Assembly: GCA_016191845.1 (NCBI GenBank)
Contig: JACPVF010000003.1
Location: 310,001 to 374,000 of the forward strand
Length of the DNA stretch: 64,000 nt
From: Chloroflexota bacterium
GTDB lineage: Bacteria > Chloroflexota > Anaerolineae > Anaerolineales > Villigracilaceae
Direction of reading: 5' to 3'
Part shown: piece after piece, positions 1-64,000 of the stretch
Position numbering within the stretch: position 1 is the first letter of the stretch
How the letters are laid out: each line of letters begins with the position of its first letter
The notes under the pieces: generated by a model
Seen by the model: only the letters and a program-made list of their open reading frames with translations
Told to the model about the DNA's origin: nothing
Databases searched by the model: none
Program-made: the position numbers and the translations under genes

Positions 1-290
1 CAGCCTACGAGGCTCAACACGGCAAACTGACCCAGCCGATCCTGGCGGGCATCCTGCCGCTGGTCAGCGTGCGGCACGCTAACTTCCTCAACCACGAAGT
101 ACCTGGCATCGCCATCCCTGCCCAGTCGATCCAGCGCATGGAAGCGGCAGGCGAGAACGCATCCAGCGCAGGCGTGGACCTATCCGTGGAGTTGATCAAC
201 AGTCTGAAGAGTTGGGCGAACGGTATTTACATCATGCCGCAGTTCAATCGATTTGATCTGGTAGCGGAGATCATCGAAGCCGTAAAATAA
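1..290 (+). CDS. Methylenetetrahydrofolate reductase-type protein, C-terminal fragment
   Basis: The frame is open from the window edge (codons from base 3) to TAA at 288-290, so only about the last 95 residues are visible. They contain an AGILPLVS segment, then NFLNHEVPGI and a closing MPQFNRFDLVAEII. This is the usual C-terminal strand/helix pattern of the MetF TIM barrel, which reduces 5,10-methylene-THF to 5-methyl-THF for methionine synthesis. In many Anaerolineae this domain is fused behind a homocysteine S-methyltransferase domain. I cannot tell whether that fusion exists here because the N-terminal part is outside the window. Confidence 0.75.
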   Translation, partial: AYEAQHGKLTQPILAGILPLVSVRHANFLNHEVPGIAIPAQSIQRMEAAGENASSAGVDLSVELINSLKSWANGIYIMPQFNRFDLVAEIIEAVK

Positions 291-291
291 A

Positions 292-356
292 ACCGCAGAG
301 CCGCTGAGAACGCAGAGAAATTCTAAAAAACTCTGTAACCTTTGCGCCTCTGCGGT
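292..356. repeat. Palindromic repeat of spaced GCAGAG-type units
   Basis: The left arm (292-317) and right arm (331-356) are near reverse complements. Each arm is built of repeated units such as CCGCAGAG and CGCAGAG, so the element is both tandem and inverted, with an A/T-rich loop. It lies 2 nt after the stop at 290 and upstream of coaX. Repeats of this style are dispersed in many bacterial genomes. It could act as a transcript end or processing hairpin, but there is no T-run after it. Confidence 0.7.
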
Positions 357-417
357 GAACATTGCCATCATTAGATAAGAAACCCTTAAGCCGCAAGTCC
401 ACTTACAGGCGGGGCGT

Positions 418-429
418 TATAATACGCGC
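418..429 (+). promoter_or_regulatory. TATAAT -10 box placed for leaderless coaX mRNA
   Basis: A perfect TATAAT at 418-423 ends 6 nt before the coaX ATG at 430. A start site about 7 nt downstream of the hexamer would therefore fall on the A of the start codon. No Shine-Dalgarno sequence can fit, and no convincing -35 element is present. Confidence 0.6.
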
Positions 430-1194
430 ATGTTACTCACCATCGACGTTGGCAACACCAACCTGACCCTCGGCCTCTACGAAGGCGAGCAGCTCGTCCG
501 TCACTGGCGGCTGGCCACCGACCACTCGCGCATGCCCGATGAGTACGGCCTGCAACTGCTCGGTCTGTTCGAGAACGCGGGCCGCTCGCCCAAAGACCTG
601 ACGGGCATCTCGCTGGCCTCGGTCGTGCCGCCGCTGACCATGCGCGTGGTACAGGCCTGCCGCGAATACCTCGGGCAGGAACCGCTGGTCGTGGACGCGG
701 GCATCAAGACAGGCGTCAAGATCCGCTACGAAGACCCGCGCGCCGTCGGGGCAGACCGCGTCTGCGACGCCGTGGCCGTCATGAAGCTCTACGGCGGCCC
801 CGCCTGCGTGGTCGACTTCGGCACCGCCACCACCTTCAACGCCATCACGCGCGAGGGTGAGTACCTGGGCGGCGCCATCACCGCAGGCGTCAATTTGGCC
901 GCCGAGGCGCTTTATACGCATGCCGCCAAACTGCCGCGCATCGACCTGCAGCGCCCGCCCTCGGTCATCGGCCGCAACACCGTCCATGCCATGCAGTCGG
1001 GGTTGCTGTTTGGCTACGTCAGCATGGTCGAGGGCATGGTGGCCCGCTTCCGCGCCGAGCTCGGGGACGACATGAAAGTCGTCGCCACGGGCGGGCTGGC
1101 CGAAGTCGTCGCCAAAGAGACGCCCGTCATCCAACACATCGCGCCCTGGCTCACCCTCGACGGCCTGCGCATCCTCTGGGAACTCAATCGATAG
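430..1194 (+). CDS. coaX: Type III pantothenate kinase
   Basis: Phosphorylates pantothenate to 4'-phosphopantothenate, the first committed step of CoA synthesis, in the cytosol. The protein has 254 residues, normal for CoaX. It starts with the ASKHA phosphate-binding motif IDVGNTN (residues 5-11), carries the GADR motif near residue 108 and a DFGTATTF segment near 127-134. These motifs separate type III enzymes from the CoaA and PanK-II types. The start is fixed by the TATAAT box 6 nt upstream. The polysaccharide deacetylase ATG follows the coaX stop directly (TAGATG), so the two are probably co-transcribed. Confidence 0.95.
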   Translation: MLLTIDVGNTNLTLGLYEGEQLVRHWRLATDHSRMPDEYGLQLLGLFENAGRSPKDLTGISLASVVPPLTMRVVQACREYLGQEPLVVDAGIKTGVKIRYEDPRAVGADRVCDAVAVMKLYGGPACVVDFGTATTFNAITREGEYLGGAITAGVNLAAEALYTHAAKLPRIDLQRPPSVIGRNTVHAMQSGLLFGYVSMVEGMVARFRAELGDDMKVVATGGLAEVVAKETPVIQHIAPWLTLDGLRILWELNR

Positions 1195-2160
1195 ATGAAA
1201 AAAGTAATCCTGTTTGCCTTAGGGGTATCTGTTCTGTTGTCTGGCTGCGGCGGATTCCTCGCCGCGCCCACCGCCACGTCCACGCCACAGCCGCCCACGG
1301 AGACGCCCACTCCCCTGCCTCCGACCGCGACGGCCACCATCACTTTGACGCCCACCGTCACCCCCACCCTGACCCCGCAGCCGACGCCCACCTCCACCCG
1401 CGTCGCCCAGGGCCCAGGCTGGATCACGCTGCCCGTCCTGCTGTATCATCACATTCAATCCACGCCCTACTTTAGCCGTTACCGCGTCCCGCCCGAGCGA
1501 TTCGAGCAGCAGATGAAACTCCTGCACGACTGGGGCTACGAGACCATCACCACCGACCAGTTGGTCCAGGCCATCACCGTCGGCGCCGACCTGCCCCCGC
1601 GGCCGATCCTGATCACCTTCGACGACGGCGACGTGGACGTGTACGAAAATGCCTTTCCCATCATGCAGAAATACGGCCTCAAGGGCGTGTTCTACCTGGT
1701 GGCCGATTACATCGACCAGCCCAACTACATCAGCGCGGATCAGGTCAAGGAAATGGCCGCCGCAGGCTGGGAGATCGGCAGTCACAGCCTCACGCACATC
1801 GACCTGGTGCAGTATCCCGAGCGGGCGCGCGCCGAGGTGGTCGAATCCAAGCAGAAGCTGGAAGCCATGATCGGTGTCCCCGTCAAGACCTTCGCCTATC
1901 CCTTCGGCAGGGCCGACAGCGGCACCATCGACTATGTCCAATTTGCAGAATACACCGCGGGCATGGGCCTGGGCTACACCCCCGACCAGGGTCCAACCAA
2001 CCTGTTCTTCCTGCAACGCTGGGAAGTGCAGAGCAGCTTCGAGCTGAAATCCTTCATGGCCTACCTGCCCTGGAAGGGCGACATGTCCGTCGTCCCCACC
2101 GACATCCCGTTGGCCACGCTCTCACCCAACGCCACGCCCGAGACAGAGACTGCACCGTAG
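1195..2160 (+). CDS. Polysaccharide deacetylase (NodB/CE4) lipoprotein
   Basis: Secreted carbohydrate esterase, 321 residues. It has a hydrophobic signal ending in the lipobox VLLSGC (Cys about residue 18), then a long Thr/Pro linker (about 25-70). The NodB domain carries LLYHHI, TFDDGD (the first Asp is the presumed base, the second a metal ligand) and SHSLTH (the His pair of the metal triad). A YPFG segment follows. CE4 enzymes remove N-acetyl groups from peptidoglycan or exopolysaccharide; the substrate cannot be told here. A short Pro/Thr tail ends the protein. The start ATG abuts the coaX stop, suggesting translational coupling. Confidence 0.88.
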   Translation: MKKVILFALGVSVLLSGCGGFLAAPTATSTPQPPTETPTPLPPTATATITLTPTVTPTLTPQPTPTSTRVAQGPGWITLPVLLYHHIQSTPYFSRYRVPPERFEQQMKLLHDWGYETITTDQLVQAITVGADLPPRPILITFDDGDVDVYENAFPIMQKYGLKGVFYLVADYIDQPNYISADQVKEMAAAGWEIGSHSLTHIDLVQYPERARAEVVESKQKLEAMIGVPVKTFAYPFGRADSGTIDYVQFAEYTAGMGLGYTPDQGPTNLFFLQRWEVQSSFELKSFMAYLPWKGDMSVVPTDIPLATLSPNATPETETAP

Positions 2161-2207
2161 GAACTTTTCCAACTCGACCGAAGTCCACGCATGGAAAGGA
2201 GATTGAC

Positions 2208-2627
2208 ATGCGAAAAGCTCTTCCCTTGACCCTTTGCCTGCTCCTGCTGGCAGGCTGCGCCTCCACCCCCTCGACGGCTTACCCCAACGGGGGTCCAGCC
2301 TACGCCAACCCGCCCGCCGCCTCGGGTGAAAGCGGCGTCGAAGGACAGGTATTCATCGGCCCGGGCTGCCCCGTCACCCAGGCCGACACCCCCTGCGCCG
2401 ACAAGCCGTATCAGGCCACGCTCGTCGTCCGCAACCCGCAGGGCGAGGAAATTCTCAAGGTCCAGACCGACGCCGAAGGCAAGTTCCGCATCCCGCTCCC
2501 GTCGGGCAAGTACGTCCTGCACCCTGAGACGCAGGGCCGCTATCCCACCGCCTCCGACCAGGAGTTCACGGTGACGGCGGGCCAGTTCACCCAGGTCATC
2601 GTCACCTACGACAGCGGCATCCGCTAA
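2208..2627 (+). CDS. Small lipoprotein with carboxypeptidase-regulatory-like fold
   Basis: 139 residues. AAAGGAG lies about 7 nt before ATG. The signal peptide ends in the lipobox LLLAGC. The mature part has a short low-complexity linker and then a beta-rich domain (about 45-135) with the pattern QTDAEGKFRIPLPSGKY. This is typical of CarboxypepD_reg or CNA-B-like domains, where a turn with D/E-G-K-F is followed by a Pro-Gly loop. Such domains are structural or adhesive. The ligand is unknown. It is followed by a strong terminator and may be read with the deacetylase 47 nt upstream. Confidence 0.75.
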   Translation: MRKALPLTLCLLLLAGCASTPSTAYPNGGPAYANPPAASGESGVEGQVFIGPGCPVTQADTPCADKPYQATLVVRNPQGEEILKVQTDAEGKFRIPLPSGKYVLHPETQGRYPTASDQEFTVTAGQFTQVIVTYDSGIR

Positions 2628-2633
2628 AATGAA

Positions 2634-2658
2634 GACGGCCCTTGCGGGCCGTCTTTTT
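2634..2658 (+). terminator. Rho-independent terminator
   Basis: Stem GACGGCCC/GGGCCGTC with loop TTGC, then five T. The stop codon of the convergent glycosyltransferase gene (2657-2659) sits inside the T-run, so the two transcription units end on the same hairpin. Confidence 0.9.
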
Positions 2659-4360
2659 ATTTTGCAAGCGCCTCGTACACGCTCTCTGGAATGTCCGCCG
2701 TGCGATAGATGCGCGCCACCTCCACGCCATACAACGTGACCACATGCTCAGGCTTCACCGCCCTCATCGCATCCAGAAAAGTCTTGCACTCGGGCAGGGT
2801 CTCCTGCACCACCGAGTACACCACCACATACTCCGACCGGCGCATGCCGCTCACCACCGAAGGGATGCCAGGCTCCCAGAAATATGCCTTCTTCATCACC
2901 TCGGTCCGCCCGGGGAAGAAATACGAGAACGGCCCCATTCCGCTATAGGCAAAGACGCGCAGCCCGTTCGAATCCTGTTTCTGCGCGAGATAGGCCGCCG
3001 CCTGATCCAACCCCTCGCCATAGCCTGTGAGATATTGCTCGGACGACTTTACCACCAGCGGATTGCCATAGGTGTAGTAATACGGATAGAACGACAGACC
3101 GCTCGCAATCTGCCCAAGGACGATTAGTACCAGCACCCCCACCTGGACCCAGGTCTGATCCAGCTTCGACCAGCGTTCCCCTGCCCACGACAGCCCAAAG
3201 CTCCAACCGATGATCGCGATCAAGTCCAACAGAAAATAGCTGGACAGGATGTAGTGCGCCGAGTCACGCCCCTTGGCAATGCCGAACATGAGGATGAACA
3301 ACACTGCCGTCAGGAAGAAATACCCGACCAGTTTCTTGACCACAGGCTTGACCCTGGCTGCAAACATGGCAGGGATGGACATCAACAGTCCCAACCAGGT
3401 GAGCGTCGTGGTACGCAGCACGAGGCGTTGCAGATATAACGTCACGCCGCTCAGGCCGTTATTGAGATCGAAGCTGCGCGGCTCGACCTCCTGCGTTATA
3501 TCCAGACGCGCACCTTGGAAGGCGTAACTGAACGCGTTGCCGTACACTTCATACAGCATCTTGTTCGCGGCCACCCACATGCCAGGCCACAAGGCGACGT
3601 ACACCAGCGCCGCCACACCCAGCCAAATGGACATCATCTTGACCGCGTCCCAGAACTTCGCGCCGAAGGACTTTCCACGCTCAAACAGGCCAACGAACAA
3701 CATCAGGCCAACAATGCCCAGCACAATGATCGACGGCGACTTGGTCAACTGCGCCAGGCCGAAGGTCGCGCCCGAGAGCAGCAGGTAGATCAACTTGCGG
3801 TCCACGTGAATATAGACGAAAGCCGCCAGGATCGAGACTGCCACGAACATGGTCAGCATGCCCTCGTGGTTGATCAAGCGCGAATGCCCCAGGAAGAACG
3901 GCGCATCGAAAGCGAAAGCCACCGCCACCAGCGCCAGCGGACGGTTGATCAGCAGTTGCAGCAGATAAAAGGCCAGCACCGCCAGCACGATCAGCAGCAG
4001 CGACTGGATGATGCGACTGTTACGCAAAATATCCAGCGTGCGGACGTCATGCTCCTGCAAGAACTCATCATAGTTGGGCTTGCGCACATCGAAGTAGCCC
4101 TGGCCGAATCCGCGATACTCGGGGAAGACGGTCAGCATCCCAGTAGTCACCACCCAGGTGGTAGTCACAGCGGGGTGATAATCGTAGATGGTGTTCGCAA
4201 AGTCGCCGTGTGTGAGCGCGTAATAATAATTCGAACCTGAGATGACCCACCACGGCTCGTCGATGGTGGCGAACTTATCCAGGCTCACCAGATGGGAAGG
4301 GGTGATGAGTGCAAGCAGAAGTAGGATGGAAAGCCAGAGCGGGAGTTTTATCTTTTGCAT
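2657..4360 (-). CDS. GT-C membrane glycosyltransferase (family 39-like), copy 2 of tandem pair
   Basis: 567 residues with about 10-12 hydrophobic helices. After the first helix there is TIDEPWW, matching the acidic DE motif in the first extracytoplasmic loop of GT-C enzymes, which use polyprenyl-phosphate sugars. The segment ANTIYDYHPAVTTTW is nearly shared with the neighbouring gene (NTIYEYQPAVTTMW), as are TKSP/TKSS and WPGMWVAANKML/WPGMWVAPAKML. The two genes are therefore paralogues from a tandem duplication. The ATG lies 6 nt after the TAA of the upstream copy. Acceptor and donor are unknown; cell-surface glycan or protein O-glycosylation is the family role. Confidence 0.82.
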   Translation of the reverse strand: MQKIKLPLWLSILLLLALITPSHLVSLDKFATIDEPWWVISGSNYYYALTHGDFANTIYDYHPAVTTTWVVTTGMLTVFPEYRGFGQGYFDVRKPNYDEFLQEHDVRTLDILRNSRIIQSLLLIVLAVLAFYLLQLLINRPLALVAVAFAFDAPFFLGHSRLINHEGMLTMFVAVSILAAFVYIHVDRKLIYLLLSGATFGLAQLTKSPSIIVLGIVGLMLFVGLFERGKSFGAKFWDAVKMMSIWLGVAALVYVALWPGMWVAANKMLYEVYGNAFSYAFQGARLDITQEVEPRSFDLNNGLSGVTLYLQRLVLRTTTLTWLGLLMSIPAMFAARVKPVVKKLVGYFFLTAVLFILMFGIAKGRDSAHYILSSYFLLDLIAIIGWSFGLSWAGERWSKLDQTWVQVGVLVLIVLGQIASGLSFYPYYYTYGNPLVVKSSEQYLTGYGEGLDQAAAYLAQKQDSNGLRVFAYSGMGPFSYFFPGRTEVMKKAYFWEPGIPSVVSGMRRSEYVVVYSVVQETLPECKTFLDAMRAVKPEHVVTLYGVEVARIYRTADIPESVYEALAK

Positions 4361-4366
4361 GGATGC

Positions 4367-6028
4367 TTATTTCAATTTATAGATGACCGCATACTTATAG
4401 CCATCCAGCCAGATCTCCTTCACGGGCTGCTGATCTGCCAGCGAAGTTAGCAATGGCTGGTACTTATCGAGGTGACCCTGAATGGCGTAGTAGACGACCA
4501 GATAGTCCGCGCCGTCGAGGGCGTTTTGCAGGTCGGCCTCATGGCCCGCGTCCACAAAATACGGCTTGAAGCGTTCAACGGGGCCAGGATAGAAATACGA
4601 GAAACATCCACGGCTGTAATAGACCAGAGCCGTGGCATCCTTTGCATCGGGCTGAGAAGCAAGGTAACGCGCAGCCAGTTCCAGGCCTTCTCCGTAAGGG
4701 AAGGCAGGCTTGTCACCGCGCGGCACGAGTGGATTCTGATAGGTGAAGTAATACGGATACTTCATCAGCCCGCTGCCCGCCTGCAACATAAGCACCAATG
4801 TCAAAGCGGTGACTGGAACCCAGGCAAGACTCGTTCGCGTGGAAAGCCAGCGTAAAGCAACATACCAGCCGAGCCCTGCCAGCAGGTTAAGCATCACATA
4901 ACTGGTCAGCATGTAGTGGGGGGAATTGCGTCCCTTGGCCAGGGCAAACATCACGACGAAGACCAGCGCCGTGAATCCGCTCAGGGCGGCGAGTGGACCT
5001 GCCCATGGCGGGACCAATTCACGGGTCCGCTGAAATAGGAGCGGAAGCGCCAACAGCAGGCCGAGCCAGGTCAGGGGTGTGAGTCGCGCAAACAGGTCAC
5101 CTGTCAGATCGAGGAAGCTGCCAAGGTCCGTGTCCAGCCCAGCAGCGGCGGGTTCGGTATCCTCGACTGCGATGACGCGCGCACCCTGAAAAGCGTAGCT
5201 AAAAGCGTTGCCGTAGACATTGCCGAGCATCTTGGCGGGCGCCACCCACATCCCAGGCCAGAAGAGGAAATAGGTTAGTGCCAGCGCGAGGAACCACAAG
5301 GTAAAGGTCTTGAAGGCATCGAGCAAGGCCTGTTTCCAAGCGGCGCGACGGTGGTAGAGGTCAGCCAGCAGCAACAAACCGATAGGCGCCAGCACCGCGG
5401 CCGCCGAGGACTTGGTCAACTGCGCCAGCCCTGCAGCGACGGCGGAGACGAGCAGGTAAAGGAACCTGCGGCCCTGAAAGAGATAGACCGCCAGCGCGAG
5501 GACCGAGACCAGCACGAAGCAGGCCAGCAAGGCCTCATGGTCGAGCAGACACGACTGACCGAGGAAGAATGGGTCAAAGCCCGCCAGCAGAATGGCGAAG
5601 GCTGCCAGTCGACGGTCAAGCAGTTTTTGCAACAGATAGAATGCGGCCAGCAGCAGCGCGGTGACGATCACCACCTGAATGAAGCGCGCGTCGCGCAGCA
5701 AGATCAGCGGATCCTTGCCATGCTCAAGCATGAACGGGTCGAGCACGCCCTTTTCGAATTCGAGGTAGCCCTGCCCCAAGCCGCGATATTCGGGGAAGTA
5801 GGCCACCATCGCGGCCGTCACTTCCCACATGGTGGTCACGGCGGGTTGATATTCGTAGATGGTGTTCTGGAATTCACGCTGGCCGAGCGCATAATAGAAG
5901 TTCGCGCCCATGCTCAGCCAGTAAGGTTCGTCACCCGTGGCAAAGGAATCCAGCCCGGGCAGGCGCGGAATCAACAGGGCCAGCGCCAGGCCCACGTACA
6001 GGAGAATTTCTTTCCATCTCGAGGTCAT
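4367..6028 (-). CDS. GT-C membrane glycosyltransferase (family 39-like), copy 1 of tandem pair
   Basis: Multi-helix integral membrane protein of 553 residues from the chosen ATG at 6028 (MTSRWKEILL). The GT-C acidic motif appears as TGDEPYW in the first outer loop, followed by NTIYEYQPAVTTMW and WPGMWVAPAKML. The C-terminal soluble part contains YSRGCFSYFYPGP, paralleling YSGMGPFSYFFPGR in the downstream copy. The ATG at 6028 is preferred over an upstream in-frame ATG at 6055 because TATAAT lies 7 nt before it. The nearest homologue in this window is the next gene, so the pair probably acts in one surface-glycan pathway. Confidence 0.82.
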   Translation of the reverse strand: MTSRWKEILLYVGLALALLIPRLPGLDSFATGDEPYWLSMGANFYYALGQREFQNTIYEYQPAVTTMWEVTAAMVAYFPEYRGLGQGYLEFEKGVLDPFMLEHGKDPLILLRDARFIQVVIVTALLLAAFYLLQKLLDRRLAAFAILLAGFDPFFLGQSCLLDHEALLACFVLVSVLALAVYLFQGRRFLYLLVSAVAAGLAQLTKSSAAAVLAPIGLLLLADLYHRRAAWKQALLDAFKTFTLWFLALALTYFLFWPGMWVAPAKMLGNVYGNAFSYAFQGARVIAVEDTEPAAAGLDTDLGSFLDLTGDLFARLTPLTWLGLLLALPLLFQRTRELVPPWAGPLAALSGFTALVFVVMFALAKGRNSPHYMLTSYVMLNLLAGLGWYVALRWLSTRTSLAWVPVTALTLVLMLQAGSGLMKYPYYFTYQNPLVPRGDKPAFPYGEGLELAARYLASQPDAKDATALVYYSRGCFSYFYPGPVERFKPYFVDAGHEADLQNALDGADYLVVYYAIQGHLDKYQPLLTSLADQQPVKEIWLDGYKYAVIYKLK

Positions 6029-6041
6029 CGAGCGGATTATA
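6029..6041 (-). promoter_or_regulatory. TATAAT -10 box placed for leaderless glycosyltransferase mRNA
   Basis: TATAAT reads on the minus strand at 6041-6036, 7 nt before the ATG at 6028. No Shine-Dalgarno sequence and no clear -35 hexamer are seen. The arrangement matches that at coaX, at the histone-deacetylase-like gene and at the short ORF before hutI. Confidence 0.55.
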
Positions 6042-6112
6042 CAATAGACATCCATTTCGAGGCGGCGGGGTTATAGCTGGCGAAAGCCATCCCCTTCGTC
6101 AGAGGTTTTGAC

Positions 6113-7030
6113 ATGAAGAAGATTCTCTCCATCAGCGTCGGCTCGTCGTCACGGGACCATACCACGCGGCATACTTTTCTAGGTCAGGAGTGCGAGCTCT
6201 CGCGCCAGGGCACGGATGGGGATTTCGACAAGGCGGTCCAGCGGTACCGTGACCTGGACGGCCAGGTGGATGCCTTCGGTGTGGGCGGGGTGGAATTCTT
6301 CCTGCGGGTGGGACAGCGCCGATATTATTTCCGCGACGTGAGCCGCATCCGCCGCGCGGTGAAAATCAGCAAGATCGGGGATGGGAACGGGGTCAAGGGT
6401 CTGCTGGAACGGCGTGCCTTTGCCGCCCTGGAAAAGCATCTCAATGAAAAAGAGGATCGGACCCTGAAGGGTCTGCCCGCCCTGCTGACCACCGCCGTGG
6501 ACCGTTATGGCATGGGCGAAGCCATGGTCGACGCAGGCCTGGACCTGACCATCGGCGACTTCATGTTCACCCTGGGATTGCCCCTGCCGATCAAGAAACT
6601 ATCCACAGTGCGCGTGGTGGCGGCGACGCTGCTGCCTGTCATCACGCGGATGCCGTTCTCGTGGTTCTACGCCCTCGGCTCCGAGCAGGACAAACCTCCG
6701 CAGCCGAAATGGGACAAATACTATCAGCGGGCCCAGGTGCTGGGCGGTGACTTCATCCAGATTCGCCAGTTCATGCCCGACGACCTGACAGGCAAGATCA
6801 TCGTCACCAACACCACCACCGCCAGGAACGTGGAGGAATTGCGAAAGCGCAACCTGCACATCCTGGTCACGGTCACGCCGCGGCTGGAGGGACGCAGCTT
6901 CGGCACCAACGTCATGGAAGCCACCCTGCTGGCCCTGATGGACAAGCCGCAGTCCCAGGTCACCGAGGCCGATTTCCTCGACCTGATCGAGCGCATTCCG
7001 CTGGAGCCGAATATCGAAGTGTTGAATTAG
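6113..7030 (+). CDS. Conserved protein, 'quinate 5-dehydrogenase'-like of uncertain function
   Basis: 305 residues with no signal peptide and few hydrophobic stretches. It opens with ISVGSSSRDH, then ELSRQGTDGDFDKA, DAFGVGGVEFFL and RRYYFRD. Later come TVRVVAATLLPVI and a C-terminal RNLHILVTVTPRLEGRSFG. Homologues in Firmicutes and Chloroflexota are often labelled quinate 5-dehydrogenase, but I see no Rossmann dinucleotide motif that would support this name. I treat it as a conserved family of unknown role. It is transcribed divergently from the glycosyltransferase pair and ends before a strong bidirectional hairpin. AGAGG near 6101 may serve as the ribosome-binding site. Confidence 0.6.
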   Translation: MKKILSISVGSSSRDHTTRHTFLGQECELSRQGTDGDFDKAVQRYRDLDGQVDAFGVGGVEFFLRVGQRRYYFRDVSRIRRAVKISKIGDGNGVKGLLERRAFAALEKHLNEKEDRTLKGLPALLTTAVDRYGMGEAMVDAGLDLTIGDFMFTLGLPLPIKKLSTVRVVAATLLPVITRMPFSWFYALGSEQDKPPQPKWDKYYQRAQVLGGDFIQIRQFMPDDLTGKIIVTNTTTARNVEELRKRNLHILVTVTPRLEGRSFGTNVMEATLLALMDKPQSQVTEADFLDLIERIPLEPNIEVLN

Positions 7031-7064
7031 ACAGGCTGTATCTGGGCGACACATAAAATAACTG

Positions 7065-7103
7065 AAAAAGCGGTTCGGATGTGTTTCATCCGAACCGCTT
7101 TTT
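7065..7103. terminator. Bidirectional terminator hairpin
   Basis: A 17-bp stem (7065-7081 with 7087-7103) with a 5-nt loop starts with a run of A and ends with a run of T. It can end transcription from both sides. The convergent lipoprotein gene stops at 7195. Confidence 0.88.
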
Positions 7104-7194
7104 GTTTCTGCTTGTCTTTTCCCGTTTTCCTGATCATCCCTTAATACTGCCATAATCAGTGGGCAGTTCTTTGTATAAGCATTATGAAATGATC

Positions 7195-8124
7195 TCATGG
7201 TGTATTTGTATAAAACTGTTCTTTCGAAATTTCGCTTAGAGAATGATAACCATATAAATCAGATTCGGGAACATCTTCTACTGCTAAGAAATACCTATCT
7301 TCCTTTTCAGGCAAAAAACCACTGAAATCTTCTGGAGTAGAAAACGAGAACGAAAAGAGGCAGCTTTCTGTAATGTAATTGGTGTCCTGTGTAAGTATTT
7401 TGCAGCCAGCGATGTTCATATTTTCCCTAAATGACAAACTGTACGTTTCTTCCTTAGAAATACAGTTATCACATTCAACTCGAACTCTAAAATCGGCCAC
7501 GCTCCAGCGTTTTTGAATTAAATAAATTGCGGAATCAGCAAATCTGCCAAAAACTGCACTTTCAATTGTAATCCCACCTGGCCCACCTATCAATTTAGTC
7601 GGAGTTTTTATATACATCTTTCCTTCATAGGTTCTTGCTATCAGCTTGACGCTTGGGTCAATCTTGATAACAATGGCAGCATATTCTTTTCCAGGAAGTA
7701 TCTCATCAGTTGTAAAGGTAACTTCCTTGCTGGCCGTCGTTAGTCCGCACGTTGTCTTCAAAGTGTTTTCCTTCGAAAAATCAAACAAAGAAGTTTTTGC
7801 TTCGATTGAAAATGAATCGATGCCGAGAGCAACATTTCGCCAAGTATTTCCGATTTGCACCAGGCAAATACTTATTCTTAGATTTCTCATGGAAACATCG
7901 TCACTGCTTGTGATTGATATATTCGCTCCACTCTCAATAGGCCCGTTATTTTGAAAACCCATCAATAAACTGGTATGTTCCTCAGGAGTATTTATTGGAG
8001 TGCTTGTCATAGGCAAAATCGTTGATATGGTAAAAGGAGTTTTAGCCTGAGTGCTTTCTGACGACGAACATCCAGTCACAGCGAACATAACAAGGAGAAT
8101 GATTGGAAGTCTAATCTGATTCAT
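7195..8124 (-). CDS. Hypothetical lipoprotein, AT-rich
   Basis: 309 residues. The signal IILLVMFAVTGC ends in a lipobox Cys, followed by a Ser/Thr-rich linker (about 20-50) as in other lipoproteins of this window. The rest is predicted beta-rich and contains four or more Cys, including VECDNC, that may form disulfides after export. I recognise no family. Codon use is clearly AT-richer than the neighbours on both sides, which suggests a lineage-specific or transferred gene. The minus-strand fragment at 8164-8373 has the same base composition. Confidence 0.6.
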   Translation of the reverse strand: MNQIRLPIILLVMFAVTGCSSSESTQAKTPFTISTILPMTSTPINTPEEHTSLLMGFQNNGPIESGANISITSSDDVSMRNLRISICLVQIGNTWRNVALGIDSFSIEAKTSLFDFSKENTLKTTCGLTTASKEVTFTTDEILPGKEYAAIVIKIDPSVKLIARTYEGKMYIKTPTKLIGGPGGITIESAVFGRFADSAIYLIQKRWSVADFRVRVECDNCISKEETYSLSFRENMNIAGCKILTQDTNYITESCLFSFSFSTPEDFSGFLPEKEDRYFLAVEDVPESDLYGYHSLSEISKEQFYTNTP

Positions 8125-8163
8125 TGTGATGTATCCTCCAAGAACTGATCAACAAATTAAAGA

Positions 8164-8373
8164 TTAATGCGGCGGACAAGGAAGTACAAAGGGGATTGGA
8201 GAAAGAGTCGTCGCATCAGTCCAGATAGAACAAAAACATGTATCAGGACAGGCTTGAGATTCGAATGAGACGCATTTTACATTCCCATCCTCATCAAAGT
8301 TATTATACGTTCGCGGCGTATGTATGACAAGAAAACAGATTGCCAATTGCATGGCTACACCGCATCTTGACAT
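8164..8373 (-). pseudogene. Possible fragment of a Cys-rich exported protein
   Basis: An open frame of 69 codons whose visible part has seven Cys, with CPDTCFC in the middle and ending FVLPCPPH. A hydrophobic stretch near the start (LAICFLVIH) could be a signal. No good ribosome-binding site is present, and the frame begins inside the TTGACA element of the T-box promoter on the other strand. It may be the remnant of a gene cut when this AT-rich patch formed, or simply a chance frame. Confidence 0.3.
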
Positions 8374-8394
8374 TCCGCCGTTTTTGCAGATAAT
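8367..8394 (+). promoter_or_regulatory. Sigma-70-type promoter of the T-box/pheST transcript
   Basis: A perfect TTGACA at 8367-8372, a 16-nt spacer and GATAAT at 8389-8394. The predicted transcript start is near 8401, about 25 nt before the first T-box landmarks, so the leader RNA is made in full. Confidence 0.7.
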
Positions 8395-8400
8395 TCAAGT

Positions 8401-8684
8401 CAACAGGCGAGCCTATAAAGGCAGTGACAGAGGAAAGTACGTCGGCAGATGCCGCCAGAGAGGCGCAGGAAACGCTGAAACCCGCGCTCGACCGAAACCG
8501 ACCGAAGTTCCCTCCCGAGCCGTTCAGGTGAAATTGCAGTAGTCTGAACCGCAGTCCCAGCGTTACAGGGGAGGCCGATGATGGTCGGCACAAAGTGAAT
8601 CAGCCCTTCGACTTCGCTCAGGGCGATTAATTTGGGTGGTACCGCGGGAACTCCCTCCCGTCCCAATGTGGACGGGAGGTTTTT
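8401..8684 (+). promoter_or_regulatory. T-box riboswitch, Phe specifier (TTC), upstream of pheST
   Basis: The antiterminator T-box core GGTGGTACCGCGGG lies at 8635-8648 and is followed by a terminator (CCTCCCGTCC at 8654-8663 with GGACGGGAGG at 8670-8679, then TTTTT). Upstream, stem I carries the loop-E strands AGTA (8436-8439) and GAA (8504-8506). One base after GAA comes TTC (8508-8510), the place where the specifier codon sits in known T-boxes such as glyQS. TTC is a Phe codon, matching pheS/pheT downstream. Uncharged tRNA-Phe should bind and prevent termination. Confidence 0.93.
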
Positions 8685-8701
8685 ATTTTCAGGAGGCAGA
8701 C

Positions 8702-9040
8702 ATGGATCAGGTGCTTTCATGGGTGACCGCCCTCTTGTGTGTGGTCTACGGCGCGTTGACCGCCTTTGCGGGCTTCGGCCAGGTGCAGGCCAAGAAGATC
8801 CAGCCTTGGGCCGCCTGGGGCATGCTCTTCTGCGGAGCCCTGGTCGTCGCCGCAGGCATGATGACCCTGCTTGGATTGCCCAGTGCGCTGTGGCTGCTGC
8901 TGCTCGGACTGATCGGCATCCATGCCCTGGCGATCAACAACGGGTTTCAATTGTATGGAAAGATCAACCCGTCGCATCACCTCGGCCGTTTGTTTATCTC
9001 GATCCTCTTGTTTGGATTGACCTATCTGGTTTTGAAATAA
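8702..9040 (+). CDS. Small multi-pass membrane protein in the pheST operon
   Basis: 112 residues from the ATG at 8702, chosen because AGGAGG (8691-8696) is at ideal distance. Upstream in-frame starts would lie in the T-box terminator. About four hydrophobic helices cover nearly the whole chain, with a short charged loop (GQVQAKKIQPW) and NNGFQLYGKINP near the middle. I do not recognise a family beyond a general DUF-type integral membrane protein. It is the first gene after the Phe T-box and sits 15 nt before pheS, so it should be induced by phenylalanine starvation. That invites, but does not prove, a role in uptake or membrane physiology. Confidence 0.75.
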   Translation: MDQVLSWVTALLCVVYGALTAFAGFGQVQAKKIQPWAAWGMLFCGALVVAAGMMTLLGLPSALWLLLLGLIGIHALAINNGFQLYGKINPSHHLGRLFISILLFGLTYLVLK

Positions 9041-9055
9041 TTTTTTGGAGGAAGA

Positions 9056-10114
9056 ATGCAGGACAAGTTGAATGCCATTGAAAAGGCTGCGCTCGAGTCG
9101 CTCGAGTCCGTCAAGGACCAGGCTGCACTCGACGCGTGGCGTGTGGCCCACGTGGGCCGCAGTTCCCCGCTGATGCAGGTCTTCTCCGAACTGGGTAAAC
9201 TCTCGAAGGAAGAGAGACCCGTCGTGGGGCAGGCCGCCAACAAGGTCAAGGTGGCGCTCGAAGCCGCGCTTGCCGAACGGACGGAAGCGGTCAAGGCTGC
9301 AGCGTTGGCCAAATCCCTCGAGGAGGAGCAGCTCGACGTCACGCTACCCGGGCGGACGGTCAATGTCGGCCGCCTGCATCCATCCACGCAGCAACTGCGC
9401 CGCGTGCTGGACATTCTGGCAGATATGGGATTCCAGGTCTACACCTCGCCCGAGGTCGAAAGCGACGAGATCAACTTCCAGATGCTGAACTTCCCGCCGC
9501 ACCACCCCGCGCGCGAGATGCAGGATTCGTTCTACGTCGAGGCTGGAGATCGGGGCGACAACCCGATCCTAATGCGGACTCACACATCCCCGGGCCAGAT
9601 CCGCGCGATGCGCGAGTTCGTGGCGATGAACCCCTCGGACCCGCCCGCCATTCGCATCGCCCTGCCTGGCATGTGCTTCCGTTATGAGCAGGTGACCACC
9701 CGCTCGGAGATGCAGTTCAATCAGGTGGAGGGTCTGGTCGTGGGCAAAGGCATCACCTTCGCCGACCTGAAGGGCACCATCGCTGATTTCGCCCGCCGCA
9801 TGTTCGGACAGGATGTGCGTACGCGCTTCCGCGCCTCATACTTCCCATTCACGGAACCCTCCGCCGAAGTGGACGTGGAATGTTTCGTGTGCGGCGGCAA
9901 GGGCTGCCAGGTCTGCAAGAACTCGGGCTGGCTGGAGATCATGGGCTGTGGCATGGTCCATCCTGTCGTCCTGCAAAACGGCGGCTACGACCCGAAGGTC
10001 TACTCAGGCTTCGCCTGGGGCATGGGCCCCGAGCGCCAGTTGCTGCTGCGCTACAAGATCAATGACATCCGCTATTTCTGGGGAAACGATATGCGTTTCC
10101 TCTCTCAATTCTAG
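9056..10114 (+). CDS. pheS: Phenylalanine--tRNA ligase alpha subunit
   Basis: Catalytic class II subunit of the alpha2-beta2 enzyme that charges tRNA-Phe. 352 residues. The N-terminal coiled coil (about 1-85) precedes the catalytic core. Motif 2 region is seen as GMCFRYEQVTTRSEMQFNQV and motif 3 as GFAWGMGPERQLLLRY near the C-terminus. A Cys-rich insert CFVCGGKGCQVCKNSGW (about 277-293) matches the metal-binding-like loop found in a subset of bacterial PheS. GGAGG is just upstream of ATG. It is co-transcribed with pheT under the T-box. Confidence 0.97.
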   Translation: MQDKLNAIEKAALESLESVKDQAALDAWRVAHVGRSSPLMQVFSELGKLSKEERPVVGQAANKVKVALEAALAERTEAVKAAALAKSLEEEQLDVTLPGRTVNVGRLHPSTQQLRRVLDILADMGFQVYTSPEVESDEINFQMLNFPPHHPAREMQDSFYVEAGDRGDNPILMRTHTSPGQIRAMREFVAMNPSDPPAIRIALPGMCFRYEQVTTRSEMQFNQVEGLVVGKGITFADLKGTIADFARRMFGQDVRTRFRASYFPFTEPSAEVDVECFVCGGKGCQVCKNSGWLEIMGCGMVHPVVLQNGGYDPKVYSGFAWGMGPERQLLLRYKINDIRYFWGNDMRFLSQF

Positions 10115-10123
10115 GAGGCCAGC

Positions 10124-12655
10124 ATGAAACTACCAATTTCCTGGCTAAAAGACTTCATCGATCTCGACGGCCTGTCTGTCGAAGACGTGGCCCGCAAGTT
10201 GACCCTGGCGGGCATGGAAGTGGACGAGATCCACTACGTGGGTCTTGCCATGCCCGATTACAGCAAGGGCGAGAAACACGAGTTCAAGACCACGGGTATT
10301 TCGTGGCAGCCCGACAAGCTGGTCGTGGCGGAGATCCGCGAGGTGATGCCGCATCCCAACGCGGACCGTCTCACGCTGTGCGACCTGTATGACGGCACCG
10401 AGCAGCACACCGTGCTGACGGGTGCGCCCAACATCTTTCACCTCAAGGGTATCGGCAAACTGGAGAAGCCGCTCAAGGTGGCCTGGGCCAGGGAAGGCAC
10501 AACGCTGTACGACGGTCACGCCGAAGGCCTGGTGCTGACCACGCTCAAACGCACCAAGATCCGCGGTGTGGAGTCCTACTCGATGGTCTGCTCGGAGAAG
10601 GAACTGGGCATCTCCGAGGAGCACGATGGCATCATCCTGCTGGCCGACGATGCCCCCACGGGCATGTCGCTGGTCGATTACATGGGCGATGCCGTGCTCG
10701 ACATCAGCATCCTGCCGAACATGGCGCGCAACGCCAACGTGATCGGCCTCGCGCGCGAACTCTCAGCCATGACGGGCCGTCCGCTCAAGAAGCCGACCAT
10801 CCAGTACGCGACCTCGGGCGAGTCCATCGAGGGTAAGATCTCGATCGAGATCACCAACCCCGAGATGAATCCACGCTTCGTGCTGGGACTCATCCGCAAC
10901 GTGGAGATCAAGCCCAGCCCGTACCAGATCCAGCGCCGTTTGCGCTTGGCGGGCGTGCGTCCCATCAACAACATCGTCGACGCCACCAACTACGCCATGA
11001 TCGAACTGGGCGAACCGCTGCACGCCTTCGACTACGATGTGCTGACCCAGCGCGCGGGCGGCAAGAACGTCAAGATCATCACCCGTACCGCGGCGGACGG
11101 CGAAAAGCTCACCACCCTCGACGGCAACACCCGCACGCTGACCGCCTCGAACGTGCTGGTCTGCGACGAGAAGGGTTCGCTTTCTCTTGCAGGCGTGATG
11201 GGCGGCGCTGAATCTGAGGTGGCGCCCACCAGTGTCAATATCCTGCTCGAAGGCGCGGCCTGGAACTTCATCAACATCCGTCGCACGGCCAAACAGCACA
11301 ACCTGCCGTCCGAAGCTTCATTCCGCTTCTCGCGCGGCGTGCATCCCGCCCTGGCGGAGATGGGCGTGCGTCGCGGCCTGCAACTGATGGCCGAATGGTC
11401 GGGCGGCGCCGTCGCCCCTGGGCTGGTCGACAACTATCCGCTGCCTCCAAAAGACGTAGTGGTCGACATCACGCCGAAGGAAGTCAAGCGCCTGCTCGGC
11501 ATTGACCTGTCCGCAAAAGAGATCGCCGAACTGCTCGGTCATCTCGAATTCGAATGCAGCATCCACGGCGAGACCGTCACGGTCAAGACCCCGCCCCATC
11601 GCCTCGACATCGGCGAAGGCGTGGTCGGCGTGGCAGATGTGCTCGAAGAGGTGGCCCGCAGCTACGGCTACGACCGCATTCCCGAGACGCGCATCTCCGA
11701 CCCGCTCCCGCCGCAGATCGGCAACCCCGTCCACGAATGGGAAGAGCATCTGCGCGACCTGCTCGTCAGCCTCGGCATTCAGGAGGTCGTCACCTATCGC
11801 ATGACCTCGCCCGAGCGTGAAGGCCGCCTGGTCCGCTTCGACGAGTACACGCGCATCGCCAATCCGATCACGCCCGAGCGCACCATCCTGCGCCGCAGCC
11901 TGGTCGCGTCGGTGCTGGAGATCGCTGAGAAGAATGCACGCGCCGAGTCGCTCTCGCTGTTCGAGATCGGACCCGTCTTCGAGCCGCGCAAGGGTGAATT
12001 ACCCAACGAGCCGCGCAAGCTGGCCATCGTGATGACGGGCCGCCGTCTGGCCTCCGCCTGGGACGTGAAGGACTCCCCCGCGATGGACTTCTTCGACCTC
12101 AAGGGCCGCATCGAACTGATGTTGGCTGGGCTCCGTTTCACGGACGTTTCCTACGCCCCGACCGCCCTGAGCGCGGTCGAAGGGCCATCCTATCTGCACC
12201 CAGGCAAGGCTGCCGAGGTCAAGGTCAATGGACAGGTCGTCGGCGTGTTCGGCGAACTGCATCCACTGGTCAAGGAAAAATATGAGGTCGGGGACAAGCC
12301 CGTCCTCGTGGCTGACTTCGATCTCGACGCGTTGCGAACCGCCGGCCCCGCCTACGGTATCGTGCCCGTGCCCGAGTTCCCGCCCGTCTTCGAAGACATC
12401 GCCGTCATCGTGGACGAGTCGGTGCCTGCTGCGCGCGTCGAAGCGCTGATCAAGCAGACGGGCGGCAGGAGCGTCAGCGCCGTCAGCCTGTTCGATGTCT
12501 ACCGCGACGAAAAGATCGGCGCGGGCAAGAAGTCGCTGGCTTACAACCTGACCTACCAATCCGACAAGACCATGACCGATGCCGAAGCTGCCGCGATCCG
12601 CAACAAGATCGTCAAGCGGCTAGCGCAGGAAGTGGACGCCAAGTTACGCAGCTAA
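10124..12655 (+). CDS. pheT: Phenylalanine--tRNA ligase beta subunit
   Basis: 843 residues, slightly longer than usual. Domains in order are an N-terminal B1 part, an EMAP/OB-type tRNA-binding domain (VAEIREVMPHPNADRLTLCD), the B3/4 editing domain (PINNIVDATNYAMIELGEPLHAFD), the B5 domain (GIDLSAKEIAELLGHLEFE), the catalytic-like core and a C-terminal FDX-ACB anticodon-binding domain (PEFPPVFEDIAVIVDE... LFDVYRDEKIGAGKKSLAY). The editing domain hydrolyses mis-charged Tyr-tRNA-Phe. GGAGG precedes the ATG 9 nt after the pheS stop. A terminator follows directly. Confidence 0.97.
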   Translation: MKLPISWLKDFIDLDGLSVEDVARKLTLAGMEVDEIHYVGLAMPDYSKGEKHEFKTTGISWQPDKLVVAEIREVMPHPNADRLTLCDLYDGTEQHTVLTGAPNIFHLKGIGKLEKPLKVAWAREGTTLYDGHAEGLVLTTLKRTKIRGVESYSMVCSEKELGISEEHDGIILLADDAPTGMSLVDYMGDAVLDISILPNMARNANVIGLARELSAMTGRPLKKPTIQYATSGESIEGKISIEITNPEMNPRFVLGLIRNVEIKPSPYQIQRRLRLAGVRPINNIVDATNYAMIELGEPLHAFDYDVLTQRAGGKNVKIITRTAADGEKLTTLDGNTRTLTASNVLVCDEKGSLSLAGVMGGAESEVAPTSVNILLEGAAWNFINIRRTAKQHNLPSEASFRFSRGVHPALAEMGVRRGLQLMAEWSGGAVAPGLVDNYPLPPKDVVVDITPKEVKRLLGIDLSAKEIAELLGHLEFECSIHGETVTVKTPPHRLDIGEGVVGVADVLEEVARSYGYDRIPETRISDPLPPQIGNPVHEWEEHLRDLLVSLGIQEVVTYRMTSPEREGRLVRFDEYTRIANPITPERTILRRSLVASVLEIAEKNARAESLSLFEIGPVFEPRKGELPNEPRKLAIVMTGRRLASAWDVKDSPAMDFFDLKGRIELMLAGLRFTDVSYAPTALSAVEGPSYLHPGKAAEVKVNGQVVGVFGELHPLVKEKYEVGDKPVLVADFDLDALRTAGPAYGIVPVPEFPPVFEDIAVIVDESVPAARVEALIKQTGGRSVSAVSLFDVYRDEKIGAGKKSLAYNLTYQSDKTMTDAEAAAIRNKIVKRLAQEVDAKLRS

Positions 12656-12670
12656 CTTCCTAGGACAAAT

Positions 12671-12706
12671 GGGGCGCAGGATTTTCTTGCGCCTCATTTT
12701 TATTTT
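12671..12706 (+). terminator. pheT terminator overlapping the next promoter
   Basis: Stem GGGGCGCA/TGCGCCTC (one G-T pair) with a 9-nt loop, then CATTTTTATTTT. The right arm contains the -35 hexamer of the following promoter. Confidence 0.8.
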
Positions 12707-12715
12707 CTGTATACT
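12687..12715 (+). promoter_or_regulatory. Sigma-70-type promoter embedded in terminator
   Basis: TTGCGC (12687-12692), a spacer of exactly 17 nt and TATACT (12710-12715). It would drive the small membrane protein starting at 12750 with a leader of about 28 nt. Confidence 0.6.
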
Positions 12716-12749
12716 CACGCCAACCAAACTTAATGAGGAGATAGAATTT

Positions 12750-13052
12750 ATGAACAACAAGAACACTGGCATCATTGCCACCGTCGCGGCCGCGTTATTG
12801 TGCGGATGCCCCGGCCTGGCTTCGCTGTGCTGGGGCATCACGTCTGCTGCGGCGAGCTTCATGCCCGGCGCCGATATCAACATCAACGGCAGCAGCAGCC
12901 CGCAGTCCGCGCTGTTTGCGGGGCTGGGCGGCTTGTGCGTGGGCATCATCTTCATCGCCATCCCCGTCGTAGTCGGTTTCCTGACCTTGCGCAAGAAGCC
13001 CGAAGCGGCCGCCGTGCCCGTCAGCGACGAACCGCTACCGCCTGCTTCGTAA
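12750..13052 (+). CDS. Small two-helix membrane protein
   Basis: 100 residues. The ATG at 12750 follows AGGAG at suitable distance. A first helix covers about residues 8-35 (GIIATVAAALLCGCPGLASL), an outer Ser/Asn loop follows, and a second helix covers about 58-80 (AGLGGLCVGIIFIAIPVVVG). The tail is Ala/Pro-rich and acidic. I recognise no family and can assign no function. It stands alone between its own promoter and a strong terminator. Confidence 0.65.
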   Translation: MNNKNTGIIATVAAALLCGCPGLASLCWGITSAAASFMPGADININGSSSPQSALFAGLGGLCVGIIFIAIPVVVGFLTLRKKPEAAAVPVSDEPLPPAS

Positions 13053-13065
13053 TTTTGTAAGATAC

Positions 13066-13100
13066 AAAAAAATCCCGCAACTCTCGTTGCGGGATTTTTT
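13066..13100. terminator. Bidirectional terminator hairpin
   Basis: A 15-bp stem of the type AAAAAATCCCGCAAC/GTTGCGGGATTTTTT with a short loop separates two convergent genes. The poly-A/poly-T ends serve both directions. The opposing lipoprotein gene stops at 13104. Confidence 0.9.
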
Positions 13101-13103
13101 GAT

Positions 13104-13982
13104 TTACGGGGGAGGTGAAACGATAACGGTTGGAATTTTTGTAGGAGTTGGCGCGCCAACAATGATGGTCGCGTACAAATCACAAACCACTCTGGCACCG
13201 CGGCTCAATTGCCAGTGGGTGGAATAGCGTCCAGCCTTGGATGGGGCCGTCAGGTCGACGCCCGGCAGGGTCACCACAAAACCAGTGTAGACAGAGAACG
13301 GCAGATCGTATCCAAAACTACGGACCGGGATGTCACCACCTTTGTAGACCAGATCCACACTGTTGATATCCCAGGGCGAGGCCGTGTTCTTCACAGTCCA
13401 AAATACGCGGAAATTCGTTCCCGCCTGAACCACCGTATTATTCGGGGGATTCATCCCCACTACACTACAGCTATATGCCTTGGGAGTCGGCCCTCCGCCA
13501 TCATCTCCACCCCCATCCCCTCCTCCTCCCCCGCCACCACCACCGCCACCTTTATGACCCTTCTTCGTGGCAGTCGGCTTCGGAAGTTTGAAGGGCGTGG
13601 AAGTATGGATGGTCAACAGGAAAGTCGCAGTGGGGGACGGGGTATCAATCGCCGTTTGGGTCGGCAGGAGGGTCGGCGTGGGGGTTAGGGTGTTGGGGAC
13701 CAGCGCCGCCGTCTGGGTGCCCGCTGCTTCAAAGGTCTGCGCAATGGATGTATTAAAAGCATCCTGGTCCAGAAGAGGGCCACCCGGGACAGGAGACGCC
13801 TGCACCCCGGGCTGGACTGCAGCGGCTGTCTGCATCGAAGCGGCATCCGCTGTCTGCGCAATGGCAGTGCTCATCGAGAAGGGATCGAGCGTCGGGGCAG
13901 ATGCAAGCGAGAAGGTCGGCGCGCAGGAAAATCCCAGCACCGCAATCAGCAATATCATCCCAATCCGTTTTTTATTACTCAT
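13104..13982 (-). CDS. Lipoprotein with NBR1 Ig-like domain and poly-Gly linker
   Basis: 292 residues from the ATG at 13982 (MSNKKRIGMI). The signal ends in GFSC. The segment TLDPFSMSTAIAQTADAASMQTAA repeats in spirit in the next two genes. After a Thr/Pro linker comes an uninterrupted run of 11 Gly plus more Gly/Asp, then a C-terminal domain (about 185-285) with TNFRVFWTVKNTASPW. This is the characteristic core of the Ig-like domain from NBR1 (PF16158 type), abundant in Anaerolineae surface proteins. It is the last of three paralogues in a row, with 32 nt between it and the one upstream. Confidence 0.8.
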   Translation of the reverse strand: MSNKKRIGMILLIAVLGFSCAPTFSLASAPTLDPFSMSTAIAQTADAASMQTAAAVQPGVQASPVPGGPLLDQDAFNTSIAQTFEAAGTQTAALVPNTLTPTPTLLPTQTAIDTPSPTATFLLTIHTSTPFKLPKPTATKKGHKGGGGGGGGGGGDGGGDDGGGPTPKAYSCSVVGMNPPNNTVVQAGTNFRVFWTVKNTASPWDINSVDLVYKGGDIPVRSFGYDLPFSVYTGFVVTLPGVDLTAPSKAGRYSTHWQLSRGARVVCDLYATIIVGAPTPTKIPTVIVSPPP

Positions 13983-14014
13983 GGCTCGACTCTTTTCAAA
14001 GGCGCTCATCAGGG

Positions 14015-14818
14015 TTATTGCACAATAACCATCAACTGCAAAAAGCAGGCCGGGAGATACTCCACCGACACGAGCCAAGTCGTGACATAGTAGCCAGATT
14101 TGGCAGGGGTCTTCAGGGAAATGATTGGCAGCGTCACCACGTCACCGCCACTGATGATGTACGGTGAAAGTACGGGGAGGTTATTCGGATTCGTGATGGG
14201 GATCAGGGTTCCCTCCACATACTCGATCCTCGCGCTTCCACCGGGCCAGTTCTGGCCAATGTTCTTGATAATCCAAATCACATCGAATTGGGTGTTCTTC
14301 GGAAGAATGGTCTCATTTCGCGGGGTGACTCGCGTCTGCTTGCACTCATACGGCAGGACAATGTCGCCGCCGTTATCGCCGGGGGCCTTGGGCTTCTTGG
14401 TGGCTGGCGAAAGCGGCGTGGTGAAAGTCGGCGGCAGGGTGATGACGAAGGTGCGTGTGGGGCTGGGCGTGATGGACGGAGTCCAGGTGGGGAACGGAGT
14501 CACGCTGGGCGTGAGAGTGTTGGGGACAAGGGCCTGGGTCTGCGCAGCGGCAGCATCCGAAGTCAATGCGATGGCCGTACCAAGGGACTGGGAGTCGAGG
14601 GTCGGACCCTGGGCAACCACCTGCTCCGCAGGTGCGGGCGGAAGGCCTAGCCCGGCGGCAGCCGTCTGCACAGATGCGGCATCCGCCGTCTGCACAATGG
14701 CCGTTCCCATGGAGGACGGATCGAGCGTGGGGACGGGCGCCAACGACAGGGTTGGCGCGCAGGCGAAGCCCAGCAACGCAACGATCACCAGAGACCAAAT
14801 CCTCTTTTTGGCGTTCAC
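14015..14818 (-). CDS. Lipoprotein with NBR1 Ig-like domain
   Basis: 267 residues. The signal MNAKKRIWSLVIVALLGFAC has a lipobox. TLDPSSMGTAIVQTADAASVQTAA occurs once and a variant (TLDSQSLGTAIALTSDAAAAQTQA) occurs again about 45 residues later, so this copy has a duplicated Ala/Thr/Gln segment. The linker is Thr/Pro-rich. The C-terminal domain contains TQFDVIWIIKNIGQNWPGG and closes with two Cys-flanked strands. No catalytic motif is visible; a structural or binding role outside the membrane is inferred. It is the middle gene of the three-gene run. Confidence 0.8.
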   Translation of the reverse strand: MNAKKRIWSLVIVALLGFACAPTLSLAPVPTLDPSSMGTAIVQTADAASVQTAAAGLGLPPAPAEQVVAQGPTLDSQSLGTAIALTSDAAAAQTQALVPNTLTPSVTPFPTWTPSITPSPTRTFVITLPPTFTTPLSPATKKPKAPGDNGGDIVLPYECKQTRVTPRNETILPKNTQFDVIWIIKNIGQNWPGGSARIEYVEGTLIPITNPNNLPVLSPYIISGGDVVTLPIISLKTPAKSGYYVTTWLVSVEYLPACFLQLMVIVQ

Positions 14819-14849
14819 GGCAGGACCCTTTCAATCATTTCGAATCGAG

Positions 14850-15479
14850 CTACTCCACGAAGATGGCCACGTAGGGATAGCAGAAACCGCCTTGCAGTTT
14901 CCAGGTCATCACATGGAAACCCTTGCCCGACGGAGCCACGGCATCCATAACCACGGAATACTTGTCACCCGGCTTCATACGCGGCAGTTCGAAATAAGTG
15001 GCGCCCGTCATCAGGTCGCCGCTGTAATAGACGAGGTCGTAGCCCGCCTCCCAAGTGGCGGTGCCAGTGTTGACGATGGTCCACTTGACGTCAAAGCTGT
15101 CGCCCGGCTTGAAGGCGGCATTGTCACGAGGACGCTTGCCAATGTCGGGATCGCAAGAGTAGGAGTAGGTGGTGGTCCCGCCTCCACCGCCACCGCCGCT
15201 GGAGGAACGCGTTGCAGTGGGGATCACAAAGGGTGTGGTGGTCGGCAGGAGGGGCGTCTCGGTGGGAGGCGCGGGCGTGAACGTGAAAGTGGCGGTCGGC
15301 TGGGCTTCCGCGGTCTGGGTCTGCCCAACCGAGACTGTGGCCGCCACGGCGGTCATCACCTGATCGGCGATCTCGTTCGCGTCGATGGTGGGCGCCATCG
15401 CCTGCTGCGGAATGCAGGCCGACAACACGAAGACAACGGCCATCAGCAGGGAAATCAATTTGGTGTTTTTGAAGGTCAT
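14850..15479 (-). CDS. Lipoprotein with NBR1 Ig-like domain
   Basis: 209 residues from the ATG at 15479, with AAGGAGAA at good distance. The signal ends in FVLSAC. An ANEIADQVMTAVAAT segment, a Thr/Pro linker and a Ser/Gly run lead to the Ig-like domain: GDSFDVKWTIVNTGTATWEAGYDLVYYSG, here split into shorter pieces as FDVKWTIVNTGT and ATWEAGYDL, and the closing GKGFHVMTWKLQGG. It is first in the three-gene run, 78 nt downstream of kamA, from which it is separated by a long hairpin. Confidence 0.82.
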   Translation of the reverse strand: MTFKNTKLISLLMAVVFVLSACIPQQAMAPTIDANEIADQVMTAVAATVSVGQTQTAEAQPTATFTFTPAPPTETPLLPTTTPFVIPTATRSSSGGGGGGGTTTYSYSCDPDIGKRPRDNAAFKPGDSFDVKWTIVNTGTATWEAGYDLVYYSGDLMTGATYFELPRMKPGDKYSVVMDAVAPSGKGFHVMTWKLQGGFCYPYVAIFVE

Positions 15480-15493
15480 AGGTTCTCCTTGGA

Positions 15494-15545
15494 GTCCGCC
15501 CCGCCCTGCCGGGATGGTCATCCCTGCAGGGCTGAACGGGCGGAC
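15494..15545 (-). repeat. Long intercistronic hairpin between kamA and the lipoprotein run
   Basis: Three stacked inverted repeats: GTCCGCCC with GGGCGGAC (15494-15501/15538-15545), GCCCTGC with GCAGGGC (15503-15509/15526-15532), and GGGAT with ATCCC inside. There is no T-run on the minus strand, so it may be an mRNA stabiliser or partial terminator rather than a full stop. Confidence 0.6.
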
Positions 15546-15557
15546 AGTTTCAACGGT

Positions 15558-16886
15558 CTATTGGTCGGTCTGGCCCGACCCGATCCCCAGCGGCTTCCAC
15601 TTGCTCTCGTCCTTGAGGCGGTGCTGGATGCCCTGACGATCGTGGACCTGATCGAAGCCCTCGGGCTTGATGAACAGATCTTCGCCATCGAGCAGGGCAT
15701 GGACTCCGCCTTGTCCAGGTTCGAGGCGTTTGAGGCCCTTGAACTTGGCGGCGTCAGCGGGCGTGTAATCGGTCGGCTCCTCGTAGGTGGTGACGTAACC
15801 TTCGTAGTTGCGCAGCACCACCTTGTGGTCGGACATGCTCAACAGGTAGTTCGGCATGACCGGGATTTTGCCGCCGCCTCCGGGCGCGTCCACGATGTAT
15901 TGCGGCACGGCGTAGCCCGAGGTGTGACCGCGTAGGCCTTCCATGATCTCGATGCCCTTGGCCACCGGGGTGCGGAAGTGCCCCGCGCCTTCGACCAGAT
16001 CGCACTGATACAGGTAGTACGGCCGCACACGGATACGCACCAGGTCCTGCACCAACTTGCGCTGGATATGGACATTGTCGTTCACACCGGCCAGCAACAC
16101 GGACTGGTTGCCCAGCGGAATGCCCGCACGAGTCAGACGGTCACAGGCCTGTTCCAGTTCCAAACTGATCTCGTTCGAGTGATTGACATGGATGTTCATC
16201 CACAGCGGATGATACTTGGCGAGCATGTCCACCAGCTCCTGGGTGACGCGCATCGGCATGAAGACCGGCACGCGCGACCCGATGCGGATGATCTCGATGT
16301 GCGGGATCTCGCGCAGGCGGCTGAGGATCTGCTCGAGAATCTTGGGCGCCAGCACGAGCGGGTCGCCGCCCGAGAGCAGCACGTCGCGAACCTGCGGGGT
16401 GCGCTTGAGGTACTCGATCTGCATGTCGAACTCGGCCTGCGAGAAGGTCTGGCCGGGGTCGCCCACGATACGCGAGCGGGTGCAGTAACGGCAGTAGGAG
16501 GCGCATTGGGTGGTGACCAGCATCAGCACGCGGTCCGGGTAGCGGTGGACCAGGCCGGGGACCGGCGAATGACGGTCCTCGGCCAGCGAATCTTCCATCA
16601 TCGCGGTGAAGGACTTCATCTCCTCCGAGCGCGGGATGATCTGCTTGCGGGTGGGGTCATCCGGGTCGTCCGGGTCGATCAACGAGATGAAGTAGGGCGT
16701 CACGTCCACGCGGAACAGGCCCTGGGTCTGGAGCGCCTTGCGCTCCGACTCGGTCAGCGGGATGACCTTCTCGATCTCTTCGACGGTATTCAGGCGGTGG
16801 CTCAGCTGCCAGCGCCAATCGTTCCACTTTTCATCGGGAACGTCGGCGTAGATCGGAGCGCGCTTGGAAACAAAGGGAGCGGGCAT
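15558..16886 (-). CDS. kamA: Lysine 2,3-aminomutase family radical SAM enzyme
   Basis: Moves the alpha-amino group of lysine to the beta position using SAM, a 4Fe-4S cluster and PLP. 442 residues. The cluster motif is in CASYCRYCTR (about 129-138, CxxxCxxC). LLSGGDPL is the typical GGD/E SAM-contact segment. The PLP lysine is expected in PGGGGKIPVMPNY near the C-terminal third, which is well conserved. Some family members act on glutamate instead, which I cannot exclude. No beta-lysine acetyltransferase or fermentation genes adjoin it. GGAGG precedes the start. Confidence 0.9.
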   Translation of the reverse strand: MPAPFVSKRAPIYADVPDEKWNDWRWQLSHRLNTVEEIEKVIPLTESERKALQTQGLFRVDVTPYFISLIDPDDPDDPTRKQIIPRSEEMKSFTAMMEDSLAEDRHSPVPGLVHRYPDRVLMLVTTQCASYCRYCTRSRIVGDPGQTFSQAEFDMQIEYLKRTPQVRDVLLSGGDPLVLAPKILEQILSRLREIPHIEIIRIGSRVPVFMPMRVTQELVDMLAKYHPLWMNIHVNHSNEISLELEQACDRLTRAGIPLGNQSVLLAGVNDNVHIQRKLVQDLVRIRVRPYYLYQCDLVEGAGHFRTPVAKGIEIMEGLRGHTSGYAVPQYIVDAPGGGGKIPVMPNYLLSMSDHKVVLRNYEGYVTTYEEPTDYTPADAAKFKGLKRLEPGQGGVHALLDGEDLFIKPEGFDQVHDRQGIQHRLKDESKWKPLGIGSGQTDQ

Positions 16887-17139
16887 GGGTAAATCCTCCG
16901 TTATTCAAATGTGGGTTTGGAAACGACTAAAGCGAAAACAGGCGTAACAATAAATCCCACACGGAGGGTCATGGTCGGGGCGGAAAAATCCCGCAAAAAA
17001 GCGACAAACCGACATGAAAGTCATCTTTGGTATTGTAAGAGCAAACAAATGACGGGTCAATGATAATTTGTGGGGATGGTCGGGCCCTAAAAAGCGGCAT
17101 TTTCGGGCATTCCACTGCATCCGGCGGGTCGATTTTGTG

Positions 17140-17145
17140 TACAAT
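17140..17145 (+). promoter_or_regulatory. Candidate -10 box for degV
   Basis: TACAAT 21 nt before the degV start codon; no good -35 match is seen at 16-18 nt. The rest of the 280-nt gap between the divergent kamA and degV genes shows nothing I recognise. Confidence 0.4.
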
Positions 17146-17166
17146 AGAATCGAACAAGGAGCAACC

Positions 17167-18027
17167 ATGAATCCCGTCGCCGTGTTGACCGATTCCTGCG
17201 CCAGCATCCCCGAGGAGATGCTGAAGAGTTTGCGGATCCAGACCGTGGCCTACTACATCCACCGCGGAGGAGAAGTTCTGCGGGACCTGGTGACGATCCA
17301 GCGCGAGGAGTTCCTGCGCTGGCTGATAACCGCCCGCTTCCTGCCGACCACCGCCAGCCCCGGGCCCGGAGACTATTTTGAGGCGTATCAAAACCTGGCC
17401 GACCAGGGCACGAAGGAGATCGTCAGCATCCACATGACCTCGCTGGGCAGCGGCGCGTACCAGGCCGCTACCGTGGCGAAGACCATGATGGCAGAAAAAA
17501 TCCCCGATGTGCGCATCGAGGTGGTGGACACGCGCAATGTGTCGCTGTGCCAGGGCTGGATGGTGATCGAGGCGGCCCGTTCCGCGCTGGCGGGCGCCCG
17601 CCTGGACGAAATCGTGACCCGCGTGAGGAGCATGATCCCCCTCACGCGCATGATCCAGACCGCCGACACGCTGCGCTACCTGTATCTCGGCGGCCGCATC
17701 GGCCGGGCCCAGCAAATGATCGGCAGCCTGCTCAACATCAAGCCGCTGATTGGCATGGCCGACGGGGTGATCGTCCCGCTGGGACGCGCCCACAGCCGCG
17801 GCCAGGCTTATCAGATGATGGCCGACATGGTGAGCGAGGCAGTCGGCAAGGGCAAGACACGCATCGCCTATGTCCATGCCGGGGCCAGGCACGAAGTCGA
17901 GAAAATTCGTGGCCTGGTGGAGGGGCAGGTCGAGGTGGTCGAATCCTTCTTCGCCGAGTTGTCGCCCGCGCTGGCCGTCCACACCGGGCCCGGCACAGCA
18001 GGCTTGTGTTTTTATCCCGTCGAGTAA
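17167..18027 (+). CDS. DegV family fatty-acid-binding protein
   Basis: 286 residues. The ATG at 17167 is preferred because AAGGAG lies just upstream. The N-terminus VLTDSCASIPEEM is the DegV signature. TTASPGPGDYFEAYQ and SIHMTSLGSGAYQAA form the fatty-acid carboxylate site, and LRYLYLGGRIGRAQQMIGSLLNIKPL is the conserved central motif. GARHEVEKI lies in the C-terminal domain. Family members (FakB) bind acyl chains and present them to the kinase FakA for acyl phosphate formation. No fakA is seen here. It stands alone with its own terminator. Confidence 0.92.
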   Translation: MNPVAVLTDSCASIPEEMLKSLRIQTVAYYIHRGGEVLRDLVTIQREEFLRWLITARFLPTTASPGPGDYFEAYQNLADQGTKEIVSIHMTSLGSGAYQAATVAKTMMAEKIPDVRIEVVDTRNVSLCQGWMVIEAARSALAGARLDEIVTRVRSMIPLTRMIQTADTLRYLYLGGRIGRAQQMIGSLLNIKPLIGMADGVIVPLGRAHSRGQAYQMMADMVSEAVGKGKTRIAYVHAGARHEVEKIRGLVEGQVEVVESFFAELSPALAVHTGPGTAGLCFYPVE

Positions 18028-18032
18028 AACCA

Positions 18033-18056
18033 GACAGGCCTGCGGGCCTGTCTTTT
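18033..18056 (+). terminator. Rho-independent terminator after degV
   Basis: Stem GACAGGCC/GGCCTGTC, loop TGCG, then TTTT. Confidence 0.85.
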
Positions 18057-18125
18057 GATTCGGGTAAAATTTAACAAACACGGGAAGTCCAAGTATTCCA
18101 ACCCACCCAACCAGAGAGGACAACC

Positions 18126-18410
18126 ATGCAAACCCAGGATCCGCAGATCATTCACGACACGGAAGCCCGCCGCTTCAAGATCGTGGTGGATTCTCACACC
18201 GCCGTGCTCGATTACCGCAAAGATGGAAGCACCATCCTCTTCCTACACACGGGCGTGCCGCCTGCGTTGGAGGGCCAGGGCATCGGATCGAAACTGGTGA
18301 AGGCAGGATTGGAATATGCCCGCACCAATGGCCTTAAGGTGCAGACCCTGTGCTGGTTCGTGGACGGTTACCTCAAACGTCATCCAGAATATCAGGACCT
18401 GTTGGGCTGA
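18126..18410 (+). CDS. Mini GNAT-family N-acetyltransferase (YjdJ type)
   Basis: 94 residues, the normal size for the short Gcn5-related family PF14542. It contains VPPALEGQGIGSKLVKAGLEYA, here given as PPALEGQGIG plus SKLVKAGLE, which is the acetyl-CoA pyrophosphate loop (R/Q-G-x-G-x-G/S). VQTLCWFVDGYLKRHPEY is the typical C-terminal motif. Substrates of this small family are unknown. GAGAGGA precedes the start. The next gene begins 9 nt downstream, so the two are probably co-transcribed. Confidence 0.85.
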   Translation: MQTQDPQIIHDTEARRFKIVVDSHTAVLDYRKDGSTILFLHTGVPPALEGQGIGSKLVKAGLEYARTNGLKVQTLCWFVDGYLKRHPEYQDLLG

Positions 18411-18419
18411 TTCCGTTTC

Positions 18420-20012
18420 ATGGACCTCGCCACCCGCCTCGAAGAACTCGCCGCGTTCCAGCCTGAGAAATCCGCCTACATTTACTCGTCCCGACCCGGG
18501 CGCTGGGAGGCAGTCTCTTTTAGTAGGTTACACGAAGTTAGTCAGCGGCTCGCCAACGCCCTACTCTCACACGGATTGCGCCCCGGCATGCGCGCCGCTT
18601 TGCTGACTCCGCCAAGCGTGGAATTCTTTGCGCTGGCCTTCGCCCTATTGCGCACGGGCATCGTGCCCGTCATCGTGGACCCCGCCATCGGCCTGAAACA
18701 GGTGGGCGTGTGCATCGACGAGACCAGGCCAGAGATCTTCCTCGGCAATTCCCTCACCCATACCCTGCGCCGCCTGTTCGGCTGGGGCAAGGACACGATC
18801 CGCCACAACCTGTCTATCTCTCAACTTCTCCACACCTCTCAATCATCCACTTTCCACTTTCCACTTCTCACAGACTCTTCTCCCGCCGCAATCATCTACA
18901 CCAGCGGAAGCACAGGCCTGCCCAAGGGCGCGCTATACACTCATGCCAACTTCCGTGCCCAACTGGAGATGCTGGTCTGCACCTTCGGCCTGACCCAGGA
19001 CGAGATCGACCTGCCCGCCTTCCCGCTCTACGCACTGATCGATTCCCTGCTCGGCGTGACCTCGGTCATCCCCGACATCCGCTTCCCCGTCCCGGGCCGC
19101 ATCGACCCTGCGCGGACCCTGGCGGCGATCCAGCGTTTCAGCGTGACCAACACCTTTGCCTCCCCCGTCGTGCTCGACCGTCTGGCCCGTTACGGCATCC
19201 CGCGCGGAATCAAACTCCCCAGCCTGAAACGCGTCATCACGGCGGGCGCGCCCGCCCCGCTCCCGTTGCAGGAGCGCTTCCGTCAATTGCTGACCGACGA
19301 GACCGACCTGTTCGGCGTATACGGCGCGACAGAAGTACTGCCCATCGCCGTGGTGGAAAGCCGTGACCTATTCAACGGAACCAGGTCCAAGTCCGCGCAG
19401 GGGGCGGGCATTTGCCTGGGTCATCCCGTGGAGGGGGCCGAGGTGCGGGTGATCGGAATTAGCGAGTCACCGATTCAGCGATGGAATGATGACTTGGCGC
19501 TGCCCGCCAATCAGGTCGGCGAGATCACGGTCAAGGGCGCGTCGGTGACGAGGGAATACGTGGCCCGTAATGAAGCCAACCGCCTGTCGAAGATTTCGGA
19601 CGGCGGCGAGATCGTCCACCGCATGGGCGATGTGGGGTACTTCGACGAAGGTGGCAGACTATGGTATTGCGGACGCAAGTCGCATCGCGTGGAGACACCG
19701 CACGGCACCTTCTTCACCGAGCAGATCGAAGGCATCTTCAACCTGCACCCGTCCGTCTATCGCACCGCGCTGGTCGGCGTGGATGGCGAGCCCGTGTTGT
19801 GGGTGGAACTCGAGCCGCGTGCCCGTCAGACGGACCGCAAAAGGATCGTCCGCGAGTTGACGGCCCTCGGGCAGGACCATCCACAGGCGGCGCACATCCA
19901 CACCTTCCTGTTCCTGCGCCGCTTCCCCACCGATGTGCGCCACAACTCCAAGATCCTGCGCGAACGGCTGGCCCGCATGGCCGAAGACAGGCTCAGCCGT
20001 CCCTCCCTGGCG
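18420..20012 (+). CDS. OleC-like AMP-dependent synthetase (beta-lactone synthetase type)
   Basis: 531 residues of the ANL superfamily. The P-loop-like adenylation motif IIYTSGSTGLPKGALYTH is clear. PAFPLYALIDSLLGVTSVIPD and GVYGATEVLPIAVVES resemble OleC, which activates beta-hydroxy acids to form beta-lactones, more closely than ordinary acyl-CoA ligases. The late hinge and GD motif appear as MGDVGYFDEGGRLWYCGRKSHRV, and the C-terminal lysine region as DVRHNSKILRERLA. OleA, OleB and OleD are not in this window. The activity is therefore inferred from motif resemblance and could be general fatty-acid adenylation. The stop codon is 20013-20015. Confidence 0.72.
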
Positions 20013-20021
20013 TGATATACT
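20013..20021 (+). promoter_or_regulatory. Extended -10 promoter at the end of the OleC-like gene
   Basis: TGATATACT: a TGn extension joined to TATACT (20016-20021). The stop codon of the upstream gene is part of the element. The start would fall near 20028, giving the hemerythrin-like gene its own short leader. Confidence 0.45.
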
Positions 20022-20055
20022 CACGCTGACCGACACCAGTAACAGGGATCGACAC

Positions 20056-20613
20056 ATGCGCATTCAGAAAAACCTCCGCACCGACCAGGAAACCATCCTG
20101 CGTTTTCTCAATGTGTTGGGAACCGCGTCCACCATCCTGACCAATAACAAATATGCCCGCCCGAGTTTTTTCCTATTGGCGGATGAGTTCAACCAGGGGT
20201 ATGTCGAGAGCTACTTCTACAAAAAAGAGGAAGTGCTGATCCAGACCCTGACCGACGGCGGCTTCCCGCCCGACGAGGGCCCCATCCATGCCATCCGCTC
20301 CGACCAGCAGAAGAGCCGCGAGGCCGCCGCAACGATGGTCCAGGCCGCCAAACATTGGGAGTCGGGTGACGAGGATGCCCGCGCCGAGGTCGGCTGGGCC
20401 ACCAGCACCTACACGGGCACCGTCCGTCAGCATCTGGAACGGCTCAAAGGTCTGATCTTCCCCCTGCTCGAACAAACCATCTCCATCGACGAGGAACACA
20501 AGGTCTCGGACGTGATCAACGCCCTGCCGTTCGGCGCCGAATTCCAAAACGGCGCGGAGAAGTACGTCCGCATCATCGAGAACCTCGAAGACACGCTGGG
20601 CGACTGGCGATAG
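20056..20613 (+). CDS. Hemerythrin-like (HHE-fold) protein with degenerate metal ligands
   Basis: 186 residues from the ATG at 20056, all predicted helical. The order of motifs follows the hemerythrin HHE family: an FLLADEF... helix, KKEEVLIQTL, PIHAIRSDQQKSREAA and RQHLERLKGLIFPLLEQ. In ordinary members the KEE motif is preceded by HH and the third motif reads EH. Here these positions are Tyr and Gln, and the Glu that should follow the last His is Leu. The diiron site is therefore probably lost. It may be a structural or sensing relic. The promoter lies inside the end of the OleC-like gene. Confidence 0.62.
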   Translation: MRIQKNLRTDQETILRFLNVLGTASTILTNNKYARPSFFLLADEFNQGYVESYFYKKEEVLIQTLTDGGFPPDEGPIHAIRSDQQKSREAAATMVQAAKHWESGDEDARAEVGWATSTYTGTVRQHLERLKGLIFPLLEQTISIDEEHKVSDVINALPFGAEFQNGAEKYVRIIENLEDTLGDWR

Positions 20614-20631
20614 GAATTTTCCCGACAGATA

Positions 20632-20668
20632 AAGGCCGCCAAGTAAAATCTCGGCGGCCTTCGTATTT
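20632..20668 (+). terminator. Hairpin terminator after the hemerythrin-like gene
   Basis: Stem AAGGCCGCC/GGCGGCCTT with a 12-nt loop, followed by an imperfect T-rich stretch (CGTATTT). Confidence 0.7.
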
Positions 20669-20677
20669 AACGGCATA

Positions 20678-20699
20678 CCCCGCGTGTTTCCACGCGGGG
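20678..20699. repeat. Perfect 9-bp hairpin between convergent genes
   Basis: CCCCGCGTG and CACGCGGGG around TTTC. No T-run on either strand. It may stop or protect the transcript of the small minus-strand gene ending at 20771. The remaining bases to 20770 show nothing else. Confidence 0.6.
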
Positions 20700-20770
20700 C
20701 AGCCTTTGACCAACTCAGAGGGAGGAGAGAGAGTTTTTAAGCGGTAACTCGGAGGAGAATTAACGCGCTT

Positions 20771-20989
20771 TTACACAGGGTTTTGATTTGGATTGGTGCC
20801 GCAATAAGCGCAGGCGGGCTTGTCCAACATATTGCATTCCAAGGCATTCGAACAGCGATGGGCAACCACACGCGGAGCCTGCTCGGGGAGATGTTCGGCG
20901 GGATAAACCACTTCGGCTTCCAGCGCGATCTCATGACCAACGTGCTCACAATACTGGATCTTTTCAACCTGCCAAGTTTTGAGCGTCAT
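20771..20989 (-). CDS. Small Cys-rich conserved protein
   Basis: 72 residues. GGAGGTG lies just before the ATG at 20989, which supports translation. The chain has EKIQYCEHVGHEI at the front and RCSNALECNMLDKPACAYCGTNP at the back, giving five Cys and two His spaced as in small metal-binding proteins. I recall similar unnamed proteins in Anaerolineae that begin with MTLxTWQVEK, but the function is unknown. A CRP-like palindrome lies about 55 nt upstream of the start. Confidence 0.65.
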   Translation of the reverse strand: MTLKTWQVEKIQYCEHVGHEIALEAEVVYPAEHLPEQAPRVVAHRCSNALECNMLDKPACAYCGTNPNQNPV

Positions 20990-21041
20990 CTGGCACCTCC
21001 AAAGTACGCCCTTAGTTTACGATAGGTCAGACAACCTCACC

Positions 21042-21057
21042 AGTGACAGGCGTCACA
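21042..21057. promoter_or_regulatory. CRP/FNR-like palindrome
   Basis: AGTGA-CAGGCG-TCACA on the plus strand, TGTGA-N6-TCACT on the minus strand. This matches the CRP consensus TGTGA-N6-TCACA at nine of ten positions. It lies between the small Cys-rich gene (start 20989) and the terminator of the sugar dehydrogenase. Confidence 0.4.
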
Positions 21058-21133
21058 AATTGGCGTGACAAAGGGCCCATTTAGGACGGATTGAACCCAA
21101 TTTATCCTGATAATTTTGTAAGGACTCTCCCAA

Positions 21134-21163
21134 TAAAAAAAAGCGGAGGCTTTCGCCTCCGCT
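21134..21163 (-). terminator. Terminator of the sugar dehydrogenase gene
   Basis: On the minus strand the stem AGCGGAGGC/GCCTCCGCT (loop GAAA) is followed by a run of T, read as A at 21134-21142 on the plus strand. Confidence 0.88.
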
Positions 21164-21168
21164 CACGG

Positions 21169-22410
21169 TCATTTTCGCATCAAACGCAGGATGGTTCCCT
21201 GCAAATCGGCGACGTACAACTCCCCGGCCTCATCCACACCAAAGGAACTGATTCTCAACCCCGTCTGGAACAGGACCTGGGTCTGCCAGCCGCTCCCAGA
21301 GCGGATCACCCCCCAGACCGTTCCCGTACAATAATCGCCGAAGAAGTAGATTCCGCGCCATTCGGGCAGGTCCGCCCCGCGATAGACGGTTCCGCCCGTC
21401 ACAGAGCAGCGGCCTTCGGTGTGGTCGTATTCGGCCACAGGCGAGACCACCCCCATGGGAGCCATACCCTGGAAGGGATGGTTGCCTTCCATATAATTCC
21501 AGCCGAAGTTCGCGCCGCTGGGAAAACCGGCCGGCAGGAAGTCGATCTCTTCCCAATCGCCCTGGCCCACGTCACCGATCCACAAATCGCCGGTGGAGCG
21601 GTCGAAGGAAAAGCGCCAGGGATTGCGCAAACCGTAGGCCCAAACCTCGCTGCCGAAGGGATTATCGGCGGGGATGGTGTAGGGGTCGCCGGAGTTCACG
21701 TCGATGCGCAGGATTTTTCCCAGCAGGACGCTCGTGTTCTGGCCGTTGCCGAGCGGGTCACCGCCTGAACCGCCATCCCCAAGGCCTGCATAAAGATAGC
21801 CGTCGGGGCCAAAGGCCAACCCGCCGCCATTGTGATTCTCGAAGGGTTGCTGCACATACAGCAGGCGCGTCTCGCTGGCGGGGTCAGCCACGTCAGGGTC
21901 AGCCGAAACCTTGAAGCGCGCAACGACCGTGTTCCCACTACGGTCGGTGTAGTTGATAAAGAACAGGCCGTTCTCCGCGTAGCGCGGATGAAAAGCCAGG
22001 CCGAGGAGTCCCTGCTCGTTGCCCGAACTACCAACCTCGTCGATGATGTTCAGGAAGGGTGTCGGCGAGACGCGTCCATCCTTGACGATGAGGATGCGGC
22101 CCGCCTGCTCCACCACGAACAGTCGACCTGAACCGTCGCCCGCATTCTGGATGTCCACGGGGCGTAAAAAGCCCGATGCAGCGGGCACCCACTGGAAACC
22201 ATCCACGGCAGGGAAGGCCGTTGCGTCGGCGGGGATGGGGGTGGCGGTGGCCGTCTCAACGGGCGGGATCGCGGTATCCGTCGGGAGCGGGGTGAAGGTC
22301 AGGGTGGCGGGAACAGGCGAAGGCGTCGATGTGGGGGGCGGGGTAGCGGCAGGAGCGCAGGCAGAAAGGAATAGCGCAGCAGCCGCCAGGATCCAGAAAA
22401 GCCGCCGCAT
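21169..22410 (-). CDS. PQQ-dependent sugar dehydrogenase (GSDH family) lipoprotein
   Basis: Extracytoplasmic oxidoreductase of the soluble aldose dehydrogenase/sorbosone dehydrogenase family, about 413 residues. The lipobox is LFLSAC after MRRLFWIL. After a Thr/Pro linker, the six-bladed propeller shows EQAGRILIVKDG, GLLGLAFHP, NHNGGGLAFGPDGYLY, GLGDGGSGGDP, LLGKILRIDVNSG, WAYGLRNPWRFSFD, and IGDVGQGDWEEID. Those are classic GSDH motifs for PQQ and calcium binding. PQQ-synthesis genes are not seen nearby. I prefer the ATG at 22410, one base after the stop of the DUF1232 gene; an in-frame ATG at 22428 is the alternative. Confidence 0.87.
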   Translation of the reverse strand: MRRLFWILAAAALFLSACAPAATPPPTSTPSPVPATLTFTPLPTDTAIPPVETATATPIPADATAFPAVDGFQWVPAASGFLRPVDIQNAGDGSGRLFVVEQAGRILIVKDGRVSPTPFLNIIDEVGSSGNEQGLLGLAFHPRYAENGLFFINYTDRSGNTVVARFKVSADPDVADPASETRLLYVQQPFENHNGGGLAFGPDGYLYAGLGDGGSGGDPLGNGQNTSVLLGKILRIDVNSGDPYTIPADNPFGSEVWAYGLRNPWRFSFDRSTGDLWIGDVGQGDWEEIDFLPAGFPSGANFGWNYMEGNHPFQGMAPMGVVSPVAEYDHTEGRCSVTGGTVYRGADLPEWRGIYFFGDYCTGTVWGVIRSGSGWQTQVLFQTGLRISSFGVDEAGELYVADLQGTILRLMRK

Positions 22411-22411
22411 A

Positions 22412-22780
22412 TTATTGGGGCTTGTCATCTTTGATTTCGGTCACGTCGGCATCCACAATATCGGTGGAGGCGGCGGGGTTTGCCTCAGTCAACAATCGCT
22501 TCATGTGCTCCTGCACCACCGCGGGCGGACAGAGTTCCACGAACAGGTAGGCACCCAGCGACACGATGGCCACATCGTCCAGCGCGCTCAGGCCCGGGAT
22601 GACGGAGATCAAATCCACGGGCCAGAAGAGGTAGGCCAGCGAGGCCACGGGCAGCGCCTTGAGTAAGAAGTTGACACGGTTGTCACCCATCAGCCCCAGG
22701 ATCAATTTAAGACGCACCACCAGGTCGTGGATCACGCCGCTCTTGGGGGCCAGCATCAGGTCATTTTTTTTGTCAGCCAT
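22412..22780 (-). CDS. DUF1232 (YkvA-like) membrane-associated protein
   Basis: 122 residues from the ATG at 22780, preceded by AAGGAGAAGG. The core is LVVRLKLILGLMGD followed by the DUF1232 signature: ALPVASLAYLFWPVDLIS, VIPGLSALDDVAIVSLG. The tail is acidic. The family role is unknown; the Pro-Asp-Leu-Ile-Pro region is thought to be a short hydrophobic hairpin. It precedes the sugar dehydrogenase by one base, so translation of the two is probably coupled. Confidence 0.85.
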   Translation of the reverse strand: MADKKNDLMLAPKSGVIHDLVVRLKLILGLMGDNRVNFLLKALPVASLAYLFWPVDLISVIPGLSALDDVAIVSLGAYLFVELCPPAVVQEHMKRLLTEANPAASTDIVDADVTEIKDDKPQ

Positions 22781-22838
22781 ATCCTTCTCCTTTGGATTCG
22801 GAATGAACAAATTGTAACTGATAACCTTGAGACCTCGC

Positions 22839-23780
22839 TTAGAAATCGGAACGGGTGCCGCCCTGGGGAATCTCGCGCGGGTCATACGGTGTCACCTGAT
22901 ATACGCAATAGTTGAGCCAGTTGGTGTATAACAAGTTGGCATGTCCGCGCCAGCGCACGTTAGGCGTTTGGGTCGGGTCGTCGTTGGGGTAGTAGTTTTT
23001 CGGGATGTGAATGGGCAGACCCTTGTTCACGTCGCGGTCGTATTCGGCTTTGAGCGTGAGCGGATCATACTCGGAGTGGCCGGTGACGAAGATGTGACGT
23101 CCATCACGCGAGCCAACGATGTACACACCTGCCTCATCCGACTCGGCCAGGATATTGATTTCGGGAATCTGCTCGATATCGGCGCGGCGGACCTCGGTGT
23201 GGCGCGAGTGCGGAGCGAGGAACACATCGTCGAATCCGCGTAGCAGGCGCTCGGTCGGTGCGAGGACGCGGTGTTCGAAGACGCCGAACATCTTGCGCGG
23301 CAATCCGTATTTTGGGATGCCGTAGCGATGATGGAGCGCGGCCTGTGCTCCCCAGCAGATGTAGAAATTGGACAGGACGTTGGTCTCGGCCCAGTCGAGG
23401 ATTTGGGTCAACTCGGGCCAGTAATCGACTTCCTCGAATTCCATCTGCTCGACGGGCGCCCCGGTGATGATCAGGCCATCGAACTTTTCATTCTTCACAT
23501 CTTCAAAGGTGGAATAATGATTGAGCAGGTGTTCGGCATCCACATTTTGCGATTCATGGGTGGCGGTGTGGAGCAGGGTCACATCCACCTGCAATGAGGA
23601 ATTCCCAAGCAGGCGCAGGAGCTGTGTTTCGGTGGCGACCTTGGTCGGCATCAGGTTGAGGATGGCCACGCGCAGGGCGCGGATATCCTGATGGTCGGCG
23701 CGTTCCTCGCCCATGACGAAGACATTCTCGCTTTCGAGGGTGGTGCGTGCGGGCAGAGTGGCAGGGATTTTTACGGGCAT
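22839..23780 (-). CDS. metA: Homoserine O-acyltransferase, probably acetyl-CoA specific
   Basis: 313 residues aligning with the MetA family without gaps in numbering: the nucleophile is Cys142 (YICWGAQA), and the catalytic His235 and Glu237 are in GHSEYD. Position 111 (TGAPVEQ) is Glu; in MetA proteins Glu111 marks acetyl-CoA users and Gly111 marks succinyl-CoA users. The enzyme should therefore make O-acetylhomoserine. This matches the metY gene 46 nt upstream, which uses that product. Both lie downstream of one SAM-I riboswitch. Confidence 0.93.
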
Positions 23781-23790
23781 GGTTTCTCCG

Positions 23791-23819
23791 GTAGGGGCGA
23801 CCCGACGGGTCGCCCCTAC
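23791..23819. repeat. 13-bp perfect hairpin between metY and metA
   Basis: GTAGGGGCGACCC and GGGTCGCCCCTAC around GAC. The same GTAGGGGCGACCC-type palindrome is a common dispersed element in bacterial genomes. It is in the metY-metA spacer, where it could reduce read-through into metA. Confidence 0.75.
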
Positions 23820-23826
23820 AAATTCA

Positions 23827-25122
<1,296 letters not shown>

Positions 25123-25145
25123 TTAAGGTTGGATTCCACCCTTAT

Positions 25146-25331
25146 CCAGAAGAGGAAAAATAAAAACCTCTTCTGGTAAGCTAAGAAGAGGCTACGCGCG
25201 TGAACCATCCTCTCATCTTCCAGATAACGAACAGCACATGGCTGTCCTTATTTGCCGGATTTGGCACCTTGACTTTTGGTCTGGTTGCCGAGGCTTCGCA
25301 GGGCCGGTCCCTCCGCCTCTCTGGATAAGAG
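25146..25331 (-). promoter_or_regulatory. SAM-I (S-box) riboswitch with terminator, upstream of metYA
   Basis: Read on the minus strand, the aptamer runs from 25331 to 25210. It has CTCTTATCCAGAGAGGCGGA (P1 and the 5' side), then GGGACCGGCCC, GAAGCCTCGGCAACC and a closing GATGAGAG. These are the conserved S-box blocks. The expression platform has CCTCTTCT (25191-25184), AGAAGAGG (25174-25167), then TTTTTATTTTT and a third segment CCTCTTCTGG (25155-25146). High SAM should favour the terminator. The third segment can also pair with the second, which is unusual. Confidence 0.95.
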
Positions 25332-25355
25332 CGTCTATTAGGTTGTTAGCGGCGG

Positions 25356-25384
25356 TTTATATCACAGTGAATTCGGAGCGTCAA
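25356..25384 (-). promoter_or_regulatory. Sigma-70-type promoter of the metYA operon
   Basis: On the minus strand TTGACG (25384-25379), a 17-nt spacer and TATAAA (25361-25356). The start would be near 25349, about 18 nt before the S-box aptamer. Confidence 0.75.
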
Positions 25385-25499
25385 GGGGGAATTCGAAATC
25401 GCTGGTAATCTCAGCACAAGAGTTGCAACTTTTTCGTTCACTTTGCATCCAACAATTCGTAACCAATAAAACAATCACCCTGTTCAAGGAGAAATTCTT

Positions 25500-25892
25500 A
25501 TGGAAATGTTGATCGACTTCCCCGGCGGCTCGCGCGTGGACGCCCACTTTGGCCCCTTTACCGTTGCGACGGATCAGCCGCCCGCCGCTTCTGCCCCAAC
25601 GCCTTTTGCCGTGTTCCTGTCCTCGATCGGCACCTGCGCGGGCATTTATGTACTCGGCTTCTGCCGCCAGCGCGGACTTCCCACCGAGGGCATCCGCATC
25701 GTGCAGCGCATCCACAGCAATCCCTTCAGCGGCATGGTGGACAAGATCGATCTCGAGATCCAGGTCCCGCCCGATTTCCCCGCCAAGTATTACGATGCGC
25801 TGATCAAGTCGGCGCAGTTGTGCGCGGTCAAGAAGCACCTCGAGAACCCGCCCCAATTCGACATCACCACCAAGGCTGTCGCCGCGGCGTAG
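25500..25892 (+). CDS. OsmC family protein
   Basis: 130 residues. AAGGAG precedes the ATG. FLSSIGTCAGIYVLGFCRQRG holds the first reactive-Cys region of the OsmC fold, and AQLCAVKKHLENPPQF holds the second Cys. In OsmC/Ohr proteins two Cys reduce organic or fatty-acid hydroperoxides; here the first region has Cys in both GTC and GFC, so the exact resolving pair is uncertain. It is a single gene divergent from metYA, with its own terminator. Confidence 0.87.
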   Translation: MEMLIDFPGGSRVDAHFGPFTVATDQPPAASAPTPFAVFLSSIGTCAGIYVLGFCRQRGLPTEGIRIVQRIHSNPFSGMVDKIDLEIQVPPDFPAKYYDALIKSAQLCAVKKHLENPPQFDITTKAVAAA

Positions 25893-25907
25893 TCCTGAAC
25901 ATCTCCT

Positions 25908-25938
25908 CCCCCGAAGTCCATCCTTCGGGGGATTTTTG
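25908..25938 (+). terminator. Terminator after the OsmC gene
   Basis: Stem CCCCCGAAG/CTTCGGGGG with loop TCCATC, then ATTTTTG. Confidence 0.88.
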
Positions 25939-25949
25939 TTTTTTCGCGC

Positions 25950-25978
25950 TTGCCAAGCGGGAGTCGGACGCGTACAAT
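25950..25978 (+). promoter_or_regulatory. Sigma-70-type promoter of the alpha/beta hydrolase gene
   Basis: TTGCCA (25950-25955), exactly 17 nt, TACAAT (25973-25978). The start site would be near 25985, leaving a leader of about 26 nt with AGGAGAG. Confidence 0.72.
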
Positions 25979-26010
25979 GCCTGTCATCGTTTCAACCCAC
26001 AGGAGAGAGT

Positions 26011-28056
26011 ATGTTTTACAAAAAGATCCTGCCCGCTCTGGTCAGCCTCAGCCTGGCCATGATGGCCTGTTCCTTTGCGGACCGACTGGTCACGCCGGTC
26101 ACCGATGCCCCCCAGGAACCTTCCACGAGCGAGGCGCCCGCCAATGCTCCCGCCCGCACCTTGCCCGTCCTGCGCGACATCCGCCCCGTGCTGGAAAAGT
26201 TGGGCGGACAGCCCTGCGAGGAAAGCCCTGACTTTACCTGCGTCACCGTCCAGGTCCCGTTGAATCATTTCGACGCGGCCAACACCGAGACCCTCGATGT
26301 GGTGTTCGCGGTGTTGCCCGCCAGCGGGGAACGCTACGGGATGTACGTCCAGGCCTTCCCGGGTGGACCCGGCGGCGAAGGCGTCAGCACGGCCACCGTC
26401 AGTTGGTTCGACGATTCGATCACCGAGCATTACGATGTGGTCTACTTCGACCAGCGCGGACTCGGCCTCTCGGGCGAGCTGGCCTGTCCCAACGCGTACG
26501 CCAAGAATTTCCTCGGCTATCTCAACTATGATGACACGGCTGGTCTCGAAGGCTACGACACGCCTGCGGAACAGCAGGCCTTGATCGCCGACACCCGCAC
26601 CTTCGTCAATGACTGCGTGACCGAGATCGGCATCGACCCCGCCAAGCTGGCCTTCTATGGCACGAATCAGGTCGCCGAAGACCTCGAAACCTTCCGCCAG
26701 GTCATTGGCGATGACAAGTTCATGCTGTACGGCGTCAGCTACGGGACGGCCGTGGCCCAGACCTACGCCGCCACCCACCCCGATCACCTGATGGGCCTGA
26801 TCCTCGACGGCACCATCGACCTGACCCTCCCGGGGGAGGCCAGCGCCCACTCGCAGGAAAAAGGCTTCGACACGGTGCTGGTCGCCGCGCTCCAGGCTTG
26901 TAACGATGATCCCGCCTGCGCCGCCGACCTGGGCGGGGACGCCGTCGCCGCGTACGACAAACTCGCCAAGACCGTTTCGGATACTTCGGTGCGCTATAGT
27001 TTCCCGTTGCCCTCGGGACAGTCGATCAACCGCACCTTCACCTTCAATCAGTTGGAATACGCCGCCTCGTATCAACTCTATTCCCGCAGTGACCGTATGA
27101 TGCTGCTGCGCGCGCTGGCTTATGCCAACCGCGGTGACATCGTCCCGATGGCGCGCCTGCTGAACTCGGCCGCCAGCCTCGACCCCGCCACGGGCAAATA
27201 CCTCGGCGACCCAACCTTCTCAGACACCATGTTCGACAGTATCCACTGCACCGACAACACCTACTTCAGCGGCACACCCGACGAGCGCATCCAGAAGACC
27301 ATTCAGGATGGGCAGTCCTCCAACGGAACCGTTCCGCGAATGGATGGCTCCGTCTACACGGGTGTGATGTGCGCTTTGTGGCCGAGCAACCCCGCCACAC
27401 CCGTGACGGCCGCTCCGCTGCGCGCCGAAGGCGTGACCACGCTGGTGCTGAACGCCACGCTTGACCCTGCCACCCCCTTCGACGAGGGCAAGACCGTTTA
27501 CCAGAATCTGGCCGACGGTTATCACATCTACGTCGAAGGCGGCGTGCACTCGATCTACGGTTGGGGCGAATCCTGCCCTGACGACCTGGTGACCGACTTC
27601 CTGGTCAACGGGAATCCGCCCGCCCAGCGCGAGACCGTCTGCCAGTGGGAGGATCCTGTCATCATGCCGTATGTCCCGATCCTCGCCCAAAATACCAGCG
27701 AGTACGAAGATCCGCTCAGTCTGCTGATCGCCATCGATGACGAGATCACCTATACGCCTGAGTATCGCGACAGTTCCTTCACCGAGGAAGAATCCTTCGG
27801 CTGCCGCTATGGCGGCACCTTCACCTTTGGCCCCAGCGATGCGGGCGAAGATCTGAAATTCGACAATTGCTCCCTGTTGCAAGGCTTCACCATGACAGGC
27901 ACAGGCAGCTACGATTACGATGCAGGCCTGTTCACGCTGGAGATGCAGGTCACGGGGACCCAATCGGGAACCCTGACCTACGTCCGCGACGACAATGCAG
28001 GCACCTACAGCCTGAAGGGCACCTACGGCAGTCAGGATATCGACCTGAATCAGTAA
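26011..28056 (+). CDS. Secreted alpha/beta hydrolase (S33/TAP-like peptidase) lipoprotein
   Basis: 681 residues from the ATG at 26011. The signal ends in LAMMAC. The first catalytic domain has FPGGPGGEGVS (oxyanion region), YFDQRGLGLSG and the nucleophile elbow LYGVSYGTAVAQ (Ser about 243). The C-terminal TAP-like part has LVLNATLDPATPFDEG with the acid and EGGVHSIYGWG with the catalytic His. This is the plan of tripeptidyl aminopeptidase/proline iminopeptidase relatives. About 110 additional residues after the hydrolase domain form a beta-rich tail not normal for the family. The substrate may be peptides released outside the cell. Confidence 0.85.
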   Translation: MFYKKILPALVSLSLAMMACSFADRLVTPVTDAPQEPSTSEAPANAPARTLPVLRDIRPVLEKLGGQPCEESPDFTCVTVQVPLNHFDAANTETLDVVFAVLPASGERYGMYVQAFPGGPGGEGVSTATVSWFDDSITEHYDVVYFDQRGLGLSGELACPNAYAKNFLGYLNYDDTAGLEGYDTPAEQQALIADTRTFVNDCVTEIGIDPAKLAFYGTNQVAEDLETFRQVIGDDKFMLYGVSYGTAVAQTYAATHPDHLMGLILDGTIDLTLPGEASAHSQEKGFDTVLVAALQACNDDPACAADLGGDAVAAYDKLAKTVSDTSVRYSFPLPSGQSINRTFTFNQLEYAASYQLYSRSDRMMLLRALAYANRGDIVPMARLLNSAASLDPATGKYLGDPTFSDTMFDSIHCTDNTYFSGTPDERIQKTIQDGQSSNGTVPRMDGSVYTGVMCALWPSNPATPVTAAPLRAEGVTTLVLNATLDPATPFDEGKTVYQNLADGYHIYVEGGVHSIYGWGESCPDDLVTDFLVNGNPPAQRETVCQWEDPVIMPYVPILAQNTSEYEDPLSLLIAIDDEITYTPEYRDSSFTEEESFGCRYGGTFTFGPSDAGEDLKFDNCSLLQGFTMTGTGSYDYDAGLFTLEMQVTGTQSGTLTYVRDDNAGTYSLKGTYGSQDIDLNQ

Positions 28057-28062
28057 ACCATA

Positions 28063-28094
28063 ATGAGAGGGACGAGGCTTCTCGTCCCTCTCAT
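28063..28094. repeat. 14-bp perfect hairpin between hydrolase and NYN genes
   Basis: ATGAGAGGGACGAG and CTCGTCCCTCTCAT around GCTT. There is no T-run, and it ends 12 nt before the next ATG. It may be an intercistronic stabiliser or a weak terminator. Confidence 0.65.
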
Positions 28095-28106
28095 CGGGAA
28101 TTTCCG

Positions 28107-28577
28107 ATGCCCTATCTGATCGACGGTCACAACCTCATCCCCAAGCTGGGTCTGCGCCTGACAGACTTCGACGACGAGCTGACCCTGCTCGAACAGCTCA
28201 ACGAATTCTGCCGCATCTCCCGCCGCGGACAGGTCGAAGTCTACTTCGACAACGCGCCACAGGGTTACCCCGAGACCCGTCGCAGCGGCCTGGTCACAGC
28301 GCACTTTGTCCGCAAGCCGCTCATCGCCGACGAGGCCATCCGCCTACGGCTGAAGAAGCTTGGGCGCAGTGCCAGGAACTGGACCGTCGTCTCGTCGGAC
28401 CATCGCGTGCAGAACGAAGCGCGCACAGCGGGCGCCAAGAGCATCTCGTCAGATGAGTTCGCACGCACCGTCGTCGAAACTCTTCGTGAAGGCCCTCCAC
28501 CTTCGGGCAAAGACAAGTCCATGAGCGAGCGCGAACTGGAGGAATGGCTGCGGCTGTTCGATAAAAAAGATCGCTGA
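28107..28577 (+). CDS. NYN domain RNase-like protein (YacP/DUF901 family)
   Basis: 156 residues, starting at the ATG 12 nt after a hairpin. The N-terminus YLIDGHNLI is the PIN-like NYN first acidic motif (Asp plus Asn). VEVYFDNAP and VVSSDHRVQNEARTAGA supply the further Asp residues expected for metal binding. YacP-type proteins are thought to nick RNA, especially in rRNA/mRNA turnover. The C-terminal tail is charged and helical. No good Shine-Dalgarno is seen, so it may depend on coupling or on the hairpin. Confidence 0.85.
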   Translation: MPYLIDGHNLIPKLGLRLTDFDDELTLLEQLNEFCRISRRGQVEVYFDNAPQGYPETRRSGLVTAHFVRKPLIADEAIRLRLKKLGRSARNWTVVSSDHRVQNEARTAGAKSISSDEFARTVVETLREGPPPSGKDKSMSERELEEWLRLFDKKDR

Positions 28578-28708
28578 AAGCCTGACAAAAGTACGGGGGA
28601 TAAAATTCGGACAATTCTAATCTGAATTTAATCAATTCAACTAGACATGGGTGTATAACAAGGATAGACACCTGCCCTCCCCTTTACTGGTATTGGGTGT
28701 CAGCCCGC

Positions 28709-28749
28709 CGCTCTGTCAGCATGCCCCCCCCATGCTGAAGGGCGGCGGT
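28709..28749. repeat. Hairpin just upstream of the leaderless HDAC-like promoter
   Basis: CAGCATG and CATGCTG around a run of seven C form the tip; flanking CCGCCGC- and GGCGGCGG-type segments can extend the stem. It lies between the NYN gene and the TATAAT of the next gene, and may end the NYN transcript. Confidence 0.45.
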
Positions 28750-28755
28750 GTCCTT

Positions 28756-28767
28756 TATAATGCAAGC
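28756..28767 (+). promoter_or_regulatory. TATAAT -10 box placed for leaderless HDAC-like mRNA
   Basis: TATAAT at 28756-28761 and ATG at 28768, a gap of six nt as at coaX. No Shine-Dalgarno. Confidence 0.6.
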
Positions 28768-29775
28768 ATGACCACGGTCTACTCCCTTGTTCCCTCGACC
28801 GAACACATCTATCCAGACCATCCCGAGCGGCCTGCACGGCTGGATATCCTGATCCCGCGGCTGGATTCCATCCATGCCGAGCGGATTTCCACGATAGCCG
28901 CCACACCCGAACAGGTCGCCCTGGTCCATGACCCGAGGCTGGTCGCCGCCATCGATGACGTCTGCCGCGCCCAGGCACCTGCCGTCATCGACCACGCCCC
29001 GACCTTCGTCACCCCGACCTCCTACCAAGATGCGCTGTTGGCCGTCGGCGGGACGCTGGCTTGCACGCGCGCCGTGCAGACGGGCGAAGCGCAGAACGCC
29101 TTCGCCATCGTTCGTCCGCCCGGGCATCACGCCGAACCAGACCGCGCGATGGGCTTCTGCCTCTTCAACAATATTGCCATTGCCGCGCGTCAGGCTCTCT
29201 CCGATGGACTCGAGCGCGTGCTGATCGTGGACTACGACGCGCATCACGGCAACGGCACGCAGGCAGCCTTCCTCCACGACGAGCGTGTGGGATTTGTCTC
29301 CACGCATCAATGGGGAATCTATCCAGGCACGGGTACGGCACTCGATGCACCACATGCAAAGAAGCGCATCGTCAACGTGCCGCTGCCTGCCTATGCGGGC
29401 GATGCCTGTTTCGCACAGATCGCCGAAGAGATCATCCGCCCAACCTTTGAGGCCGTGCGCCCGCAGATGCTGTTCGTCTCGGCGGGCTTCGACGCGCACT
29501 GGAACGATCCGCTCACCTCGCTGGGACTCTCCGCGGCGGGCTTCTTCCACCTCTCGAAGCGGCTGGTCGAATTGGCGGGGGAGTTCTGCGGCGGCAAGGT
29601 CGTCTTCGTGCTCGAAGGCGGCTATGACCCGCACAACGTGGCCAACGGCGTCGAAGCGGTCTTTCGCGCGTTGACCAACCCCGGGTCCGCGTTGGACGTG
29701 GGGGATGCGTCCCCGCACAAGGAACCCGAGATCACGTCCAGGCTGGCGGAGATCCGCCGATGGCATGGATTTTAG
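28768..29775 (+). CDS. Histone deacetylase family (class II-like) amidohydrolase
   Basis: 335 residues. The start at 28768 is supported by TATAAT and by the family N-terminus YSLVPSTEHIYPDHPERPARL. Zinc and charge-relay residues are visible in RPPGHHAEPDRAMGFCLFNN, here RPPGHHAEPD plus GFCLFNN, in DYDAHHGNGTQ and in SAGFDAHWNDPL; GGYDP supplies the late Gly-Tyr. Bacterial members of this family remove acyl groups from small amines (acetylpolyamines) or from acetoin-pathway proteins. The substrate is not shown by context. Confidence 0.9.
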   Translation: MTTVYSLVPSTEHIYPDHPERPARLDILIPRLDSIHAERISTIAATPEQVALVHDPRLVAAIDDVCRAQAPAVIDHAPTFVTPTSYQDALLAVGGTLACTRAVQTGEAQNAFAIVRPPGHHAEPDRAMGFCLFNNIAIAARQALSDGLERVLIVDYDAHHGNGTQAAFLHDERVGFVSTHQWGIYPGTGTALDAPHAKKRIVNVPLPAYAGDACFAQIAEEIIRPTFEAVRPQMLFVSAGFDAHWNDPLTSLGLSAAGFFHLSKRLVELAGEFCGGKVVFVLEGGYDPHNVANGVEAVFRALTNPGSALDVGDASPHKEPEITSRLAEIRRWHGF

Positions 29776-29849
29776 AGTCGCGAGGTATTGCCAACGAAAG
29801 CACTATTGATTTTTTGACGTGCTGATTTATCATTGAAGCGGAGATTTTT

Positions 29850-30917
29850 ATGGCCCGAAAACAAACCCTTGGATACGTCGAACTGGAATGGACCTGCCCG
29901 AACTGCAACTCGCGCAACCGCGGCAGGGACAAGACCTGCGCGAACTGTGGCGCGCCGCAGCCTGAGAATGTCAAATTCGAGCGTGCCGCTGACGAGAAGC
30001 TGATCGCCACGGCGGACGCCAAAGGCGCGGCCCTCGGCCCCGACATCCACTGCGGGTTCTGCGGTACGCGCAACCCCGCGGATGCCATCACCTGTTCACA
30101 ATGTGGCGCGAACCTGAAGGAAGGCAAGGCACGCGCGGCAGGTCAGGAAATGGCCGCGGCGGCCAAAGTCACGGCTGTGACCTGCACCAACTGCGGCGCA
30201 GAGAATCCGTCCACGCGCACCATGTGCGAGAAATGCGGATCGCCCCTGCCAACGGCCGCGGCACCTGTCAGCTTTGCCGCGCCGATGGGTGGAAGCGCTG
30301 CTCCCGCTGCGCCCGCGAGCTCCGCCAAACCCGCAAAGAAACCCAACTGGCTGCTGATCGGCGGCATTACCTTTTTGTTGATGATCTGCTGCGTGGCGGG
30401 GCTATGGGCATTCCTCGCGCCGTCCTCCTCGGTGCAGGCCACCGTCACCGACGTGTACTGGCAGACCTCCGTCCCCGTGCTGGCTCAGCAGGAGGTCCGT
30501 TACAACGATAAGGCGGGCAATCCACCCGGTGACGCGTACGACGTGTCCTGTCACACCGAGACGAAGTCGGTCTGCGAGCAGAAGACCATCGACCAGGGCA
30601 ACGGCTACGCCAAGGTGGAGGAAGTCTGCCACGACGAGAGCACCGACTATTGCTCCTACACAATGCTGGAGTGGAAGACGATCCAGACCTACCCACTGGA
30701 GGGCTACGACCTGTTCCCGCAATATGCCTCCCCCACCATAAGCAATGGACAACGGCTGGGCTCGCCTTCTGAATCCTTCACGGTCACCTTTGACAGCAGC
30801 AAAGGCACGCTGACCTATAACCCAGGCAGCGCGGACGAGTTCAGCCAGTTCGCGCCTGGCAGCGAGTGGACGCTCAAGCTGAATGCGTTCGGGGGAATTG
30901 TGAGCGTGAGCCAGTAA
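29850..30917 (+). CDS. Zinc-ribbon membrane protein
   Basis: 355 residues. Three CxxC-CxxC zinc ribbons are visible at the N-terminus: WTCPNCNSRNRGRDKTCANC, then CGFCGTRNPADAITCSQC, then CTNCGAENPSTRTMCEKC. An Ala/Pro linker leads to one membrane helix (about 165-188, LLIGGITFLLMICCVAGLWAF). The outer C-terminal part (about 190-355) contains VTDVYWQTSVPVLAQQEV, two disulfide-forming Cys in HTETKSVCEQK and EEVCHDES. The outer part may be the functional domain, with the ribbons at the cytosolic side. The role is unknown. Confidence 0.75.
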   Translation: MARKQTLGYVELEWTCPNCNSRNRGRDKTCANCGAPQPENVKFERAADEKLIATADAKGAALGPDIHCGFCGTRNPADAITCSQCGANLKEGKARAAGQEMAAAAKVTAVTCTNCGAENPSTRTMCEKCGSPLPTAAAPVSFAAPMGGSAAPAAPASSAKPAKKPNWLLIGGITFLLMICCVAGLWAFLAPSSSVQATVTDVYWQTSVPVLAQQEVRYNDKAGNPPGDAYDVSCHTETKSVCEQKTIDQGNGYAKVEEVCHDESTDYCSYTMLEWKTIQTYPLEGYDLFPQYASPTISNGQRLGSPSESFTVTFDSSKGTLTYNPGSADEFSQFAPGSEWTLKLNAFGGIVSVSQ

Positions 30918-30934
30918 CAACCAGTTAAGATAAA

Positions 30935-30967
30935 AAGAGGAGTCGGGTGCTCGGCTCCTCTTTTTTT
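30935..30967. terminator. Terminator between the convergent zinc-ribbon and response-regulator genes
   Basis: Stem GAGGAG(TCG)/(CG)CTCCTC with a G-rich loop, followed by seven T on the plus strand and preceded by AAAAA, which serves the minus strand. Confidence 0.85.
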
Positions 30968-30973
30968 ATTTTC

Positions 30974-31630
30974 CTACTCTGTCTTCCTGCGCACGATGCC
31001 TTCCTGCCAGGCGTAGACAGCAGCCTGGGTACGGTCTTCGAGATGCAGTTTCTTGAGGATGTTGCCAATGTGGGTCTTGACCGTGCTTTCGCCGATGACC
31101 AGCGTCTCGGCGATCTCGGCGTTGGACTTGCCCGCCGCGATCAGGCGCAGCACGTCAAATTCGCGCTCGGAGAGTTCGGTGAACGGATTGACGTCGTCCT
31201 TGCGCAGACCCTGGAGTTCCTGCACGATACGCGAGGCCACGCGCGAGTCGAGCACGGCCTCGCCGTGGGCAGCCTTGCGGATGGCGGCGGCCAGCTCGTC
31301 GGGTTCGACATCCTTGAGCAGATACGAGATGGCGCCCGCGCGCACGGCAGGGAAGATGTACTCGTCCTGGTGGTGCGACGTCACCACGATGACCTGCGTC
31401 TCAGGCCGCAGCTTGCGGATCTGACGCGTGGCGGCGATGCCGTCCAACTCGCCTGGCATTTCGAGGTCCATCAACACCACGTCAGGCTGGTGCTGCTCAA
31501 CGGCGCTGACCGCCGCCGCGCCTGATTCCGCTTCGGCGATGACTTGAATGTCTGCGAGCGTGTGCAGATAGGCGCGCACACCCTGACGGACAATTTTGTG
31601 GTCGTCCACGAGAAGGACTTTGATTGGCAT
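30974..31630 (-). CDS. NarL/FixJ-family response regulator
   Basis: 218 residues from the ATG at 31630 (MPIKVLLVDDHKIV). The receiver has DD at 10-11, the phosphorylation Asp in VVLMDLEMPG, Thr/Ser in VVTSHH, and Lys in YLLKDVEP. The effector is a LuxR-type helix-turn-helix: LSEREFDVLRLIAAGKSNAEIAE, here LSEREFDVLRLIAAGKS plus NAEIAETLVIGESTVKTHI. It is the last gene of the operon with the sensor kinase and ABC-2 exporter. An in-frame extension to 31666 would be encoded by the palindrome and is unlikely. Confidence 0.94.
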   Translation of the reverse strand: MPIKVLLVDDHKIVRQGVRAYLHTLADIQVIAEAESGAAAVSAVEQHQPDVVLMDLEMPGELDGIAATRQIRKLRPETQVIVVTSHHQDEYIFPAVRAGAISYLLKDVEPDELAAAIRKAAHGEAVLDSRVASRIVQELQGLRKDDVNPFTELSEREFDVLRLIAAGKSNAEIAETLVIGESTVKTHIGNILKKLHLEDRTQAAVYAWQEGIVRRKTE

Positions 31631-31641
31631 TTTTAAACCTT

Positions 31642-31713
31642 TTAACACAAAGGACACGAAGGGCACAAAGGGGAATTCTTTCCTTTGTGTTACTTTGTGC
31701 CCTTTGTGGTTAA
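31642..31713. repeat. Palindromic repeat of spaced CACAAAGG units overlapping the kinase stop
   Basis: The left arm 31642-31671 and the right arm 31682-31713 are imperfect reverse complements, each made of CACAAAGG- and GGCACAAAG-type units. The kinase stop codon (31690-31692) lies inside the right arm, so its last residues (LTTKGTK) are encoded by the repeat. It is the same architectural class as the repeat at 292-356. Confidence 0.75.
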
Positions 31714-33183
31714 TTGTACTTCGGCTGTGATCGTCGTGCCGACCGCCAGGGTGGACTCGACCTTGAGCGTCCCACCGACTTCGGTCAGGCGCTGCTTCAT
31801 GCCTGCCAATCCCAGCGAGTGAGACGAGACCGAGTTCGGGTCGAAGCCGCGGCCGTTGTCAGCGATGACCAGAGTCACTCGTTCGGGAGCCATGCTGAGG
31901 CTGAGTCCGACCGAGTCCGCTTCGGCGTGGCGGGCGATGTTCGCGAGCGATTCCTGCAAGACGCGGTAGAGTGCCTGTTCCACTTCCAGCGGCAGGGAAC
32001 GCTCGCCGCTGACAGTGGTCGTGACCTGAATACCCGTGTGCTCCTGCCAGCGCGCGGCATATTCGCGCAGTGCCTGGGCCAGTCCCTTGCCTTCCAGCGC
32101 GGCGGGACGCAGCTCGTCAATGATGAGCTTGAGTTCCTGCTGGGTTTCGCGGTTGAGCTGCAACGCGGCTTCAAGGTGCTCGGCCGACATCTTCGGGTCA
32201 GACTCGAGCAGGTTCTTCGCAGCAGAAAGCTGCATGCGTGCGGCATAGGTCTGCTGCTTGACCGTGTCGTGCAGGTCGCGCGCCAGACGGTTGCGTTCCT
32301 CGACGCGGGCCAGTTCATCGCGGGCGTGCAACAGGGTTTGAAGCTGCTCGGCCATGTTGTTCAGGTTGCGGGTCAACTCGCCGATCTCGTCGGCGGAGGC
32401 GTCGCGCGGCGCGGCGGTGAAGTCGCCTTTGCTCCAGGCGCTGGCCGCCATGGACAGGTTGCCAAGGCGCTTGCGCAGTCCGCGTGAGGCGATCCAGCCG
32501 AAGATCGAACCGACGGGCAGAGTCACCAGCAGCATGATGAAGGTGATGATGATAAAGAACGTGGTGTAGGTCGAGAGGTTGATGGGAGGACTGAAGCGCA
32601 TCGGCTTGAGCGTGTACACCACGATGGCCACCACGGGTGCATCTTCCGTTTTGCGCAGGGGAAAGGCGACGACGTACGTGCCATCGGGCATGGTGTAGCT
32701 TTGCGCTGTGTAGTTCTTGTCGCCGATCTGGGCCGCTTCGAGGATCGACTCGAGGCCAAGGCCGGTCGGGCGGCGCGCGTTGAACGGTTTGCCGACCGCG
32801 TCGGAGTCGTCCAGCGGGACGGCGGCGATCAGGTTCAGGTCGGGGTCGAGCACATAAATGGGCGAACCCTTCACCATCGTGTTGGCATAATCCAGCGATT
32901 CCCGCACAACATAAGATTGGAAGTCGGTCCACGCGAAACCGTCCTTCTGGATACGCGCAAGCCACTTTTGCAATTCGGCAGGTCTCTCGATCAGGTACGG
33001 GACGTTATCCTGGAAGGCGGTCTTCGACCAGTAGAAGCTGCTGAAGACCAACGTGTTGGCCTGGCTTTCAGAATAGATGGCCAGCCCCACAAGTAAAGCG
33101 GCCAGCACGATGACGGTCCCGACCGTGACCACGGCGTAGGACAGGGTTAATTTCCATTGAAGGCGTTGGAAGAATTTGAACAT
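31690..33183 (-). CDS. Sensor histidine kinase (HisKA_3/NarX-DesK type)
   Basis: 497 residues. Helix 1 (about 10-33) and helix 2 (about 208-232) flank an extracytoplasmic sensor of about 170 residues that has a PAS/dCache-like look (PIYVLDPDLNLIAAVPLDD and DGTYVVAFPLRK). A HAMP domain follows (GLRKRLGNLSMAASAW). The dimerisation helix carries LARDLHDTVKQQTYAARMQL, with the phospho-accepting His about residue 303. The ATPase has NIARHAEAD, ADNGRGFD and GLAGMKQRLTEVGG. It pairs with the downstream regulator. The stop codon is embedded in a repeat. Confidence 0.93.
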   Translation of the reverse strand: MFKFFQRLQWKLTLSYAVVTVGTVIVLAALLVGLAIYSESQANTLVFSSFYWSKTAFQDNVPYLIERPAELQKWLARIQKDGFAWTDFQSYVVRESLDYANTMVKGSPIYVLDPDLNLIAAVPLDDSDAVGKPFNARRPTGLGLESILEAAQIGDKNYTAQSYTMPDGTYVVAFPLRKTEDAPVVAIVVYTLKPMRFSPPINLSTYTTFFIIITFIMLLVTLPVGSIFGWIASRGLRKRLGNLSMAASAWSKGDFTAAPRDASADEIGELTRNLNNMAEQLQTLLHARDELARVEERNRLARDLHDTVKQQTYAARMQLSAAKNLLESDPKMSAEHLEAALQLNRETQQELKLIIDELRPAALEGKGLAQALREYAARWQEHTGIQVTTTVSGERSLPLEVEQALYRVLQESLANIARHAEADSVGLSLSMAPERVTLVIADNGRGFDPNSVSSHSLGLAGMKQRLTEVGGTLKVESTLAVGTTITAEVQLTTKGTK

Positions 33184-33195
33184 GATGTTTCCCTA

Positions 33196-33999
33196 TTATC
33201 CACCCACGTCCTGGCGGCGATACAGCCAGACGGCGAGGGTAAGCAGAATCAGCGTGTAAGAGGCAGCAGCCACGAGGGCAGGCATGGGGGCGAGGATATT
33301 TGATGGCAACTCAGGAACCCGATCCCCGATGCCGTTCAACAGGAAGCTGGTGCTGAAGTGCAGATTGGTGAACAGCCACTTCGTCCAGGGCGCGCCGTGG
33401 AAGAGTCCCGCGAAGATGAATTCGAGGAATTGAGTATACCCCAGCCCCACGATGATGCTGACGAAGGTCGAGCGCAGGCCAACCGTCAGCGCAAGGGTGA
33501 GGGCGATGTAGGGCAGGTTGACGAGGGTCATGTAGAAGGGTGCGACCAGCGCGGCGGTCCAGTTGACGTTGAGCACATCGGGAACGTGATAGACAAAGGA
33601 CTTGTAATAGAAGCCGACGGCCCAGCCGATCCCCAACGTAAGAAATTGGATGGTCAGCGTTAGCAGGGTCAGCAAAGTGAATTTGGCCAGCAGGCTCGAA
33701 GGTCGCGGGGCGCGCATCAGCCAGTGCTGGTTGGTGCGCTGGGTGTAGTCGTTGCCCATCATGTTGCCTGCGATGATGACCAGGAACGGGATGGCGATCA
33801 GCAACTGGTCGAGCGAGTTGGCCAGGTCGAAGGAGACGCCTGGCATCTTGAGCGAGCCGTTCAGCAGTTCGGGTTGGTTGGTCGTGTAAAAGTTGGACAG
33901 GCTCAAGCCGATGTACAACGCGACGATGACCAGCGTGACCCATGGCAACGCGCGCCGCCACAAGCGGGTCCATTCGATGGAGAGAAGTTTCAGGAACAT
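33196..33999 (-). CDS. ABC-2 type exporter permease
   Basis: 267 residues from the ATG at 33999 (MFLKLLSIEWTRLWRR), with AAAGGA upstream. Six hydrophobic segments are evident, with GNMMGNDYTQRTNQHWLMR in the first part, a motif usual for ABC-2 permeases (EY/DY-R). It ends 12 nt before the kinase ATG, so the exporter and sensor share a transcript. The substrate could be a lantibiotic, peptide or other surface-active molecule sensed by the kinase. Confidence 0.88.
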   Translation of the reverse strand: MFLKLLSIEWTRLWRRALPWVTLVIVALYIGLSLSNFYTTNQPELLNGSLKMPGVSFDLANSLDQLLIAIPFLVIIAGNMMGNDYTQRTNQHWLMRAPRPSSLLAKFTLLTLLTLTIQFLTLGIGWAVGFYYKSFVYHVPDVLNVNWTAALVAPFYMTLVNLPYIALTLALTVGLRSTFVSIIVGLGYTQFLEFIFAGLFHGAPWTKWLFTNLHFSTSFLLNGIGDRVPELPSNILAPMPALVAAASYTLILLTLAVWLYRRQDVGG

Positions 34000-34046
34000 A
34001 AAATCCTTTCGCGGAAAGTAGAGAGTGGAAAGTGGATGGTCCACGG

Positions 34047-34955
34047 TCATCGTCCATCGTCTGAAGTCACATCCATGAACAGCGACTCGAGGTCATTCTT
34101 CTGGGCGCTGATCTCAGTGGGGATGATGTGATTCTGGAGCAGATGATTCATCAGTACCTGACTGGTGACGCCCATGACGAACAACGTGTCACCACTGGCC
34201 TGGACGTTTTCCACACCTGAGAGCAACTCCAATGCGCGGACGGCTGCACTGACATCCCCGACCGTCAGCCGCACGGACGGCTTCTGCGCGTTGAGCAGAT
34301 CTTCCACGCGGCCCTGCGCCACCACGCGTCCACGGTTCAGCACGGCAATACGGTCGCAGACCTGCTGCACTTCGTTGAGCAGATGGCTGGAGAGCAGCAC
34401 GCTCGTGCCGTTCTTCGCCAATGTGCGCAACAGTTGACGGATCTCGCGCATGCCCGCAGGGTCGAGGCCGTTGGTCGGCTCGTCGAGGATCACGAAGCGT
34501 GGACGATGAAGAAGCGCCATCGCAATGCCAATGCGCTGCTTCATGCCCGTCGAGAACTTGCCAACCTTGCGGCGGGCCGCGTCGCTCATGCCGACCAGTT
34601 CGAGCACTTCGCCAATGCGCTTTTTGTCCACGTTGGGAGAGAGGCGCGCCAGCAAGTCAAGGTTGTCCCAGGCGGAGAGGTAGGGTACGAAGGCAGGCGC
34701 TCCCAGCAAGGCGCCGACCTGGCGCAACGCATGGACGCGGTTGGGCGTGACGCGCTCGCCCATCACGCAGACTTCGCCGCTGGTTGCGTGGACGAGCCCG
34801 AGCGTCATGCCGAGCGTGGTGGTCTTGCCTGCGCCGTTCGGGCCGAGGAAGCCGAACACTTCGCCTTCGTAGGCCGTGATGTTGACCTCGTCCACGGCTT
34901 TGTGCGCGCCGAAGGTTTTGGTCAGGTCTTTGGTTTCGAGGATGATGTTGGTCAT
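34047..34955 (-). CDS. ABC transporter ATP-binding protein (ABC-2 exporter)
   Basis: 302 residues from the ATG at 34955 (MTNIILETKDLTKTFG). Walker A is FLGPNGAGKTTT, the signature is FSTGMKQRIGIA and Walker B is FVILDEPTNGLDP. The His switch is SSHLLNEV. A C-terminal extension (about 225-302) has a VRALELLSGVENVQ pattern typical of bacitracin-type exporter ATPases. It serves two flanking permeases, which suggests a heterodimeric transmembrane part. Confidence 0.93.
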   Translation of the reverse strand: MTNIILETKDLTKTFGAHKAVDEVNITAYEGEVFGFLGPNGAGKTTTLGMTLGLVHATSGEVCVMGERVTPNRVHALRQVGALLGAPAFVPYLSAWDNLDLLARLSPNVDKKRIGEVLELVGMSDAARRKVGKFSTGMKQRIGIAMALLHRPRFVILDEPTNGLDPAGMREIRQLLRTLAKNGTSVLLSSHLLNEVQQVCDRIAVLNRGRVVAQGRVEDLLNAQKPSVRLTVGDVSAAVRALELLSGVENVQASGDTLFVMGVTSQVLMNHLLQNHIIPTEISAQKNDLESLFMDVTSDDGR

Positions 34956-34965
34956 TGGATTTCCT

Positions 34966-35775
34966 TTATCCGCCCAGATCCTGGCGGGAGAAGATGAGGA
35001 AGGTAACTCCACATGTGACGAGGAAAATAACACCGATGGACAGGATGGCCTGCGGCTCACTCATCCAATGCGGATCGAGGGTGGGTTGCGTGGCAGCGCG
35101 GTCGAGCGTGAAGTTTTGGGCTTGCAAGATCAGAGCCAGTTGCCCAGGCAGGAAACGGATCAAAGCGGGATAGCGGTCACTGAGCAGCAGGGCCAGCCGC
35201 TCGAGAATGTCCGCGTAGAAGATTATGGCGCCCGCGGCGAAGAGTGGTGAGCGGCTGAGCACGGCCAGCAACACGGTCAACGCGAGGTAGGGCAGTGCGC
35301 TCCACCAAGTGCGCAGGAAGGCTGGCAGCAAGGCAGCCACTTTGAGGTGCGCCACGTCCACGCCGCCGAAGAACAGCGTCCGTGAGAGGGCGGCCAGCCC
35401 CAGCGTAGTCAGCAGGGTGAATGCGATCATCAATGCGCCGAAGAGCAGGATAACCGTCAGCCGCGCGAGGAACAGGATGGGGCGAGGCAGGCCGCGGGTC
35501 AGCCAGAGTTGCAGAGTCCGCTCGGGGTAGTCGTAGGCCGCGATGACGGAGGCTGTCACGGCGTAGATGAGTCCGCTGATCCAGTTGTAAAGGGCCAGCC
35601 CATTGAGCAGGTCGCTTTCGAGGCCGCCTTCGATTGGAATGAATCCGTACTTGATCTGCGAGTGATGGACGAAGACGAACAGAGCCAGCAGCAGCGTGAG
35701 CGCGGCCAGCCCTGCCCACAGCGCGGGGTGTTTGACCGTCTTGCGGAGTTCGATGTTGACCTGGCGCAGGAACAT
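34966..35775 (-). CDS. ABC-2 type exporter permease
   Basis: 269 residues, start at 35775 (MFLRQVNIELRKTVKHPALW), three nt after the stop of the 34-residue peptide. Six hydrophobic segments; IAAYDYPERTLQLWLTRG is the typical ABC-2 segment, and RGLPRPILF follows. It ends 10 nt before the ATPase ATG. Both permeases end in RR/SRQD(L/V)GG, an indication that they are paralogues. Confidence 0.88.
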   Translation of the reverse strand: MFLRQVNIELRKTVKHPALWAGLAALTLLLALFVFVHHSQIKYGFIPIEGGLESDLLNGLALYNWISGLIYAVTASVIAAYDYPERTLQLWLTRGLPRPILFLARLTVILLFGALMIAFTLLTTLGLAALSRTLFFGGVDVAHLKVAALLPAFLRTWWSALPYLALTVLLAVLSRSPLFAAGAIIFYADILERLALLLSDRYPALIRFLPGQLALILQAQNFTLDRAATQPTLDPHWMSEPQAILSIGVIFLVTCGVTFLIFSRQDLGG

Positions 35776-35778
35776 GGA

Positions 35779-35883
35779 TTAATGCCCCACAACCAGTTCG
35801 TCCCGCAAGTTGTCAGTCACCAGCAGCGGACCGATACCGCCGAGGATGAAAAAGAGGGTGAGCAGGATGATGAAAAGGGTCAT
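35779..35883 (-). CDS. 34-residue single-helix membrane peptide, first gene of exporter operon
   Basis: ATG at 35883 with AAGGAG 9-14 nt upstream, and TAA at 35781-35779, three nt before the permease start. The peptide begins MTLFIILLTLFFILGGIGPL, a single membrane helix with Gly-Gly, and ends with a charged outer/inner tail (DNLRDELVVGH). It is too small for most gene finders. The strong ribosome-binding site and tight spacing indicate that it is translated. It may be a subunit or a regulator of the exporter or of the kinase. Confidence 0.65.
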   Translation of the reverse strand: MTLFIILLTLFFILGGIGPLLVTDNLRDELVVGH

Positions 35884-35924
35884 GGCAAGTCTCCTTGAAC
35901 GCCCCGAAGTATAGGAGGCTTGCC
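35884..35924 (-). promoter_or_regulatory. Exporter-operon promoter region with inverted repeat
   Basis: TATACT on the minus strand (35913-35908) lies 25 nt before the 34-residue peptide. Arms GGCAAG-T-CTCC (35884-35894) and GGAG-G-CTTGCC (35914-35924) flank it, 19 nt apart. The right-hand arm is upstream of the -10 and could be a binding site for the operon's own NarL-type regulator. No -35 match is convincing. Confidence 0.4.
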
Positions 35925-35974
35925 TGTTTTGCGGCTCAGCCGCAGGGAGGATTAATGGTCAGACCTTGGGTGGA

Positions 35975-36001
35975 AAAACGACCTGCCCATCTGGCCAGGT
36001 C
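35975..36001 (-). terminator. Terminator of the amylosucrase gene
   Basis: On the minus strand GACCTG/CAGGTC with a 10-nt loop is followed by GTTTTT. The left arm overlaps the last bases of the stop codon. A second hairpin, TGCGGCT/AGCCGCA (35930-35944), is downstream. Confidence 0.7.
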
Positions 36002-37946
36002 ATGCAATGGAAAAGACCATCAACTCCAACGGCGCGAGGATCAGGTCCTGCTGCAGAATGGGCTGGCTGATGCCATAGGCCACCTGCGCAGCCTGGCAAT
36101 GGTATTGTTGCAGGATGCGGGCAGGGATAACCTGTTCATGCTCGGAAAAGTTGGCGAAGACCACGGCGCGGTCGCCATCATGCACACGCTCGAACCCAAG
36201 CACGTGCTGATTCTCGGTCTCGATAATTTCCAACCTGCCGCCCGAGAAAGCATCGTGACCCTTGCGCAAGCGGATCAACGCCTGTAGATTGCGGTACACG
36301 CGGCCCTCCACGGTTTGCGGGTCGTTGCGTTTTTCATAGCGCCCCCAGTCTGCCTGCGGACGATGGACCCAACGGCTGTCGCGCGCGTGGGAGGGATTGT
36401 CACGGAAGCCGTAATCGTTCAGTGTGGCGATCTCGTCGCCGAGATACAACAGAGGGATTCCTCCCACCAGCAGGATCACACCGTGGATGAGCAGGATGCG
36501 GCGAATAGCCAGTTCCACTTCGGCGGGACCTTCCTCGTAGAGCGCCTTCTCCAGCCCGGCCAATGAGGCGCACGACCCGCTGATGCGGCAATCGCCCGTC
36601 TTGGGATTCTCCTGAAAGGGCAGGCCACGCGCAAAGCTGCCGGGGAAACGCCCGCGATAGAACTCGTTGAGAAAACGACGATGGTCACCGCCGTTGACGC
36701 CCAGATGCGCGGCATCTTCATCCGAGAAGGTCCAACCGATATCGTCGTGACAGCGCACATAGTTGACCCAAGCCGTCTCCGGGTGGATCTTGAAGCGGGT
36801 CGCCAGAGCCTGCGAGAGCAGCCGCACCTTGCGGGTGGCCAGCGAATTCCACAACAACGCCATGAGCAATGGATTGTACGAAAGCTGGCACTCGGCCGGG
36901 TCGATGTAGCGGGCCACCTCGTCGGGATGGACGATGGCCTCGGACTTGAACAACAGTGCGGGAGCCGAAATGCGCGCCACCGCATTGAAAGCCTGAATCA
37001 ACTTGTGCGCCTCAGGCAGGTTTTCGCAATTCGTCCCCAATTGTTTCCAGATGAAAGCCACCGCGTCCAGGCGGATGACTTCCACGCCTTGATTGGCCAG
37101 GAACAACATCTCGTCGGCCATGCGGTTGAAGACCGACGGGTTGGCGTAATTCAAGTCCCACTGGTAGCTGTGGAAGGTGGTCCACACCCAGCTGCCATCG
37201 GGCAGCCGCGAGAAGGATCCTGGGTGCTCGTCGGGGAAGATCTCGCGCAAGGTACGTTCGTATGCATCGGGCATGTCACGGTCGGGATAGATGCGATACA
37301 TCTCGCGGAAGTCATCCTCGCCTGTGCGGGCCTTCTGCGCCCAGATATGCTCGTCGGAGGTGTGATTGAAGACCAGGTCCACCACCAAGCTGATGCCCAC
37401 CGAGCGCAGATCACGCGCCAGTGAGGACAGTTGCTCCATCGTGCCGAGGCGTTCATCCACGACGCGGTAACTGCTCACCGCATAACCGCCGTCATTCTCG
37501 CCCTCGGGGGCCTTGAAGAGCGGCATCAGGTGCAGATAGGTCAGGCCCAATTCCTTGAAGTAAGGGATTTTGGAGCGCACCCCTTCCAGGTCGCCTGCAA
37601 ACAGGTCCACGTAGATCACACCGCCCAACATCTGATTCGACTGGAACCAGAGCGGGATCCGTTCCCGGGCCGAGTCCAATTCCCGCAGGTCGGCGGGGCG
37701 ACTCAACCAGGTCCGCGCCAACCGCAGAAACAAATCCTCGAGGTGATAAAAGAAATCGTAGCGACCGCCATACAACTCCAGGTATAGGCGGAATAACGCC
37801 GGGAAATGTGCCTGCAACCGCTGCTGGAATTGTTCCCAGCCGGGCGGATCGGCGGCGATCTCAGCCGACAGTGCAGCTTCGACGCGCGGCAGCAGGCGCG
37901 ACAACGTTCGTGATAACTCGCGAGGTTGGAGTGGGGTAGGTTCCAT
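36000..37946 (-). CDS. Amylosucrase (GH13_4)
   Basis: 648 residues from the ATG at 37946. GH13 conserved regions in order are VVDLVFNHTSDEH (I), VIRLDAVAFIWKQLG with the nucleophile Asp (II, about 293), ALLFKSEAIVHP with the acid/base Glu (III, about 333) and RCHDDIGWTF (IV, about 400). The long HDD-IGW and the RISGSCASLAGLE segment match amylosucrases, which make alpha-1,4-glucan from sucrose with release of fructose. An all-helical N-terminal domain (about 1-100) is also typical. It follows the broken GH32 gene by 22 nt. No good Shine-Dalgarno sequence is visible. Confidence 0.9.
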   Translation of the reverse strand: MEPTPLQPRELSRTLSRLLPRVEAALSAEIAADPPGWEQFQQRLQAHFPALFRLYLELYGGRYDFFYHLEDLFLRLARTWLSRPADLRELDSARERIPLWFQSNQMLGGVIYVDLFAGDLEGVRSKIPYFKELGLTYLHLMPLFKAPEGENDGGYAVSSYRVVDERLGTMEQLSSLARDLRSVGISLVVDLVFNHTSDEHIWAQKARTGEDDFREMYRIYPDRDMPDAYERTLREIFPDEHPGSFSRLPDGSWVWTTFHSYQWDLNYANPSVFNRMADEMLFLANQGVEVIRLDAVAFIWKQLGTNCENLPEAHKLIQAFNAVARISAPALLFKSEAIVHPDEVARYIDPAECQLSYNPLLMALLWNSLATRKVRLLSQALATRFKIHPETAWVNYVRCHDDIGWTFSDEDAAHLGVNGGDHRRFLNEFYRGRFPGSFARGLPFQENPKTGDCRISGSCASLAGLEKALYEEGPAEVELAIRRILLIHGVILLVGGIPLLYLGDEIATLNDYGFRDNPSHARDSRWVHRPQADWGRYEKRNDPQTVEGRVYRNLQALIRLRKGHDAFSGGRLEIIETENQHVLGFERVHDGDRAVVFANFSEHEQVIPARILQQYHCQAAQVAYGISQPILQQDLILAPLELMVFSIA

Positions 37947-37968
37947 AAAATACCAGGAAAGAAGAAAC

Positions 37969-39369
37969 TCAGCTGAGGGAGTACAACTCAAGCTGGCGAA
38001 TGTGCAACGAACCGCCTTCGACAAACAGGTCCAGGCTCTGACTTTCGGGAGCGGGGAAGATGCCCTCGGTCAACGTCACGCGGCCGTGACCCGCAAACAC
38101 CTCCACAGATGAACTATCGAGGAGGATGCGCAGGTTCGCCTCCGCCTCATCCATTGGCAATGGCGCAGAATGGACCGCGGCAAACTCATCGGCAAAACTC
38201 ACCTGTCCCGAATGAGTACGGTCCACGCTGAGAGTGCACGCCGCCATGTCACACACGATGACGGTGGCTTCATCCGCGCCGACCCGCACGCGGAAACCGA
38301 AGCGCGTGACCGACGAATCAGGCGACAGGTCGGCGAGGATTTCCAGACAATCGCCGTGCATCCCCGTCAATAGATTTTCGCCGGGACCGATTGCCTGGTC
38401 CCGCCAGTGGAGATGTTCGCCACGACGGGCCTCGATCTCACGAACTGGCTGCTGGGCCAGGTGGATGCCCTGCTCTGTTACGACAAGGGTCAATTCGCGC
38501 GGCAGGCTGAACATGCCGCGCCAGGCTTCGGCAGGGATCATGTTCGCGTAACGCCAGTTGTTCATCCAGCCCAGCATCACGCGGCGGTCATACGGCTCCT
38601 CATTCCAAGATTGCGGCGCATAGAAGTCTGAACCATAATCCATCCATAAAATGGTCTCGGGCGGATTCTCGGAAGTGAAAGTAGAACCGTCAAACTGCCC
38701 GATGAAATATTGGGTGCCTGAACCGCCCGCAGGTCCGCCGCTGCCAACCCCCACGGTCAACACCCAGCGGGTCTCGGGACCGCCGTCCACGGGGAGCGGG
38801 AACAGATCAGGCGTCTCCCAGACCCCTTCCAGAGAACCGCATCGGCCGAATTCACCAGAGGGAGACCACGCTTTGAGGTCGGGTGAAACAAAGAAGCGGA
38901 TCACATCTCCCGCTGCCAGGCACATCACCTAATGATCCACATGCCAGAAGACCCTGGGGTCGCGGAAGTCCTTCACGGCGGGCGGAGGTGTGAGAACCGG
39001 GTTCCCCTCGTATTTCCTCCACGTGCGGCCATGGTCAAGGCTGAAGGCCAGGTGTTGAGCCTCCCTGCCCGGCTGGTGATGGGTGAAGATCGCGACCAGG
39101 GTCTGCGCGCCGAACCCAGCCGTATCATGCCAGTCCACCACAGCGCTGCCAGAGTAGATCATGCCGATCTCGTCGGGATACAGTGCGATGGGCAGATGTT
39201 GCCAACGGAGCAGGTCGCGGCTGACGGCGTGTCCCCAATGCATGGGGCCCCAGATAATGTCGTTAGGATTGTGCTGATAGAACAGGTGATATTCGCCGTC
39301 GAAATAGACCAGACCGTTGGGGTCGTTCAACCAACCGTCTGATGGCGTGAAGTGGAAGCGGGGTCTCAT
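37969..39369 (-). pseudogene. GH32 beta-fructosidase (sucrose hydrolase), interrupted by in-frame TAG
   Basis: Reading from ATG at 39369, the frame has WLNDPNG with the nucleophile Asp, HWGHAVSRDLLRWQHLPIAL, and FRDPRVFWHVDH, then TAG at 38931-38929. Translation then continues in the same frame for 320 codons with VMCLAAGD, WETPDLFPLP (the acid/base Glu) and the C-terminal beta-sandwich. No frameshift is present. In relatives the residue before VM is Trp (TGG), so one G-to-A change explains the stop. The rest of the gene is intact, implying a recent mutation, a sequence error, or suppression. Confidence 0.9.
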
Positions 39370-39410
39370 ATAAAACCGTGTCTTCTATCAAAGATGTATG
39401 AGTATATAGA

Positions 39411-39436
39411 AAGTGGACTGGTTGCCCAGTCCACTT
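39411..39436 (-). repeat. Hairpin between permease and GH32 genes
   Basis: AAGTGGACTGG and CCAGTCCACTT around a 4-nt loop. No T-run of note on the minus strand. TATACT reads on the minus strand at 39406-39401 and could be a -10 box for the GH32 gene, though no -35 supports it. Confidence 0.55.
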
Positions 39437-39450
39437 CTCCCGTTGCAAGG

Positions 39451-40320
39451 TTAACCTTTGACTGAGCCTGCCAACAACCCGCGCACAAAATAGCGCTGCA
39501 AGCCAAAGAACACGAGCAGTGGAATAATCAGAGAGATGAATGAACCTGCCGCCACATCCCGCCAGCCCTGGCCGTATTGGCCAAGCAATCGCAACAGGCG
39601 ATAGGTCATCACCGCCTTCTGTTCGCCAACAAAGACAAAGGCGATCAGATAATCGTTCCAGACCCACAGGAACTGGAAGATCGCAAAGGAAGCGAGAGCC
39701 GGAACGGACATCGGCAGGATCAGTTGCCAGAAGATCTGGTAATTACTGGCGCCGTCCACTCTGGCCGCCTCGATCAATTCCTTGGGCAGGGTCATCATGT
39801 AATTTCGGAAAATATAGATTGCCAGCGGCATCGCAAAAGCACTGTGAACAACCCAGGCGCTGGCATACGTACCGGTCAGAGGAATGTGGAATGCCTTTTG
39901 AAACGCGACCATGCCTCTGAGCACCGGGATCAACGAAGACTGCAGAGGTATCACCATCAGGGCGACCAGCATGGCAAAAAAGAATTCTTTGCCTTTGAAG
40001 TTCAGGAATGTGAATGCGTAGGCGGCATTGGCCGCGATCATGAGAGGGAGGATGGTCGCCGGTACGGTCACCGCAATGGTGTTGATCAGGGATGCCAACA
40101 TGCCGCTGTCGAGCGAATTTTGATAGGCATCGAGAGTCCAAACCGTGCTGAGCGGATTGAACAACGCCTCCCACCATGGAGAAATTTCGGCGACCGAACT
40201 CGGTCTGAGCGATGTGATGAGCAGGCCAAGCGTGGGCATGGACCACAATACAACCAGGACCAGCATCCCAAGAGCGCTGCCCAACTTTTGATCTCTAAGA
40301 ATATGCGTTATTCTATTCAT
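39451..40320 (-). CDS. Carbohydrate ABC transporter permease (MalG type)
   Basis: 290 residues from the ATG at 40320, with AGGAGG at ideal distance. Six hydrophobic segments. The EAA loop reads ELIEAARVDGASNYQIFWQLILPM, seen here as KELIEAARVDGAS and NYQIFWQLILP; this contacts the ATPase. The start overlaps the stop of the upstream permease (ATGA). No ATPase (MsmX type) is encoded here, so a shared ATPase elsewhere is likely, as in many sugar systems. Confidence 0.92.
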   Translation of the reverse strand: MNRITHILRDQKLGSALGMLVLVVLWSMPTLGLLITSLRPSSVAEISPWWEALFNPLSTVWTLDAYQNSLDSGMLASLINTIAVTVPATILPLMIAANAAYAFTFLNFKGKEFFFAMLVALMVIPLQSSLIPVLRGMVAFQKAFHIPLTGTYASAWVVHSAFAMPLAIYIFRNYMMTLPKELIEAARVDGASNYQIFWQLILPMSVPALASFAIFQFLWVWNDYLIAFVFVGEQKAVMTYRLLRLLGQYGQGWRDVAAGSFISLIIPLLVFFGLQRYFVRGLLAGSVKG

Positions 40321-41297
40321 CGCAGAGCCTCCTGATGTCGCGCAGTTTGAATTTGCAGCCACATGAGCGGCATGATCAATATCACCAATATTGTCACAAC
40401 AGCGGAAGCGGGTCCGATGTTGGAGTTTTCGAAGAATTGCTTGTACCATTCAAAGGCCAGCACGCTGGTATTGAAATTGCCGCGGGTCATGGCCAGCACA
40501 ATGTCGAAGATCTTCATCACCAAGATCAAGACCGTGACAAAGACCGACATCACCGTCCCCCAAACCTGTGGCAGAATGATGTTGAAGAAGACTTGCCACG
40601 GGCTTGCGCCGTCCAACTGGGCGGCCTCGATGGTCTCTTCCGGCACAGCTTTGATCGCGGAAGAAATGACGACCATGGAGTAACCCACCTGTAGCCATAC
40701 GATCACAGCCATGAGCAAAAATGAATTCAGGCGTCCCTGGTCCATCATGAGCCAGGGCTGTGTCTGCAATCCAAGCGTCTTGACTACTGCGTTCAATAGA
40801 CCGACTTCCGGCCGTCCCGGCGCCACATAGGCATAGAAATAAGACCAGATCGTCGAGGCCGCGACAAAACTGATCGCCATCGGCATGAAAATCAGGGATT
40901 TGAATATGCTCTCGAGTCTTGGCCCCACCTGATTGGAAAGGGCCGCAGAGGCGGTGCCAAACGCGACCGTCACAGCCGGCACCACCAGCACCCACAAGAA
41001 GTTATTCAGTAGAATTTGCAGGAAACGGATGTCGGTAAACAGATCGACATAATTTTTGAGGCCGACCCATTCCTTGGCTCCATCATCCATAAAAGACCAG
41101 ACCACAGTCTGAAATAACGGTGCAACCAGCACCATGATTACCAGCACTGCGGCAGGCGTCAAAAAGGATAGCCAATCGCTTTTCAGACGAACACGTTCCG
41201 GGAGCAGGGAGATGATGAAGTTAAGCAGCCAATACAATCCGTAACTGGCCGCTACTCCAATCACAATGGCAACCAGACCGAATAAGATGTCGCTCAT
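40317..41297 (-). CDS. Carbohydrate ABC transporter permease (MalF type)
   Basis: 326 residues. An N-terminal pair of helices precedes the ABC fold, as in MalF-type permeases. The EAA motif reads ETIEAAQLDGASPWQVFFNIILP. FMPMAISFVAASTIWSYFYAY is a typical mid helix. It follows the binding-protein gene and a strong hairpin, and overlaps the next permease by four bases. Together with the solute-binding protein it imports a sugar, probably sucrose or raffinose-type given the neighbours. Confidence 0.92.
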   Translation of the reverse strand: MSDILFGLVAIVIGVAASYGLYWLLNFIISLLPERVRLKSDWLSFLTPAAVLVIMVLVAPLFQTVVWSFMDDGAKEWVGLKNYVDLFTDIRFLQILLNNFLWVLVVPAVTVAFGTASAALSNQVGPRLESIFKSLIFMPMAISFVAASTIWSYFYAYVAPGRPEVGLLNAVVKTLGLQTQPWLMMDQGRLNSFLLMAVIVWLQVGYSMVVISSAIKAVPEETIEAAQLDGASPWQVFFNIILPQVWGTVMSVFVTVLILVMKIFDIVLAMTRGNFNTSVLAFEWYKQFFENSNIGPASAVVTILVILIMPLMWLQIQTARHQEALR

Positions 41298-41340
41298 ATC
41301 TCAACCTCCGTGTGCTTGGTCTTTGTTGGGTCTGCTAAAG

Positions 41341-41374
41341 AAGGTGGCACCGGCTTTGGCCGGTGCCACCTTTT
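41341..41374. repeat. Strong hairpin after the solute-binding protein gene
   Basis: A 14-bp perfect stem (AAGGTGGCACCGGC/GCCGGTGCCACCTT) with loop TTTG. On the minus strand it stands 13 nt after the binding-protein stop. Such hairpins often keep binding-protein mRNA more abundant than permease mRNA. Confidence 0.75.
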
Positions 41375-41386
41375 CCTGTTTATGAA

Positions 41387-42703
41387 TTATGGATACTTGC
41401 TGTCGATGCGCGCGGCAGCGTCGGCCCAAGTGACACGGCCTGCGACGAAGTCAGTGCCGGCCGCCCAGAACTCAGCGTTGACTTCAGCCGGCATCTGGTC
41501 AGAGCCATCGAAACCGAACACGGCGGCGTTGGCCATGGCAGCACCGATCTTCCGCTGCATCTCATTCGGATAGAGCGAGAGGTCGAAGGTCTTGTGCGGG
41601 GAAATGTCACCGGTAGCGACCTGATACTTCAGAACATCCGGGCTGAAGATATAGGCGGCAACCTTGGCAACATCCTGGTCGACATGGCCCTTAAAGACGG
41701 CTGCGATATCGCCACCGCCGATGACGCCAGCCTGACCGCCGTCAGGAGCGGGCAGCGGGAACACATCCAGGTGGGTGTAGTCTCCGGCAGCGATCTCAGC
41801 CTGGATATCCTCGGGCATGAAGGCGGTGATGAACGAGCCCTGGCGCAGCAGGAAGCACTGGCCGTTATCCTTGCCGTCCGCAAACAAAGGAGCGGTGTCC
41901 TGGAAGGAGTCGGTCGCCATCGCAATGCCGCCGCCATTGACCTGGCCGTCGGCCAGCAGATGCTTGGATACTTCGTCCACAGCCTTGGTCACTTCGGGGG
42001 AGGCAAAATCGACCTCACCGGCAATCCACTTGGCGTACGCATCGGGACCGTTGTAATCGAGCACATACTGTTCGACCCAGTCAGTGAAGGGCCAGCCGGT
42101 CGCGCTACCAGACTCGATGCCTGCGCACCACGGGTAGCCAGCGCCGTCAGCCTTGATCTTCTCTTCGAGGGCAGCCAGTTCCGCAGCATTGGTCGGCACG
42201 GTATAGCCGTGAGCCTTGAAAGCGGACGGGTTGTAGAAGACCAGGGATTTCATGTTGGCGGAAACAGGCAGGCCATAGATCTTGCCATCGACCACCGCCA
42301 GTTTATCCCAACCAGGCACCAGAGTGGACTGCGGGACGCTGACGTCAATGACCTGATCGAGCGGGACGAGACGATCGGCCAGGGCCTTCAAACCACCCGG
42401 CTGGGGCCACATGGCGATGTCAGGCTCCTGCCCGGCTTCGATCTTCACCTTGATGTCGGTGTCGAAGCTGGCGAGGGAAGTGAACGTGATCTCGATGCCG
42501 TTGGCTTTGCCGAACTCGGTCAGCGCCTTCTGGAAGGCAGCGCCTTGCGCTTCGCCATAGCCGCCATAGATTATGACTTTGCCGTCACCGGCAGGGATTT
42601 CGTTGGAAGAGGCGGCCGGGGTGGCGGCTGTACCACCACAAGCCGAGAGCAGCATGGCTGCCATGAGCACAAGCGAGACCAATTGCCAGAAACTTCGTTT
42701 CAT
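41387..42703 (-). CDS. Extracellular sugar-binding protein (ABC importer)
   Basis: 438 residues from the ATG at 42703, preceded by AAGGAG. The signal MKRSFWQLVSLVLMAAMLLSAC ends in a lipobox Cys. The mature chain is a family-1 solute-binding fold with IIYGGYGEAQGAAFQKALTEFG at the front, and YPWCAGIESGSATGWPFTDW and APLFADGKDNGQCFLLRQGSF later. These resemble alpha-glucoside and oligosaccharide binders. It is the first gene of the importer operon and has its own promoter with LacI operators. The ligand is inferred from the neighbours. Confidence 0.9.
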   Translation of the reverse strand: MKRSFWQLVSLVLMAAMLLSACGGTAATPAASSNEIPAGDGKVIIYGGYGEAQGAAFQKALTEFGKANGIEITFTSLASFDTDIKVKIEAGQEPDIAMWPQPGGLKALADRLVPLDQVIDVSVPQSTLVPGWDKLAVVDGKIYGLPVSANMKSLVFYNPSAFKAHGYTVPTNAAELAALEEKIKADGAGYPWCAGIESGSATGWPFTDWVEQYVLDYNGPDAYAKWIAGEVDFASPEVTKAVDEVSKHLLADGQVNGGGIAMATDSFQDTAPLFADGKDNGQCFLLRQGSFITAFMPEDIQAEIAAGDYTHLDVFPLPAPDGGQAGVIGGGDIAAVFKGHVDQDVAKVAAYIFSPDVLKYQVATGDISPHKTFDLSLYPNEMQRKIGAAMANAAVFGFDGSDQMPAEVNAEFWAAGTDFVAGRVTWADAAARIDSKYP

Positions 42704-42814
42704 TTCTATTCTCCTTCTTGAGTTTGGGTGAAAGTAGAACAAACGCGGCAAGGATCTATTTTTTTGTGGCGGCACCTCCAATTATAGAATAATCTCGGTG
42801 ATAATAGCTATCTA

Positions 42815-42826
42815 AAAAGCGCTTTT
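42815..42826. promoter_or_regulatory. LacI-type operator O2 (AAAAGCGCTTTT)
   Basis: A perfect 12-bp palindrome with central CG, the hallmark of LacI/GalR operators, one base from the neighbouring operator and 26 nt downstream of the -10 box. Confidence 0.7.
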
Positions 42827-42827
42827 G

Positions 42828-42841
42828 TGAAAGCACTTTCA
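42828..42841. promoter_or_regulatory. LacI-type operator O1 (TGAAAGCACTTTCA) at the importer start site
   Basis: Six-base arms TGAAAG and CTTTCA. The identical 14-mer occurs in the lacI promoter at 46075-46088. On the minus strand it begins where transcription should begin (about 42841). A third half-site, GAAAGTGC, is in the promoter spacer. Confidence 0.85.
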
Positions 42842-42847
42842 TAAATC

Positions 42848-42876
42848 AGTATAGCACTTTCGAAAACGAGAGTCAA
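42848..42876 (-). promoter_or_regulatory. Sigma-70-type promoter of the sugar importer operon
   Basis: On the minus strand TTGACT (42876-42871), 17 nt, TATACT (42853-42848). The operator pair follows at once, a repression layout. Confidence 0.8.
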
Positions 42877-42908
42877 GAGGCAGTTCCCGAAATGCTGGAA
42901 ACTGCCTC
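42877..42908. terminator. Hairpin after GH36, abutting the importer -35 box
   Basis: GAGGCAGTT and AACTGCCTC with a 14-nt loop. On the minus strand the stem runs directly into TTGACT. A T-run exists only on the plus strand. It may insulate the importer promoter from GH36 transcription. Confidence 0.6.
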
Positions 42909-42915
42909 TTTTGGT

Positions 42916-45000
42916 TCAAATACGCGTGATCTTCAGAATCTTGCTTTGCAGGTTTTTCAATTCCACCTTCAGCCCGGCCTCCATCCATGCGAGGCCCGAA
43001 CGTGGCTCATCGAATCCCTCGACGCTGTATAAAGCCTCGGGATCGAGTCCGCGCAGGTACAAGTGCGGGATGTTGTACTTTTCAGGCACGTGCACGCGGA
43101 ATACGAATAGCACGCCCTCGGCCTTATCCTGGCTGACATATTGCACCGCCGAAAACGGTCCCATCTGCGGGGAGAGCAGGCGATATTGTTCACCTAACTG
43201 CACAATGGGACGGATTTCCTTATATTGACGGATGCACTCCGTGGCCAGGGCGCGGTCGGCATCATTCCAATTGAGCAGGTTGCCCCCCACCCCCAAGGAT
43301 CCACACATGCTGACGTGAAAACGAAACTCCAAAGGTACGAATCCCTCATTCCAATCAGTCACCCAGGCTTCCATGGTGATAGCGGGCAGGAAGTGGGAAT
43401 AGCCTTCCTGGATGCGGAGCCGCGAGGTGGCTTCAGTGTTATCGCTGACCCAGACCTGGTCGGCCAGACGCAGGATACCCAAATCGGCGCGGCCGCCACC
43501 GCTGGCGCAACTCTGCCAGATGACGTTCGGGTGCCGCTGCCGCAGCTCGCCCCATACACGATAGATACCCCACACGTAGCGCATCCATAACTCGCGCGGA
43601 TCTCCGGGCGCATCAGGCCAGCCCGGCTCACTGGCCGCGCGATTCATGTCCCATTTGATGAAGGCAATATTATTCTCGGTCAGCAACTTATCCAACACGC
43701 CCAGCACGTACTCCTGCACGTCCTCCCGCGCCATGTTGAGGATGAGCTGATTGCGGCTCTCGGTGCGGGCACGGGTCGGGAAGTGGATGACCCAATCGGG
43801 ATGAGCGCGATACAAATCGCTGTCGGGGTTGACCATCTCGGGCTCGACCCACAGGCCGAAGTCCATGCCCAGGTCGTTGACTTTCTGGATCAGCCCGCCC
43901 AGCCCGTGTGGGAACTTGCCCTCGTCGGGCCACCAATCGCCCAGGCCCGCGTTATCCCACTTGCGGCCGTGGAACCAGCCATCATCCATGACGAACAATT
44001 CCACGCCCATCTGCGCAGCAATTTCCGCCAATGCAGATTGGGACGCCTCGTCCACGTCGAAGAGGGTCGCCTCCCACGAGTTATACAGGACCTTATGCGG
44101 CGTCCCCCCATGCGGCAGCACCCGCTCCCGCACATACGCATGGACCTGTCGGCTGGCTCCGCCAAACCCACCCTTGGTATAGCCCGCCAGCGCCGGCGGC
44201 GTATCCAATGGCCGACCAGGCTGCAGCGTCCAGCCGAAGTCCCAATCGTTCCAGCCAAGGCTGACGCGCGTGGAGGCAAACTCGGTCACCTCGGCGTTGA
44301 TGCGGAAGTTTCCACTCCAGGCCAGCGTGCCAAACCAGACCTCGCCGCTGTCTTCGTTCGCCGAGCGGTCGATGGCAAACCACGGCACGGCGCAATGGCT
44401 GGGAATAATGCGGCGACTCTCGATGGTCTTCAGGCCGGGCGTGAGCGGCTCGCGTTGCAGGTTGAACTCATCGAGGTGACGGCCATACATGTGCGTGAGA
44501 AAATAATCGTCGCCGGGCGGAAGAGTCCACTTGGCAGAGAAGGCCCGCTCCACGTGGATCGGTTCCGTGCCCAGGTTCTCGAGTGTGACCCAGCGTTCGA
44601 TCAGGTCGTAGTCCGCGTGGACGCGATAGTGCAGGGTAACCTGCAAAGGATAATAGACATCCTTTAAACGGATGGACAGCTCGGGCGTGGACGAGTCCGT
44701 CACGGACGAATCCACAAAGGTCAGCACTGCGTCCCGCACCCCATCTGCGAAGCGCACCTTGAGACACGGGTCGATGTACTTGGTGCCCGCTTCGGCGGGA
44801 TATTCCTCGGGCACGAAGTGGTGGAAGCCGTCGGTCGAGGCGAACCCGCTTGGGTCGGGCGGGATGGGGTAATCGTCGAGGCGCGGCAGGCGCGCGCGCC
44901 AGTAATGATGCGTGACCAGCCCCACAGAGTTGAGGCCGAAGGCGTAAGCGGTTTGGCGGGTTTCAAGGACCCAGCGTTGGCTGGAAATGTGGATGGGCAT
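42916..45000 (-). CDS. Alpha-galactosidase (GH36)
   Basis: 694 residues from the ATG at 45000, with AAGGA upstream. The N-terminal beta-supersandwich precedes the TIM barrel. The nucleophile Asp is in FIKWDMNR (about 451), the acid/base Asp in WVSDNTEATSRLRIQEGYS (about 518), and WQSCASGGGRADLGIL is the substrate-binding loop. LFVMDDGWFHGRKWDNAGLGDW is the family motif at the barrel start. It hydrolyses alpha-1,6-galactosides such as raffinose and melibiose, whose sucrose moiety would pass to the downstream enzymes. It is 46 nt after lacI. Confidence 0.93.
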   Translation of the reverse strand: MPIHISSQRWVLETRQTAYAFGLNSVGLVTHHYWRARLPRLDDYPIPPDPSGFASTDGFHHFVPEEYPAEAGTKYIDPCLKVRFADGVRDAVLTFVDSSVTDSSTPELSIRLKDVYYPLQVTLHYRVHADYDLIERWVTLENLGTEPIHVERAFSAKWTLPPGDDYFLTHMYGRHLDEFNLQREPLTPGLKTIESRRIIPSHCAVPWFAIDRSANEDSGEVWFGTLAWSGNFRINAEVTEFASTRVSLGWNDWDFGWTLQPGRPLDTPPALAGYTKGGFGGASRQVHAYVRERVLPHGGTPHKVLYNSWEATLFDVDEASQSALAEIAAQMGVELFVMDDGWFHGRKWDNAGLGDWWPDEGKFPHGLGGLIQKVNDLGMDFGLWVEPEMVNPDSDLYRAHPDWVIHFPTRARTESRNQLILNMAREDVQEYVLGVLDKLLTENNIAFIKWDMNRAASEPGWPDAPGDPRELWMRYVWGIYRVWGELRQRHPNVIWQSCASGGGRADLGILRLADQVWVSDNTEATSRLRIQEGYSHFLPAITMEAWVTDWNEGFVPLEFRFHVSMCGSLGVGGNLLNWNDADRALATECIRQYKEIRPIVQLGEQYRLLSPQMGPFSAVQYVSQDKAEGVLFVFRVHVPEKYNIPHLYLRGLDPEALYSVEGFDEPRSGLAWMEAGLKVELKNLQSKILKITRI

Positions 45001-45046
45001 CGTGTCCTTCAAAAAGGAGTGGGACTGGTTGGTCCGCCCCAAAAGT

Positions 45047-46051
45047 TCAGGCTGTTTCGCGCTCCACGAGGGTGAGCGGCAGGTGGATCTGCTGGGCCGG
45101 GCGCGACGGGTCGGCGATGCGCGAGAGCAGGATCTCCACCGCCAGGCGGCCCGACTCGTCGAGGTGCTGGCGGATGGTGGTCAGGTCGGCATACTCGGCC
45201 ATGTCAAGGTCATCGAAGCCGACCACAGCCAATTGCTCGGGGACGCGGATGTTGAGTTGGCGCGCCGCCTTGAGCACGCCCAGCGCCTGGAAGTCCGTGG
45301 CAGCGAAGATGGCCGTCGGCGGCTGAGGCAGGTTGAGCAGCTCGGCCGCCACCTGGCGTGTCTGCTCCTGGGTATAAGGCGCCAGGCGGACGAAGTTCTC
45401 GGGCAATTCGATCTTCGCCTCCGCCAGCACTTGACGGAACCCAACCAAACGCTGGCTGACGGGATGGATGGCGTATTCGGGCAGGTCCGTGTCGCCGAGG
45501 AAGGCAATTCGGCGATGCCCTTTGTGGATGAGATACTCCGCCGCCAGCCGCCCGCCCGCCACATCGTCGATCTCGACACAACTCAAAGCCGAGTGCGGAT
45601 ACTCGATCAGCACAGTGGGGATGTTGTGCGATTCGAGACGGCGCACGTTGGCATCACTGATCGGCAAAGACATGATGACCAACCCGTCCAGGTTGCCGGT
45701 CAACGGGATGGAGGCGAAGTAGTTCTCGAGGTGCGAGGCCGATTCGACGGTGTAGATCACCAATTCATAATTTTCCTTGGTGAGGGCAGCGGCAATTCCA
45801 CGCAGCCGCTGGACGAAGGAGGGTGCGGTGAAGAAGGGCGTGATGACGCCGATCCGCCCGGTCTGGCGCAAGGCCCGCGCGCGGGCCTCCGCTTTGGGCA
45901 CAAACCCAAGCTCGTCGATGGCCGCCAGGATGCGGTCCCGCGTCTCTGCGCCGACCTTGTCTGGGGCGTTGAGCATTCGTGAAACGGTGGTAATGCTCAC
46001 CCCGGCCCGCTGGGCAACATCGTAAATGGTGGGAGTTTTATTCGTAGCCAT
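45047..46051 (-). CDS. LacI-family transcriptional regulator
   Basis: 334 residues from the ATG at 46051 (an in-frame ATG at 46057 is possible). The DNA-binding part reads TIYDVAQRAGVSITTVSRMLN, split as TIYDVAQRAGVS and ITTVSRMLNAPDKV, followed by the hinge helix. The effector domain has IGVITPFFTAPSF, HRRIAFLGDTD, PTAIFAATDFQALGVL and VVGFDDLDMAEY. It is autoregulated by an operator overlapping its promoter and probably represses the importer operon through the same sequence. The inducer is likely a sugar of the raffinose/sucrose type. Confidence 0.95.
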   Translation of the reverse strand: MATNKTPTIYDVAQRAGVSITTVSRMLNAPDKVGAETRDRILAAIDELGFVPKAEARARALRQTGRIGVITPFFTAPSFVQRLRGIAAALTKENYELVIYTVESASHLENYFASIPLTGNLDGLVIMSLPISDANVRRLESHNIPTVLIEYPHSALSCVEIDDVAGGRLAAEYLIHKGHRRIAFLGDTDLPEYAIHPVSQRLVGFRQVLAEAKIELPENFVRLAPYTQEQTRQVAAELLNLPQPPTAIFAATDFQALGVLKAARQLNIRVPEQLAVVGFDDLDMAEYADLTTIRQHLDESGRLAVEILLSRIADPSRPAQQIHLPLTLVERETA

Positions 46052-46074
46052 GAGCACCAGAGATGAAAGGATTT

Positions 46075-46116
46075 TGAAAGCACTTTCATTTTATCCAGAG
46101 AAAGGAGCAATGTCAA
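46075..46116 (-). promoter_or_regulatory. lacI promoter with overlapping operator
   Basis: On the minus strand a perfect TTGACA (46116-46111), 17 nt, TAAAAT (46093-46088). The operator TGAAAGTGCTTTCA (46088-46075) shares the final T of the -10 box and covers the start site. It is identical to the operator at 42828-42841. Confidence 0.88.
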
Positions 46117-46354
46117 ATTCAAGGGCTACAAATGCGGCGTGGTAAACTGTCGTGCAAGGAGAATCAGATACGACCACAGCCACCGCCCTCGCCCGTCCGA
46201 ATATCGCCTTGGCGATGTAATCCCAAGGGAACACAATATATGATGACTACGGGGCTGGTTTTGCCTGGCGTGAAGATATGCTTCAGAAACAACCATAGTG
46301 AACCCCAAACGTACATAAAGGCAGCCTTTCAAAACAGTTTTGGATTCCCCTTCT
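46117..46354. other. Intergenic stretch without recognised gene
   Basis: Divergent gap between the lacI promoter and the LAL regulator. Short frames on both strands look accidental. GCAAGGAGAATCAG (about 46153) resembles a ribosome-binding site, but no sensible frame follows. I see no clear promoter for the regulator. Confidence 0.4.
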
Positions 46355-49084
46355 ATGCCCAGCCTTCTTATCAAAACAAAGACCAACATCCCCGTACTCA
46401 AACGTGATCTGGTTCCTCGCAAACGGATCAACGAAGCGCTCTCTAAAGGGCTTCACGCTGGACGCAAACTGACCTTGATCTCTGCTCCGGCTGGGTTTGG
46501 TAAGACTACGCTGGTTTGCGAATGGTTGGAGATATGCAAGATCCCTGCCGCGTGGATTTCGCTGGATGAAAATGACGGCGATGCCGCCCGCTTCCTGACT
46601 TACCTTGTCACTGCTCTGCAAACCCTGATCTCTGGCGTCGGTGACAGTGTTTTGGCGGCGCTTCAATCGTCACAACCTGTTGCTGCCAAAGACCTGCTGA
46701 TCACTCTGCTCAATGAACTATCTTCAATAGAAGATGGTTTCATCCTCGTCCTCGATGATTTTCACGCAATAGATTCCAAGGCTGTGGATGATCTGCTGGC
46801 GTTTCTGGTGGACCACATACCGCCGCAGATGCACCTCGTTATTACCACCCGCGAAGACCCAGCCCTACCCCTCGCCCGCCTGCGTGCCCGCAACCAGCTG
46901 ACCGAAGTCCGCGCCGCCGAGTTGCGTTTTACCGAAGACGAAGCCGCCGCTTTCCTCAATCAGGTCATGGGATTACAACTTTCGACTGAAGACATCGCCG
47001 CATTGGAAGCCCGCACCGAAGGCTGGGTGGCAGGGCTGCAATTGGCGGCACTCTCCATGCAAGGCAAAACGGATGCGACCGACTTCATCCGCTCGTTCAG
47101 CGGCGCGAATCAATTTGTGCTCGATTATCTGCTGGAAGAAGCACTGCAAAAACAGTCTGAATCTCTGCAAAGGTTTTTATTACGAACATCCATCCTGGAC
47201 CGTTTGAATGGTTCATTGTGTGATGCCTTGTGGCTGGGCGAAAAAAACTCAGCACAGGAGATATTGGAGCAGTTAGAACGTGCCAACCTCTTTGTCATTT
47301 CATTGGATGATGAACGGCGCTGGTATCGCTATCATCATCTTTTCCGCGACCTGCTTCGTCAACGATTGAATCAGAAGCTTGACAAGGAAGAGGTTGCGGG
47401 AATACACATCCGTGCGAGTGAGTGGTTTGAGCAGAATGGCGACATTGGAGAAGCCTTCCGTCATGCCATGGCCGCCGAAGATTTTGAACGAGCTGCCCGA
47501 CTGACAGAGAGCGCCTGGTTGGGCATGGACGAAACCTTCCAGACTGGCACCTGGCTCGGGTGGGTGAACCAGCTCCCGTTAAGTGTGAGGCGGGTTCGTC
47601 CTGTGCTGTTAACACAAATGGGGTGGTCCTATATGGATGCGGGCAATGCGGAGGCGAGCGAGTCAAGTTTGAAGGATGCCGAAACCTGCTTGAAAAATCC
47701 GCTTGAAGATCTGGTAATTGTCGAAGCAGAACAATTCCGTGCGCTGCCCACGCGGATCGCGATGGCGCGCGCCTACAACGCGCAAGTGCAGAATCGGTTT
47801 GCCGACACGGTCAAATTCGCTGAAATGGCGCAAGACATGGCGCCACCTGACGATGTATTTTTGCAGGCACAGGCGTCGGCGATTCTGAGCGGCATATATT
47901 GGGCAAGCGGCGAACTGGACAAGGCGTATACGTTCATGAGCGGTTGGGTGAACGTGGCGCAACAGGCGGGCAATGTTATTTTTGCGGTTGCGGCTTCGTT
48001 TAGTAAGGCGGATAATCTAATTGCACAAGGCAGGCTGCACGCCGCAATACAGGTGTATCAGATCGCTTTGGATTTGGCAGCGGCGCATGGCATAGAAAAC
48101 ATTACCGCACATCATCATTTGGGTCTGGGTCTGCTGTATCACGAAATGGGTGAGGATGAACGCGCTGCAAGTCATTTACAAAAGTCTTTTGAACTCGGCA
48201 GGCAAACCCCCATTGTGGATTGGACCTATCGCAAGAATTTGGCACAGGCCTATTTGAAAGAATCTGAAGGCGATCACGACGCCGCATTGGAAGCCTTGAA
48301 TGAAGCCCAGCGTTTTTACGTGCGTACACCCATTCCCAACCTACGTCCCGTGGATGCGATGATGGCGCGCATTTATCTCCAACAAGATCGTCTGGATAAA
48401 GCTCAAGCATGGGCCGCCAAAAGCGGGATGTCTTTGCTTGAAACGCCCGATTATTTGCATGAATTCGAGCGGCTCACACTGGCTAAAATTGCGCTGGCGG
48501 AATATCAGCACGACCAGAACGAACAGCATATTCTTGATGTGTTGAAGTTGTTGGAAGGTCAATTAAAGTTGGCGCAGGAACAAAATCGTCTGCGCAGCCA
48601 AATTGAGATTCTTGTTTTACAAGCCTTTGCCTTGCAAGCAAAGGGAGAGGCTGCTCAAGCGATTTCTTCATTGGAGAAAGCCCTGTCTCTTGCAGAACCA
48701 GAAGGCTACCTGCGCATTTTTGTGAATGAAGGCGAATTCTTGCGATTGTTGATTTTGGATGTACGATCTGCGGTTGAAAAATCGCCATACTTTTTGTTTG
48801 GCTATCTGGAAAAACTTCTAGCTGAATTCCCTCAACCTACAGAGTTCCAACTCCAAAAATCCAAATTCGAAAATCCAAAACCTGAACTGATCGATCCCTT
48901 GAGCGATCGCGAACTTGAAGTGCTGCGCCTCATTGCGCAGGGACTTTCCAACCAGGAAATTACCCAAAAACTTTTCGTGGCATTGAGCACAATCAAGGGA
49001 CATAACCTGCGCATTTTTGCCAAACTGCAAGCCAAAAGCCGCACCGAAGCAGTTGCGCGCGCCCGCGAACTGGGCCTGCTCTAA
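46355..49084 (+). CDS. LAL/MalT-type LuxR-family transcriptional regulator
   Basis: 909 residues from the ATG at 46355. The N-terminus IKTKTNIPVLKRDLVPRKR is typical of MalT-like STAND ATPases. Walker A is APAGFGKTTL, Walker B FILVLDDFHAI. TTREDPALPLARLRARNQLTE is the usual sensor block. Tetratricopeptide-like helices fill about 400-810, and the C-terminus is a LuxR helix-turn-helix (LSDRELEVLRLIAQGLSNQE, seen as DRELEVLRLIAQGL and NQEITQKLFVALSTIKGHN). It binds ATP and an unknown inducer. The following membrane genes are the likely targets because LAL-DUF6326 neighbours recur in such genomes. Confidence 0.93.
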   Translation: MPSLLIKTKTNIPVLKRDLVPRKRINEALSKGLHAGRKLTLISAPAGFGKTTLVCEWLEICKIPAAWISLDENDGDAARFLTYLVTALQTLISGVGDSVLAALQSSQPVAAKDLLITLLNELSSIEDGFILVLDDFHAIDSKAVDDLLAFLVDHIPPQMHLVITTREDPALPLARLRARNQLTEVRAAELRFTEDEAAAFLNQVMGLQLSTEDIAALEARTEGWVAGLQLAALSMQGKTDATDFIRSFSGANQFVLDYLLEEALQKQSESLQRFLLRTSILDRLNGSLCDALWLGEKNSAQEILEQLERANLFVISLDDERRWYRYHHLFRDLLRQRLNQKLDKEEVAGIHIRASEWFEQNGDIGEAFRHAMAAEDFERAARLTESAWLGMDETFQTGTWLGWVNQLPLSVRRVRPVLLTQMGWSYMDAGNAEASESSLKDAETCLKNPLEDLVIVEAEQFRALPTRIAMARAYNAQVQNRFADTVKFAEMAQDMAPPDDVFLQAQASAILSGIYWASGELDKAYTFMSGWVNVAQQAGNVIFAVAASFSKADNLIAQGRLHAAIQVYQIALDLAAAHGIENITAHHHLGLGLLYHEMGEDERAASHLQKSFELGRQTPIVDWTYRKNLAQAYLKESEGDHDAALEALNEAQRFYVRTPIPNLRPVDAMMARIYLQQDRLDKAQAWAAKSGMSLLETPDYLHEFERLTLAKIALAEYQHDQNEQHILDVLKLLEGQLKLAQEQNRLRSQIEILVLQAFALQAKGEAAQAISSLEKALSLAEPEGYLRIFVNEGEFLRLLILDVRSAVEKSPYFLFGYLEKLLAEFPQPTEFQLQKSKFENPKPELIDPLSDRELEVLRLIAQGLSNQEITQKLFVALSTIKGHNLRIFAKLQAKSRTEAVARARELGLL

Positions 49085-49262
49085 CCCCAACAATACTCAA
49101 AACAATACTTTTGGTTCTAAACGACAGTACCACCCTGCCGTTATATTCGCGCACGTTAATGATGACCCAACTCTACGAAATGATGTTAGGTTGGGAAACT
49201 TTCAGGGTGCATTTTCGCAAACCGCAAAACTCATCCATATCATTCAAAAAAGGAATATGAAT

Positions 49263-49694
49263 ATGAACTCACAAAAAGTACCACAAAAGGCGTTGGAAGA
49301 CATCAAGATTAATATAAAAATAAAGATCGCGGCCATTTGGGCAAGTTTTATGTTTTTCTACATCTATGTAGATTATTTTCACTTGTACATGCCGGGCTCC
49401 ATAGAAGATATTCTGGCAGGAAAAGTATTTACATTTGACATTTCGTATGTCTTTCTACTGATAGCAATGATTGGTGTAGCAATTCCAGCTCTCATGATTT
49501 TCCTTTCTGTCGCTCTGCCGGCTAAAGTAAATCGTTGGACAAACATAATCGTGGCTACGGTATATATTCCTTATATGTTGTTCAATTTAGCAGGAGTGGC
49601 TTGGGCACACATGTATTTTGCTGCAGCTGTAGAAGTCGTTCTTCTTTTACTAATCATTGGCTATGCATGGAAGTGGCCTAAGCAGGAAAGTTAG
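49263..49694 (+). CDS. DUF6326-like four-helix membrane protein
   Basis: 143 residues. AAGGA at 49250-49254 is 8 nt before the ATG at 49263 and only 2 nt before that at 49257, so the later start is preferred. IKIKIAAIWASFMFFYIYVDYF, here IKIAAIWASFMFFYIYVDYF, and LYMPGSIEDILAGKV start the chain; a MIFLSVALPAKVNRWTNII segment and a terminal YAWKWPKQES follow. These match what I remember of DUF6326. There are four hydrophobic helices and low GC. The function is unknown. It follows the LAL regulator by 178 nt, which contain no recognisable RNA element. Confidence 0.72.
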   Translation: MNSQKVPQKALEDIKINIKIKIAAIWASFMFFYIYVDYFHLYMPGSIEDILAGKVFTFDISYVFLLIAMIGVAIPALMIFLSVALPAKVNRWTNIIVATVYIPYMLFNLAGVAWAHMYFAAAVEVVLLLLIIGYAWKWPKQES

Positions 49695-49760
49695 CCTTAA
49701 CAACAAAATCTAATAAATCAATAGAAACTGGAATGATATCAAGTTCCAACAGCAAACAAG

Positions 49761-49797
49761 AATTTTGGAGAGATCGACTCTCGATCTCTCCAAAATT
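49761..49797. repeat. 17-bp perfect hairpin with 3-nt loop
   Basis: AATTTTGGAGAGATCGA pairs with its perfect complement 49781-49797 around CTC. It has an A/T end on each side, so it could be a bidirectional terminator between the DUF6326 and DUF4395 genes, though the following T-run is short. Confidence 0.8.
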
Positions 49798-49836
49798 GAA
49801 AAGTAAAAAAAACAATGCTAGAGAAAGGAATAAAAA

Positions 49837-50454
49837 ATGAAAAGAGTAAAACAATTTGGGGAAACCGTGGAAGGGTACAACATCCCTGTTTTAAACGAGC
49901 GCGAGATAAGGGCATCGGCAGGAATATTGTTTTTATTAATGTTCATCTCAATCATGTTCGTGGCTTTTGAGAATTATTATGGGGTGCTCAAGTCCGCCAT
50001 TGTCATATTTCTTACTGATTTCATCATTCGTGTCTTCGTAAACCCCAAGTATTCCCCCACTTTAATTATTGGGAAGATGATCGTTCGTAACCAGATTCCA
50101 GAATATGTTGGCGCTCCACAAAAAAGGTTCGCCTGGATGATCGGCGTCATAATGTCTGCCACCATGTTCGTTGCGATTGGGCTATTAAATTGGGATAATC
50201 TGATCACATCCTTATTTTGTCATACCTGTCTATGGTTCCTATTCTTTGAGTCCGCTTTTGGCATTTGCGTCGGATGCAAGATCTATGCAAAGGTTTATCA
50301 AGAAAAAGCTCAATATTGCCCTGGCGAAGTTTGTGAGATACATGAAAGGCACGAAATTCAAAAAACTTCCAGAGTTCAGGAATTTATCATCTTTAGCTTT
50401 GTCGCATACATCTTTCTGATTGTTTTTTTGTTCAACGGCTACTTAGCCTCTTGA
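49837..50454 (+). CDS. DUF4395 membrane protein
   Basis: 205 residues with AAAGGA upstream. The start VEGYNIPVLNEREIRASAG and the ending segment ESAFGICVGCKIYAKVY plus CPGEVCE are DUF4395 features; the Cys pairs may bind a metal or form a thiol centre. Four or five hydrophobic helices are present. GC is low. The role is unknown, although family members are often found beside thioredoxin or rhodanese genes. Confidence 0.8.
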   Translation: MKRVKQFGETVEGYNIPVLNEREIRASAGILFLLMFISIMFVAFENYYGVLKSAIVIFLTDFIIRVFVNPKYSPTLIIGKMIVRNQIPEYVGAPQKRFAWMIGVIMSATMFVAIGLLNWDNLITSLFCHTCLWFLFFESAFGICVGCKIYAKVYQEKAQYCPGEVCEIHERHEIQKTSRVQEFIIFSFVAYIFLIVFLFNGYLAS

Positions 50455-50641
50455 GATATTACGTTAAAGGATAAATAAGCATGAAGAAAAAGCCACTAAC
50501 ATTGCCAAATGTTTTTTAAATTTCGCTTTAGCCTTATCTACTCAATAGAACAATTACGTCCGCTTGTTGACAAAGTATGTTGCAGGTAATTCACTCACCT
50601 TAAGAAGGGTGAAATTAATATTAACTAAAACAGGAGAATTT

Positions 50642-51418
50642 ATGAAAAATAATATTGAACAAGAGCAATACAGTTTAAAGAAAATAATGGGACTATGGTT
50701 ATTAATTACCATCCCGATGGGTGTCGCACGATTCGTCATCATGCCCATTTTTTATGACAGAGTACCATTTCACCCCGGGTTGCTATTTTGGGGATTAATG
50801 ATCTTGGGAATGATGTGGCAATTCGTGGTTTCCGTAATCGTACTCAAACACGAATTGGGCAGCCTAACCTGGGAGAAACTCAAAAAACGATTGTGGATTA
50901 ACCATCCCATTGACCCTAAAACAGGTCAAACCAATCTAAAAAAGTATTGGTTTGTAATCCCTATAATTCTATATGCATTCTTGATGGAACAAACAGGTTT
51001 GTTATCTTTTCTATCAACAGGTTTGGTAAAACTCTTTCCAGCCTTGGAGCCGCCAACCTATATTTTAATCCAATCACTCGCTGCGCCAGAGTTTGTCGGA
51101 GCATGGTATTTGCTGGGATTTGTTTTTATCTCTTCACTGTTCAATTATTTATTGGGAGAGGAACTATTTTTTAGAGGAATCCTCCTGCCTAAAATGAATG
51201 GCGTATTCGGAGAATTTGACTGGGCTGTAAATGGCATTTTATTCGCGGCGTACCATGTACATAAAGCTGAAGAAATCCCCGTATTCATTATTGGTTCGCT
51301 ATTCTTTTCTTATTTGAACAAGAAATATAAATCGTTTTACCCTTGTCTACTTGTACATGGGGTCGAGTTTTTACCGTTACTAATCATGTCTCTACTTGTC
51401 ATAGCAGGCAAGGTGTAG
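50642..51418 (+). CDS. CPBP (Rce1-like) intramembrane metalloprotease
   Basis: 258 residues from the ATG at 50642 (AGGAGA just upstream). Motif 1 is LLGEELFFRGILLPKM (the EE and the Arg are catalytic), motif 2 is ILFAAYHVHK (His), and motif 3 is CLLVHGVEFLP (His). About seven hydrophobic helices. CPBP proteins include CAAX processing enzymes and bacteriocin immunity proteins; which applies cannot be told. GC is low, near that of the two preceding membrane genes, so the three may have moved together. The 187 nt before it hold a 12-codon frame that looks accidental. Confidence 0.9.
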   Translation: MKNNIEQEQYSLKKIMGLWLLITIPMGVARFVIMPIFYDRVPFHPGLLFWGLMILGMMWQFVVSVIVLKHELGSLTWEKLKKRLWINHPIDPKTGQTNLKKYWFVIPIILYAFLMEQTGLLSFLSTGLVKLFPALEPPTYILIQSLAAPEFVGAWYLLGFVFISSLFNYLLGEELFFRGILLPKMNGVFGEFDWAVNGILFAAYHVHKAEEIPVFIIGSLFFSYLNKKYKSFYPCLLVHGVEFLPLLIMSLLVIAGKV

Positions 51419-51584
51419 ACGGGACAAAGTCCAACGACTTGCAGGGCCTTCTGCCACGCCATTCCAACATGGTACACTTAACTTGTTCACCCAAAACTTC
51501 AAGCCTGCAATGTTAGCGCAAGCAAACCTTGTAGTTTTGCAATAAATCTCCCAAAAAACCGCTTAATTTCAACGAGAATTTCCC

Positions 51585-52553
51585 ATGAACACCTTTTCCG
51601 CCCTCGCCCATCCAAATATCGCCTTCATCAAGTACTGGGGCAATCGCGACAACACCCTGCGCCTGCCCTCGAACGGTTCCATCTCGATGAACCTGGACGG
51701 ATTGTTCACCCGCACCACGGTGACCTTCTCCCCCTCCGCACAGACCGACAGCCTGCTCCTGAACAACAGGCCGGTGACCGGCCCTGGGCTGGACCGCGTT
51801 TCCTACATCCTCGACATCGTGCGCGGCATGGCGGACCTGCCCGATCGAGCGGAGGTGGTCAGCGAGAACAACTTCCCTGCGGGTGCGGGGATCGCCTCGT
51901 CGGCGGCGGCCTTTGCGGCGCTGGCACTCTCGGCCTCCAAGGCGGCGGGACTCAACTTGAGCGAGGCGCAACTTTCCATCCTGGCGCGGCGCGGATCAGG
52001 CTCGGCCTCGCGCTCGATTCCCGCGGGCTTCGTCGAATGGAAGGCAGGCACGAACGACGAGGACTCGTATGCCATCTCCATCGCGCCGCCCGAGCATTGG
52101 GCACTGACCGATTGCGTGGCGGTGGTCAACGCAGGCCACAAGAAGACAGGCTCCACCGAAGGGCACGCTCTGGCAGGCACCAGCCCTCTGCAGGCGGCGC
52201 GCGTGGACGATGCGCCCCGTCGGCTGGAGATCTGCCGCCAGGCCATCCTCCGGCGGGATTTCGCAGCCTTCGCTGAGATCATCGAACTCGACTCAGACAT
52301 GATGCACGCCGTGATGATGACCTCCCATCCGCCGCTGATGTACTGGCAGGCGGCCACGCTGGAAATCTTCCACGCGGTACGCGAGTGGCGCGCCGCGGGA
52401 TTGCCCTGCGCCTACACGGTGGACGCCGGGGCGAACGTCCATGTCCTTTGTCCACGGGAGCAGGCCGGGGCGGTGGAAAAAAGGCTGCGGGACCTGCCCG
52501 GGGTGCGGGACGTGTTGGTCGCTCAGGCCGGGGGGGCGGCCCGCATCGTGTAA
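51585..52553 (+). CDS. mvaD: Diphosphomevalonate decarboxylase
   Basis: 322 residues of the GHMP kinase superfamily. The N-terminus ALAHPNIAFIKYWGNRD is the MvaD signature. AGAGIASSAAAFAALALS is the ATP-binding Gly/Ser loop, and SGSASRSIPAGFVEW holds the conserved Arg/Ser region near the catalytic Asp. It makes isopentenyl diphosphate from mevalonate diphosphate. Other mevalonate-pathway genes are not in this window. GC returns to the high level of the chromosome here. The region from 51419 to 51584 shows no gene or RNA. Confidence 0.95.
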   Translation: MNTFSALAHPNIAFIKYWGNRDNTLRLPSNGSISMNLDGLFTRTTVTFSPSAQTDSLLLNNRPVTGPGLDRVSYILDIVRGMADLPDRAEVVSENNFPAGAGIASSAAAFAALALSASKAAGLNLSEAQLSILARRGSGSASRSIPAGFVEWKAGTNDEDSYAISIAPPEHWALTDCVAVVNAGHKKTGSTEGHALAGTSPLQAARVDDAPRRLEICRQAILRRDFAAFAEIIELDSDMMHAVMMTSHPPLMYWQAATLEIFHAVREWRAAGLPCAYTVDAGANVHVLCPREQAGAVEKRLRDLPGVRDVLVAQAGGAARIV

Positions 52554-52605
52554 ACTTTTCGCGTCAGGTCTCATCCAATCCTAAGTTCCCCAATTTGAAT
52601 CGGGA

Positions 52606-52611
52606 TATAAT
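52606..52611 (+). promoter_or_regulatory. Candidate -10 box for the site-2 protease operon
   Basis: A perfect TATAAT 41 nt before the ATG at 52653. No clear -35 is present at 16-18 nt. Confidence 0.45.
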
Positions 52612-52652
52612 TCATCCACTGCGCACGTCGCGCAGGAAAGGATTATTGTTTG

Positions 52653-54074
52653 ATGGACCTGGCAACAAAACTGTTGGTGTTCTTCCTGGCATTGGGTGGG
52701 ATGATCTTCCTGCACGAGCTCGGACATTACCTCGCCTCGCGTTGGGCAAAAATCGATGTGGAAGAGTTTGGCTTCGGCCTGCCGCCGCGCGCACTTGCGT
52801 TGTGGCGCGCCAAAGGCTACCTGCTCTTCAACCGCCAGCGAGTGGAAATTCCCAAGAACTTCGAGCGCAACTTCGACTGGTTCGGCGTGGAGCGGCGTCC
52901 CGCCGTCGCCACCGTGGATCAGGACGGAGACAAGTACATCCTGCGCACGATGAGCATCACCTTCGAAGAGAAAGTCGTGCCGCCGCAGCCAAAGGCAAAT
53001 CAAGCCGAACTGACGGTGGGTGCCAATGGGCAGGTGGTTTCTGACGCGCCCGAACCGGTCGTGAAGACCCAGACCCTTTCCCTCGGCACGGAGCGCGGCT
53101 CCATCGAGTGGACGGGCCAGATCGACGAAGTGCATCCTGGCACTCTGCTCAGCTTGAACTGGCTGCCCCTGGGCGGATTCGTACGCCCCAAGGGCGAGAC
53201 CGACCCGTCCGTCCCCGGTGGATTGGGCGCCGCCAGCCCGTGGAAGCGCATCATGGTCTACGTGGCGGGCCCGGTCATGAACCTGCTGACGGCCATCATC
53301 GTCTACAGCCTCATCACGGGGCTGCAAGGGGTGCCGGTCAAAGGCCCTGTGCGTCTCGAGGAAATCTCGCCCGCCTCTCCCGCCCTCGAAGCGGGACTCC
53401 AACCGAACGACGTCATCCTCTCGATCAACGGGCAGACCGTCAGTCAGAGCAGCGACGTCTCGAACATCATCTACAACAACCTCGATAAGCCGCTCACCCT
53501 GGTGGTGGACCGTGGCGGCCAGCAGGTGACCATCACCGCCACGCCGCTCTCCAGCCGTGTGGAAGGGGGGCAGGGTCCGCTGGGTATTTTGATGGCGGCC
53601 CCCGCCACTCGCTCCGCCACTCTGGGAGAGATCGTCTCCAACGGGGTGGTCATCACCGGCATCCAGGCGGCTTCAATCGTCTACCTGCCCATCGCGTTGA
53701 TTCAAGGCGCGATCAGCCCCGACCAGGCGCAGCTCGTCGGCCTGGTGGGCATCTTCGACATCGTCAGCAGCGCCGTGGATAACGACGTGGCCTCGCGCCA
53801 GGAACCCGTGCAAACAAGCGCTCCCGCGCCGCGTCCCAGCTACGAAACCCTGCTGATCATCGCCTCGCTGAGCGTCTCGCTGGGCATCATCAACCTGTTC
53901 CCCATCCCCGCCCTCGACGGCGGGCGCATCCTCTTCACCCTGCCCGAACTGATCTTCCGCCGCCGCATCCCCGCCGACAAGGAAAACATCGTCAACGGCG
54001 TGGCCATGCTTCTGCTGATCGCCCTGATGCTCTTCATCAACGGCAGGGAACTCCTCGCCAAACTCATTCCCTAA
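52653..54074 (+). CDS. Site-2 metalloprotease (RseP/RasP family) with PDZ domain
   Basis: 473 residues. The catalytic zinc motif HELGH is at residues 21-25 in the first helix (FLALGGMIFLHELGHYL). An insert of about 130 residues with the outer/cytosolic domain separates it from a second helix (WKRIMVYVAGPVMNLLTAI). The PDZ domain has EISPASPALEAGLQPNDVILSING. The third zinc ligand is in NLFPIPALDGGRILF. RseP-type proteases cut anti-sigma factors and signal peptides inside the membrane. The HEAT-repeat gene follows one nt after the stop. Confidence 0.93.
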   Translation: MDLATKLLVFFLALGGMIFLHELGHYLASRWAKIDVEEFGFGLPPRALALWRAKGYLLFNRQRVEIPKNFERNFDWFGVERRPAVATVDQDGDKYILRTMSITFEEKVVPPQPKANQAELTVGANGQVVSDAPEPVVKTQTLSLGTERGSIEWTGQIDEVHPGTLLSLNWLPLGGFVRPKGETDPSVPGGLGAASPWKRIMVYVAGPVMNLLTAIIVYSLITGLQGVPVKGPVRLEEISPASPALEAGLQPNDVILSINGQTVSQSSDVSNIIYNNLDKPLTLVVDRGGQQVTITATPLSSRVEGGQGPLGILMAAPATRSATLGEIVSNGVVITGIQAASIVYLPIALIQGAISPDQAQLVGLVGIFDIVSSAVDNDVASRQEPVQTSAPAPRPSYETLLIIASLSVSLGIINLFPIPALDGGRILFTLPELIFRRRIPADKENIVNGVAMLLLIALMLFINGRELLAKLIP

Positions 54075-54075
54075 C

Positions 54076-55032
54076 ATGACCGACTCCCGCGTCCCTTTCC
54101 AAACCGTGGTCGAAGCCCTGCTGGATGGCAAGGACTTTCCGCGCCGCTACGTTCAGTACTTCTCGGATATCGACCCCGCCTCGTTGTCGCTGTTGATGCA
54201 GGCCTGGCCGCAGGTCAAGCCGAGCCGCAAGCGCTCCCTGCTCAAGCAGATGGAAGCCAACCTCGAAGAGGACACCCTGGTGTCCTACGACGACCTGGCC
54301 CGCGCCCTGCTGACCGACCCCGATTCCTCCATCCGTTCGGCGGCCATCCGCCTGCTGGCCGAAAGCGAGGACCCGAAGCTGGTCCCGTCTCTCGTGAAGA
54401 TCCTCGAAGCTGACGAGGACTCCGCCACCCGCGCCGAGGCCGCCACGGCCCTGGGTCAGTTCGTCATGCTCGGCGAGCTGGAAGAGATTCCCGAGAAGGT
54501 GCACCGCCAGGTCGAAGACGCCTTGCTCCACGCCGCCAGCGCGGAAGATCGCGAGATCGCCCGCCGCGCCATTGAAGGGCTGGGATTCTCGTCGCGGCCC
54601 GAAGTGCCGCCGTTGATCGAGTCCGCCTTCCGCCGCGCCGACCATGGCTGGCGCGCCAGCGCTCTGTTCGCGATGGGGCGCTCCAACGATGACCGCTGGC
54701 AGGAGCATGTCCTCAGCATGCTCGTCAGCGAGGATTCACACGAGCGGCTGGCAGCCGTCCAGGCCGCAGGTGAGTTGGGGCTGGCTGCGGCCCGCTCGAT
54801 GCTCATCCGCCTGCTGGAGGATGAAGAGGACGACACGATCACGAGCGCGGCCATCTGGTCGCTTTCGGAGATCGGCGGCGAGGATGCCCGTACTTATCTC
54901 GAAAGCCTGCTCGACATGACCGATGACGAAGAACAGGTCGAGTTCCTCGAAGAGGCGCTCGAAAACCTGGAGTTCACCGAGGATCTCGAGCGCTTCGATT
55001 TGATGGCGTTCGACCCGGAAGACGAAGAATAG
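54076..55032 (+). CDS. HEAT-repeat protein
   Basis: 318 residues, acidic, wholly helical. Repeats of about 31 residues are visible: DPDSSIRSAAIRLLAESEDP, DSATRAEAATALGQFVM, DREIARRAIEGLGF, HGWRASALFAMGRS, SHERLAAVQAAGELG and DDTITSAAIWSLSEIG. Such chains bind partners. The start (ATG at 54076) follows the protease stop by one nt, so the two are probably translationally coupled, and the HEAT protein may act with the protease. Confidence 0.88.
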   Translation: MTDSRVPFQTVVEALLDGKDFPRRYVQYFSDIDPASLSLLMQAWPQVKPSRKRSLLKQMEANLEEDTLVSYDDLARALLTDPDSSIRSAAIRLLAESEDPKLVPSLVKILEADEDSATRAEAATALGQFVMLGELEEIPEKVHRQVEDALLHAASAEDREIARRAIEGLGFSSRPEVPPLIESAFRRADHGWRASALFAMGRSNDDRWQEHVLSMLVSEDSHERLAAVQAAGELGLAAARSMLIRLLEDEEDDTITSAAIWSLSEIGGEDARTYLESLLDMTDDEEQVEFLEEALENLEFTEDLERFDLMAFDPEDEE

Positions 55033-55041
55033 TGAAAACCG

Positions 55042-55069
55042 ACAGTCACTGTAAAGTGACTGTTTTGTT
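55042..55069 (+). terminator. Terminator after the HEAT-repeat gene
   Basis: ACAGTCACT/AGTGACTGT around GTAA, then TTTGTT. Confidence 0.82.
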
Positions 55070-55081
55070 AAGGATGCTTCG

Positions 55082-56314
55082 ATGCGCGCCATGAAACCCC
55101 TTTTCCATGCAGGCTGGATCGTCGTTGTGATGGCCGCTCTTCTCCTGGGTCTGCCGAGTCAGGCCGAGGCGCAGGGTGGATTTGACGTCAGCGGTGTGCA
55201 GGTATCGTATCGCTTCGGGGAGCAGATCACCTTCCAGGCACGCATCCAATCTCCCATCGCCATCTCACAGGCCTCGATCCTCTTCCGCGAGACGAATGAG
55301 TCGGTCACGCGCGTCGAGCCGTTAACCCTGGCACTCGATGGCAGCATTAACTTCCAATACAATGCCTCGCAAAACCTGTTGCCGCCCTTCTCCACCGTGG
55401 TGTTCTGGTTCCAGGTCACCTTTGCAGACGGGACCACGGCCACCAGCCCTGTGTACGATTTCCGCTATGACGACAACCGCTTCCCCTGGCGGCAGACCTC
55501 TCAGGGGCCGATCACCGTCCACTGGTATCAGGGCGACGACGCTTTTGGCCAGGCCGCACTTGATTCGGCCAACGCCAGCCTCGGGACCTTGAGCCAACTC
55601 TTCCCCGTGGACATGTCGTCTCCGCTGAATGTGTACATCTACGCCAATACAGATGACTTGCAAGGCACACTCTACCTCGGCGGCAAGGAATGGGTCGGCG
55701 GACACGCTGATCCCAAATTGGGCGTGGCAATGGTGGCAATCGCGCCAGGCTCCTCGCAAGGCATCGAAATGGATACCAAGGTCCCTCACGAGTTGACACA
55801 CGTGATGCTCTATCGTTCCCTGGGTGAAGGCTACAACCGTCTTCCCACCTGGTTGAACGAAGGCCTGGCATCGGTCGCAGAGCGCTATCCCGATCCCGAT
55901 TACAAGACCGCCTTGCAAACAGCCAGCACGAACAACTCGCTGCTGCCCATGAGCGATCTGTGCGCCCCCTTCCCGCCCGATGCGGGCCGCGCCTACCTGG
56001 CCTACGCCGAGGCCGATTCGTTTGTGCGCTACCTGCGCGAGACCTACAGCACCACGGGGCTCTCCGCTCTGGTCAAGGCCTACGCCGACGGCCTGGACTG
56101 CGAGTTGGGTGCAACGCGTGCCCTGGGCATGCCGCTCACCCAGCTCGATACGCGTTGGCGCGAGTCGAAGCTTGGGCAGAACGTGTTCATGGTAGCGTTT
56201 CGTAACATGGCGCCTTACCTGCTGATGCTGGGCATGGCATTGGCCATCCCGCTGTGGGGCCTGGTCAACATGTTCCGTGAAAGGAAACAGGATGAGCAAC
56301 TCCAGGCCGAGTGA
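55082..56314 (+). CDS. Secreted MA-family (gluzincin) peptidase, membrane-anchored
   Basis: 410 residues with a cleavable signal (about 1-30, ending SQAEAQ) or uncleaved anchor. A beta-domain leads to the peptidase: VPHELTHVMLYRSLGEG has the zinc HExxH at residues 236-240, and WLNEGLASVAERYPDPDY has the third-ligand Glu. This is the peptidase-MA type. A C-terminal helix (about 380-400, LLMLGMALAIPLWGLVNMF) anchors it, with a charged inner tail. The acylphosphatase start overlaps its end. Confidence 0.87.
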   Translation: MRAMKPLFHAGWIVVVMAALLLGLPSQAEAQGGFDVSGVQVSYRFGEQITFQARIQSPIAISQASILFRETNESVTRVEPLTLALDGSINFQYNASQNLLPPFSTVVFWFQVTFADGTTATSPVYDFRYDDNRFPWRQTSQGPITVHWYQGDDAFGQAALDSANASLGTLSQLFPVDMSSPLNVYIYANTDDLQGTLYLGGKEWVGGHADPKLGVAMVAIAPGSSQGIEMDTKVPHELTHVMLYRSLGEGYNRLPTWLNEGLASVAERYPDPDYKTALQTASTNNSLLPMSDLCAPFPPDAGRAYLAYAEADSFVRYLRETYSTTGLSALVKAYADGLDCELGATRALGMPLTQLDTRWRESKLGQNVFMVAFRNMAPYLLMLGMALAIPLWGLVNMFRERKQDEQLQAE

Positions 56315-56597
56315 CATTGTCCGTGCGCACGTGTGGGTGCAGGGACGTGTGCAGGGCGTGGGTTTCCGCGCGCACGTGGAATATTTCGCTCGTCAGATCG
56401 GCGGGCTGACGGGTTGGGTGCGCAACGTAGGTTATGACACGGTCGAGGCGGTGATCGAAGGAGAGCGTGAAAAGGTCGAGCGGCTGATCGAGGGGATTCA
56501 GATCGGTCCGAGCGCTTCGCGGGTGGATTCATCCCGCGTGGAGTGGGAGACCGTCACGGGAGAGTTCAAGACCTTCGGCGTGAACCGCAGTATGTGA
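56292..56597 (+). CDS. Acylphosphatase
   Basis: 101 residues, start at 56292 overlapping the end of the peptidase by 23 nt with GGAAACAGG upstream. The signature VQGRVQGVGFRAHVEYFARQ has the catalytic Arg, and LTGWVRNVGYDTVEAVIEGE the catalytic Asn. The family cleaves carboxyl-phosphate bonds such as 1,3-bisphosphoglycerate and acetyl phosphate; its role in bacteria is loosely known. Confidence 0.95.
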   Translation: MSNSRPSDIVRAHVWVQGRVQGVGFRAHVEYFARQIGGLTGWVRNVGYDTVEAVIEGEREKVERLIEGIQIGPSASRVDSSRVEWETVTGEFKTFGVNRSM

Positions 56598-56613
56598 CAA
56601 TCCCTTTCAAGGT

Positions 56614-56640
56614 TTGGGCGGCAGTTGAACTGCCGCCCAA
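56614..56640. terminator. Perfect palindromic hairpin after the acylphosphatase gene
   Basis: TTGGGCGGCAGTT and AACTGCCGCCCAA around G. It is followed by TTGGTTT, a weak T-run. It also lies on the side of the convergent lipoprotein gene ending at 56709. Confidence 0.7.
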
Positions 56641-56708
56641 TTGGTTTAATCACAAAAAGTTCCGAGTAATCGGAGCAGTCAAAGTATTAGGATAAGACCA
56701 AATTACTT

Positions 56709-57827
56709 TTATTCAGCGAGGTTGATTACATTTATGACCAAACAGGAAGAAACATCCCAAACAGAAATCTCTCTAGGTGATTTGTAGTTATAGGTTATAA
56801 AGACTTCGTTATTTGCGCTGAACTGTCCATCAAAAGATAGGGACAACAAATCAGAAAAATAGCATTTAACAGCCCCATCCTCCCAAAGTCCCCATTCAAC
56901 TGGAGAATATGAATTTCCACGAACCAAAAATCGTTTTTCGTCGTTGAGCAGCTTAACCTTGTAAGGAATGGTCATGATGAGGGTACCTGATTCCGCGTCA
57001 ATCAATGTAGTGGATAATGCATCACCCTGAGAGTCCCGTATTGCATGAACCTTCCCGTTCGACGAGATATCATAAAGAACACCATTTTGATATTCCTGGA
57101 CATCAGATGGATCATCCAAGTTGACCAGGGTGCTCAACTCAGGTCCCATATCCACCTGGGTAGAGAGAAAAAAATTGTTATTGTCTGTAAAGCGAAAACT
57201 CTCTCGCGGGGAAGTGGTCACGCAATCGTTTTTCTCATAAATCTTTGTAGCATGCAGATATGTCCTATCTTGCTCTATCGTGTGCAATGCAAAGTTGACA
57301 TCAACTCCATTGTGGCTACAGTGCAATGAAAACGACTGTCGCAGGTATACACTACGAATATAGATGAATTTACCATCTGGGCTAAATTGCAGTTGATCTA
57401 CGTTATAGGCATTCGGAATGTCCCAAATGCTGCCAACCGTTTCACCTGTCTTTAGATTTAATATATTTACAGACGTATCAGGCAATAACCCGGATACTGC
57501 TATCATTTCCTTGTTCGGGCTGATTGCAATCGCTCCCGGCTTCCCAAACATGGACTCGGTATAGTCAACATGCTCAAATTGTTGTACAACGGTTTTTTCA
57601 AGCGTGGTTGTGTCATAAAGATAAACACCCGCACTTGCATATACAGCCAGCAAGCCACCATCACTCGATAACGCAATATCAAAGACAACATTCTCTGCTG
57701 TTTTTTCGGTCGTTAAAGTAGGCAATATAGGGGCAATTGTTGACGTAGGAACATGTGTCCTCAAAGGCGAACAGGAGGCAAGGACGATTGAAACCAACAA
57801 AACCTGAATAAGCGATTTTGTTTTCAC
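56709..57827 (-). CDS. AT-rich WD40/YncE-like beta-propeller lipoprotein
   Basis: About 372 residues. No ATG is available: the frame opens with TTG at 57854 and GTG at 57827. The latter gives MKTKSLIQVLLVSIVLASC, a compact lipobox signal, and is preferred. Blades are visible as DIALSSDGGLLAVYASAGVYLYD, split as DIALSSDGGLLAVYA plus SAGVYLYD, then AIAISPNKEMIAVSG and LQFSPDGKFIYIRS. Family members are structural or sensing proteins. Base composition is AT-rich as in the lipoprotein at 7.2-8.1 kb. It starts inside the 3' flank of radC. Confidence 0.7.
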   Translation of the reverse strand: MKTKSLIQVLLVSIVLASCSPLRTHVPTSTIAPILPTLTTEKTAENVVFDIALSSDGGLLAVYASAGVYLYDTTTLEKTVVQQFEHVDYTESMFGKPGAIAISPNKEMIAVSGLLPDTSVNILNLKTGETVGSIWDIPNAYNVDQLQFSPDGKFIYIRSVYLRQSFSLHCSHNGVDVNFALHTIEQDRTYLHATKIYEKNDCVTTSPRESFRFTDNNNFFLSTQVDMGPELSTLVNLDDPSDVQEYQNGVLYDISSNGKVHAIRDSQGDALSTTLIDAESGTLIMTIPYKVKLLNDEKRFLVRGNSYSPVEWGLWEDGAVKCYFSDLLSLSFDGQFSANNEVFITYNYKSPREISVWDVSSCLVINVINLAE

Positions 57828-57860
57828 GGATTCACTGTTTAGAAACAATTCCAATTTATT

Positions 57861-58559
57861 CTATGCAAAACCCAGTCCCCGTTCTTTCAACGAGACATAA
57901 CGCCCCTGGCCGATGACCAGGTGGTCGAGTACATCTACATCCAGCAATTTGCCCGCCTGGACGAAGGCGCGCGTCACGGCCACATCGTCGGGACTGGGAG
58001 TCGGGTCGCCGCTCGGGTGGTTGTGGATCACGATCAGGGCGGGTGCGCCGCGGCGGATGGCGGCCTTGAACACCTCCCCCACCCGCACCTGCGACGAGTT
58101 GACCGACCCGCGATAGATCTCGACGATGTCGAGCACGTGGTTGCGCGTGTCCAACAGAATCACGCGCAAGTGCTCCTGCTCCAACGCGGACATCTCATAC
58201 TGTACCAGCGCAGCCGCGTCCGCAGGACTGTTGATGGTGGCGCGCTCCTCGGGTGCTTCGAGAGTCAGGCGGCGGCCCAGTTCGATGGCAGCCTTGATCT
58301 GCGCCGCCTTGGCCTCGCCGATGCCGTGCTGATTCTTCATCTCTTCGATGGGCGTGCGGTGAAGTCCCGCCAGCCCGCCAAACTTTTGCAGCAGTCGCTG
58401 TCCCACCTGAACGGCGTTCTCGCCCGGTACGCCCACGCGCAGCAGGATGGCGATCAGCTCAGCATTGCTCAAGGCCTGCGGCCCCAGCGCTGACAACCGT
58501 TCGCGCGGACGTTCGGTCTCATGCAGGTCGGTGATGCGGTAGATGGGCTTATCAGTCAT
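57861..58559 (-). CDS. radC: RadC family (UPF0758) JAB-domain protein
   Basis: 232 residues with AAGGAGG upstream. The N-terminal part has a helix-hairpin-helix ([29 protein letters not shown], shown here as [13 protein letters not shown] and [12 protein letters not shown]). The JAMM metalloprotease-like motif is in [20 protein letters not shown] with the zinc HxH and late Asp (SPDDVAV). The role of RadC is uncertain; it is linked to DNA uptake and repair in some organisms. Confidence 0.93.
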
Positions 58560-58610
58560 GAGGTTTCCCTCCTTATGGGTATGGCGCGATTGTATCGCAG
58601 TTTAACGCAT

Positions 58611-58632
58611 GAGACGCCTGTACAGGCGTCTC
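58611..58632. repeat. 22-bp perfect palindrome between radC and the next gene
   Basis: GAGACGCCTG and CAGGCGTCTC flank TA. It is just downstream (minus strand) of the membrane-protein gene ending at 58672 and upstream of radC. No T-run, so it may be a dispersed repeat or processing hairpin. Confidence 0.65.
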
Positions 58633-58671
58633 AGCGGTTGGATGGAAGGAGAGTTCAGGCGTGGCGTGCGC

Positions 58672-59409
58672 CTAACTTCTAAGGGAATTTTTCTCGCCGC
58701 CGCCCTGGGCGTTCATACCGATGGGATGATAGGTCGGCTCGGGGCGAATGGCGGGACGCGGCAGGTTGCTGCCATAAGCGGGAGTCGGTGCGGGGGCCGG
58801 CTTGGGCGCGGGCCGCAGGTAGGACGAGACGGGCACACTGTCGTTCGCGCGGGATGGGACGCGCTGCTGCTGGTACGCGGTCCGCTGGACGGGACGGGCA
58901 TTGTCGCTGGTGAAGAGGCGTTCACCCGCCACCGAGAAGGTCCCGATGATCAGCAGGCGCACCATCCACACCATCACCGCCACCATGACGGGCACAACCT
59001 TGGTCATGGTAACCTGTCCAAGCAGGGCGCCGCCCGCCGCGTTGTGGTTCAGGATGGCGACCGAGACACCCCACCAGGTCAGCGTGGCGTTGAAGCCTGC
59101 CGCCAGGATCCACGCGCCGAAGAGATACCAGACCTCGGCGGGCTCGTCACGGCCCTGTTCGGGGGTGAAGATGCGCGCGATACCTGCAAAGTCGATGCCG
59201 CAGAAGGCGATGGCCAGCACGGTGGCCCAACGGATGCCCGCGAATTTCAGGTCACCGAGGATGTCGAGCAGGGCAAACTGGGTGGTGCTGAAGTTGAAGA
59301 TCTCGAAGGACAGCAGGGCCGCAAACAGGATGGAGCCAAAAATCGCTCCGCGCTTGATGGCGGTACCACGCAGGAACGGGATCAGGTTAATTTTTAGAGA
59401 ACGGTTCAT
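58672..59409 (-). CDS. Membrane protein with Pro-rich tail behind a palindromic operator
   Basis: 245 residues with AAGGAG upstream. Four or more hydrophobic helices cover about 20-160 (GAIFGSILFAALLSFEIF, ATVLAIAFCGIDFAGIARIF, WYLFGAWILAAGFNATLTWW, VVPVMVAVMVWMVRLLIIG). The C-terminal 85 residues are Pro/Ala/Ser-rich and basic. I recognise no family. The promoter has a 22-bp palindrome in its spacer, so expression is probably tightly repressed. Confidence 0.65.
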   Translation of the reverse strand: MNRSLKINLIPFLRGTAIKRGAIFGSILFAALLSFEIFNFSTTQFALLDILGDLKFAGIRWATVLAIAFCGIDFAGIARIFTPEQGRDEPAEVWYLFGAWILAAGFNATLTWWGVSVAILNHNAAGGALLGQVTMTKVVPVMVAVMVWMVRLLIIGTFSVAGERLFTSDNARPVQRTAYQQQRVPSRANDSVPVSSYLRPAPKPAPAPTPAYGSNLPRPAIRPEPTYHPIGMNAQGGGEKNSLRS

Positions 59410-59451
59410 GGGAAATCTCCTTTTTGGAACCTAAAGGACTGGATTGCATTT

Positions 59452-59480
59452 ATTTTAGAACACTTGTTCTAAAAAGTCAA
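59452..59480 (-). promoter_or_regulatory. Promoter with GAAC-N4-GTTC operator
   Basis: On the minus strand TTGACT (59480-59475), 17 nt, TAAAAT (59457-59452). The spacer is nearly filled by a palindrome with 10-base arms TTTTAGAACA and TGTTCTAAAA around CT (59453-59474). The core GAAC-N4-GTTC equals the LexA box pattern of Gram-positive bacteria, but a TetR-type repressor could also bind such a site. Confidence 0.7.
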
Positions 59481-59574
59481 GCGGGAATTTCCTTTACAAT
59501 GTTTTTACAATTACCACAAACTCTTCTAACCCCCGCATGGTTTCATTAGGATGAAATCTTTTGCAGGAGCACCC

Positions 59575-61692
59575 ATGAAACCCACCAAGACAGGCATTCT
59601 CCATTCCCTCGCCCTGGCCGCCGTGCTGGCCGTGGCATTCTTCTTCCGCATCTACAATATCGGCGCGGAAGGCTATGGCAACGCGTACTACGCCTCCACA
59701 GTCTTCTCGATGATGACAAGCTGGAAGAATTTCTTCTTCGCCTCCTTCGACCCCGCCAGCTTCGTCAGCGTGGATAAGCCGCCTTTTGGCTTCTGGGTAC
59801 AGGCCGCCAGCGCGGCCCTCTTTGGCTTTCAGGGCTGGGCGCTGATGCTGCCGCAGATCGTCTCGGGGGTGCTGGCCTGTCTGGTGTTGTACTGGCTGGT
59901 GCGGCGATTCTTCGGTCCCAACGCGGGCCTGCTCGCGGCCTTGATCCTGGCAGTTACCCCCATCGCCGTGGCTGCCGACCGCAACAACACCATCGACGGT
60001 CAGTTGCTGCTGGTCTTATTACTCTCCGCCGCCGCCCTGACCCTGGCCGTGGAAAAGGGCTCGCTCAAGTGGCTGGCGCTCGGTGCAGTACTGATCGGCA
60101 TCGGCTTCAACATCAAGATGCTGCAAGCCTACATGATCCTGCCCGCCTTTTACGGGCTGTACCTGTTAGCGGCACGTACCACCCTGCTCAAGCGTGTCAT
60201 TCACCTGGCAGTCGCCAGCATCATCCTGCTGGTCGTCTCGTTTGCGTGGGTCGTGGCGGTGGACTCCACACCCGCAGACCAGCGCCCGTACGTTGGGTCG
60301 AGCGAGAACAACACGGTGACGGAATTGATCGAGGGCCACAACGGCCTGCGCCGCATGGGGCAGATCGCCAGTTGGCTGGGTCTCGCCTCGGCGGATTCGG
60401 GACCCCAGGCCTCCGCCCCACAAGGGGATGATGGACAGAATCGACCCGTTGGGCAGGTTCCGCCAAATCAGGGAATCCGGCCCCAAGGCGGACTCCCGCC
60501 GCGTTTTGCAAACGGGAACAACCCCAATGGGCAGGTCGGCCCACAAAATGGACAACTCCCCCCGCGTCCGAACGACGATGACAACTTCCCCAACCAGGGA
60601 TTCGCTCCGCAAGATGGCGGCCCCAACAACCAGGCTGGGCAGGGCTCGTTCCAAAACGAGACGGGACAGGCGGGGGCTCTGCGTCTGTTCAGCCAGCAAC
60701 TCGCGGGCCAGGTGACGTGGCTGATTCCGCTGGCGCTGGGCCTGATGCTGGTGCTGTTCCTGCGCAACAAACTGACCTGGCTGCTGCATCCCGAAGCGCA
60801 GTTTGCGCTGTTCTGGGGTCTGTGGCTGATCCCGATGATCGTGTTCTTCAGTTACGCGGGCCTGTTCCACCGCTATTACCTTGAAATGCTCGCCCCTGCC
60901 GTGGCCGCGTTGACGGCGGGCGGGCTGACGGCGCTGGCACGCGACTTCGCCGCCAAGCGCTGGCTCGGCTGGCTGTTGCCGCTGGGCATCGTGGCAAGCG
61001 CCATCTTCGAGGCGGTTGTCATGGCGAAGTACTGGCCTGAGTTCACGGGCTGGGCCGTGGCGCTGACCCTGTCCCTCGGCGGACTGGCAGGTGTGGGCCT
61101 GTTGATCGTCCGCGCGGCGCCTGTCCTGCCGCACCAAGCCGCGCGCGTCCTGGTGTTGGTCGGGCTGACCGCCCTGCTGATTGCGCCCGTACTGTGGTCC
61201 ACCACCCCGCTGACGGGCGGGGACGCGGCCCTACCGTACGCGGGCCCCGAATTGCTCCAGCGCAATAACGCGCAGCGCCCCGATGACGGCGCCGTCCGCG
61301 CACGCTCCAACACGGGCAATCCCGCGTTGATCGAATTTCTGGAAGCCAATTACGACGGCGAGACCTTCCTCGTGGCGGGCATGAACGCCAACGCGGTCGC
61401 GCCCATCATCCTCAGCACGGGCAAGGCGGCCATGGCCATCGGCGGATTTTCTGGCTCCGATCCCATCCTCAGCGCAGACGAGTTCGCGCAGTACGTGATC
61501 GAAGGCAAAGTCCGCTTCGTGCTGAGCGGTGGCCAGGGCGGCCGTCCTAATGGCGGCGGAAATGACGTGATGACCTGGGTGCAGAATTCCTGTTCCCCCG
61601 TGACGGAATTGAATCTCAATAATGGCAATCCGCAGATACAGCAAGGTCCAGACAATAACGGCGGGACCGTGCTGTACGATTGCAAGAAATAG
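59575..61692 (+). CDS. GT-C membrane glycosyltransferase (ArnT/YkcB-like)
   Basis: 705 residues from the ATG at 59575 (AGGAG 6 nt upstream). About 12 hydrophobic helices. The first outer loop has YGNAYYASTVFSMMTSWKNF, then ASFVSVDKPPFGFWVQA, the DKPP motif of PMT_2/ArnT-like enzymes. A Gly/Asn/Gln/Pro-rich insert (residues about 272-365) interrupts the membrane part, and the C-terminal domain (after about 560) is soluble and outside. Proteins of this type use lipid-linked sugars. Acceptor unknown. The insert resembles a spacer rather than a domain. Confidence 0.88.
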   Translation: MKPTKTGILHSLALAAVLAVAFFFRIYNIGAEGYGNAYYASTVFSMMTSWKNFFFASFDPASFVSVDKPPFGFWVQAASAALFGFQGWALMLPQIVSGVLACLVLYWLVRRFFGPNAGLLAALILAVTPIAVAADRNNTIDGQLLLVLLLSAAALTLAVEKGSLKWLALGAVLIGIGFNIKMLQAYMILPAFYGLYLLAARTTLLKRVIHLAVASIILLVVSFAWVVAVDSTPADQRPYVGSSENNTVTELIEGHNGLRRMGQIASWLGLASADSGPQASAPQGDDGQNRPVGQVPPNQGIRPQGGLPPRFANGNNPNGQVGPQNGQLPPRPNDDDNFPNQGFAPQDGGPNNQAGQGSFQNETGQAGALRLFSQQLAGQVTWLIPLALGLMLVLFLRNKLTWLLHPEAQFALFWGLWLIPMIVFFSYAGLFHRYYLEMLAPAVAALTAGGLTALARDFAAKRWLGWLLPLGIVASAIFEAVVMAKYWPEFTGWAVALTLSLGGLAGVGLLIVRAAPVLPHQAARVLVLVGLTALLIAPVLWSTTPLTGGDAALPYAGPELLQRNNAQRPDDGAVRARSNTGNPALIEFLEANYDGETFLVAGMNANAVAPIILSTGKAAMAIGGFSGSDPILSADEFAQYVIEGKVRFVLSGGQGGRPNGGGNDVMTWVQNSCSPVTELNLNNGNPQIQQGPDNNGGTVLYDCKK

Positions 61693-61738
61693 CCCAAGTG
61701 GCGGATGGCCGAACTGTCTGGATGGTTGTCGTGTCCTG

Positions 61739-61750
61739 TATAATCAGGGC
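61739..61750 (+). promoter_or_regulatory. TATAAT -10 box placed for a leaderless short ORF before hutI
   Basis: TATAAT at 61739-61744 and ATG at 61751, a six-nt gap as at coaX and at 28756. Transcription would also cover hutI. Confidence 0.55.
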
Positions 61751-61801
61751 ATGACGACCATTCAGGCCTTAAAGTACAAAAACAATCCCTGGAAAAACTG
61801 A
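61751..61801 (+). CDS. Putative 16-residue leader peptide before hutI
   Basis: ATG at 61751 to TGA at 61799-61801 gives MTTIQALKYKNNPWKN. The frame begins exactly at the predicted transcript start, and the stop overlaps the TGAGG that can serve as ribosome-binding site for hutI (ATG at 61809). Terminating ribosomes could thus feed initiation at hutI. No similarity is recognised; it contains no His, so it is not a classic His attenuator. Confidence 0.4.
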   Translation: MTTIQALKYKNNPWKN

Positions 61802-61808
61802 GGCAACC

Positions 61809-63083
61809 ATGCTCATCCATTCCGCCTCCCAACTCCTCACCCTCGCAGGCGGCCCGCAGCGCGGACACGCCCTGGGCACCCTCGGCATCATCGAGAACGG
61901 CGCAGTTGTCGTGCGCGAAGAGAAGATCGTCGCGGTCGGCACCACCGAAGAGATGCGCGCCGCCTATCCGCATGAGCCGACCCTGGACGCGTCGGGCTGT
62001 GTGCTGATGCCCGGCTTCGTGGACCCGCACACGCACCTCATCTGGGCGGGTGACCGCGCCAACGAGTTCGAGATGAAGATGGCGGGCATGCATTACCTCG
62101 ACATCCTCGCGGCGGGCGGCGGAATCATCTCCACCGTCCGCGCCACGCGCACGGCCAGCATCGAGACGCTGGTCGCGCAGACCCGTCCACGCCTGCTGCG
62201 CATGTTCGCGCACGGCACCACCACCGCCGAAGCCAAGACGGGCTACGGCCTGCAAACCGCCACCGAGCTGCGCCTGCTCAAGGCCCTGCTCGCGCTGGAC
62301 GACGAGAGTCCGCTCGACCTGGCGATCACCTTCCTCGGCGCACACGCCATCGCGCCCGAGTTCAAGGGCAACCCGCAGGGCTATGCCGACCTGGTCAGCG
62401 AGACCATGCTGCCCATCGTCAAGGAATGGTGGGAGACGCACGCTCCGCGCCTGCCGCTGCCCTTCGTGGACGTCTTCTGTGAGAACAAGGCCTTCGACCT
62501 GGCCCAAACCCGTCAGGTGTTGACCAAGGCCCGGGACCTGGGATTCCCGCTCAAGGTCCACGCAGATGAGTTCGACAACCTGGGCGGCGCGTCGCTGGCC
62601 GTGGAGTTGGGAGCCGCCTCCGCCGATCATCTGGTCAAAACCTCCGAAGCGGATATCGCCGCCCTGGGCAAATCCGATACGGTGGCTGTCTCGCTGCCGT
62701 GCACCCCCTTCGGCCTGGCTGAGTGCCACTACACCCCCGCACGCGACATCATCGCCGCCGATGGCATCCTGGCGCTGGCCACTGACTGCAACCCTGGCAC
62801 CACCTGGAACGAGTCGATGCAGTTCGTCATCGCGCTGGCCTGCCGCTCGATGAAGCTGACCCCCGCCGAAGCCATCGCCGCTTCGACCATCAACTCGGCC
62901 CATGCCATCCGCCGCGCCGACACGATCGGTTCGGTCGAGGTCGGCAAGCAGGCGGATTTGCTGATCCTCTCGGTGCCCGATTATCGTCAGTTGGGGTATC
63001 GCTACGGCACCAACCTCGTCAAACAGGTCATCAAGCGCGGACGCGTCTACTCGGTGGACGTGGGCTATTACCGCACCGCATAA
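61809..63083 (+). CDS. hutI: Imidazolonepropionase
   Basis: 424 residues of the amidohydrolase superfamily. The zinc HxH is in PGFVDPHTHLIWAGDRANEF, shown as FVDPHTHLIWAGDR, and ILAAGGGIISTVRATR is the substrate loop. TAEAKTGYGL, VHADEFDN (metal and base) and LATDCNPGTTW follow. It hydrolyses 4-imidazolone-5-propionate to N-formimino-glutamate in histidine breakdown. Other hut genes are absent from the window. The diguanylate cyclase begins 3 nt after the stop. Confidence 0.94.
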   Translation: MLIHSASQLLTLAGGPQRGHALGTLGIIENGAVVVREEKIVAVGTTEEMRAAYPHEPTLDASGCVLMPGFVDPHTHLIWAGDRANEFEMKMAGMHYLDILAAGGGIISTVRATRTASIETLVAQTRPRLLRMFAHGTTTAEAKTGYGLQTATELRLLKALLALDDESPLDLAITFLGAHAIAPEFKGNPQGYADLVSETMLPIVKEWWETHAPRLPLPFVDVFCENKAFDLAQTRQVLTKARDLGFPLKVHADEFDNLGGASLAVELGAASADHLVKTSEADIAALGKSDTVAVSLPCTPFGLAECHYTPARDIIAADGILALATDCNPGTTWNESMQFVIALACRSMKLTPAEAIAASTINSAHAIRRADTIGSVEVGKQADLLILSVPDYRQLGYRYGTNLVKQVIKRGRVYSVDVGYYRTA

Positions 63084-63086
63084 CGC

Positions 63087-63998
63087 ATGGGCAAATTCGA
63101 CCTGATCCCCGTGGCACGAGACATCGTGCTCGAATCGATTCCCGCCATGATCTTCGTGGTGGATTCGTCCGACCGCCTGGTGGACGCCAACCGCATGGCG
63201 CAGGAAACCCTCGGCAAGCCGCTCCAGGAGATCCTCGGACACGATCCGCTGGACGTCTTCCGCGAGTGGCCTGCCTTGATCCAGCCCTTCTTCATGACCG
63301 AGAATACGCGCGTCGAGATCCAGATTCCCACTGACCCGCCGCGCATCCTCGAACTGATCATCACCCCGCTGAACAACGAACAGGGCCAACTTGAAGGCCG
63401 TGCCATCGTGGCGTATGACATCACCGAGCGCAAGAATCTGGAAGTGGCCCTACAGCAGCGGCTGGACGAGATTCAGGCCCTGCATCAGGCGCTGCGCGAA
63501 CAGGCCATCCGTGATCCGCTGACGGGCTCCTTCAACCGGCGTTACTTCTCCGAAGCCCTCGACCAGGAGGTGGCCCGCGCCGAACGGGACGGGGCCCGCT
63601 TCAGCCTGATCATCCTCGACGTGGATCACTTCAAGAAGTTCAACGACACCTACGGTCACAAGTGCGGCGACCTCGTGCTGCAATCGTTGGCACGCTTTTT
63701 ACAGGAGAACACCCGCCGCGGCGACATCGTCTGCCGTTATGGCGGAGAAGAGTTCGTCATCCTCCTGCCCGACACCGACCTCGATACCGCCCATCAGCGC
63801 GCCGAGGAATTACGCGCCCAGTTCGACGCCATGTCCGTGGCCTACGAAAGCCTGTACCTGCGCGCCACCTTCTCGGCCGGGGTGGCCTGCTACCCCGTCA
63901 GCGCAAAGACCGGCGAAGGCGCGCTGACCGCCGCCGACCAGGCCTTGTACCGGTCCAAGGAAACGGGAAGGAACCGCGTCACCGTCCACGCTGGGTAG
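63087..63998 (+). CDS. PAS-GGDEF diguanylate cyclase
   Basis: 303 residues ending two nt before the window edge. A PAS domain (about 12-115; AMIFVVDSSDRLVDANRMAQ) leads through a coiled coil to the GGDEF domain: DPLTGSFNRRYF, LDVDHFKKFNDTYGHKCGD, and the active site RYGGEEF (about 216-222). An inhibitory I-site RxxD (RRGD) lies five residues before GGEEF, so c-di-GMP feedback is expected. Substrate GTP. It is probably co-transcribed with hutI. Confidence 0.94.
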   Translation: MGKFDLIPVARDIVLESIPAMIFVVDSSDRLVDANRMAQETLGKPLQEILGHDPLDVFREWPALIQPFFMTENTRVEIQIPTDPPRILELIITPLNNEQGQLEGRAIVAYDITERKNLEVALQQRLDEIQALHQALREQAIRDPLTGSFNRRYFSEALDQEVARAERDGARFSLIILDVDHFKKFNDTYGHKCGDLVLQSLARFLQENTRRGDIVCRYGGEEFVILLPDTDLDTAHQRAEELRAQFDAMSVAYESLYLRATFSAGVACYPVSAKTGEGALTAADQALYRSKETGRNRVTVHAG

Positions 63999-64000
63999 CC

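Follow-up and report, generated by a model that had tools for sequence, protein, structure and literature searches.

An in-frame TAG in a GH32 gene of a Chloroflexota sugar locus, a candidate for a very young pseudogene

The sugar locus

The window, the whole 64,000-nucleotide stretch of Chloroflexota DNA analysed here, carries a sugar locus on its minus strand in the order LacI-type regulator, GH36 alpha-galactosidase, ABC transporter substrate-binding protein, two permeases, GH32 and amylosucrase. The GH32 gene contains one internal stop codon. The six neighbouring genes are open and match their relatives nearly end to end. The features are listed below in order of increasing coordinate.

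36000–37949, minus strand: amylosucrase gene, directly after GH32 with 19 bases between
37969–38928, minus strand: GH32 gene, part after the TAG; 319 codons from the adjoining GTG, containing WETPD and the C-terminal domain
38929–38931, minus strand: in-frame TAG, codon 147 of GH32; tryptophan in 88 of 89 homologous loci among the matches listed, the region being absent from the other
38929–39369, minus strand: GH32 gene, 146 codons ahead of the TAG and the TAG itself; carries the motifs WLNDPNG and FRDP
39451–40449, minus strand: sugar ABC transporter permease, MalG type; because of an overlap between its ORF and the neighbouring gene, translation may in fact begin further inside
40317–41297, minus strand: sugar ABC transporter permease, MalF type
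41387–42781, minus strand: sugar ABC transporter substrate-binding protein
42916–45042, minus strand: GH36 alpha-galactosidase (melibiase)
45047–46057, minus strand: LacI-type regulator

Two related genomes (G071 and G169) have the same gene order with an extra GH13 gene between the second permease and GH32, and a GH13 gene is likewise placed in two others (G025 and G016). The inserted gene passes a trehalose synthase model in both genomes scanned for it (G071 and G025); none of the scanned GH13 proteins of the window's genome passes that model. In a genome of the same genus (G001), the LacI, GH36, GH32 and amylosucrase genes are consecutive, with no match to a transporter gene in the 20 kb examined. 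The gene content of the sugar locus therefore varies among relatives.

Three further features of the window lie in or beside the locus. Between the second permease gene and GH32 there are 81 bases (39370–39450) at the place where four homologous loci (L207, L208, L209 and L211) have the GH13 gene. The spacer between the genes for the substrate-binding protein and the first permease contains a hairpin of 16 pairs with a 4-base loop (41339–41374); comparable spacer hairpins lie between malE and malF. A large gene for a MalT-like regulator of the LuxR type (46340–49084) adjoins the LacI gene and is divergent from it.

The GH32 frame and its relatives

Positions 39369–37969 of the minus strand form one GH32 frame of 466 codons in total ahead of the terminal stop; the whole-genome search lists the frame at 471 residues and marks ‘1 TAG’ within it. 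The frame is not an uninterrupted one, as a single TAG cuts it at codon 147 (38931–38929). When the stop is translated as X, the Pfam domain Glyco_hydro_32N (PF00251) matches residues 6–308 with 309.7 bits and spans the stop, and Glyco_hydro_32C (PF08244) matches residues 325–463 with 104.5 bits. The motifs WLNDPNG, FRDP and WETPD are all present and align with those of relatives; they correspond to WxNDPNG, RDP and E-x-P, whose roles we take to be catalytic. The TAG falls between the second and third of these motifs. On either side of it this frame scores positively for coding preference (0.44 and 0.37 per codon), and both alternative forward frames score negatively.

An earlier note on this DNA had described one TAG in an otherwise intact GH32 frame, with active-site motifs on both sides, and the Pfam domains, the alignment and the coding preference agree with that description (two motifs precede the stop and one follows it). 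The note had named a frameshift elsewhere, which would make the stop irrelevant, as one observation that would speak against its reading. A frameshift or indel of this kind was looked for and rejected: the alignment is free of gaps at the stop, relatives reading WVM where the window has the stop followed by VM, and the same frame is coding on both sides.

The homologous loci used for comparison comprise the 80 listed matches of a genome scan that found 594 relatives and nine loci from genomes related to that of the window; the 80 may partly duplicate genomes of the latter group. None of the homologue searches was anchored on the position of the TAG. The tryptophan that the earlier note had ascribed to relatives is borne out at every listed locus that has the region, the one without it being L213. 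Close genomes, which the note had proposed as a check, agree. The same-genus genome has an intact GH32 copy. Among 150 genomes sampled from the window's family, ten have a strong GH32 match (E <= 1e-30), and only the window's match has an internal stop; one of the nine stop-free matches (G088) is missing its central part.

The only other stop in a GH32 gene, among the matches listed for the 89 loci, is at a different site in L102. This locus (8001–9446), from a Bacteroidales MAG, has a GH32 gene with a single in-frame TGA at a different conserved tryptophan codon. Single stops in such genes therefore occur elsewhere among draft genomes. The L102 case resembles the window's gene in being an independent single in-frame stop at a conserved tryptophan codon and differs from it in lineage, in the tryptophan affected and in the stop codon used (TGA versus TAG).

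The locus without the region, L213 (G088:C12, 99–4780), is unusual in another way. An internal segment is missing from each of three genes there, those for the permease, GH32 and amylosucrase. The junctions in GH32 and amylosucrase have overlaps of 9 to 13 bases, and the permease continues into a stretch resembling trehalose synthase. An artefact of assembly or amplification is a more likely source of this arrangement than biology.

The rest of the window's GH32 gene appears to be maintained, as judged from column conservation and branch lengths. Conserved columns were taken from 87 of the 89 loci (L212 and L213 were excluded as partial); two more were lost to short coverage, leaving 85 sequences and that of the window. 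The window's gene deviates at two of the 95 columns conserved at >=95%, namely the stop and K139R, and ranks 19th of the 86 sequences in departures from conserved columns, which is ordinary. A tree built with six intact relatives gives it a branch of unexceptional length (0.344, theirs being 0.25 to 0.46). When the two sides of the stop are treated separately, the window exceeds all six relatives in branch length ahead of it (0.32 versus 0.15 to 0.21), and after it only two of the seven branches are shorter (0.35 versus 0.30 to 0.59). The long branch before the stop may be read as a mild sign against full constraint; the pattern is unlike decay after a stop, as the longer side is the wrong side. 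Maintenance of the rest of the gene would mean that the stop is recent, or that it is not real and reflects an error in the consensus.

Origin of the TAG

The most probable reading is that the GH32 gene is a pseudogene of very recent origin or that a null allele of it is segregating in the population sampled. A single transition would have converted the conserved tryptophan codon to TAG. Translation would end at 146 residues, so that the product would lack the third catalytic motif and the larger part of the catalytic domain and would not be expected to be an active beta-fructosidase. A second GH32 copy that could compensate for the loss was looked for and not found: the genome-wide search gives one GH32 match, the copy with the internal TAG. 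The gene combines a disabling change with copies in relatives that are free of the same change, as expected of a pseudogene. It shares with young single-nonsense bacterial pseudogenes, as generally known, one stop in an intact conserved frame, intact relatives and another substrate route nearby. Compared with these nothing here is distinctive, and in the present case we infer the loss of product from a base that may be an error. The gene is an ordinary pseudogene candidate and biologically unremarkable.

What stands against a nonsense allele is that it is read from one consensus base in one genome, and that the conservation and the absence of a second lesion are equally expected from a sequence error. 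The gene would then be intact in the organism and the TAG a wrong base call in the assembly, which we hold to be unlikely, though well worth reckoning with. Such an error would fit a GH32 gene that is otherwise conserved like its functional relatives, a change of one base only, a single consensus sequence and a genome that is a draft of 18 contigs. Against it, TGG is one transition away from TAG, as expected of a real mutation; the frame has 16 tryptophan codons, and 48 of the 840 possible G-to-A or C-to-T changes give a stop. The site also lacks a homopolymer or repeat and the other genes of the sugar locus are open, but both observations say little about a single substitution. Scans for broken genes over 846 kb of the genome provided no usable base rate: a loose scan gave 280 places including this TAG, mostly gene junctions or shadow frames among the rows listed, and a stricter one gave 67 places and missed the TAG.

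A functional product could also be made if an amino acid were inserted at the TAG with sufficient frequency to yield full-length enzyme. The good conservation on either side of the stop would suit such readthrough, but the decoding machinery and the other loci argue against it, and we regard it as very improbable. TAG is a normal terminal stop in this genome, ending 154 of 689 coding ORFs in 846 kb (TAA ends 310 and TGA 225). Both release factors were found, the PTT and SPF motifs being presumably those of RF1 and RF2, respectively. No CTA anticodon is present among 43 tRNA matches (an RF00005 search, with ARAGORN run on the stretches around all 43). Ile(GAT) and Ala(TGC) are absent from these matches in spite of a completeness rating of 99.17% for the genome; the assembly therefore misses some tRNA genes, and the tRNA list is incomplete. 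Such tRNAs often lie within rRNA operons, which drafts tend to miss. A search for PylS gave no match above the cut-off, the best match to TIGR02367 scoring 20.2 bits against a cut-off of 178.15; at the E-value of the search, 13 of 14 control genomes also match this model, one of them above the cut-off. Recoding of TAG is thus unlikely, since the codon is in normal terminal use, RF1 and RF2 are present, and neither a CTA anticodon nor PylS was found. The amber suppression that the earlier note had offered as an option, together with its proposed search for a suppressor tRNA, finds no support in the tRNA, release-factor and PylS searches. Programmed readthrough through RNA structure was rejected as well, as the fold after the TAG is ordinary (z 0.88). 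Among the matches listed, no other locus of the 89 has a stop at the same place.

A comparably slight probability attaches to re-initiation, in which ribosomes would restart at the GTG or ATG right after the TAG and produce two chains, which might or might not be active together. In-frame GTG and ATG codons come immediately after the TAG, and 319 codons are then open. However, no clear ribosome-binding sequence is seen by eye ahead of the GTG, and neither chain would have the full set of catalytic motifs. A conserved gene split at the TAG position is ruled out, as none occurs in the 89 loci among the matches listed. In its most speculative form, TAG-GTG-ATG would be a stop-and-restart site and the gene a two-chain GH32 split between the second and third motifs, a natural split glycosidase at its origin; we consider this scarcely credible.

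Substrates and consequences of loss

The earlier note had called the gene a GH32 sucrose hydrolase. Its assignment to GH32 is supported by both Pfam domains, but the sucrose part of the name is tentative, and the enzyme may have acted on sucrose or on fructans: the best three solved matches (8i12, 1y4w and 3rwk) are inulinases, and the models for the scrB family (TIGR01322, 219.2 bits, cut-off 356.4) and for BfrA (NF041092, 193 bits, cut-off 900) score below their cut-offs. The gene shares with GH32 exo-inulinases and beta-fructosidases of this kind both Pfam domains and, in its DNA, the three catalytic motifs; unlike theirs, its frame is cut.

The neighbouring gene, which the note had taken for the amylosucrase and the other sucrose-splitting gene of the operon, is well matched to that role. 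It aligns with the solved amylosucrase 1g5a over residues 36–648 of 649 (E 7.8e-228), and its 14 best solved matches are all named amylosucrase. Among 18 sequences with E <= 3e-133, 15 are named amylosucrase, one ‘amylosucrase or alpha amylase’ and two, with lower scores, ‘sucrose hydrolase’. The enzyme may favour hydrolysis more than a classic amylosucrase does.

The position of GH32 beside an alpha-galactosidase suggests raffinose-type sugars as substrates. In the proposed route, the ABC transporter would import a raffinose-type sugar, the GH36 alpha-galactosidase would cut it to sucrose and the adjoining amylosucrase would then cut the sucrose. We infer all three elements of the pseudogene reading: that the base is real, that activity is lost and that sugar flows as proposed.

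Loss of GH32 looks tolerable in this lineage. Of the 150 genomes in the family sample, amylosucrase is matched in 47 and GH32 strongly (E <= 1e-30) in 10, nine genomes having both. Amylosucrase therefore usually occurs there without a strong GH32, namely in 38 of 47 genomes; this is an upper figure, because some genomes are incomplete drafts. Elsewhere in the window's genome there is a gene for a GH13 alpha-glucosidase (best solved match 3wy1), whose substrates may or may not include sucrose. The early stop in GH32 may lower expression of the amylosucrase, as is common for genes that follow a long stretch of untranslated RNA. Just after the TAG (38914–38895) there is a terminator-like site, but such sites are little commoner here than in shuffled sequence (15 versus 9.2, sd 3.3). 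The turn of the locus toward glucan storage that the earlier note had proposed is therefore unsupported, given the usual state of the lineage, the further alpha-glucosidase and the possibly lower expression of amylosucrase.

If the stop is real, another accessory sugar gene has been lost, and caught before decay, in a lineage that usually has amylosucrase alone. Its use would be one of local annotation, where the GH32 product should not be called an active enzyme without reads; no long-standing question is opened by this stop. Literature searches by title gave no paper on such a locus under amylosucrase in Chloroflexi, and nothing on a GH32 sucrose pseudogene with a premature stop or on a raffinose operon with amylosucrase and GH32.

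An apparent TAG inside the amylosucrase gene of another genome (G156) proved to be no interruption. No stop falls within the part of the ORF that was matched, and the TAG is at the ORF's end.
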